Shown: piece after piece, positions 1-29,066 of the stretch | Numbering within the stretch: position 1 is the first letter of the stretch | Layout: each line of letters opens with the position of its first letter | IMG/VR virus record: IMGVR_UViG_3300025770_000655 | Location: 1 to 29,066 of that record | DNA from: a virus | Length of the DNA stretch: 29,066 nt | Reading direction: 5' to 3' (one strand) | Notes under the pieces: model-generated | What the model saw: only the letters and a program-made list of their open reading frames with translations | The model's database searches: none | Told to the model about the DNA's origin: nothing | Position numbers and translations under genes: made by a program

Positions 1-435
1 CAACTCCTCACCAAGCACTTGGTAATCCTTAACCATATCACGAGCATTTGCAACTTTATCGGCTGCGGCAATTAGAACTGCATCATATGGTGCTTTTCCA
101 ATCATTTCAAGATATGCGACTTTTCTGTCTCTCCAAGGGAGTCTCTCACCATTGCTGGTCTTCTCTTCTGTCACATATTCGACTAAATTCTGTACACCGA
201 GTCCAAAAGCATCTCCAATCTCTTTTAACGTCACTGGAGTGTCTTCTACAACATCGTGAAGCAGTCCACCTAGAACTGCTTCAGTAGTCGCATTATTTGC
301 CTTTAAAATGCTTGCTACAGCGATAGGGTGAGCGATATACGGGACATCATTACCACCCTTACGCATTTGCCCTTCGTGGGCTTTTCCTGCGAAAATCTCT
401 GCCTTTGCAATCATTTCTTTGCTATAATCTGTCAC
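1..435 (-). CDS. HD-domain (p)ppGpp hydrolase-like protein (3' end outside window)
   Basis: The 145 visible residues match the MESH1/SpoT hydrolase HD fold: an early His (H20 in AHEGQMRKGG), H36 in YIAHPIAVA, the HDxxED motif in LLHDVVEDT (about 58-66), and a downstream DKVANARDM segment of the kind that completes the metal/nucleotide site. Family members remove the 3'-pyrophosphate of (p)ppGpp using Mn2+. No synthetase domain is visible, but the C-terminus lies beyond the window. The start is a GTG whose last bases form the TGA stop of the upstream gene (GTGA overlap), with GAGG five bases ahead. It shares the promoter at 676-704 with that small gene. Substrate is inferred from family; another nucleotide is possible. 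Confidence 0.8.
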   Translation of the reverse strand, partial: MTDYSKEMIAKAEIFAGKAHEGQMRKGGNDVPYIAHPIAVASILKANNATTEAVLGGLLHDVVEDTPVTLKEIGDAFGLGVQNLVEYVTEEKTSNGERLPWRDRKVAYLEMIGKAPYDAVLIAAADKVANARDMVKDYQVLGEEL

Positions 436-653
436 TCTACCTCACTTTCCAATACTTCAATCGGAACTACAATTTTTTGTGTTTTACCTCGCTTTACTGC
501 GTGGCTCTTTCTTTCATTCCATTTCTTCAAATTCTTTAAATGCTTTACTAAATTTGCTTTCTTTGGTGTCATTTTTCTATCTTTTAACTCGTCTAATTTT
601 GATTTTACAGACTCCATTTGGACTGCTTTTTCTTCTGCTCTTGTTCGTTTCAA
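432..653 (-). CDS. Small basic hypothetical protein
   Basis: A 73-residue Lys/Arg-rich protein, largely helical in appearance, with no family I recognise. Translation seems to begin at a TTG (MKRTRAEEK) because GGAG lies seven bases upstream and no in-frame ATG is nearer; an internal ATG at residue 13 is the alternative. Its stop overlaps the GTG of the HD protein by four bases, so the two are probably translationally coupled. It is the first gene after the sigma-70-type promoter at 676-704, suggesting early expression. Basic charge would suit nucleic-acid binding, but that is only a guess. Confidence 0.6.
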   Translation of the reverse strand: MKRTRAEEKAVQMESVKSKLDELKDRKMTPKKANLVKHLKNLKKWNERKSHAVKRGKTQKIVVPIEVLESEVE

Positions 654-675
654 GATATATCTCCATTAAGTCTAA

Positions 676-704
676 AGTATACACGAAAATTAGGTCCTTG
701 TCAA
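676..704 (-). promoter_or_regulatory. Sigma-70-type promoter for the small basic gene and HD protein
   Basis: Read on the minus strand, TTGACA (704-699) is followed after 17 bases by TATACT (681-676). Expected transcription start is near 669, about 16 bases before the TTG start at 653. The -35 box begins just after the stop codon of the gene ending at 709. Confidence 0.85.
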
Positions 705-708
705 GTGG

Positions 709-1353
709 TTATCGACCTAATACTTGAATTTTTATTAACACCTTTCTTTCGTTAAATTGGGGTCTACGTTTATGGTCCATAACGAACCTTTGACCATTAA
801 GATTGTATGTTACTCTATAAAACCAGACTTCTTCTCGCTTGATTGTGTTATAGTTTTTGTCACATACAGTATGAGTAGACGTTCCTACTCGATTTTTGTC
901 TTGGCTAGAGCCAATTACAGCACCACCTATTGCACCAATTACCGTAGCAGGTCCTCTGTGGGACTTGTTCTTCGCAATCTGATTGCCTAGAACACCACCG
1001 ATAATCGCACCGATAATCTCGTTATTAGGATTGCCATCACCCTCGATTTCATAATTACCCGAATGTGTATGACAGTGTGTTGTGCCATCATCTTGATATA
1101 TTGTTCGGTATACTGCTTCAACATTCATCACTTGTGCAGTGTCGTGGTAAGAAATAATCCCATTACCTGCTTCAGCGTGGGCATTATTTGCATAAAGAAC
1201 TGTGCCAGCGAACATCACTAATGCAAGTGCATACAGTGGCTTGATTTTCTTTATTTTCTCAGTTGCTACTGGAACAATATTAGCGTGGGCAAAACTCGAT
1301 ATCGCTAAAAGTGAAGTCGCTAGAACTGTCTTAATTGTCTTTATTTTTACCAT
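709..1353 (-). CDS. Glycine-zipper 2TM (17-kDa surface-antigen-like) envelope protein
   Basis: A 214-residue protein likely exported to the host envelope. Residues 1-24 form a signal peptide ending AHA-N. A second hydrophobic stretch (about 38-60) ends in a second AHA-E, so there are two signal-like segments in tandem. A glycine-zipper region follows at about 113-150 (IIGAIIGGVLGNQIA then ATVIGAIGGAVIGSS), as in the Rick_17kDa_Anti/glycine-zipper families of outer-membrane lipoproteins; there is no clear lipobox Cys here. The tail (170-214) is beta-rich. The ATG at 1353 has GGAG ahead of it and a consensus promoter at 1384-1412. Its effect in infection (superinfection exclusion, envelope stress) is unknown. 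Confidence 0.75.
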   Translation of the reverse strand: MVKIKTIKTVLATSLLAISSFAHANIVPVATEKIKKIKPLYALALVMFAGTVLYANNAHAEAGNGIISYHDTAQVMNVEAVYRTIYQDDGTTHCHTHSGNYEIEGDGNPNNEIIGAIIGGVLGNQIAKNKSHRGPATVIGAIGGAVIGSSQDKNRVGTSTHTVCDKNYNTIKREEVWFYRVTYNLNGQRFVMDHKRRPQFNERKVLIKIQVLGR

Positions 1354-1383
1354 TTAACACTCCTTATCATCATTTATAAGTAC

Positions 1384-1412
1384 ATTATACACTATCCTGT
1401 ACTCGTTGTCAA
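1384..1412 (-). promoter_or_regulatory. Consensus sigma-70 promoter for the glycine-zipper gene
   Basis: Minus-strand TTGACA (1412-1407), 17-base spacer, TATAAT (1389-1384). The -35 half lies inside the last codons of the gene ending at 1392. The start region shares 20 identical bases (GTGTATAATGTACTTATAAA) with the promoter at 23490-23518. Confidence 0.9.
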
Positions 1413-1622
1413 CCCTTTTTTGCACTTTTTTAGCATTATTTTCACTATTTCTAGGTTGAAGCAGACATCTAAGGTTTTGGACTGTCTTTTGAAGTGATTT
1501 TGTGTATCATCTAGCAAATCAGTCGCTTTTTCTAATATTTCTGCTTCTGTTCCTTTGAGGAATGCGTCCTCAATATCTTCCATCGTAATGCCATACTTCA
1601 AGTCCTCTGGTTTCTTATCCAT
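1392..1622 (-). CDS. Small acidic hypothetical protein
   Basis: About 76 residues (MDKKPEDLKYGITMEDIEDA...), helical and charged, unrecognised. I chose the ATG at 1622 because it directly follows GTGAG; an in-frame GTG at 1631 would add three residues. The 3' end, rich in Lys and Thr, overlaps the -35 region of the next promoter (1384-1412). It has its own promoter at 1660-1688, typical of the short early genes here that may act on the host. Confidence 0.65.
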   Translation of the reverse strand: MDKKPEDLKYGITMEDIEDAFLKGTEAEILEKATDLLDDTQNHFKRQSKTLDVCFNLEIVKIMLKKCKKGLTTSTG

Positions 1623-1659
1623 AACACTCACTATTTACAAGATTATTAAGTATGGTACT

Positions 1660-1688
1660 ATTATACTACTTATTGATAGACCTGTCAA
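1660..1688 (-). promoter_or_regulatory. Consensus sigma-70 promoter
   Basis: Minus-strand TTGACA (1688-1683), 17-base spacer, TATAAT (1665-1660). It lies across the 3' end of the gene at 1666-1857 and drives the small gene at 1392-1622. Confidence 0.88.
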
Positions 1689-1857
1689 GTCTATCTTTTC
1701 TTAACCACTCCTGAGTACCGTTACGATTCTCGGCTCTCACCGCCATACGTTCTTTGTCAAGATGTTGATATCCGTCCCATTTAGAATCTTTACTATATTT
1801 CGTTACGCCTTTAACATAATTCATTTTCTTAAAAAATCCTATTAATGTAGACCACAT
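1666..1857 (-). CDS. Small basic hypothetical protein
   Basis: A 63-residue basic protein beginning MWSTLIGFFKKMNYVKG, with a short hydrophobic N-terminus and a charged remainder. I do not recognise it. AGGAG lies upstream of the ATG. It follows the GroES-like gene by 13 bases in what looks like the end of the nrdA-nrdB-groES transcription unit, and its last codons contain the -35 box of the promoter at 1660-1688. Confidence 0.6.
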   Translation of the reverse strand: MWSTLIGFFKKMNYVKGVTKYSKDSKWDGYQHLDKERMAVRAENRNGTQEWLRKDRLDRSINK

Positions 1858-1870
1858 AACTGAACTCCTA

Positions 1871-2215
1871 TTAAGGTTCGTACTCCTCGCTTGGTACCAA
1901 GGATAATTCAGGTAGTTTGACAGTAGGAGTCACCGTACAGTACAAGTCTTCTTCTTTTATAATGAGGAATTCTTGACCTTCGACTTCGATTGTCCTACCC
2001 GCTTTCGCTACAGCCATAGCAGAGAAATAAACTCTATCTCCCTCTTTGACCTCTTCTACATAACTACCAATAGCGAACACTGTTCCAGAACCTGGAACAA
2101 CTCTACGACCTTCTTGTAGTATAATACCACTCTCGGTCTTCTCTACAATCTCATCTCGGATGAGTGCTATTTGGTCGCCTATTGGCTTTAAAACATACTG
2201 CTGTTCTTTTCCCAT
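1871..2215 (-). CDS. groES: GroES-like co-chaperonin (cpn10)
   Basis: A 114-residue cpn10 family protein. It begins with the family's beta-strand (VLKPIGDQIALIRDE), followed by a short mobile-loop region (EKTESGIILQEG), the GxVxAxG-like GTVFAIGS, the VKEGDRVYF strand and a closing strand FLIIKEEDLYCTV. Co-chaperonins cap the host GroEL folding chamber; T4 gp31 plays this role so that the capsid protein fits. The C-terminal extension after residue 96 (TPTVKLPELSLVPSEEYEP) is longer than in bacterial GroES. The SD (GGAG, seven bases) lies inside the preceding gene, which overlaps by 28 bases. Confidence 0.88.
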   Translation of the reverse strand: MGKEQQYVLKPIGDQIALIRDEIVEKTESGIILQEGRRVVPGSGTVFAIGSYVEEVKEGDRVYFSAMAVAKAGRTIEVEGQEFLIIKEEDLYCTVTPTVKLPELSLVPSEEYEP

Positions 2216-2379
2216 CTTACTGCTCCATTATCATCTATTTTTTTAACCACATCATTGATTCCCGATAACAAATAATTCAATTTTGCTTCGTTAGAATCCG
2301 CTCTGACCCTTTCATACTCATACTCTGCCTTCCAAGTTTTGATTTTAAACTTCTCACGCAATTTTTTCATCCCAAACAT
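2188..2379 (-). CDS. Small hypothetical protein between nrdB and groES
   Basis: About 63 residues (MFGMKKLREKFKIKTWKAEYEYERVRADSNEAK in part), predicted helical with a probable coiled-coil middle; no known family. Start is either GTG at 2382 or the adjacent ATG at 2379, both behind AAAGG. It overlaps groES by 28 bases and starts shortly after the nrdB stop, so it belongs to the nrdAB-groES operon. Confidence 0.6.
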   Translation of the reverse strand: MFGMKKLREKFKIKTWKAEYEYERVRADSNEAKLNYLLSGINDVVKKIDDNGAVRWEKNSSMF

Positions 2380-2394
2380 CACATAATTACCTTT

Positions 2395-3558
2395 CTATAA
2401 GTCATCCATTGCAAAATCCACGTCCTTGCTGTTATCGATTGCGGCAACATAGTTCACACTCTCAATCTCTTGAGGTGCTGATTTAATATGTTGCGAATCA
2501 AGATAATTATCAACCCAAGGAACGGGGTTATATGGGCTTGATTCTATTCCAATTTTCTGTGGGTCCAAGCCTATATTCTTCATACGTATGGCAAAAATGT
2601 AATCCATATATTGTTTCAGAATAGTATCATTCATACCAATTAATGGAGTACCTTTAGAGAATAGATAATCAATCCATTCAATCTCTTCGTCATACGAGGT
2701 TTTAAACATCTGATAAGTTTCTTCTTCGAGTTCTTCAACAATCTCTTGGAATCCTTCTGACTTTTCATTCCTCATCATCATCAATACCCTTTGGAATACA
2801 TCAAGGTGAATCATTTCATCTCGTGCAATCAACTTGAAGATATTACTACAACCCTGCATCAATTTAACAGGTTGCTCAGAGAAACTCCAGTTCGTCACAA
2901 ACGTAGCAAAGAACCTAATTCCTTCAAACATATTGATAGTCAATGCAGATTTATAAACTGCCGTCTTCAGCATTTTCTCATTAACTTCTGGGTATGGTTT
3001 TGGCATTCCATTGTTCTTCGCTGTCAAATTTGCTTCGTTTTTCTCACACACTTCCGTAGACCAATCAAACGCACTAAGAATACTAGTGGCTCTGTTTTGG
3101 ATATACTTGTCTGATATAATTGAGTCGATGAAATCATCTACATCATTATATACTGCCCTAACCATTTCTGTATAGGATTCACTGTGCAGTAATTCGTTAT
3201 TCTGGTGATTTGTTAGATAGAGTTCCCACTCAGGATTGTTAGATATTCCACCCTTGTTAAATAACTCTAAAGGGGCTCGTCCTGCACAAGAATCCAATGT
3301 GATTGCGAATTTAAGACCCGCTTCAAAGATATGCCTTCCAGCATCATCAAGACCATCAAAGTCTCGTTTTTCTTTCGAGAGGTCAATCTCGTTCTTACTC
3401 CAATTACCCATCGCCCTAAGTTCTTCAGCGAAATCTAAAATCCACTTGTATTTTGGGTCGTGATAAGTTTGGATGTTTCTACGATTGGAACCTTTACCAA
3501 AAAACAGTCTAGTCTTCTTACTGTTAATGGTTTCTCCCAAGTCGAATATTTTACTCAT
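2395..3558 (-). CDS. nrdB: Ribonucleotide reductase class I beta subunit (NrdB)
   Basis: A 387-residue R2 subunit that holds the diiron-tyrosyl radical cofactor for ribonucleotide reduction. The metal ligands can be placed: D89 (TLDSCAGR), E122 and H125 (NELLHSES), E212 (NMFEGIRF), E248 and H251 (ARDEMIHLD). The radical tyrosine is Y129, four residues after H125 as in E. coli Y122, so this is a tyrosyl-type enzyme. The acidic C-terminal tail (VDFAMDDL) is the usual alpha-subunit docking peptide. GGAG is seven bases ahead of the ATG. It follows nrdA by 12 bases, and the pair should replenish dNTPs from host RNA nucleotides. Confidence 0.96.
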   Translation of the reverse strand: MSKIFDLGETINSKKTRLFFGKGSNRRNIQTYHDPKYKWILDFAEELRAMGNWSKNEIDLSKEKRDFDGLDDAGRHIFEAGLKFAITLDSCAGRAPLELFNKGGISNNPEWELYLTNHQNNELLHSESYTEMVRAVYNDVDDFIDSIISDKYIQNRATSILSAFDWSTEVCEKNEANLTAKNNGMPKPYPEVNEKMLKTAVYKSALTINMFEGIRFFATFVTNWSFSEQPVKLMQGCSNIFKLIARDEMIHLDVFQRVLMMMRNEKSEGFQEIVEELEEETYQMFKTSYDEEIEWIDYLFSKGTPLIGMNDTILKQYMDYIFAIRMKNIGLDPQKIGIESSPYNPVPWVDNYLDSQHIKSAPQEIESVNYVAAIDNSKDVDFAMDDL

Positions 3559-3570
3559 ATTAGTTCTCCG

Positions 3571-5904
3571 TTATATAGCACACGCACCGCTTTCGCATCC
3601 ATCTTCCTCAATTGGAATATCATCCGTAGCCTCTTGTTTATGTAATTGTTCACTCGTATTCTCTTTATCTTTAGAGCGAATGTAATATAGACTTTTTAGT
3701 CCGTACTTATACGCTGTTAGGATATCCCTCTTGACTCGATTTGCATCAAGTACCTTCCCTTCAATTTTCGTCAAATCATACCATTGATTGACGCTCATTC
3801 CTTGGTCTATAAATTTCTGAAGTATTGCCATCAATTTGATGTAATCAGAACTGTCGTTATTCGGAAACTCCCACGCTTTCATATAGAATGGCTCTTTTTC
3901 CCAATCAGGAACAAGAGATTTAACTGTATATGCGGCAGACTCAAACGTATCTGTAACAGACTGAATTGGGTCAATACCCTGTGTCGAATTGGACACAAGC
4001 GAACTTGATGCCGTAGGTGGAATAGCAGACAACGTAGTATGTCGCATTCCGTGTTTCTTAATCTGTGTCCTTAATCGTTCCCAATCACACAACAATTTAT
4101 TCTCGTAGATTTTATCCACGTTTCTATTATAAGTGTCGATTGGTAGTTTAACTTCTGAATATTTACTCAGTTGAAATGCTTCGCAGGGACCACGTTCTTT
4201 AGCCAGTTCCATACTCGCTTTAATAAGTCCATATTGAAATCTCTCTGCCCATTTGTGTGATAGTTCAAGGGACTTTAATGTTCCCAGTCGTGCCTCATTC
4301 TTTGCTAAGAAATGGGCGAAATCACTGATACCAATTCCTAAGAATCGATATGCTCTAGTTGGGTACTCAGCGGCATCCAATGGGTACTCTTGAATATCAA
4401 TTAGATTATCCAAGAATCGAACCATTAATGCGGTCAACGCATCCAACCTTGTAATGTTTGCCAACTTACCAAAGTTAATACAACCAAGAATACATAATGA
4501 AATCATTCCATTTTCTGTATCATAGTCGGCAATGGCTTCTTTTTTGGTACGTTTAAGTCCCTCAAATGTCATTGCTTTAGTTGGCAAGAATATCTCAGAA
4601 CAAAGATTAGTCTGTGTGACAGGCTCTTTGAACATACCTTGTCGGTTAATGTTATCAATAAAATGAATATAAATTCGACCTGTACCTACTCGTTCCTTAA
4701 TCAGTTTATTAAAGATTTCAACTGCTGGTACAGTTTTCTTTCGTATTCCTCGTTTGTGTTCATATCTTAGATAAGCGGCATCAAAGTTTCTACTGTCTCC
4801 ATAATGCTCGAACAATTCTGGAACTTCATCCGCAGAGAACAACGTGAAATCTTCTTTCTTCATCAATCGCTCAATGAATAAACTCGTAACTCCAATTGAA
4901 TAATCAATGAACCTTGCTCGTGTAGTGTTAGAGCCTTGATTGTTCTTGTACTCAAGGACATCCATAATCTCCCAATTAAAAATAGGATAGTTAACTACAG
5001 TAGCACCAGTCCTCAATGAATTTTGTGTAAACTGCTTAGATACACTTTCAATTGCTTTAAGAATTGGTAATGCACCAGTGTGCTTTACAGTATTATTTTT
5101 AACTGGCGCCAAAACACCACGAACTGGACCCATATCAATTCCAATACCAGCCCTCTGACTTGTCATCAAACTTGTGGCATACTCAGCCGCAAGAATTGAT
5201 TCTGCATTGTCACCCATCTTAATCTTACAACACGAACTAAACATTTTGAGTTGAGTACGAACACCAGAAATAACTGGAGTAGGCAAACTCATCTCATCAT
5301 TCTTTAATGCTGTATAAAAATCTATAACTAATTGTGCCCTATTCTTTCCTTCATCTGCAAAGATAACCATAGGGATAATCATAAAGGTTTCTTGAGGCAT
5401 TTCAACTAGCCTGTCATCCTTTACGTCTTTAATGAGATACTTGGATTCTAATTGAACGACTGAGGCATATCCTCTGTGCATATCATTTTCATAATCCAAA
5501 TGAGTACCTAATTGTGTAATCTCTTCTTCAGTATACTTTTCCAAAATCTCTGGTGAGTATAACTTTCGTTCTACGTGTCCTTTGATATACTCCAGAAACG
5601 GAGTAGGAGCGATACTATTATATACCTGTTTACGCATATTTGTAACAAGCAATCTTCCAGCAAAAATATCATAGTCAGGTGTCTCTGGCGAAATCTTTTC
5701 CGCCGCGGATTTAATTAAGGTTTGCTGAATGTCGTGGCTAGAAATCTTATTGACAATCTTGATTTGTGCCGATATCGCTGTATCTGATACCGATACGTTA
5801 AGTCCGTTGGAACACCATTCCAACATCTTGTGTATCTTATCATAATCTAGGAGTTCTAACGTCCCATCTCTTTTCCTTACTTGATTCTCACTTATTCCGA
5901 CCAT
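3571..5904 (-). CDS. nrdA: Ribonucleotide reductase class I alpha subunit (NrdA)
   Basis: A 777-residue R1 catalytic subunit. The N-terminal ~90 residues form an ATP-cone (allosteric activity site). Active-site residues align with E. coli: C225 of FSSCCKIK, the NLCSE motif (N433, C435, E437) and C471 of SLCILGC; a double tyrosine (GLKSLYYIRSK) for radical transfer lies near the C-terminus, which ends in the redox cysteine pair CESGACAI. The phage glutaredoxin at 18378-18647 is a candidate reductant. Start ATG has GGAG five bases upstream. A strong promoter lies at 6000-6028 and a T4-late-like box at 6030-6037. Confidence 0.96.
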   Translation of the reverse strand: MVGISENQVRKRDGTLELLDYDKIHKMLEWCSNGLNVSVSDTAISAQIKIVNKISSHDIQQTLIKSAAEKISPETPDYDIFAGRLLVTNMRKQVYNSIAPTPFLEYIKGHVERKLYSPEILEKYTEEEITQLGTHLDYENDMHRGYASVVQLESKYLIKDVKDDRLVEMPQETFMIIPMVIFADEGKNRAQLVIDFYTALKNDEMSLPTPVISGVRTQLKMFSSCCKIKMGDNAESILAAEYATSLMTSQRAGIGIDMGPVRGVLAPVKNNTVKHTGALPILKAIESVSKQFTQNSLRTGATVVNYPIFNWEIMDVLEYKNNQGSNTTRARFIDYSIGVTSLFIERLMKKEDFTLFSADEVPELFEHYGDSRNFDAAYLRYEHKRGIRKKTVPAVEIFNKLIKERVGTGRIYIHFIDNINRQGMFKEPVTQTNLCSEIFLPTKAMTFEGLKRTKKEAIADYDTENGMISLCILGCINFGKLANITRLDALTALMVRFLDNLIDIQEYPLDAAEYPTRAYRFLGIGISDFAHFLAKNEARLGTLKSLELSHKWAERFQYGLIKASMELAKERGPCEAFQLSKYSEVKLPIDTYNRNVDKIYENKLLCDWERLRTQIKKHGMRHTTLSAIPPTASSSLVSNSTQGIDPIQSVTDTFESAAYTVKSLVPDWEKEPFYMKAWEFPNNDSSDYIKLMAILQKFIDQGMSVNQWYDLTKIEGKVLDANRVKRDILTAYKYGLKSLYYIRSKDKENTSEQLHKQEATDDIPIEEDGCESGACAI

Positions 5905-5905
5905 T

Positions 5906-5968
5906 TCAACTCCATAAACCCATAAAGGATATCTGTGTATTGATACCCATATTAATTAATATTCCCAT
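5906..5968 (-). other. Possible 20-codon leader ORF in the nrdA 5' UTR
   Basis: Between the nrdA promoter and the nrdA ATG, an ORF of 20 codons (MGILINMGINTQISFMGLWS) stops one base before the nrdA start. It lacks a good ribosome site. The same leader holds a perfect 14-bp AT palindrome at 5949-5962. Translation is not established. Confidence 0.25.
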
Positions 5969-5999
5969 TTTTCAGGACTGCTATTTTGACTCAGTTAGT

Positions 6000-6028
6000 A
6001 TTATACACTGTAATCTCGAGGCTGTCAA
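6000..6028 (-). promoter_or_regulatory. nrdA: Consensus sigma-70 promoter for nrdA-nrdB-groES
   Basis: Minus-strand TTGACA (6028-6023), 17-base spacer, TATAAT (6005-6000). The transcript would have an unusually long leader of about 90 bases before nrdA. Confidence 0.9.
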
Positions 6029-6029
6029 C

Positions 6030-6037
6030 TATTTATA
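6030..6037 (-). promoter_or_regulatory. T4-late-like box TATAAATA upstream of nrdA
   Basis: Exact TATAAATA on the minus strand, directly upstream of the sigma-70 promoter. T4-type late sigma (gp55) recognises this octamer, so nrdA-groES could also be transcribed late. In AT-rich DNA a chance match is possible. Confidence 0.45.
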
Positions 6038-6061
6038 TTTGACCATTCCCAACTACAAATA

Positions 6062-6472
6062 CTACGCAGGTAATTTCCCAATTATATCAGATTCTTTTGC
6101 TCTTTTTTTCAGGCCAGAAGAACTGAATCTATGGTCTCTCCTGTTATAAAACACCTCGATGCCTTCCAATGTGTCTCCAGTGAACGGCTTATCTCTATAG
6201 TCCTCACCGATAAATCTTATATCAACTCGGTACAACTGAATCAAATCTATCAACTCTTCCTCAGTATTATATGGCACGATTTCGTCTACATATTTGACGG
6301 CACTCAGTTGAGTGAACCTTTCGACCACTGATTGGAGAGGAGATTTATTGACTGGATTAACATTCAGTCCGACTATCAACCACTCACAATTTTCTTTGGA
6401 TTCTCTCAACATAGCAATATGCCCTGCGTGAAGCAAATCAAACGAAGAGCAAGTAAATCCTATTTTCTTCAT
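6062..6472 (-). CDS. Cytidylyltransferase-like nucleotidyltransferase
   Basis: A 136-residue HIGH-type nucleotidyltransferase of the TagD/GCT family. Visible motifs are the N-terminal strand and HAGH signature (H15, H18 in FDLLHAGHIAML) and a C-terminal RFSSSGLKKR (115-124) equivalent to the ISSTxxR loop that binds nucleotide phosphates. Family members join CTP or ATP to a sugar or alcohol phosphate, giving an activated precursor. Its ATG overlaps the stop of the glycosyltransferase gene (ATGA), pointing to a shared pathway: activated donor plus glycosyl transfer. The actual substrate cannot be read from the sequence. Confidence 0.85.
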   Translation of the reverse strand: MKKIGFTCSSFDLLHAGHIAMLRESKENCEWLIVGLNVNPVNKSPLQSVVERFTQLSAVKYVDEIVPYNTEEELIDLIQLYRVDIRFIGEDYRDKPFTGDTLEGIEVFYNRRDHRFSSSGLKKRAKESDIIGKLPA

Positions 6473-7410
6473 ACACGTACTCCTTGCTTGGTGGTGGATG
6501 TCAATTTCAATCCGTAGTTGTTATCACCTTTTGCAATTAAATCACCATTTGCGTACTCTGGCTTGTATATCAACTTGTTCTTTTTGAACGGACCATAGTC
6601 ACAATAATGATGCCATCTTCCATACTTCCAAACTATTCTACAAACGTCTGGGTGCATATCCACGAGCATTTGGCTCTTCTTGATAGTTCCCTCAGCATTG
6701 TATCCAGTGTCTTTGAATGCTTCGTTATCAGTCGCCTCTGCGTGATAAAACTCTTCTGTATTACCACCAGAAACTGTTTGAGTAGCACATTTTCCTTGTA
6801 GAAAATGATTGAACTGAATTGTGCAATGCCCATCTTTCAGTATCCTCAGCGATAAATCGGTATCTTCGTTATATCGACCACGCCATCTATGGACACCATC
6901 ATTCTTGATTAAATTACAAGAATAGATTCGAGTGTTAGTTACATAGGGTGGATACTTCTGATTAGGTGCTATAAAGAACCTATACTGAAGACCTGCCATC
7001 TTGACGTTACTGTACCTATTACAGAAATCTTCACACGACCTAAACAGTGCTCCATTTTCAACACGATATCTAAAGTTCTTTTGAAGTCGATAAAAATCAG
7101 CAATGTTATCATCCATAACCCAATGCCATTCTGTCTTCAAAATATCTTTTGAATGGTCCCAACACCAATTTCTCGCTCGACCTGGACCATCTCCGTGATT
7201 AGAGAATGGTAGAATTAGTAACGTGGCATAGTCACTTAATCCAAATTTAACAAGAGCCCTTTCATACGGTTCTTCGTCTTGAGGCTCTATGGCGATATAG
7301 TGGTGTATCTTCATTCTTGACAACGACTTTGACGTTATCATAGAATCAGCCCGACCTTTACTAATTGTGTAAAGTGGATACTGCGGGTCGTGTTTTGTTA
7401 CTGCTTGCAC
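6469..7410 (-). CDS. GT-A-type glycosyltransferase, TET-associated/GREB1-like family
   Basis: A 313-residue protein that resembles the TET-associated glycosyltransferase group of phages. It opens with a YTISKGRADSMIT strand, then GPGRARNWCW (75-84), a metal-binding-type VMDDN (98-102, the DxD equivalent), and a catalytic-acid-like RYNEDTDLSLRIL (179-191). Such enzymes are proposed to attach sugars to modified bases in phage DNA, though related folds also glycosylate surface molecules. GTG start with AAAGGAG upstream; it overlaps the small membrane gene at 7398-7565. No TET/JBP dioxygenase or nucleotide hydroxymethylase is in this window. Confidence 0.7.
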   Translation of the reverse strand: MQAVTKHDPQYPLYTISKGRADSMITSKSLSRMKIHHYIAIEPQDEEPYERALVKFGLSDYATLLILPFSNHGDGPGRARNWCWDHSKDILKTEWHWVMDDNIADFYRLQKNFRYRVENGALFRSCEDFCNRYSNVKMAGLQYRFFIAPNQKYPPYVTNTRIYSCNLIKNDGVHRWRGRYNEDTDLSLRILKDGHCTIQFNHFLQGKCATQTVSGGNTEEFYHAEATDNEAFKDTGYNAEGTIKKSQMLVDMHPDVCRIVWKYGRWHHYCDYGPFKKNKLIYKPEYANGDLIAKGDNNYGLKLTSTTKQGVRV

Positions 7411-7565
7411 GTTGACTCCTTTAATTTCATAACATCTCCTAAAATTGCTTCTGCTAAACTGGCCGCTAATGTTCTACCTTGATAGGTATCATACATCAAC
7501 AAACCACCAAATGATAAACAAGTTATTAAGACTAAACCAGACAAAAAATTGATAATTGTACTCAT
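7398..7565 (-). CDS. Small single-TM membrane protein
   Basis: A 55-codon gene, beginning MSTIINFLSGLVLITCLS. Residues about 5-24 form one transmembrane helix, followed by a short polar tail. GGGAGA precedes the ATG, and the upstream gene's TAA directly abuts it. Its stop codon lies 13 bases inside the glycosyltransferase gene, so translation is likely coupled. Function unknown. Confidence 0.65.
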   Translation of the reverse strand: MSTIINFLSGLVLITCLSFGGLLMYDTYQGRTLAASLAEAILGDVMKLKESTCKQ

Positions 7566-7859
7566 TTAAATCTCCCTTATCATAGTATCGTTTTTAATCT
7601 CCCAACGGCGTATGATGTTTAATAGTGCCGCTGAGAAGTAATCGTCACTGGGCTTCTCATTTATAATTCTCAAGTGGAATATTATTTCTTGATTACTCCA
7701 CTCGTCTAAAACTTGTTGCATATACTCTTCAGGCAAATCGTCTGAATTCTCACATTCAAAATGCTCGTCTACTTGTTCTTGCACCCAGCCATTTGCTTGT
7801 TCTTTTAACCATTTAGTTAAATGGTCTGGGCGTTTAATGTAAAATCTATTTTCATCCAT
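7566..7859 (-). CDS. Hypothetical acidic protein
   Basis: A 97-residue, acidic, Trp-containing protein (MDENRFYIKRPDHLTKWLKE start) that I cannot place in a family. TAGGGG, made from the stop of the preceding small gene, serves as its ribosome site. It is the third gene after the second glycosyltransferase in a tightly packed operon and ends with TAA immediately followed by the ATG of the next gene. Confidence 0.65.
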   Translation of the reverse strand: MDENRFYIKRPDHLTKWLKEQANGWVQEQVDEHFECENSDDLPEEYMQQVLDEWSNQEIIFHLRIINEKPSDDYFSAALLNIIRRWEIKNDTMIREI

Positions 7860-7866
7860 TAGGCCC

Positions 7867-7989
7867 CTATTTTTCTAAGATTTTATTTCCAACAAAAGCC
7901 TCGTCTGGCAATGTATAGTGCGGTCCCATTGTTGCAAATACGAATAATAGTGCTACTGTTAATATTATGGCCATCCACATTCTGAACAT
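7867..7989 (-). CDS. Tiny single-TM membrane protein
   Basis: A 40-codon gene, MFRMWMAIILTVALLFVFAT then a short polar tail ending EK. One transmembrane helix spans residues about 4-20. AAGGA lies five bases from the ATG. It sits between the second glycosyltransferase and the 97-residue protein. A second tiny membrane protein lies at 7398-7565, and both could tether or regulate the neighbouring enzymes, but this is inference. Confidence 0.6.
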   Translation of the reverse strand: MFRMWMAIILTVALLFVFATMGPHYTLPDEAFVGNKILEK

Positions 7990-8001
7990 ATATTCCTTTC
8001 G

Positions 8002-8871
8002 TCACATAAAGTCACTTAATGAGGAATCAGTTGTAGATTCCAATGGTTTATAAACTTTTTTCCAGTACTTGGTATTTTTCAATTTCCCATCCTTCTCAAA
8101 AATCTTCATTCCGTGAGGGAATTTGTTTTGAATAAATTTCATTGCTTTATAATGTTCGTCACTCTGGTAGTAATTTTTAATCTTCTCAGAAGAATCTCCA
8201 TCGAACATACCTGTCCATACTACCCGTGTGTCTTGGAGGTCTTTATCAGTCATTGATTTGTTGTCGTATATCCATTCGGTTGACTGTCTGGTGTTGATAC
8301 CTCGACTTAGGCACTCGTAAAGAAAAAGAACATCTTCTGCAATACGTAATGAGGTAATATCTATATCATCAATCACCTTCGATATCATTCTTCCATCATA
8401 GAACACGATAGAATATATGCCCTTTGTATCTACATATTCTGTAGCCGCTGGTGGTGCCCAACAATCAGAGCATCCTGCAATACCAATATCTGGTTCATCG
8501 AACCAGTTACTGAACGTATCAAACATATCTAGAATTTCGTCTTTAGTAGCAGTTTGCTTGGACTTCTCCATATTAGACTTTCCAGTCCAATACTTAGCGT
8601 TCCTTCGTCTGATAATAAGGTCATCATCTGCAACACAATATTTGATTTTGCCAGCGTGTTTATGGATAAACAAACGGGTCTCTGCTAATTGAGTCCAAGT
8701 ACCAACAATCTTCTCTGGGATTTCGAGATACTCGCAATCATAATTATAGAGGTGTCGTTCCGCAGGTTCGACAACCATAACAACTCTTTCCTTTAATTCA
8801 TCGGGAAGATTGTTAAATGTAATTTGGTTATCGGTCCTGCGAACTGTTGGAATGTAGATTCGCTCAATCAT
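8002..8871 (-). CDS. Second GT-A-like glycosyltransferase
   Basis: A 289-residue protein with a GT-A layout: an opening strand IYIPTVRR, a substrate-loop region, the metal-binding DDD (82-84 in YCVADDDLIIRRR) and a downstream acidic motif RIAEDVLFLYECL (176-188) like the catalytic region of the TAGT/GREB1-like and other inverting transferases. Sequence outside the motifs differs from the transferase at 6469-7410, so it is not a recent duplicate. It overlaps the preceding gene by eight bases. Donor and acceptor are unknown: DNA bases, LPS or virion proteins are all possible. Confidence 0.6.
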   Translation of the reverse strand: MIERIYIPTVRRTDNQITFNNLPDELKERVVMVVEPAERHLYNYDCEYLEIPEKIVGTWTQLAETRLFIHKHAGKIKYCVADDDLIIRRRNAKYWTGKSNMEKSKQTATKDEILDMFDTFSNWFDEPDIGIAGCSDCWAPPAATEYVDTKGIYSIVFYDGRMISKVIDDIDITSLRIAEDVLFLYECLSRGINTRQSTEWIYDNKSMTDKDLQDTRVVWTGMFDGDSSEKIKNYYQSDEHYKAMKFIQNKFPHGMKIFEKDGKLKNTKYWKKVYKPLESTTDSSLSDFM

Positions 8872-9349
8872 TATTCTCGTCCTCCATCCAACGGAGTAAT
8901 GAATTAGCGGTTACATCAAGGTGGGGATACCAAGCAGACTTGGTTTTTACAGTCATTCGCTGACCAAGTTTGACTTGAAATTCTTCGTAGTCTTCCTTCG
9001 TTCTGAAGGACATAATAATTTGCTTGAAAGCCTTATTCTCTTCTTGAGTAAAAGAGGGCATTTGTTTCCAATGGGCACGCCAAGAATCAATATCAACTTC
9101 TGTATTGATTTTCTCACCACCCATAAAGCCATCAAGGGTAGTTGGTAGCGAGGAATCATCGACTTCGCCCAAATAGTTATCGTAACCTGCTGACTCTTCT
9201 ACTTCGACTTTTCGCTTTTTATCCTCTGCCATAATTTTATCATCCTTCTCATTAATATTATCAATCATACATCTTCCACAATTTGTGCCAATTAGATGGT
9301 ATCGTTCTTTGTCACCTTCTTTGACCGCGTTGCATATACAGATATACAT
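8864..9349 (-). CDS. Bfd-like [2Fe-2S] site fused to a phage domain
   Basis: A 161-residue protein with two parts. The N-terminus (MYICICNAVKEGD, then GTNCGRCM) has the C-x-C...C-x-x-C arrangement of bacterioferritin-associated ferredoxin (C4, C6, C24, C27), but the segment between the pairs is 17 residues rather than about 31. An acidic linker follows. From about residue 85, a domain with WKQMPSF, FRTKEDYEEFQVKLGQ and KTKSAWYP resembles a conserved phage domain of unknown role. No stop separates the parts, though an internal ATG (IMAEDKK) could produce the second alone. The promoter at 9370-9398 makes this the first gene of the glycosyltransferase operon. Confidence 0.65.
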   Translation of the reverse strand: MYICICNAVKEGDKERYHLIGTNCGRCMIDNINEKDDKIMAEDKKRKVEVEESAGYDNYLGEVDDSSLPTTLDGFMGGEKINTEVDIDSWRAHWKQMPSFTQEENKAFKQIIMSFRTKEDYEEFQVKLGQRMTVKTKSAWYPHLDVTANSLLRWMEDENND

Positions 9350-9369
9350 CTCATTCTCATTTAATATAC

Positions 9370-9398
9370 ATTATACACTAAAAAATGATGCGTGTCAA
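9370..9398 (-). promoter_or_regulatory. Consensus sigma-70 promoter for the Bfd-like/glycosyltransferase operon
   Basis: Minus-strand TTGACA (9398-9393), 17-base spacer, TATAAT (9375-9370); the start codon follows 20 bases later. The -35 box begins three bases after the stop codon at 9401. Confidence 0.9.
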
Positions 9399-9400
9399 CC

Positions 9401-9520
9401 CTAATCTTTAAAACCTTCGCCTTTAATTAGATGTTGAAACCGATGCTTAATTATCACGGTGAGTAATCGACACAATGTATCTTCCATATACTGTCCAGCC
9501 TCACACTTATAATACCACAT
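9401..9520 (-). CDS. Tiny hypothetical protein
   Basis: A 39-codon gene (MWYYKCEAGQYMEDTLCRLL start, basic C-terminal half) with GGAG five bases before its ATG. It follows the lysozyme gene by eight bases and ends just before the promoter at 9370-9398. No family recognised. Confidence 0.5.
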   Translation of the reverse strand: MWYYKCEAGQYMEDTLCRLLTVIIKHRFQHLIKGEGFKD

Positions 9521-9528
9521 AATAACTC

Positions 9529-10137
9529 CTAGTCTGTTAAATGTCCACTCGGGTTCAGATTAATCCAGTAGAAACCCATTTCGTCTCCGTTCTGGAAAAT
9601 ATTACTTTCTAGGGCCCGTCTTGCTACTAGTCCTTTGTGTATCTTATTACGTACCCTAACAAATCCCTTTTTATGGTGAAATGATTGTTCTAAGAAACAT
9701 TTCATATCACCTTTATTTAGGCACTTTAAGGCTCTTGATTTACTGAACCTAGTCGGTCCAACATTATACACTAGAGACACTAAGGCATCCCGTTCGTGCT
9801 TTTTTAATGGTACTTTTACAAGTCTATCGATGAACATATTAGCCTCTTGCAATTTTATCTTCATCACTCGTGAGGCTTCTTCTTCGGTTTGAACTGTAAT
9901 TAGATATGCTCTTGTTCCATATCCTGCGGCAATATGACCAACGTCATCATATTCATTCAGCGTAACACGACCCATTAGAAGTGGGTAATTCTCCATACTC
10001 TTAACAAATATAACAATCTTTTCTTCGGGTTGCCAAAGACTTTGAATGCTTGCTTGAGTGGCTTTTACACCACCATTAGCAATGACACCCCATCCTAACA
10101 TACCTATAAAAGTTGTTGTTGCTAGAAACTTGACCAT
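9529..10137 (-). CDS. Lysozyme/endolysin (GH24) with N-terminal membrane signal
   Basis: A 202-residue peptidoglycan muramidase of the T4-lysozyme/lambdoid R family. A hydrophobic N-terminus (about 4-20) suggests Sec export or a signal-arrest-release design. The catalytic Glu is E49 (VKSMENYP), an Asp pair follows (D64, D65 in EYDDVGH), then AGYG. In the family the residue before the xGYG element is the catalytic Thr; here it is Ala (A70), and the E-D spacing is longer. Downstream family features are intact: SLVYNVGPTRFSKS, LNKGD and GLVARRALES. Start is ATG at 10137 or TTG at 10140; GGAG lies ten or seven bases ahead. It lies downstream of a holin-like gene. Confidence 0.85.
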   Translation of the reverse strand: MVKFLATTTFIGMLGWGVIANGGVKATQASIQSLWQPEEKIVIFVKSMENYPLLMGRVTLNEYDDVGHIAAGYGTRAYLITVQTEEEASRVMKIKLQEANMFIDRLVKVPLKKHERDALVSLVYNVGPTRFSKSRALKCLNKGDMKCFLEQSFHHKKGFVRVRNKIHKGLVARRALESNIFQNGDEMGFYWINLNPSGHLTD

Positions 10138-10152
10138 CAAAAATTTACTCCT

Positions 10153-10392
10153 TTATCCTAAGTAAGTATACATAAGTCCAGTAGAGGACAATATGAAAAT
10201 TACTGTATTTGTAATAATAATCGAAGGTGTCTTCCAACGTAACCCAACGATAATCCAAAAGATACTTCCTATCGTCATAATGATAGGTCCTTCTGGGTAA
10301 TACCCTAGAGAATTCAAGAACACTCCAGTAACCACAATTAGAGTAGATAACCACTCTAAAATCTTTGTAACGTCTTTATTTAATTTCATCAT
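10153..10392 (-). CDS. Three-TM small membrane protein, holin candidate
   Basis: A 79-residue, very hydrophobic protein with three likely transmembrane helices (about 11-30, 35-52, 58-77). Size, topology and position directly before the lysozyme fit a class I-type holin, which would make holes that trigger lysis; sequence similarity to a named holin is not evident. The start is ATGATG with no ribosome site. The promoter at 10399-10427 would begin transcription at or within one base of the first ATG, so the mRNA may be leaderless. A hairpin terminator lies upstream at 10446-10465. Confidence 0.6.
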   Translation of the reverse strand: MMKLNKDVTKILEWLSTLIVVTGVFLNSLGYYPEGPIIMTIGSIFWIIVGLRWKTPSIIITNTVIFILSSTGLMYTYLG

Positions 10393-10398
10393 ATAGTT

Positions 10399-10427
10399 AT
10401 TATATCACTTTCTTCTGGTATAGTCAA
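10399..10427 (-). promoter_or_regulatory. Sigma-70-type promoter for holin-like/lysozyme genes
   Basis: Minus-strand TTGACT (10427-10422), 17-base spacer, TATAAT (10404-10399). Only six bases separate the -10 box from the ATG at 10392. Confidence 0.8.
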
Positions 10428-10445
10428 ACTTTTTACACAATTAAA

Positions 10446-10465
10446 GGGATGATATTTATCATCCC
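10446..10465 (-). terminator. Hairpin terminator after the deoxynucleotidase gene
   Basis: GGGATGATA pairs with TATCATCCC around a two-base loop, 36 bases past the stop codon at 10502. On the minus strand the hairpin is followed by a short CTTTAATT tract, so it may be a modest intrinsic terminator separating the lysis genes from the genes upstream. Confidence 0.6.
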
Positions 10466-10501
10466 TAGGTACTTATTTTTGATTTTTTAAAACTACTCGA
10501 T

Positions 10502-11023
10502 TCACACTGTTGCAAGCATTTGGCTCATTTCAACATTCATAGACAACATCTTTTTCAAGTCATCTAGGCTATCTTCATTCGCTTGGTAACGAATACCTAT
10601 ACCGCCTTTCGCAATCCAACGCTCAACATTTTCAGGTTTATCGTCAATCAAGATATTAGGAACACCCGCTTTATTAGTAGCATAAACAGGTTTGTTTGTG
10701 GAGAACTTTAAGTTCTCTTTTTTAGGTGGGGTAAACCCAAACTTCTCTAACCATTCTGCTTTCCAAAAAGCAGAGTTTTTGAAGTCGCCTCGTAGAGGAG
10801 AAGAGCAAATGCCCCAATCATCACCAGCGAGTTCTTTTACAAAATCAACTAGAGCAGTTGAAGTTGGATATAAGTCTAGAGTATTAAAGAAATCTGTACC
10901 CTTGAGATTGTCAATTTTAACCTCAACATCGTCAATTTCTTTCCAGTGGCTTTTGCCGTGTTTCTTCGCTAATCCGCTGAAGAAATCTGCTATTACTCCA
11001 TCCATATCTAAGTATATTATCAT
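10502..11023 (-). CDS. 5'(3')-deoxyribonucleotidase-like HAD phosphatase
   Basis: A 173-residue HAD hydrolase. Motif I is YLDMDGVIADF with the nucleophile D6 and D8; a middle SSPLRGD supplies motif II (Ser/Thr), and NILIDDKPENVERW the terminal acidic motif. This is the layout of the NT5C/YqfW-type nucleotidases, which dephosphorylate dNMPs and can balance nucleotide pools next to NrdAB. I chose ATG 11023 (AAGGA six bases upstream). An upstream in-frame ATG at 11065 overlaps the -10 box of the promoter at 11057-11084 and so would not be transcribed from it. Confidence 0.82.
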   Translation of the reverse strand: MIIYLDMDGVIADFFSGLAKKHGKSHWKEIDDVEVKIDNLKGTDFFNTLDLYPTSTALVDFVKELAGDDWGICSSPLRGDFKNSAFWKAEWLEKFGFTPPKKENLKFSTNKPVYATNKAGVPNILIDDKPENVERWIAKGGIGIRYQANEDSLDDLKKMLSMNVEMSQMLATV

Positions 11024-11056
11024 ATTTTTCCTTCTATTTTCTTTCATCATAAGTAT

Positions 11057-11084
11057 ATTATACACTATTCCAGCCCAATGTCAA
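11057..11084 (-). promoter_or_regulatory. Sigma-70 promoter for the deoxynucleotidase gene
   Basis: Minus-strand TTGACA (11084-11079), 16-base spacer, TATAAT (11062-11057). It lies at the end of the gene at 11081-11455; the spacer is one base shorter than in the other promoters. Confidence 0.85.
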
Positions 11085-11455
11085 CCCCTTTTATCACCTT
11101 TTTTCACTTTTTTTGCAGTTTCTTTTGCGGGTATAATATTGGCTAATTCGTCCTTGGCCTTCTTTTCATATCCCCAAAGGTCTTTAATCTTCTTGATTTT
11201 GGTGATGGATTTTATCATACCCTTAGGGAGTTGGTGTATAGCACCTACGCAGAAATCAGGTCGGATTGTATCAGTGAGGTAGATACAGAGGTCATCTTCT
11301 AGAAATTGTATTCCATATGTTTCAAAGAAGTCGTTTTCAATAGGCAGGTCATCTAGTTCGTGCCAACCATTATTATAGGTTGCGGCATCGAGCCAGGTTA
11401 CTTTTACTAGCCAAAGTGGCAGATGGGTATGTGGTTCTTTATGTTTACAACTCAT
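11081..11455 (-). CDS. Hypothetical protein, T4-type phage small-protein family
   Basis: A 124-residue protein whose core, WLVKVTWLDAATYNNGWHELD, a variable middle and a pair of strands (DLCIYLTDTI, GAIHQLPKGMIKSITKIKK), resembles short beta-rich proteins common in tailed phages that I cannot name further. The C-terminus is Lys-rich. The start ATG follows GGAAGA at some distance. Its last codons contain the -35 box of the promoter at 11057-11084. Confidence 0.6.
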   Translation of the reverse strand: MSCKHKEPHTHLPLWLVKVTWLDAATYNNGWHELDDLPIENDFFETYGIQFLEDDLCIYLTDTIRPDFCVGAIHQLPKGMIKSITKIKKIKDLWGYEKKAKDELANIIPAKETAKKVKKGDKRG

Positions 11456-11585
11456 ATATAATCTTCCATATTGTAGGTTGAATAAGTGGGTTCTGCGGTT
11501 AAAGTTTCCACGTCAATTTGACTTTCTCTTTACCCTTTCGATAGTATCTCAAACAGGACTTCCCCCATTGCCCGTGTCAACACCA
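11456..11585. other. 130-bp stretch without a convincing gene
   Basis: On the minus strand an ORF of 18 codons (MVLTRAMGEVLFEILSKG) overlaps the TAATG at the end of the preceding gene, and a 19-codon GTG ORF ends in the ATGA of the next. A reading frame giving RYYRKGKEKVKLTWKL lacks a start. This may be decayed coding sequence or untranslated spacer; I found no promoter or hairpin. Confidence 0.35.
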
Positions 11586-11711
11586 TTATTGAGAAGTTTG
11601 TGTCTCCTTCTTTTTATTATCTCGTCTGCCCTTGGCTTTACCAGCCTTACGCATTGCTTTAGTCCAAGAACGACTAAGAGCATTTTGTTTTTCTTTACCT
11701 AATGGTTGCAT
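11586..11711 (-). CDS. Tiny highly basic protein
   Basis: A 41-codon gene (MQPLGKEKQNALSRSWTKAM start) with many Lys, Arg and Gln residues and a KAKGRRDNKKKE tail. It begins five bases after the stop of the preceding gene with only a weak CGAG site, so it probably relies on coupling. Composition suggests nucleic-acid or acidic-protein binding; no family recognised. Confidence 0.5.
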   Translation of the reverse strand: MQPLGKEKQNALSRSWTKAMRKAGKAKGRRDNKKKETQTSQ

Positions 11712-11715
11712 CTCG

Positions 11716-12336
11716 TTATGCAGAAAGGAAGTCCATCAACTCACGTTGATACAATTCTTTTTTAACCTGCACCTCCTTTTGTATGATTTCCTCTGGAGTC
11801 TTCGGTGCTGGCTTCAACTTCTCAATTGCTTCTTTTGTGATTTGAGCAGTTTCACCATCAACAAAAACACCCTCTTTTGGATACGAATAGAATCCAAAAC
11901 CTAATTCTTTTTGGCGAAGTTTCGCACTAAATTTAACGAAATCCCCAACCTTAACATCTTTGTCTTGGAAGAATTTTGGTACAGAACCAAACACTCGATA
12001 GCCTTTGAAATCCTCAATGAGCATCTTAAAGTCATAACCACCAGTGAATCGGTTCTCGTATTCCTTCATAGAAACTACGGTACCAACAACTTCATTCCTA
12101 CCTTCTTTCATAGGAACCATTCTTTCAAGGCGTTCCTTATTCTTCTCTATATATGACTGGTCAGATTTGAATACCTTGACCACTGCCTCAATCTGCTTAA
12201 CAGTGACAGAACCCTTAGCCTCTACCCGATAAAGTACATCCTTAATGAACGCATTTTTGCCATCATAGGTATCGACAATATCCGTAAACTCTGATACATC
12301 AATGCCAGATGGGTCACCTTTAATCGTTAAACTCAT
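11716..12336 (-). CDS. Hypothetical protein, possible OB-fold, early and late promoters
   Basis: A 206-residue protein. The N-terminal ~80 residues are helical; about 85-165 alternate short strands (GTVVSMKEYENRFTGGYDFK, YRVFGSVPKF, VGDFVKFSAKL), which could be an OB-type nucleic-acid-binding fold; the C-terminus is a charged helix. I do not recognise a named family. GGGAG lies seven bases before the ATG. Two promoters precede it: sigma-70 at 12388-12416 and a T4-late-like TATAAATA at 12359-12366, so it may be needed throughout infection, as are ssDNA-binding proteins. That comparison is inference only. Confidence 0.65.
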   Translation of the reverse strand: MSLTIKGDPSGIDVSEFTDIVDTYDGKNAFIKDVLYRVEAKGSVTVKQIEAVVKVFKSDQSYIEKNKERLERMVPMKEGRNEVVGTVVSMKEYENRFTGGYDFKMLIEDFKGYRVFGSVPKFFQDKDVKVGDFVKFSAKLRQKELGFGFYSYPKEGVFVDGETAQITKEAIEKLKPAPKTPEEIIQKEVQVKKELYQRELMDFLSA

Positions 12337-12358
12337 AGGATTCTCCCATATTGCTGAT

Positions 12359-12366
12359 TATTTATA
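12359..12366 (-). promoter_or_regulatory. T4-late-like box TATAAATA
   Basis: Exact late octamer on the minus strand, 22 bases before the ATG at 12336 and downstream of the sigma-70 promoter for the same gene. Confidence 0.55.
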
Positions 12367-12387
12367 TTAATTGATTTTATACTAAGT

Positions 12388-12416
12388 ATTATACACGGTG
12401 GGAAAGGGTTTGTCAA
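12388..12416 (-). promoter_or_regulatory. Consensus sigma-70 promoter
   Basis: Minus-strand TTGACA (12416-12411), 17-base spacer, TATAAT (12393-12388). Drives the gene at 11716-12336. Confidence 0.9.
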
Positions 12417-12434
12417 CCCTTTTTTTGAAGTTTT

Positions 12435-12602
12435 TTAGGCCATTTCGTGTTCGACATAATCTTTCGCTATATCACCAGCCATACTATTTCCGAAGAAATC
12501 AGTCGCTTTTTGATGGACATTATCAAAATCACACTGCCCATCTGCTACAACATCATTAACCCATTCTTGGACATCCATAACATAATCTTTCATTTTACTC
12601 AT
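12435..12602 (-). CDS. Small acidic hypothetical protein
   Basis: A 55-codon gene (MSKMKDYVMDVQEWVNDVV start, C-terminal AKDYVEHEMA), acidic and helical. It resembles short early proteins of T4-type marine phages but I cannot name it. GAGGT is seven bases before the ATG chosen; another ATG two codons upstream is too close to the SD. It has its own consensus promoter at 12643-12671. Confidence 0.68.
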   Translation of the reverse strand: MSKMKDYVMDVQEWVNDVVADGQCDFDNVHQKATDFFGNSMAGDIAKDYVEHEMA

Positions 12603-12642
12603 ATTCATACCTCTTTTTCAATTAATTCTTTATTATAGATAC

Positions 12643-12671
12643 ATTATAGCACAGGAAATCTGGATTGTCAA
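12643..12671 (-). promoter_or_regulatory. Consensus sigma-70 promoter
   Basis: Minus-strand TTGACA (12671-12666), 17-base spacer, TATAAT (12648-12643). It faces away from the late-like plus-strand box at 12690, so this is a divergent control region. Confidence 0.9.
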
Positions 12672-12689
12672 CCCTTTAATCAAAAAACT

Positions 12690-12697
12690 TATAAATA
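12690..12697 (+). promoter_or_regulatory. T4-late-like promoter box for the plus-strand gene
   Basis: Exact TATAAATA on the plus strand, 47 bases before the ATG at 12745. It is the only such octamer I found on this strand, and no sigma-70-type promoter is seen for the gene, which suggests late expression. Confidence 0.65.
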
Positions 12698-12744
12698 GTT
12701 CACAAAGTCAATTAATCTGGCTTTATAGACAAAGGATAAATGAT

Positions 12745-13290
12745 ATGCAAAACCATAAAATGGTTGTTGGTATCGCTGTTTTATTCGGAGTTTTACTCTC
12801 TGGAGTCTCAGCCCTAGCCAATGACACAATTAGTATCCAAGCGGTTCCTCAGGAACAGCAAAGACCCCAGGTTCAGCAATGGCCAGGTTTCTTTGATTGC
12901 TCATCGCATCAAGTCATCCTTGGTGAATTCAAAGGTGCTCGTGGTGAAATTGAAATGCTACAGGGTCGTGGAATTATCCAAATCCCTGGTGGAGAGGACA
13001 CTCAAGGCAAAGTAAGGCAACTTCAGTTACCTATCGTTCAATATTTCAACCCAAAGACTGGAACTTTTTCTCTTATTGCTCATCTCGAAAATGGGATGAG
13101 TTGTGTTATTCTGTATGGTGACCAATTGCAACCTGCACCTAATGGTCTAGATAATCGCAAGCCTCCTACAGAGAATGAATTGAAGAAAGAAAATCTAGAA
13201 GAAAAAATGGACCGACTAGAACCAGTCGACCCACGAGATATCAAAACTCTTAATCAAGCGATGGAAGGTTCAATCGCTCTTGCTACATAA
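12745..13290 (+). CDS. Secreted hypothetical protein, only plus-strand gene
   Basis: A 181-residue protein with a clear Sec signal peptide (MQNHKMVVGIAVLFGVLLSG, cleavage after the ALA near residue 25). The mature part has a Gln/Pro-rich start, two cysteines (C52, C120) able to pair in the periplasm, a beta-rich middle (about 52-125) and a charged, helical C-terminus. AAGGAT lies upstream of the ATG. It is transcribed against all neighbours from a late-like box and ends at the hairpin 13296-13317. A late periplasmic protein could act in lysis or virion release, but no family is recognised. Confidence 0.75.
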   Translation: MQNHKMVVGIAVLFGVLLSGVSALANDTISIQAVPQEQQRPQVQQWPGFFDCSSHQVILGEFKGARGEIEMLQGRGIIQIPGGEDTQGKVRQLQLPIVQYFNPKTGTFSLIAHLENGMSCVILYGDQLQPAPNGLDNRKPPTENELKKENLEEKMDRLEPVDPRDIKTLNQAMEGSIALAT

Positions 13291-13295
13291 GAAAA

Positions 13296-13317
13296 GGGAA
13301 CTCCTGCTGGAGTTCCC
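13296..13317. terminator. Bidirectional hairpin terminator between convergent genes
   Basis: A nine-pair perfect stem (GGGAACTCC with GGAGTTCCC) around a TGCT loop separates the secreted-protein gene from the porin gene. Read on the minus strand the hairpin is followed by TTTTC, so it best terminates the long ligase-to-porin transcript; on the plus strand the downstream tract is weak. Confidence 0.82.
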
Positions 13318-13346
13318 TATCTCATACATCCTTTCTTCCGTAAGAC

Positions 13347-14255
13347 TTAGAACCTAAGTCTAATTCCTATAGTATAGTTTTCAAGGCTACCTTCAGTGAT
13401 GTGTTCTGCATTTGCATAAACCGCACCCGCTGAGTTAAAGTCGTGAACTGCTTCTATTAGATAAGTTTCACTACCTTGCTCTACAGTTTGGAAGCCCGCT
13501 TTATAAGTTTGCTTTCCACGTTCTAGGGCAGATACTAAATTAAATGTACCCTTCCCAAGTTTGACTACATCTTTCAATGCTCGTTCATAAGAAGCCCCGA
13601 ATAAAAGATTGCCATAAGTGTAGTTAACTCCACCGATGACAGTATTTTGTCCAGTATCTTTATCTTGTGCAAATGCAGATACCAGATTGATATCTTCTGA
13701 GAAAGAATAGGCTGAACCTACTTCCCAAGATTCAAGGTTTCTGTTAGACCCGAAGTCTGTAGTGACTGTTCCTACTAGAGTAAAATCGTCAAATTTGTAT
13801 TTCGTTTTTAAAGTTTGACTTGCTCGTCCTACATTCTGTGTACCAAAATTATTTGGTCCTTCGAATATCCCAACTGTCGCTTCTCTAATTTTTCCTCGAA
13901 CATTCATCTGTCGTCCGAATGAAATATGTAACGGTCCTCTTTCGACTCCCGCAAAAGCATCTCGTGTTGAAAGTCGGTTGTTTGTAGAATTGTTTATATC
14001 TACATCTGCGGACATCTTAGCAAAATACTTATTTTCTTCATTTTCCCAATTGATATCTACACCGAAAAAAGAGTCATTAACTCCTGGTATGAAATCTGAG
14101 TTACCTTTCTGGTTCGTACTGAACGCTTGATTAATTTCTCCGAAAATCCTTGCTTCTGGTTTACCTATATCTTCTTGGTTAGGTTCACTCGAAGCGCCTG
14201 TTGACAACGCCATTGTCAATGCAACTATAGTTGCTGTTGTAAAAGTCTTCATCAT
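13347..14255 (-). CDS. Outer-membrane porin homologue
   Basis: A protein of about 302 residues with Gram-negative porin features: an N-terminal signal peptide (MMKTFTTATIVALTMALSTG), EARIFGEINQAF and VDINWENEENKYFAKMSADV at the start of the mature part as in general porins, repeated amphipathic strands with alternating aromatic and polar residues, a GRQMNVRG stretch, and a C-terminal strand ending IGIRLRF, the terminal Phe that BAM recognises. Porins form trimeric diffusion pores in the outer membrane. ATG at 14255 is chosen over a TTG at 14267 because the AAGGGA overlaps the latter. Only a weak local promoter is visible (TTGATA-17-TAATAC). Confidence 0.82.
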   Translation of the reverse strand: MMKTFTTATIVALTMALSTGASSEPNQEDIGKPEARIFGEINQAFSTNQKGNSDFIPGVNDSFFGVDINWENEENKYFAKMSADVDINNSTNNRLSTRDAFAGVERGPLHISFGRQMNVRGKIREATVGIFEGPNNFGTQNVGRASQTLKTKYKFDDFTLVGTVTTDFGSNRNLESWEVGSAYSFSEDINLVSAFAQDKDTGQNTVIGGVNYTYGNLLFGASYERALKDVVKLGKGTFNLVSALERGKQTYKAGFQTVEQGSETYLIEAVHDFNSAGAVYANAEHITEGSLENYTIGIRLRF

Positions 14256-14309
14256 TATTACTGCCAATCCCTTGTGTGTGTATTACTGTTAAAAATAGTT
14301 CTTATCAAA

Positions 14310-14489
14310 CTATTCGTCACCAAATGGTGACATTGGAGGTTTTGGAGAGTACCTTTCTTCTCTCCGTGACTTTTCCAATTCTTCTCTCGTTTTAGAGTCC
14401 TTGTAGTCCTTAACGACTCCTACTTTCTCTATCTTCTCAACTCTTCTGACCCATTGAGGAGATGGAGAATATTTTATACTGTCAATCAT
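14310..14489 (-). CDS. Small charged hypothetical protein
   Basis: A 59-codon gene (MIDSIKYSPSPQWVRRVEKI start), very rich in Lys, Arg and Glu, ending KPPMSPFGDE. No family recognised and only a weak ribosome site. The last codons contain a perfect GTCACC...GGTGAC palindrome, which may be chance or a control element ahead of the porin gene. Confidence 0.5.
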   Translation of the reverse strand: MIDSIKYSPSPQWVRRVEKIEKVGVVKDYKDSKTREELEKSRREERYSPKPPMSPFGDE

Positions 14490-14528
14490 AGACTAAAATG
14501 TAGTTCATATCGACTACTATTTAGTTTA

Positions 14529-14687
14529 TTAATCATCGAAAAATCCTCTAGGCTTTTGGCAGGTGCATTTCTTACACCCACACTTTTGGGACTTATCAGT
14601 CATTCCAACTCCTATTTCATCAGGACAGTCAGGTCGATAGCAGTGACACCTATGGCCACAATCGCAATATCGTTCCGCTTCAATCAT
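14529..14687 (-). CDS. Cys-rich putative metal-binding protein
   Basis: A 52-codon gene with nine cysteines in two clusters: C8, C10, C14, C16, C21 (YCDCGHRCHCYRPDC) and C36, C38, C41, C43 (KCGCKKCTC). The second cluster resembles the C-x-C/C-x-x-C spacing of metallothioneins; the first adds His residues. GGAG lies seven bases ahead of the ATG, supporting translation. A second site (AGGAG before MTDKS) could start the C-terminal half alone. It may bind Zn or Cu, or act as a small zinc knuckle; no exact family is recognised. Confidence 0.65.
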   Translation of the reverse strand: MIEAERYCDCGHRCHCYRPDCPDEIGVGMTDKSQKCGCKKCTCQKPRGFFDD

Positions 14688-14847
14688 CTTCAAACTCCAC
14701 TAATATTTGCTCTATTCTTTTTCGTTGCTCTTCAATCATATCAGACTGCTTTTCAATCTCCACGAATTGTGCATCAAGTTCATTTACTTTTTCACTAAGA
14801 TTACTTGTCATTTTCGACACCCAGTTTTTTAAAATTGGATTTACCAT
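14680..14847 (-). CDS. Small coiled-coil protein
   Basis: A 55-codon gene (MVNPILKNWVSKM start) whose residues 15-53 have a strong heptad-like pattern of Leu/Ile/Val and charged residues, as in a coiled coil. It starts one base after the previous stop codon and ends in an eight-base overlap with the Cys-rich gene. An internal ATG (residue 13) is an alternative start. Function unknown. Confidence 0.6.
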   Translation of the reverse strand: MVNPILKNWVSKMTSNLSEKVNELDAQFVEIEKQSDMIEEQRKRIEQILVEFEDD

Positions 14848-14848
14848 C

Positions 14849-15064
14849 TCACTTTATCTTAGTTTTTAACCACCTATATCCTGCATAGACGAATAGACCA
14901 AGGACACATACTAAAACAAGCACCCCTAATTCGGTCATCAAATTACCATCTTGTCCATCTATTTCAATACCGCTTGTAGTAATTTCTATTCTACATTCGG
15001 CACAGTTTTCTAGTGCTTCTGAAGGAGTCATTAGTGTTGCTCCTTCTAAGTTATTATCTGCCAT
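14849..15064 (-). CDS. Small C-tail-anchored membrane protein
   Basis: A 71-residue protein with a polar N-terminus holding two cysteines (ENCAEC) and one transmembrane helix at about 43-63 (TELGVLVLVCVLGLFVYAGY) followed by a basic tail, consistent with N-out topology. Its ATG shares a base with the TAA of the HAD gene. No family recognised. Confidence 0.65.
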   Translation of the reverse strand: MADNNLEGATLMTPSEALENCAECRIEITTSGIEIDGQDGNLMTELGVLVLVCVLGLFVYAGYRWLKTKIK

Positions 15065-15396
15065 TATGTTACTAACTCCGTAAAAAATCTATCTGCATTG
15101 ATAGACTTATCGCAAATATAAACATCGAAATGTGGTTTTTCACCAACGATTAAAGATGTATATTTTGCACCCCATTCTTTCAATTGCTTTATGGTGAGTT
15201 TGGTATGGTCTGTGCCTGATATACCACCTCTTCCAGTCCAATATGTTATTTGATGTCCTTCCTCGAACAATGTATTAATTCGAGAAATTCGGCTCATTAA
15301 AGGTTCTGCTTTTGCGTAATCGTGTTCATCGTTCTGGGTACAAATGGTGCCATCTATATCTACAAAAATAATTCTCCGACTTCCGTTTGTGACCAT
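15064..15396 (-). CDS. Small HAD-superfamily phosphatase
   Basis: A 110-residue HAD hydrolase with motif I FVDIDGTICT (D13, D15), motif II YWTGRGG (T54), and a terminal acidic motif FDVYICDKSIN (D91, D96) with K87 of GEKPHFD as the likely motif III. This minimal cap-less type is seen in capsule-biosynthesis and T4 Pnk-related phosphatases. It may remove phosphates from sugar or nucleic-acid ends. It overlaps purM by one base (the A of its ATG is the last base of the purM TAA stop). Confidence 0.8.
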   Translation of the reverse strand: MVTNGSRRIIFVDIDGTICTQNDEHDYAKAEPLMSRISRINTLFEEGHQITYWTGRGGISGTDHTKLTIKQLKEWGAKYTSLIVGEKPHFDVYICDKSINADRFFTELVT

Positions 15397-16385
15397 TACT
15401 GTTTTAGCCTCGAGGATATTTTACCACAAATAATTGGACTCTCTCCAAGTTCTGTCAACGTATCGACAACTGCGACTACTGAATTTGGATGTACAACTAG
15501 TATCATACCAATTCCATCGTTAAACACACGTTTCATCTCTTGGTCAGAGACTTCTCCCTTTTCCTGAATCCATTTAAACTCTTCTGGTTTAGCCCAATCA
15601 TTGCTCCACTGAGGTCGTAGGTTAATATCTTCACCCAGAAGTCTGAGTAAGTTATCTCTTCCACCACCAGTAATATGGGCAATTCCGTGAACCTTTTTCC
15701 GATGCCGTGATAGTACGGCCAATAAGGATTTTACATAAATCCGTGTAGGCGTTAATAGTTTTTGTATCAGTGCATCGTTTTCGTCTTGAGTGTTACGATA
15801 TTTTTGAGTCTGCCAGACTTTACGAATTAATGTATATCCATTAGAATGAAATCCACTTGACTTCAAGCCAACCATTACATCACCTTCTTTAATCTTTGTG
15901 CCATCAATAAACAAATCTTTCTTAATAACACCTACACCAAATCCAGCGATATCAAATTTTCCGTGTTCCATCATATCGGGCATTATTGCAGTCTCGCCAC
16001 CAATCAAAGGACAAGGTACTCCTAATTCAGTAAGCCCTTCATTGATACCTGCAATCAGGTCCAGATAATTAATTTCGGAAATTCTTAAATCGTGTACTGC
16101 GAGATAGTCATTCATAAACAATGGAACTGCACCTGTACAAATGATATCATTGAATACCATCGCTACTAGGTCTTTACCAAGATTCTTAATGCTCACTCCA
16201 TCTGCATCTCGATTGTCGAGAAACAGTTGAATTTTTGTTCCGATTCCATCAGAACTTGATACTAGATAATCTTCTCCAATATCAACTGCTCCTGCGAAAC
16301 CACCTAACCAAGGCATCTTCATTGCTAAATTAACATTGAACATTTCCTGTTCTTGCAAGTCTACGCCTGCTGATTGATAATCCAT
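15396..16385 (-). CDS. purM: Phosphoribosylformylglycinamidine cyclo-ligase (PurM)
   Basis: A protein of about 329 residues for the fifth step of purine synthesis: ATP-driven closure of FGAM to AIR. Recognisable parts are the N-terminal DYQSAGVD, SSSDGIGTKIQLF, the ATP-site region GKDLVAMVFNDIICTGAVP, CPLIGGETAIMPDMM, DVMVGLKSSGFHSNGYTLIR and AHITGGGRDNLLRLL. It is nearly full length. ATG 16385 is chosen since GGTGA precedes it and it gives the family N-terminus; an upstream ATG at 16406 adds seven residues. Phage PurM is a known auxiliary metabolic gene in cyanophages. No other pur gene is in the window. Confidence 0.93.
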   Translation of the reverse strand: MDYQSAGVDLQEQEMFNVNLAMKMPWLGGFAGAVDIGEDYLVSSSDGIGTKIQLFLDNRDADGVSIKNLGKDLVAMVFNDIICTGAVPLFMNDYLAVHDLRISEINYLDLIAGINEGLTELGVPCPLIGGETAIMPDMMEHGKFDIAGFGVGVIKKDLFIDGTKIKEGDVMVGLKSSGFHSNGYTLIRKVWQTQKYRNTQDENDALIQKLLTPTRIYVKSLLAVLSRHRKKVHGIAHITGGGRDNLLRLLGEDINLRPQWSNDWAKPEEFKWIQEKGEVSDQEMKRVFNDGIGMILVVHPNSVVAVVDTLTELGESPIICGKISSRLKQ

Positions 16386-16392
16386 TATATTT

Positions 16393-16677
16393 TCACCATC
16401 TCCCATCTGGACATTTGCTTGATGCTAGCCTAGTTTTTGCTTGAAGCATACACCCACAAATATCACAATAATTAATCCAACCCCGCCCCATTAAATCTTT
16501 ACTATGAGGACAAACCTTACAGATAGCAAGCCTATCTTTCTGGAGTTGTCTTGCTTCATCACTATTTATCTTCTTCACAGAATCCAGTACTCCCCACTTG
16601 GCTTTGTCTTCTTCACAATCAGGACATTCCTTTTCTTCGTATGTCTTTAGTGTCCAAGGATTTATTTTCTTAGCCAT
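16393..16677 (-). CDS. Zinc-binding Cys-rich phage protein
   Basis: A 94-residue protein with eight conserved-looking cysteines: ECPDCEE (C18, C21), ICKVCPHSK (C53, C56), YCDICGC (C71, C74, C76) and KCPDGRW (C89). The C-terminal half (CxxC...CxxCGCxLxxKTRL...CPxGRW) is a common phage zinc-ribbon-like family of unknown role. It overlaps its upstream neighbour by eight bases and the alternative purM start. Confidence 0.75.
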   Translation of the reverse strand: MAKKINPWTLKTYEEKECPDCEEDKAKWGVLDSVKKINSDEARQLQKDRLAICKVCPHSKDLMGRGWINYCDICGCMLQAKTRLASSKCPDGRW

Positions 16678-16861
16678 TGTAGTGGGGATGCTCCTTACCC
16701 TTCACAACAATAAAAGGAAAGGTCTTAACTGCATCCTTCTTCAACTTCTTCCAAGCACCCTCACACAAAGCATTACGGGCTGCCTTTGCATCCATCTTTT
16801 TTGCAAAACCAGACTCAACAATTTTCTTTGTAGAAACTTGCTTAACAGCATAAACATCCAT
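16670..16861 (-). CDS. Small basic hypothetical protein
   Basis: A 63-residue Lys/Ala-rich protein (MDVYAVKQVSTKKIVESGFA start) with a beta-hairpin-like N-terminus and a FPFIVVKGKEHP segment. GGAG lies upstream. It directly follows bS21 and overlaps the next gene by eight bases. No family recognised. Confidence 0.6.
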   Translation of the reverse strand: MDVYAVKQVSTKKIVESGFAKKMDAKAARNALCEGAWKKLKKDAVKTFPFIVVKGKEHPHYNG

Positions 16862-16863
16862 AA

Positions 16864-17064
16864 CTATCGCTCCTTTTTAAGTTTATCTCTAAGTTCTTTC
16901 GCAACTCGATTTTTGGAATCTTTATTCCTTCTGCGTTTCTTCTCACTAGGTTTTTCATAAAACTCTCGAATCCGTAGTTCTCTAAACAAACCTTCCTTTT
17001 GAAGTTTTTTCTTTAAAATCTTTACTGCTTTTTCAACATTGTTATTTCTTACACGTACTTCCAT
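16864..17064 (-). CDS. rpsU: Ribosomal protein bS21 homologue
   Basis: A 66-residue bS21. It has the family pattern: N-terminal strand [19 protein letters not shown], the helix with [20 protein letters not shown], and a basic C-terminus. In bacteria bS21 sits on the 30S platform near the anti-Shine-Dalgarno region and affects initiation. Phage copies are published from pelagiphages and others and may redirect host ribosomes to phage mRNAs. AAAGG precedes the ATG; it sits ten bases after the ligase stop. Confidence 0.93.
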
Positions 17065-17074
17065 CTAAACCTTT

Positions 17075-18412
17075 CTAGATATTATCTGCTTCTGATTTAT
17101 CTAATCTTAGTTCTTGAAAGATAGGCAAAAACAATGAGAACGTATCGCTATTCTTGTCCTTAATCTTTTCATTATACTTCACTGAAATTATCTTCCCAAT
17201 AAATTCATCAGGAGATTTCTTTCGGTCTTCATCAGTAAGACCCGAACCAACATTAACTTTAAGTTTTCCATCTTTTGTTGTGCAACTTAGGGAGCCTACT
17301 AAACCTTCAATTCTTCCAGAACCCTCAATAACATCCTCGACTAGAAGGTCTGCTTCAAGTTCTGCTTTCATCTTCACTTGATATTTAGAACGCTTATTTT
17401 CCCAGATGGAATCACCGTTCTTCACAATCACGCCTTCTTCCCCTGCTTCTAGGGCGGCATTGAAAAGTTCTTCTGCTTCTTGATAATCAGCAACCATTTC
17501 TGCTGGAAGAATTTTTACCAAATCAGGAGTTTCTTGAACATTATAAACATCTTCCATCCTGTCATTCAAAACATCAAGCCTATCGAAATATGGTATCTTA
17601 CAAAGCCCGTCTTTGAAATCTGCAAGAGGAATCATATCCCAACACCACAATCTAACTCGTGATGCTTCTTCTTTTGATATGGTGCCTTTCACTGCTTTAT
17701 TTAGAATTCCATTACCAGTCTTTCTATCTAAAATTCCACCATCCTCGGCAAGAACAACTAACTCACCATCTAAGACGGCTCCACGGAAATGTGTTATGTC
17801 ATCAAGAACGGCAGACTTATAAAATATCGACCTAATATACTCATCGAAATGTCCTTTGAGGTCAATCTCTCGCCCGCTTCTTGAACGAACTTCGACTTTA
17901 CCTTCACCATCAATAAGGATATTTGCTCTCATACCATCCATTTTTGTCTGAACTAATGCGGGATATTTAATCGCTTGAAATGACTTCTGATTGAATGCAC
18001 TGGCTAACATACACGGGTAGGTCTGAATGAAGTCTTTACCAAAGACTTTATTGACGGTCGCTATCGACACACCACACTTCAGGTCCTTCGTTACCACACG
18101 TTTTAAGACTTCTGCATCTTCTTCGTTCAGTCTGCCCAAAGTGTTCTTTAATCGACCGATAGCGGCGTTACCAGTCTCTTCTCGTGACGTTAAAACTTTG
18201 AGGGAACCCAATGCCCAATCTAGTGACATTGTACCTTCTTTGCGGTCATATTCTGGGATTTTTCGTTGATAATACTGCGTGTACGGGTCCAGGGCGGCCG
18301 TTAGAACACGCTTTAGAGTTTCATTATCCTTGTTCTCCTCAAGGGTCGCTTCTTTAAACAATCTTGAATTGTTACCTTCAAGCGTTTGTAGTATTTTGCT
18401 CACTTCTGTCAT
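17075..18412 (-). CDS. 30: ATP-dependent DNA ligase (T4 gp30-like)
   Basis: A 445-residue ligase. Nucleotidyltransferase motifs appear in order: I, TKMDGMR (156-162, adenylated lysine K157); Ia, VRSRSGREID (175-184); III, VLDGELVV (213-220); IV, EEGVIVKN (325-332); V, YQVKMK (344-349). An N-terminal helical domain (1-140) and a C-terminal OB domain (350-445, LVGSLSCTTKDGKLKVNVGSG) complete it. It seals nicks in phage replication. Its 5' end overlaps the glutaredoxin gene by 35 bases, and a promoter lies within that gene at 18447-18475. It heads the long operon that ends with the porin. Confidence 0.94.
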   Translation of the reverse strand: MTEVSKILQTLEGNNSRLFKEATLEENKDNETLKRVLTAALDPYTQYYQRKIPEYDRKEGTMSLDWALGSLKVLTSREETGNAAIGRLKNTLGRLNEEDAEVLKRVVTKDLKCGVSIATVNKVFGKDFIQTYPCMLASAFNQKSFQAIKYPALVQTKMDGMRANILIDGEGKVEVRSRSGREIDLKGHFDEYIRSIFYKSAVLDDITHFRGAVLDGELVVLAEDGGILDRKTGNGILNKAVKGTISKEEASRVRLWCWDMIPLADFKDGLCKIPYFDRLDVLNDRMEDVYNVQETPDLVKILPAEMVADYQEAEELFNAALEAGEEGVIVKNGDSIWENKRSKYQVKMKAELEADLLVEDVIEGSGRIEGLVGSLSCTTKDGKLKVNVGSGLTDEDRKKSPDEFIGKIISVKYNEKIKDKNSDTFSLFLPIFQELRLDKSEADNI

Positions 18413-18647
18413 AATTTTCTTTCTCCGCTAAATATTCAGTAAGTTCATTATAACCCCCTATGAGGGTTTTGTCAACCACTATTTGTGGTACTGACCTTAC
18501 TTCTTTGCCTAGTTTCTTAAAAAGTTCATCCTTAGAAATATCAATACCGACAATCTCTTCCGTATATGCTATTTCCTTTACCTGTAAAAGTGATTTTGCT
18601 TTGTCACAAAATACACAATTATCTCGACTATAAACCACTACTTCCAT
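18378..18647 (-). CDS. Glutaredoxin
   Basis: An 89-residue glutaredoxin. It has the thioredoxin-fold start EVVVYSRDNCVFC with redox CVFC (Cys12, Cys15), the cis-Pro motif SVPQIVVDKTLIGG and a final helix. It probably reduces phage NrdA, as T4 NrdC does. AGGAG is seven bases before ATG 18647; the longer frame upstream is the shadow of the membrane gene. A promoter is built into codons of VDKTLIGGYNEL. The gene overlaps the ligase by 35 bases. Confidence 0.9.
   Translation of the reverse strand: MEVVVYSRDNCVFCDKAKSLLQVKEIAYTEEIVGIDISKDELFKKLGKEVRSVPQIVVDKTLIGGYNELTEYLAEKENYDRSEQNTTNA
18447..18475 (-). promoter_or_regulatory. Sigma-70 promoter inside the glutaredoxin gene, for the ligase operon
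   Basis: Minus-strand TTGACA (18475-18470), 17-base spacer, TATAAT (18452-18447). The promoter is embedded in codons for VDKTLIGGYN, and its spacer holds an imperfect inverted repeat (ACCCTCATAGGGGGT) that could be an operator. Confidence 0.82.
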
Positions 18648-18655
18648 AATTTCTC

Positions 18656-18847
18656 CTAAAAGAATAAAAAGGCCAAAGCACCTGCACCTAATACCCAAGG
18701 CCAATACTTCCAACCCAATTTCATTGATGCGACAATCACAACTACAACAAGGGCAATCGTGAATCCTAAACCCAACATCTGGACAAATATGTCCCATTTA
18801 TCAAATAAGAACTCAAACGTACCTTCATCTGTAATTGTAACTTCCAT
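18656..18847 (-). CDS. Small two-TM membrane protein
   Basis: A 63-residue protein: an acidic N-terminus (MEVTITDEGTFEFLFDKWD), then two close transmembrane helices (about 22-42 and 46-63) with the chain ending at FLFF. AAGGAG is five bases before the ATG. Its stop TAG is part of the glutaredoxin SD. It could be a second holin-like or antiholin protein, but it lies far from the lysozyme. Confidence 0.7.
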   Translation of the reverse strand: MEVTITDEGTFEFLFDKWDIFVQMLGLGFTIALVVVVIVASMKLGWKYWPWVLGAGALAFLFF

Positions 18848-18870
18848 ATCGACTCCTTAATTATATGTCA

Positions 18871-18924
18871 TAATGTATCATATACCTTACATTATACACT
18901 TTAATGTATCATATACCTTACATT
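18871..18924 (-). repeat. 23-bp direct repeat flanking a lone -10 box
   Basis: Two exact copies of a 23-bp unit starting TAATGTATCATATACCTT occur at 18871-18893 and 18902-18924 on the plus strand, 31 bp apart. A TATAAT box (minus strand 18896-18891) lies between and partly inside copy one, yet there is no -35 match at 16-18 bases. The repeats may take the place of a -35, as activator sites do. Confidence 0.7.
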
Positions 18925-19769
18925 TAAAAATCTGTGATAACATCGACTAACCTTGCTAGTTTGTTTTGAATAAAATAGTCATAAAGTTTTCTACGTGTTC
19001 CTGTAGGCTCCTTCTGAAACGCATTTTGAATATCGTTCACAAGGTCTTGTGGAATCATATCAAGATTAACTAACTGGTTGTTTCGTGCAAACCTATCAGT
19101 CATCTCTTGAGTCGTACACATCTCATCGGTCGATTGTGTCAACCAAATGTCTAACTTCTTTTTAGAGATAGAATTCTGCCTAACTCCTTCAACAAGTACA
19201 TCATCTGCACTCAAAAAGTTTGGCACTCCATCTCCTCTGTCACCACGAATTGTATGTTCTTTCAAATACGCAACTGGATTAACGTGCTTTACAAATTTCT
19301 TCTGTGAAGGAGAATATTGTGCAACACCCCTATATTTATGCAGTTGAATAAAATCCTTATCGGAAGACAATATCAACATCTTTTCAGTTGCGTGGTGATA
19401 TTTGCATATCACACCGATAATATCATCCGCTTCAGCACCCATAACTTCAACATATTTGTATGGAAAATTATCTTTCAATTCCTCTTTCAACTTATCAAAG
19501 ATTTGAAAAATTTCTTTCCAATCAAAAGGCGAAGCATCTCTGGCACCTTTACGACCCGCTTTATACAGTGGGAAGACATCTTTTCGCCAGTAGTGTCTAC
19601 TGTCGTTGCAGAGGACAATCTCACCATATGTTTTATTGAATTGCTTCCTATAATTACGGATACTATTCAACACCATATGGCGTAACAAATCCTCTGAAAC
19701 ATCTGCTTGGGTTTTTGCGTTCATCATCAAGGACCCAATCATCACTTGATTATAATCTACTAATATCAT
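18924..19769 (-). CDS. rnh: RNase H / 5'-3' exonuclease (T4 Rnh-like, FEN family)
   Basis: A 281-residue FEN nuclease. Acidic metal ligands are visible in order: D5 (LVDYNQ), D56 (LCNDSRHYWR), E113, D115 and D116 (GAEADDIIG), D137 and D139 (LSSDKDF), D177 and D180 (RGDRGDGVPNF). In T4 the protein removes RNA primers from lagging-strand fragments, with ligase sealing the product. The C-terminal helical part matches T4 Rnh length. It lies just after a small gene that separates it from gp52. Confidence 0.92.
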   Translation of the reverse strand: MILVDYNQVMIGSLMMNAKTQADVSEDLLRHMVLNSIRNYRKQFNKTYGEIVLCNDSRHYWRKDVFPLYKAGRKGARDASPFDWKEIFQIFDKLKEELKDNFPYKYVEVMGAEADDIIGVICKYHHATEKMLILSSDKDFIQLHKYRGVAQYSPSQKKFVKHVNPVAYLKEHTIRGDRGDGVPNFLSADDVLVEGVRQNSISKKKLDIWLTQSTDEMCTTQEMTDRFARNNQLVNLDMIPQDLVNDIQNAFQKEPTGTRRKLYDYFIQNKLARLVDVITDF

Positions 19770-19772
19770 TTA

Positions 19773-19970
19773 TTATCGTCCCTCTTTGCTATCAATTTCA
19801 TCAATAATTTCCCACAAGAATTCTCGTAGGCCCTGGACATCCTTAACTTTGACATCTTTGATTTCAAAGGAGATATCTTCGCTGGTATATTTAATGTAAC
19901 CAATTTCCAGAGAGTTTGAGTCCACTTTTACAGACTCCTCTTTTTCGTTTATTTCATTAACAAATTCCAT
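19773..19970 (-). CDS. Small acidic hypothetical protein
   Basis: A 65-residue acidic protein (MEFVNEINEKEESVKVD start) with a strand-helix pattern and no family recognised. AAGGA is seven bases before the ATG. It follows gp52 by one base and precedes rnh by three, so it belongs to the replication operon. The internal promoter at 20123-20151 would also serve it. Confidence 0.6.
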   Translation of the reverse strand: MEFVNEINEKEESVKVDSNSLEIGYIKYTSEDISFEIKDVKVKDVQGLREFLWEIIDEIDSKEGR

Positions 19971-19971
19971 A

Positions 19972-21270
19972 TCAAAGTCCTTTCAGTTCACGGATGAATT
20001 CTTTCGTTGTGTCGATAACTTCCCACTCTTTTATCTGTTTATATAATGTTGTACCCTCATTAATCAGGTCTGACATCACATCTTGACATAAAGAGTAAAT
20101 TGGCATCTTAATTAATATATCTATTATAACAGGCTCAAAGTGATTTGTCAACTCTTTTTTGATGGTTTCTCGATTTTTATTCTTAAAATCTAGAGTTCCA
20201 TCCAATATCATCTCAATAAACTTGACTTTGGCTTGAATGATGGACAACCTGTCTTTGCCATCAGCAATCAGATATTTGAACCTCTCGGCATATTTGGTGA
20301 TACGATAGTCACAAAAGTCTTTGATAATACCGATAGGCGAATCATATACTTTCAATGACCCATTGTGGTCAATAACAGTAATGTTCTCGTTAATTTTCTT
20401 ACGTAACTTGAACATCGATACAATCTGGTGGTCTTTGAGTTTCTTGCCTCGCTTTAGAGTTACATCAAAATTGAATCCCGACTTATCACACTTATCAGTA
20501 TAGCCGACAATCTTGCCTTCTTCTTCTAACTTGTCCAATATAGTGACATAGGATTCCCGATTGAATCCGACAGGAACTTCCGTAATTTCTAATTTGGTTT
20601 GTCCTGTTAATATATATGTTCCCTCGCAATATGTGTTTCCATCTGTATCCCTAAATACGTTTCCAGAGAACTCTGGGTAATATGGGAGTGGTGGTTCTTC
20701 TAGGTCTATATCATATCCATCAAGATACAACTGACATAAATCTGCAATCTCTTGAGGATTCCTAGGTTGGATATCCGTGGCAAATCCGACTGCAATTCCT
20801 TTAACTCCATTCACTAGAACCCAAGGGATAATAGGAAGATAGAATGCTGGTTCTGGGTCTTCTGGGTCAATGGCTCTATCAGCGACCATCGTATCAGCGA
20901 AAAACTTATCAAAGTTATCACTCATTTTGACATACGTATATCGAGGTGCCGCGGCATCAGGTACAAGTCTCGACCCGAAACTACCTTCACCCTGTAATAA
21001 TGATATATTATTCGAGTGAGACTGTACCATTTTCGTGATTGCTTCGTTTAGTGAAGCATCGCCGTGATGATAATTCGCAGTCGAAATCGTATTGCCACTC
21101 AGAGAGGCAGTTTTGATTCTTCCATTCTTAGCAGTTTTCAATGCTGTATAGAGAATCTTCCGCTGTGAGGGTTTTAGACCATCAATCAGATGTGGAATCG
21201 CTCGACTGTACAGGACATATTTGGAATAGTCTTTGTACTGATTGTCGATAAGTTGAGTTACATTCATCAT
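19972..21270 (-). CDS. 52: Type II DNA topoisomerase, gp52-like cleavage subunit
   Basis: About 432 residues of the GyrA/ParC/T4 gp52 breakage-reunion fold. RAIPHLIDGLKPSQRKILY and GNTISTANYHHGDASLNEAI are the family signature; the catalytic Tyr is in APRYTYVK (residue 111 from the start used), preceded by its Arg. QGEGSFGSRLVPDAAAPRY and the later NGVKGIAVGFATDIQPRNP match the family. The C-terminal beta-pinwheel of GyrA is absent, as in T4. I chose ATG 21270, eight bases after GGTGG; an in-frame GTG lies at 21282. It overlaps gp39 by four bases. It pairs with gp39 to relax and decatenate phage DNA. Confidence 0.95.
   Translation of the reverse strand: MMNVTQLIDNQYKDYSKYVLYSRAIPHLIDGLKPSQRKILYTALKTAKNGRIKTASLSGNTISTANYHHGDASLNEAITKMVQSHSNNISLLQGEGSFGSRLVPDAAAPRYTYVKMSDNFDKFFADTMVADRAIDPEDPEPAFYLPIIPWVLVNGVKGIAVGFATDIQPRNPQEIADLCQLYLDGYDIDLEEPPLPYYPEFSGNVFRDTDGNTYCEGTYILTGQTKLEITEVPVGFNRESYVTILDKLEEEGKIVGYTDKCDKSGFNFDVTLKRGKKLKDHQIVSMFKLRKKINENITVIDHNGSLKVYDSPIGIIKDFCDYRITKYAERFKYLIADGKDRLSIIQAKVKFIEMILDGTLDFKNKNRETIKKELTNHFEPVIIDILIKMPIYSLCQDVMSDLINEGTTLYKQIKEWEVIDTTKEFIRELKGL
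20123..20151 (-). promoter_or_regulatory. Sigma-70 promoter inside gene 52
   Basis: Minus-strand TTGACA (20151-20146), 17-base spacer, TATAAT (20128-20123), within codons for ELTNHFEPVIID. It could give extra transcripts of the small gene and rnh. Confidence 0.75.
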
Positions 21271-23087
21271 ACCATTAACCACCTTTTCCTTGGGATTGGG
21301 TTTTTACCAAATGCAGTCTCAAGCGAATTGTTAGCCTCGCTATCAAATGCTATCACTTCCGTGACTGGGTCATTTATCATCAAATCGTATTCGTCTATTG
21401 AAAGACTACCTAGACCTTTATTATACTGTATTTTCCAGGAAGAGTCAAGCGATTCCGCAACAAAATCTTTGAGGTCGTAAAATCGTTTGATTTGCTTGGC
21501 TTTCGTAGCAACTACGATAGGTGATTTGATTAGGAGAACTCGCTCTTCATCAAACAGTTGCTTCCAGTTCGAGAAGAAGTTCACCAGCAATGCGGCGATT
21601 GAGAATCCGTCATAATCTGCATCTGCTAAGATACCAATTTTTCCGTAATTCAAATCATCTGCTGGTTCACCCAATTCAAGACCGATGATGGACATCAGTT
21701 CTGAAAGTTCCTTATTTTTCATAATCTCAGTAGGCTTCAATTCACGTACATTTCGAGGTTTACCACGTAGTGGGAATCCACCGTGTATGGATGTATTACG
21801 TACATTAATCAAGTTACTGATTGCTGATTGACCCTCAGTGATAAAAAGTATCTTATCCTCTGGGTCTTTGCTCGATGCTGATATATGACTAGCAACTTTG
21901 GCCTTCTTCATACCCTTGTTGGCCTTCTTCAAGGCACGGGCATCTGCTAACTGCTTCTTGAGTAGCAAGGCTTCGATGATAGGCTCGACCAGTTCATCAT
22001 TTCGCATAATACGACCGATGAATTTTTCTTCAGTCACACCATCGAATATCGGTTTGATATCATTGGCATTATTCGTCAATCGTTCCTTCGTCTGGCTATC
22101 AAACTTTGGGTCGCCAACTGAATTCGTGATTATGACAAATAGCATATGATTTTTGATATCGGATGGTCTAATATCTAATCGATGCTTTTTCTTGATTGCA
22201 TCCTTTAGAGCGGTAGCAATATCGTTAGACACAATATCACAATGAACTCCGCCACCGAAGGTATCAATACCATTGATGAAACTAATGTTCTCATTAGTCT
22301 CCGCTGGCAAGACTGCAACTTTGAATTTAGGAGTCTCAATAATTTCATAAACATCTCCTATTTTTTTGAGATACTGCTTAAATGTTCCTGATTGAACAAC
22401 TCGACCATTGAATTTGAATCTGATTTTTGGAAAACAGACTGCTAGGTCATTGACTCGTTTTTCAATAAGTCCTTTGTGGTCAGCATCAATCGTTTTCATT
22501 CCGAGCCTATCAAAGTCTGCGAAATAAGAAACGGATGTGCCTTGCTCACCCTTTGACTTCGTAATCTCAGTATCATACTCAGAGAGATTCCTCGCACACT
22601 GGAGACGAAAATGCTTCTTGCCGTCATCAGTATGAGCGATAAATTTCTTAGATAGGATATTGACAAGAGTAGCACCAAGACCGTGAGTACCGATAGAAAC
22701 GTGTCCATCGTCATCAAAGTTTGCTCCTGCTCTCAGATTGGTAAAGGCTTGTTCAGCCTGTGTGATACCGGCATCGTCAAGAGACTCCACAACTGGGATT
22801 CCTCGACCATTATCGGTCACTGTGATTTTGCCATTGTCTTCTAGATTGACCTTGATTTCATTAGCAAATTTGAAATTCGTCCTGAAACCTTCGTCAATGC
22901 TGTTAGATACAACTTCATCAAACAATTTGAGAAAAGCGGGTACAATCTTGACCTGTTTTTTCACGATAGAATCGTTCTCCATCACCCATTTGCTGTGGGT
23001 ACCAAGTGTGGTATCTCCCACATACATTCCGGGTCGATGGAGTACGTGTTCTATCTCGCTTAGAACTTTAACATCATTCTTACGCAT
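21267..23087 (-). CDS. 39: Type II DNA topoisomerase, gp39-like ATPase/TOPRIM subunit
   Basis: A 606-residue GyrB/ParE-type subunit. The GHKL ATPase motifs are EVVSNSIDE (58-66), TVTDNGRGIPV (89-99) and GTHGLGATLVNILSKKF; the TOPRIM domain is seen as LFITEGQSA and ILADADYDGFS, with the RGKPRNVRE loop between. Unlike T4, where the subunit is split into gp39 and gp60, the ATPase and TOPRIM parts are in one chain. AGGAA precedes the ATG. The protein powers strand passage by gp52, encoded next. Confidence 0.95.
   Translation of the reverse strand: MRKNDVKVLSEIEHVLHRPGMYVGDTTLGTHSKWVMENDSIVKKQVKIVPAFLKLFDEVVSNSIDEGFRTNFKFANEIKVNLEDNGKITVTDNGRGIPVVESLDDAGITQAEQAFTNLRAGANFDDDGHVSIGTHGLGATLVNILSKKFIAHTDDGKKHFRLQCARNLSEYDTEITKSKGEQGTSVSYFADFDRLGMKTIDADHKGLIEKRVNDLAVCFPKIRFKFNGRVVQSGTFKQYLKKIGDVYEIIETPKFKVAVLPAETNENISFINGIDTFGGGVHCDIVSNDIATALKDAIKKKHRLDIRPSDIKNHMLFVIITNSVGDPKFDSQTKERLTNNANDIKPIFDGVTEEKFIGRIMRNDELVEPIIEALLLKKQLADARALKKANKGMKKAKVASHISASSKDPEDKILFITEGQSAISNLINVRNTSIHGGFPLRGKPRNVRELKPTEIMKNKELSELMSIIGLELGEPADDLNYGKIGILADADYDGFSIAALLVNFFSNWKQLFDEERVLLIKSPIVVATKAKQIKRFYDLKDFVAESLDSSWKIQYNKGLGSLSIDEYDLMINDPVTEVIAFDSEANNSLETAFGKNPIPRKRWLMV
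21420..21448 (-). promoter_or_regulatory. Sigma-70-type promoter inside gene 39, for gene 52
   Basis: Minus-strand TTGACT (21448-21443), 17-base spacer, TATAAT (21425-21420), in codons for DSSWKIQYNKG. It is placed to express gp52 separately from gp39. Confidence 0.7.
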
Positions 23088-23099
23088 TAATATTCCTAT

Positions 23100-23447
23100 T
23101 TAAAGTGTTGGGTAAGAGATGCCTTCATCGGTGAAGATGCTATCTGGGAACTCAATCGATTTTACCGAATCGAGTCGAAATGAACGCCAGCCATTGGCTT
23201 TCATATCAAAGACTGCAACTGTGTTGGGATTGGGTGCTTTAGGTGGCTTCTGCGGCTTATCTGCAGGCACAATTGGCGCACGTTGGGAAAGAACTTCTTG
23301 AAGTAACGTACAAGACATTGCACGTTCTGTTCCATCTACTTTTGTGAATGTAACGGTTGCTACATCATTTTGTAGTAATTCAACTACATCCTCTCGTGAG
23401 AGGTCTTTTTCGACTGATTCATCAATCATCATTACTTTGTATTTCAT
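23100..23447 (-). CDS. Hypothetical phage protein, SH3-like/DUF2693-type
   Basis: A 115-residue protein. The core VTFTKVDGTERAMSCTL and a later VAVFDMKANGWRSFRLDSV are a pattern repeated in T4-type marine phages, often noted as DUF2693-like; the Pro-rich middle (PADKPQKPPKAPNPNT) looks like a linker. Role unknown. It is the first gene downstream of the promoter at 23490-23518 and lies 12 bases before gp39, so it probably leads the topoisomerase transcript. Confidence 0.65.
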   Translation of the reverse strand: MKYKVMMIDESVEKDLSREDVVELLQNDVATVTFTKVDGTERAMSCTLLQEVLSQRAPIVPADKPQKPPKAPNPNTVAVFDMKANGWRSFRLDSVKSIEFPDSIFTDEGISYPTL

Positions 23448-23489
23448 ATCGTCTCCACTTTCGCTTCATAATTATCAATTTATAAGTAC

Positions 23490-23518
23490 ATTATACACGA
23501 CTTATAGCGTGTTGTCAA
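23490..23518 (-). promoter_or_regulatory. Consensus sigma-70 promoter for the topoisomerase operon
   Basis: Minus-strand TTGACA (23518-23513), 17-base spacer, TATAAT (23495-23490). The sequence just downstream is shared with the promoter at 1384-1412. Confidence 0.9.
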
Positions 23519-23763
23519 CCATTATTTTCATTATTTTTCAATTTAATTTGCCTTACCTCCTCTGGGTGTCTGAGTCCCTGCTCTTTAAACCACTTTTCGG
23601 CTTCAGGAGTCAGTTCCACACTCTCAGATACGTCTGGCATATCGTGACATTCACAATCTGCCTGACAATTTGGGTCATCTTTGCTCATTGGAGGTGGTGC
23701 CATATCTATCCCCGTTGACCAATCATCTTTTCTTTGGGTGAAAAACCAAGTTCTATTGCTCAT
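23515..23763 (-). CDS. Small acidic hypothetical protein
   Basis: An 82-residue protein (MSNRTWFFTQRKDDWSTGID start) with a DPNCQADCECHD segment of three cysteines and a C-terminal helical EAEKWFKEQGL region. I cannot place it. It starts by a four-base overlap with the preceding gene, and its end contains the -35 box of the promoter at 23490-23518. Confidence 0.6.
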   Translation of the reverse strand: MSNRTWFFTQRKDDWSTGIDMAPPPMSKDDPNCQADCECHDMPDVSESVELTPEAEKWFKEQGLRHPEEVRQIKLKNNENNG

Positions 23764-23984
23764 TTTTCACTCCTAATTGCTTCTGGATTGCATCGTATCT
23801 GCCCCACTTCAATCTCACCAGTTTCTGGGTCTTCGTACTGCGAAATCATCCCCATCTTGGTCAAGTCATTTAGACAGTGATTAATGCCACTCATACATCC
23901 ATCTTTAAATCCAGAGCGATATGAGAAAAATGCGGCTATCCCAACACCTGCTAAAAAGAAAAGTTGCCACGGTTCTATATACAT
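23760..23984 (-). CDS. Small membrane-anchored hypothetical protein
   Basis: A 74-residue protein with an N-terminal transmembrane helix (LFFLAGVGIAAFFSYRSGF, about 8-26), then a polar part with three cysteines and an acidic linker. AAGGAG is eight bases before the ATG. It has its own promoter at 24012-24040 and overlaps its neighbour by four bases. Function unknown. Confidence 0.65.
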   Translation of the reverse strand: MYIEPWQLFFLAGVGIAAFFSYRSGFKDGCMSGINHCLNDLTKMGMISQYEDPETGEIEVGQIRCNPEAIRSEK

Positions 23985-24011
23985 ATTTCATTCTCCTTTA
24001 ATTATAGTAGT

Positions 24012-24040
24012 ATTATATACTACGTAGATGGACTTGTCAA
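24012..24040 (-). promoter_or_regulatory. Consensus sigma-70 promoter
   Basis: Minus-strand TTGACA (24040-24035), 17-base spacer, TATAAT (24017-24012). It separates the Fe-S carrier genes from the small membrane gene at 23760-23984. Confidence 0.9.
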
Positions 24041-24043
24041 CCC

Positions 24044-24373
24044 CTAATTCATAGAAAAAGATTCTCCACAACCACAACTAGATGTTGCGTTCGGATTAGT
24101 AAATTTAAATCCCTTTCCGTTAAGTCCATCTTCAAAATCCAATGATATTCCTTTCAGATATATCATACTCTTGTTATCGATAATTACCTTATATCCATCG
24201 TTTTCAAATTCCTTGTCATTTTCTGCTACGACTGAATCCCATTCAATTTCATATGTCATTCCAGAACATCCACCACCTGCAACGGCTAGTCGTAATCCAA
24301 CATCACTCGGTAAACCATTTAATAAAGACTTCACTTGCGTACTTGCTTTTTCAGTTATTGTCACAAAATCCAT
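24044..24373 (-). CDS. A-type Fe-S carrier (IscA/SufA/HesB family), copy 1
   Basis: A 109-residue A-type carrier. The three cluster-binding cysteines are present: C36 (GGGCSGMTYEI) and C100/C102 (SSCGCGESFSM). Length and layout (TITEKASTQVKSLL start, LDFEDGLNGKGFKFTNPNA before the CGC) are standard. These proteins hand Fe-S clusters to targets. It lies 15 bases after the second carrier gene, and the pair are distinct in sequence. Confidence 0.93.
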   Translation of the reverse strand: MDFVTITEKASTQVKSLLNGLPSDVGLRLAVAGGGCSGMTYEIEWDSVVAENDKEFENDGYKVIIDNKSMIYLKGISLDFEDGLNGKGFKFTNPNATSSCGCGESFSMN

Positions 24374-24388
24374 TTCTTACCTTTCTAT

Positions 24389-24730
24389 TTACACTCCTGC
24401 TTTAAGTGTGAATGACTCCCCACAGCCACAGGTCGCATCTTCGTACGGGTTATTAAATTTGAAACCAGCATCATATCCATTAGGATTTACTTCATAATCT
24501 ATTTCTGTACCTAGCATCATCATTAGTGATTTATGGTTGACTAGAATTTTAACTCCATTTGAATCAAATTCATTATCATCTTCCTCGATTTGGTCAGCGT
24601 ATTCTAAATTATACGCATAACCAGAACATCCAGTAGTTCTGATATTAACTCTAATACCTAGTCCTGAACCTCTTTCTTCTAAGAAGTGCTTGACTCGTTC
24701 CGCTCCAGCGTCTGTTACGGTGATGCTCAT
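24389..24730 (-). CDS. A-type Fe-S carrier (IscA/SufA/HesB family), copy 2
   Basis: A 113-residue A-type carrier with C35 (TTGCSGYAYNLEY) and C101/C103 (ATCGCGESFTL). Its opening MSITVTDAGAERVKHFLEER and the longer tail separate it from copy 1, so the two are divergent paralogues and may form a heterodimer like the ErpA/IscA pairs. AAGGA lies ten bases ahead of the ATG. It is transcribed before copy 1. Confidence 0.93.
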   Translation of the reverse strand: MSITVTDAGAERVKHFLEERGSGLGIRVNIRTTGCSGYAYNLEYADQIEEDDNEFDSNGVKILVNHKSLMMMLGTEIDYEVNPNGYDAGFKFNNPYEDATCGCGESFTLKAGV

Positions 24731-24758
24731 TATACTTGCTTCCTTTTCCTATTGTTGT

Positions 24759-27635
24759 CTAAGTTCTGAACCAACTCCAAACGAGTCCGCTTGGGTGGCC
24801 TTCTACGTTGCTCTGCCCATCACTCGTATGAAAGGGTTGGTCTCGATGGAACCATTGAGTTCCATTGCTTGTTTCTGATATTGTCGGTGTTGACCAATAC
24901 AAATGACAGGTATGTCCGCCATAGTGATTCCCATTATATAAGATGATTGGATATATTTCACCTTCTACCAGACTTATTGTTCCTGTGTTTGATACGTCTG
25001 GATGACTACCGGGTGCGGCCGCTAACCAATTGCTGGTGGAAATACTCGCTTCTACCTGCGCCAAACTCTGACTCGGTGTTCCTATCCATAAATAGATGGA
25101 GTCATCTCCTACTACTCTGAATGAATACGTTTCAGTTGATTGTGCTTTAAACCATCCCTTTACTCTGAATGAACGCTTACTCGTATTATCATCAATTATA
25201 ATGGCTTTTGCATCCCAACTTTGGTCCATTGCGTTTGAAATCCAAGTATTGCCGGCATTCTGATATGTGTAATTTCCCCAAGAAGATGATGAGCAACATC
25301 TCCAAGTGGCCCCCAATAATTCACACCCCGATTGGCCAAGCCAATCAGCGGCACCATCACACCAACACTGACCATCGCTGTAGTTTCCTCCGTCACATTG
25401 TCCATTATTCCAACTACCACTACCTGTGGATGTACATCCGCTAGGATTATTATTGTATCCGCTGTTCCCGTTTCCGTATTGTCCGCCACCGTTACACCAA
25501 CCTTCATTGATACAAGAAGTGTAATTGGTCCATTGATTATCGGAGCAGTAAGAGTATCCTACAGCGGTCAAAGTTGAAAAACTATTATTGCTATTATAAG
25601 CAGGGTCCCATTTATTTGGACTAATTCTCCATCGCTGAACATCTATTCCGTGTATCCATTCCCAATTATCCCAGACTGGAGTTACTTTATAATATACGTG
25701 ATGGAATGGTCTAATTCCCACTTTCCATAATTCTTCTCGACTATCTTGAAAATACATAGCACCAGTATCTGTAGTATGAGGAACTTCACCTACTAATTTC
25801 CATACGCCAAGGGCATAATCAGAACCTGTATTTTGCGTGCCATCCTTCCAATACGGTGCTCGATAAATTCTATATCTATTTGGTGTTCCTAAATGTCTGC
25901 TAGATGATGATAAATTTACATTATACTGTGGCGAATACCAACGTATTTGTGGAAAAGTATTTGTTGTAGCATCATTATATCCATATAATCCAAGTGGTAC
26001 GCTACTTGTATTTGTAAATCCGTGAGGAGGGAATCCGTTTGTTCCGTAATACCAAGATTCAATCGGCATATCAATATCATACGTTCCCCAAACTGTCGCT
26101 GTGTTAGGCGTATTAATTGTGTTCCAAGTATATCCATTGCTTTCACAAATGGCTTGAGTAGAATTTGCAACACCATCCCAAGTGGCAGGAACGGCCAAAC
26201 AGGCTGACTGATTTATAGTTACTCCATCGGAACAGGTGTAATGCGTTGCAGTTGAACATTCATAAGTTGTTACAATCCAGTTATTCTGAGTTGGAACAGG
26301 GTCTTGAAAACGCATTGAATGTGTCACCCACCAAGGATGAGTTGATTGACCAACTTCTGTGCCATTACCATAACTTGAATTCATATCACCATATTGAATT
26401 GTTATACTTGTACTTGTTGTTTCTGCGTGACTTTCAGGCCATTTACTAGGATTATCTGAAGTCATCAAATTATAATTTTGATGTGCAGATATCGTTTCTG
26501 CCGATTGATACCACTGATTGCTTATTTGCGTTGCGATATTATCATCTGCGAACCAAGCCCAGTATAAGTGATTCCAGCCTGAGACTGTCTGGGTTGTTTC
26601 CATACACCATTCTTTAGTAGCATTTGAGTTATACCAAACCCAGTTAGCAGTTGCATCATTGTTGGATGAATATGCACATTTTCCACCATTATTTGCGTTT
26701 GAGAGACCACCTTGTTCGCACATAGCCATTGAATTCGACCCTGGATGGAAATTGACTTCAAGAAATTCTGGTCCGCCAGCGTCACGTTGATTTTTATTAA
26801 CACATACCATTGGTGCAGAGGGTTTAGAACCTGCGACAGTCCAAACAGAAGGGTAAGTCCAAACAGAAGGGTTAGTCCAAATATTACCAGACGCAACACA
26901 GGCCGCTTCAGTAATCCAAACAGGGTCATCACAACCAGTTGCTAGACAATCTGTGGGATTTGTAAATTGGGGGTCAGAACATCCTGTATAAGTACAAGTT
27001 GCTTGCGTTGTAAGTAGAGGGTCTGAGCAACTATCTGGCCAACTCTCTTGTGTTCTACAATATGAACTTTGATAAGAGGATTCGCAAGATGTTTGATTGG
27101 TGTATGTTGGGTCAGTACAATGATAATCAGTAATGGCATCCCAAACTACCTCAATATAAGGAATACCATCAGTATCTGGGTCTGTGGTACTATTTGTACC
27201 ATTGTATGTCATCAGTCCAAGAGGATTACGTACCCTTTTGCTTACCTCATCGCCATATAGGGTTTGTCCAAGAACTTGATAATCACTAAATTCAACTTCG
27301 TATTTCTTACTAACAAGAGAGGAATATACTTCAAATTCAGAATATATATCAAAATAAGTGCCATCAAAGGTATTGTCGGATGTAATAACATTAACTAATG
27401 TGCCATCTCCAGAGAAGAATGAGCGAACAATAGCCAATACGTCATCTCTATCGGCCATTGACAATGCTCCACCCATAGCGGCAACTTCCATTGCTCGTTT
27501 TGTTGCTTCTTGGGCACCAACTGAAGTCAAGACAATGTCCGTTAATCGGATATTACCGTCTTGAGTCAACATCCCGAACTGAGCCACTTGGCCGTTCGGG
27601 ATGCTTACTGGTTTATATTTTAGAATATCACTCAT
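24759..27635 (-). CDS. Giant Cys-rich repeat adhesin/tail-fibre-like protein with PA14/GLEYA domain
   Basis: A 958-residue virion-type protein. The N-terminal ~150 residues (VAQFGMLTQDGNIRLTDIVL opening) may attach to a baseplate or fibre. About 170-260 holds short Cys repeats (CTDPTYTNQTSC, CSDPLLTTQATC, CSDPQFTNPTDC, CDDPVWITEAAC); similar units recur near 470-510 and 690-790. Long Trp/Asn/Tyr/Ser-rich stretches lie between. About 815-930 resembles a PA14/GLEYA lectin fold (FRVKGWFKAQSTETYSFRVV, then DDSIYLWIG), suggesting host-glycan binding. The ATG has no ribosome site; a CATAAATA late-like box lies five bases upstream. Precise virion position is unknown. Confidence 0.72.
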   Translation of the reverse strand: MSDILKYKPVSIPNGQVAQFGMLTQDGNIRLTDIVLTSVGAQEATKRAMEVAAMGGALSMADRDDVLAIVRSFFSGDGTLVNVITSDNTFDGTYFDIYSEFEVYSSLVSKKYEVEFSDYQVLGQTLYGDEVSKRVRNPLGLMTYNGTNSTTDPDTDGIPYIEVVWDAITDYHCTDPTYTNQTSCESSYQSSYCRTQESWPDSCSDPLLTTQATCTYTGCSDPQFTNPTDCLATGCDDPVWITEAACVASGNIWTNPSVWTYPSVWTVAGSKPSAPMVCVNKNQRDAGGPEFLEVNFHPGSNSMAMCEQGGLSNANNGGKCAYSSNNDATANWVWYNSNATKEWCMETTQTVSGWNHLYWAWFADDNIATQISNQWYQSAETISAHQNYNLMTSDNPSKWPESHAETTSTSITIQYGDMNSSYGNGTEVGQSTHPWWVTHSMRFQDPVPTQNNWIVTTYECSTATHYTCSDGVTINQSACLAVPATWDGVANSTQAICESNGYTWNTINTPNTATVWGTYDIDMPIESWYYGTNGFPPHGFTNTSSVPLGLYGYNDATTNTFPQIRWYSPQYNVNLSSSSRHLGTPNRYRIYRAPYWKDGTQNTGSDYALGVWKLVGEVPHTTDTGAMYFQDSREELWKVGIRPFHHVYYKVTPVWDNWEWIHGIDVQRWRISPNKWDPAYNSNNSFSTLTAVGYSYCSDNQWTNYTSCINEGWCNGGGQYGNGNSGYNNNPSGCTSTGSGSWNNGQCDGGNYSDGQCWCDGAADWLGQSGCELLGATWRCCSSSSWGNYTYQNAGNTWISNAMDQSWDAKAIIIDDNTSKRSFRVKGWFKAQSTETYSFRVVGDDSIYLWIGTPSQSLAQVEASISTSNWLAAAPGSHPDVSNTGTISLVEGEIYPIILYNGNHYGGHTCHLYWSTPTISETSNGTQWFHRDQPFHTSDGQSNVEGHPSGLVWSWFRT
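26838..26873 (-). repeat. 18-bp tandem duplication in the adhesin gene
   Basis: Two copies of an 18-bp unit (plus strand AGTCCAAACAGAAGGGTW, 26838-26855 and 26856-26873) differ at one base and encode the repeated PSVWT in NPSVWTYPSVWTVAG. A third, partial copy follows. This is a young in-frame expansion. Confidence 0.75.
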
Positions 27636-27640
27636 ATAGA

Positions 27641-27648
27641 TATTTATG
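27641..27648 (-). promoter_or_regulatory. Late-like box CATAAATA at the adhesin start
   Basis: Minus-strand CATAAATA (a NATAAATA-type late box) ends six bases before the adhesin ATG and overlaps the stop codon of the RuvC-like gene. If functional it would give a leaderless or near-leaderless mRNA; it may just be the TCATAA stop context. Confidence 0.3.
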
Positions 27649-28210
27649 AGTTTAGAAGTTTGTTACGATACTTCGCTATATAATAAGAGTCGATTATATC
27701 AGATACTGGACCTTGCCCTTTATATTCATCAATTCCGAACAATTTGGCTAAATCATCACCTGTTTCTTTGACAAATGCTTCATACATTAGGATTTTGTTA
27801 GCATTTCCCTTTCCAGTAGCGAATTTCTTTATCTCAGAGGGAGCAAATATTTTCAATTCTCCTTGGCTGAACTTGTTTAATGTGTATTTAAGAATGCCTG
27901 TATTCTCACCTATATTGAATACTTGACCTTTGGCACCAAACGCATAGCCCTCAAGACCAATATAAATGGTGTAGCCATTATATACAATATTATCTCGAAT
28001 GAAATCTAAAGTTATCTTAGCAAGTTTGGTAAATCGTTCTAGATTATCTGCATATTCATATAGAGGCAGTCCAACTATATTAGGTGACCACTGACCCTCT
28101 GATTTCTTTCTGTTTGTAATAAACATAAAGTTACAGTTTTCGTATTTGAATTTACCTTCACAACAACAAATTGCTGGTGAAGTCATTGAATAATCTATTC
28201 CAACAATCAT
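27644..28210 (-). CDS. RuvC-like RNase H-fold nuclease (Holliday junction resolvase-like)
   Basis: A 188-residue RNase H-fold protein. IVGIDYSMTSPAI gives the first acidic residue (D6), GLEGYAFGAKGQ the second (E87), and SDIIDSYYIAKY the last pair (D171, D174). PSEIKKFATGKGNANK is the region just before the C-terminal helix seen in RuvC-type resolvases. Such proteins in T4-type phages are expected to cut branched DNA before packaging. It overlaps nothing and follows a zinc-ribbon gene by three bases. Confidence 0.8.
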   Translation of the reverse strand: MIVGIDYSMTSPAICCCEGKFKYENCNFMFITNRKKSEGQWSPNIVGLPLYEYADNLERFTKLAKITLDFIRDNIVYNGYTIYIGLEGYAFGAKGQVFNIGENTGILKYTLNKFSQGELKIFAPSEIKKFATGKGNANKILMYEAFVKETGDDLAKLFGIDEYKGQGPVSDIIDSYYIAKYRNKLLNS

Positions 28211-28213
28211 AGG

Positions 28214-28354
28214 TCATTCCATTTCTTCATCAGTGTGAATATCACTACTTGCACAAAAAGGGCAAGAAATTACTTTATATACATCGTCATCTAATTGGTG
28301 TTCGATTATGCAAGTTGCCTGGCACTCATCACATTGCACATTAGTTGTTGTCAT
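28214..28354 (-). CDS. Small zinc-ribbon protein
   Basis: A 46-codon gene (MTTTNVQCDECQATCII start) with CDEC and CPFC pairs (C8, C11, C31, C34; extra C15) and an acidic DEEME end, a typical short zinc ribbon. GGAG is six bases before the ATG. Three bases separate its stop from the RuvC-like start, so the two are co-transcribed. Confidence 0.72.
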   Translation of the reverse strand: MTTTNVQCDECQATCIIEHQLDDDVYKVISCPFCASSDIHTDEEME

Positions 28355-28372
28355 TAAATACTCCTAGTAAGT

Positions 28373-28792
28373 TTAACTGCATAGATTGTACCATTTATGG
28401 GTTCCAATATTTGTTACGTTTTTGTATCCGCTTTTCTCTAAGTCTACTTTGGCTGTATTTGCCAAGTTACCGTGATTTGAATAGACCAAGATTGGAGTAT
28501 TTTCTGTTACTCTGTCGTTTGCATCACACCATCTAAGAAGATTGGAGTGTGGCACATTAACTGCATTGTGGAGTTTTCCACCTGAAATGAAATCTACTGG
28601 ATTTCGTACATCAATAATAACTCCTCCAGCAAGAAAAATTTCTCTAATTTCTTCGCAAGTCATCCGGGTGCCTGTGCCACCAAATACTTCTTCGTATGCG
28701 AGGTTTTCTTCTCGGCGCTTTTTGTTATCCCGTACAGTCTGCTTGTAATACGCTTGCATTACTTTATCCCACGGCTTTGCTACTTTATCCAT
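28373..28792 (-). CDS. Rhodanese-fold protein without the catalytic cysteine
   Basis: A 139-residue protein with a basic helical N-terminus (1-35) and a rhodanese domain (about 45-139): VIIDVRNPVDFISGGKL, HNAVNVPHSNL, and ILVYSNHGNLANTAKVDL, then GYKNVTNIG. In active rhodaneses the loop after ILVY begins with the persulfide-carrying Cys; here it is S105, so sulfur transfer is unlikely. Start ATG 28792 lies eight bases after GGAGG, in an almost ideal SD (GGAGGTGA) made from the last codons of the upstream gene. Confidence 0.8.
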   Translation of the reverse strand: MDKVAKPWDKVMQAYYKQTVRDNKKRREENLAYEEVFGGTGTRMTCEEIREIFLAGGVIIDVRNPVDFISGGKLHNAVNVPHSNLLRWCDANDRVTENTPILVYSNHGNLANTAKVDLEKSGYKNVTNIGTHKWYNLCS

Positions 28793-28797
28793 TGTAA

Positions 28798-29007
28798 TCA
28801 CCTCCAACTATGTCCGATTAAATCTCCAGCACCACGGTCCTCGTCTGAGATTGCCGTTTTGCTGTGGCTAACTTTCATTATTTTATTCCATTTTTCAGAC
28901 CCACATTCGCAGAATCCTACTTGGTCTTCCATTCCTTTCTCAGACCATTTCATCATTCGGTCTACTTCTAGACCACACTTATCACATTCAAAACTAAATA
29001 TCGGCAT
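28798..29007 (-). CDS. FmdB-type zinc-ribbon protein
   Basis: A 69-residue protein starting MPIFSFECDKCGLEVDRMM, a match to the FmdB/YdcC putative regulatory zinc ribbon (C8, C11, then C33, C35). The second pair is CxC rather than the usual CxxC. AAGGAG precedes the ATG. Its last codons (TGG AGG TGA) form the SD of the rhodanese gene. Confidence 0.75.
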   Translation of the reverse strand: MPIFSFECDKCGLEVDRMMKWSEKGMEDQVGFCECGSEKWNKIMKVSHSKTAISDEDRGAGDLIGHSWR

Positions 29008-29066
29008 CTTTACTCCTTATTTTTCCACTCAAATATTGAGGATAATCTTTGTCTCGTTCTTTACAC
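28994..29066 (-). CDS. 3' end of an upstream gene (partial)
   Basis: From the right window edge an open frame encodes CKERDKDYPQYLSGKIRSKD plus ADI and stops at TAG (28996-28994), overlapping the FmdB-type gene by 14 bases. Such overlaps are common here, but only 23 residues are visible. Confidence 0.35.
   Translation of the reverse strand, partial: CKERDKDYPQYLSGKIRSKDADI

Follow-up and report, generated by a model that had tools for sequence, protein, structure and literature searches.

Two A-type iron-sulfur carriers of different bacterial ancestry in a marine T4-like phage: the probable carrier end of a viral Fe-S maturation module

Among marine viral genomes, 14 with an A-type Fe-S carrier (ATC) and six with IscU, several of them T4-like and accompanied by glutaredoxin (Grx), are reported by Nishimura et al. 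2017 (PMC5332604). ATC or IscU genes of marine phages are also found in PMC9038755 and PMC10580990. In dsrA-bearing phages of sulfur oxidisers, genes for NifU, IscA, GrxD and TusA were observed near the AMG (Kieft et al. 2021, PMC8190135). Likewise, T4-like phages of nitrite-oxidising Nitrospirota from Lake Baikal encode ferredoxin, 2-oxoacid:ferredoxin oxidoreductase (OFOR) and an Fe-S biosynthesis protein (Coutinho et al. 2020, PMC7678222). In E. coli, clusters of IscU or SufBCD can be received by ATC-II proteins (IscA, SufA) and handed on to ErpA (ATC-I), the carrier that charges apoproteins (Vinella et al. 2009, PMC2682760); ErpA can also be fed by GrxD (PMC11327457).

In this study, two neighbouring ATC genes, P1 and P2, were analysed in a fragment of 29,066 bases (IMG/VR record IMGVR_UViG_3300025770_000655), hereafter called the window. 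Judged by its sequence, the window derives from a marine T4-like phage. NrdA, NrdB and PurM were matched by HMM, a RuvC-like resolvase was recognised as well, and a reading of the ORF list gave what we take to be topoisomerase gp39/gp52, RNase H and ligase. The viral ATCs of Nishimura et al. resemble those of the window in protein family, phage type and accessory genes. Yet, according to the available parts of that paper, their hosts are of the SAR86 type from the photic zone, and neither a carrier pair from two lineages nor a ferredoxin in a joint operon is described there, contrary to what was observed in the window and its sister contig L003 (see below). The dsrA phages share the parts list (scaffold and carrier, without desulfurase) and their IscA clade includes P2, but their second carrier is of the ErpA type and their client is DsrA, whereas the window has a Nitrospinota-type carrier and L003 a Nitrospinota-type ferredoxin. 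The Baikal phages have in common with the window the idea of a nitrite-oxidiser phage equipped with an Fe-S carrier and likely clients. They differ in being two genome fragments with a freshwater Nitrospirota host and without an IscU/IscA pair, the window being marine and Nitrospinota-like. Single ATC and IscU genes of phages are thus already published, while the carrier pair of two origins and the mixed module appear to be new: no report of such a pair, of an iscU-iscA-ferredoxin-ATC operon or of marine Nitrospinota-type phages with OFOR was found in the open-licence literature.

As originally predicted, P1 and P2 are divergent ATCs, each with a full C...CGC triad (Table 1); they share only 37% identity, far from what a recent near-identical duplicate would display. 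Both scored above the cut-offs of PF01521 Fe-S_biosyn (P1: E 4e-21, 75.7 bits; P2: E 1.8e-18, 67.2 bits; cut-off 26.3) and NCBIfam TIGR00049 (118.6 and 105.8 bits, respectively; cut-off 58.8), and matched solved structures of the carrier family at E 1e-24 to 1e-30. Across the 15 relatives aligned for each protein, the triads did not vary. Shine-Dalgarno-like sequences were found for P2 (AAAAGGAAG) and P1 (AGAAAGG). Relative to L003, dN/dS (NG86) was 0.059 for P1 and 0.090 for P2, and on this measure both genes are under purifying selection. By family assignment, they encode intact ATCs that would be expected to bind and transfer 2Fe-2S/4Fe-4S clusters. Their names are kept cautious because neither reached an equivalog cut-off. 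For P2 the top-scoring subfamily was IscA (TIGR02011, 123.6 bits), yet below the equivalog cut-off of 150.6, and the protein is best described as "IscA-like by phylogeny". P1 remained below the ErpA cut-off (PRK13623, 101.4 bits against 117), and both were below that of SufA (TIGR01997, 101.1 bits for P1 and 103.8 for P2 against 136.2). Judging from these scores and the trees, P1 is an ATC of the Nitrospinota/deep-sea-phage type, neither ErpA nor SufA.

Table 1. Positions of the carrier genes and other features in the window, and of comparable gene sets in other phage contigs
Feature	Position	Strand	Remarks
P1, A-type carrier of Nitrospinota/deep-sea-phage type, 109 aa	24044..24373	-	Cys36/Cys100/Cys102
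P1-P2 gap, 15 nt	24374..24388	-	holds P1 ribosome-binding site; ferredoxin gene sits here in L003
P2, ISC-type A-type carrier (IscA-like, ATC-II), 113 aa	24389..24730	-	Cys35/Cys101/Cys103
Adhesin-P2 gap, 28 nt	24731..24758	-	iscU sits here in L003
Adhesin/tail-fibre-like gene	24759..27635	-	Cys-rich repeats, GLEYA/PA14-like domain at the C-terminus; lies upstream of the carrier pair
Glutaredoxin	18378..18797	-	PF00462 E 2e-10; phrog_22; CVFC dithiol motif
ORF with mini-Bfd-like N-terminus	8864..9349	-	MYICICNAV..GTNCGRC
Rhodanese-fold protein	28373-28807		PF00581 E 2e-10
OFOR locus, deep-sea phage contig L275	2227-6668		
OFOR locus, deep-sea phage contig L277	2947-7108		
OFOR locus, deep-sea phage contig L281	1251-4810		
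OFOR locus, deep-sea phage contig L022	1887-6858		
dsrA phage row, L307	3588-7235		with monothiol grxD
dsrA phage row, L313	3693-6874		with tusA-like gene

The most careful tree was a maximum likelihood one of 68 rows, computed on a trimmed set without IscA-Nif references. P2 fell within the ISC-type IscA clade (100/100), nested in a phage IscA subclade (100/99) whose members came mostly from dsrA-bearing contigs or their relatives. P1 was placed outside the ErpA clade (100/100); it grouped with other marine phage ATCs (97/95) and then with Nitrospinia (90/81), the next branch outward being formed by Bdellovibrionota and OFOR-carrying phages (95/87). When P1 and P2 were forced together on this tree, the AU test rejected the arrangement (p=0.0008), which argues against a duplication within the phage, as implied by the term "paralogues" in the original prediction. 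A larger, quick tree placed both proteins likewise, although on it a joint origin was not rejected by the AU test (p=0.137); the resolving power of carrier trees is limited since the proteins are short. On the careful tree, P1 and P2 are to be read as having separate bacterial origins, with the reservation that concerns the wider quick set.

Pairwise identities to P1 amounted to 97% in L003, 65-71% in 18 other viral contigs and 47-58% among Nitrospinia ATCs. P2 was 84% identical to the IscA of L003 and 67% to that of L115, a contig of the dsrA-phage type, and a wider scan revealed no P2-like contig closer than L115. Bacteroidota were rejected as the origin of P2, their identity to it reaching no more than 45% across 296 genomes, and so were Nitrospirota as source of P1 (best identity 54%) or of the L003 ferredoxin (best 62%, a partial match, in 100 genomes). 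Relatives among the isolate phages of INPHARED, where judged, turned out to be host contamination or unannotated short fragments, with the exception of two metagenomic huge-phage records. Record CAKLQH020000011.1 (L463, 'Acinetobacter phage MD-2021a') carries the host's whole isc operon; it is bacterial chromosome that contaminates the phage collection.

The only other contig carrying the P1-P2 pair was L003, which is syntenic with the window (90% nucleotide identity over 5.5 kb). Its locus runs from the end of the fibre gene through iscU, iscA (P2) and a 2[4Fe-4S] ferredoxin gene to the ATC gene (P1). Its IscU (126 aa, TIGR01999 219 bits) and its YfhL-type 2[4Fe-4S] ferredoxin (112 aa, NF033683 95.5 bits) were both above cut-off. 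L003 has iscU with the ATCs and, within the contig's reach, neither IscS nor HscAB. The window fragment has the two carriers only: tblastn found no IscU, ferredoxin or OFOR in the 29 kb, and P2 lacks the iscU that adjoins its counterpart in L003. From this comparison, a phage Fe-S module of four genes would be present at the window locus in reduced form. With two genomes to compare, loss of iscU and ferredoxin in the window lineage seems more likely than gain in L003, since the phage relatives of P2, which belong to the sulfur-phage clade of IscA, all have iscU upstream wherever their contig reaches far enough. The two genes missing at the locus may have been lost or may be sited outside the fragment. 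The same observations could be taken to mean that the pair is a decaying remnant of a former iscU-iscA-ferredoxin-ATC operon and hardly useful any more. However, neither P1 nor P2 is disrupted, their Cys triads are complete and dN/dS versus L003 stays below 0.1, and the joints are clean, the 28- and 15-nt gaps being free of debris; we consider such decay quite improbable.

Two ATCs were found in at least 26 distinct viral contigs (some near-identical), mostly as an IscA-type and an ErpA-type protein near iscU, and no IscS, IscR, HscA or HscB was found within the stretches fetched from them. Being a sample of best hits, these contigs illustrate a pattern, not a frequency. In the dsrA phages (L307, L313 and others), the gene order was dsrA - (tusA) - iscU - ferredoxin - ErpA-like ATC - (grxD) - iscA, with a DsrA scoring 481 bits against TIGR02064. 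Bacterial operons of the forms iscU-erpA-iscA-hscA and iscU-erpA-iscA-hscB-hscA were recovered as well (Paraburkholderia plasmid pBN1, Methylococcus plasmid). They likewise have two different ATCs adjoining behind iscU and are a plausible source of the phage tandem, the chaperones having been dropped by the phages. Yet they continue with hscA or hscB-hscA, which the phages lack, and P1 is not an ErpA; the second carrier slot in the window and L003 is, by its placement in the tree, of the Nitrospinota type. Another phage tandem, in L025 (5405-6339) and L026 (1185-2116), associates a complete ATC with an NfuA-like protein composed of an ATC domain without cysteines and a NifU domain. IscU-IscA pairs also recurred at distances of a few kb from the NrdA/NrdB and glutaredoxin genes of phages (e.g. 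L049, L066, L085, L136), which hints that Fe-S supply and ribonucleotide reductase may be linked.

Both OFOR and ferredoxin transfer electrons through 4Fe-4S clusters, and the enzyme DsrA combines siroheme with a 4Fe-4S cluster. Of 18 viral contigs with a P1-type ATC, at least 9 also had a ferredoxin of the 112-aa type; no OFOR or IscU was found in the longer P1-type contigs, which are themselves fragments. Among the deep-sea phage contigs with OFOR, L275 displayed an operon for OFOR alpha, beta and a second beta-like subunit (beta'), a NifU-C domain, ferredoxin and ATC. The sets of L277 and L281 resembled it, no ATC being seen at the L281 locus, and in L022 the ATC gene was placed between those of OFOR beta and alpha. 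The NifU-C protein and the ATC accompanied OFOR and ferredoxin in both L275 and L277. From their sequences, these OFOR sets are likely reductive-TCA genes in marine Nitrospinota phages. Since both are 4Fe-4S electron-transfer proteins, ferredoxin and OFOR are plausible clients of the carriers, as suggested by gene neighbourhood in the relatives. Alternatively, the carriers might mainly serve Fe-S proteins of the host (those of the respiratory chain and of nitrite oxidation, IspG/H) or the repair of clusters under oxidative stress, with no need of a viral client. ATCs are indeed general carriers with overlapping clients (PMC2682760), the window contains no clear Fe-S client, and many IMG/VR contigs carry IscU/IscA without ferredoxin. 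Carrier genes of the relatives nevertheless adjoin those of 4Fe-4S proteins (ferredoxin, OFOR, DsrA) more than once, and a role chiefly in the service of the host seems rather unlikely to us.

The adhesin gene beside the carriers, which had been singled out at first as a notable neighbour, is present (GLEYA PF10528, E 7e-9; PA14 match slightly below the Pfam cut-off), but its position looks incidental, P1-type genes elsewhere having other neighbours. Its cysteines, 28 in total, are spaced in C-x(n)-C repeats that are more like disulfide repeats, and no Fe-S motif was matched by Pfam. The repeat unit reads C-S-D-x-x-x-T-N-x-T-x-C and precedes the GLEYA/PA14-like domain. A reading in which the carriers load clusters into a virion protein, for an iron use of the Ferrojan-horse kind, is favoured by their position next to this Cys-rich gene. 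The spacing of its cysteines is, however, typical of disulfides, other genes flank the relatives of P1, and the relatives tie the carriers to cytoplasmic Fe-S proteins, all of which makes a virion client highly improbable. Support for a virion protein bearing an iron or Fe-S motif was not found, the adhesin being the virion gene checked and others lying outside the fragment.

As for the broader Fe-S/sulfur set that had been proposed around the pair, the two carriers most probably belong to a phage Fe-S set, L003 adding IscU and ferredoxin, while the sulfur branch was not supported. The glutaredoxin domain was recovered; the true start of this gene is probably an internal Met, which would give 89 aa as in the L003 orthologue. 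The rhodanese fold was recovered too, but a sulfur-transfer role is unlikely because the active-site loop, which reads LVYSNHGN in the sequence, has Ser where the catalytic Cys would be expected. The Bfd-like segment proved to be the truncated CxC...CxxC N-terminus of a longer ORF with no match in Pfam or NCBIfam. An independent 35-aa Bfd-like homologue (CxC...CxxC) occurred directly 3' of iscU in viral contig L091 (6378-6485).

Along all its 112 aa, the L003 ferredoxin matched proteins from 23 of 40 Nitrospinia genomes at 74-79% identity, versus less than 60% for plasmid-collection bacteria. OFOR alpha of L275 displayed 82% and 75% identity to two Nitrospinaceae genomes. Because of the affinities of ferredoxin and ATC and of the OFOR of related phages, our best guess is that the host of L003 and, by synteny, of the window probably belongs to the marine nitrite oxidisers of Nitrospinota. 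To a host of this kind, IscU and IscA would seem foreign since the NifU_N matches in ferredoxin-bearing Nitrospinia were weak and SufU-like (E ~1e-22 to 1e-27, compared with 8e-55 for the gene of L003). These two proteins are of proteobacterial type, and the host may also be a proteobacterium.

Taken with their relatives, P1 and P2 rather likely form the carrier end of a phage Fe-S maturation module, in a host that is probably a member of Nitrospinota. The two genes would be transcribed together. By analogy with the E. coli system, P2 would take clusters from an IscU-type scaffold and P1 would hand them to viral 4Fe-4S clients, i.e. the phage ferredoxin and, in related phages, OFOR. Host cysteine desulfurase and iron would supply the module. 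In the window, the carriers would have to draw on host or off-fragment scaffolds because iscU and ferredoxin are missing at the locus. By such a relay, enzymes of electron transfer and of carbon and energy metabolism would stay supplied with clusters at times when these are short because of lytic infection and low iron. Going further, and tentatively, the phage might import a proteobacterial-type IscU and IscA into a host that seemingly relies on SUF and couple them to a host-type carrier and ferredoxin, as a private Fe-S line favouring viral proteins in deep-sea nitrite oxidisers; we see this as possible, though not as the likelier case.

Iron is scarce in the sea, where Fe-S enzymes carry dark carbon fixation as well as nitrite and sulfur oxidation. 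Phages repeatedly have scaffold and carriers and leave the desulfurase to the host, which suggests that cluster delivery, not sulfur supply, is what limits them. The pair of two origins suggests that such modules are assembled across bacterial lineages, and P1 and P2 provide concrete genes for testing if the Fe-S traffic of nitrite and sulfur oxidisers is redirected by viruses.
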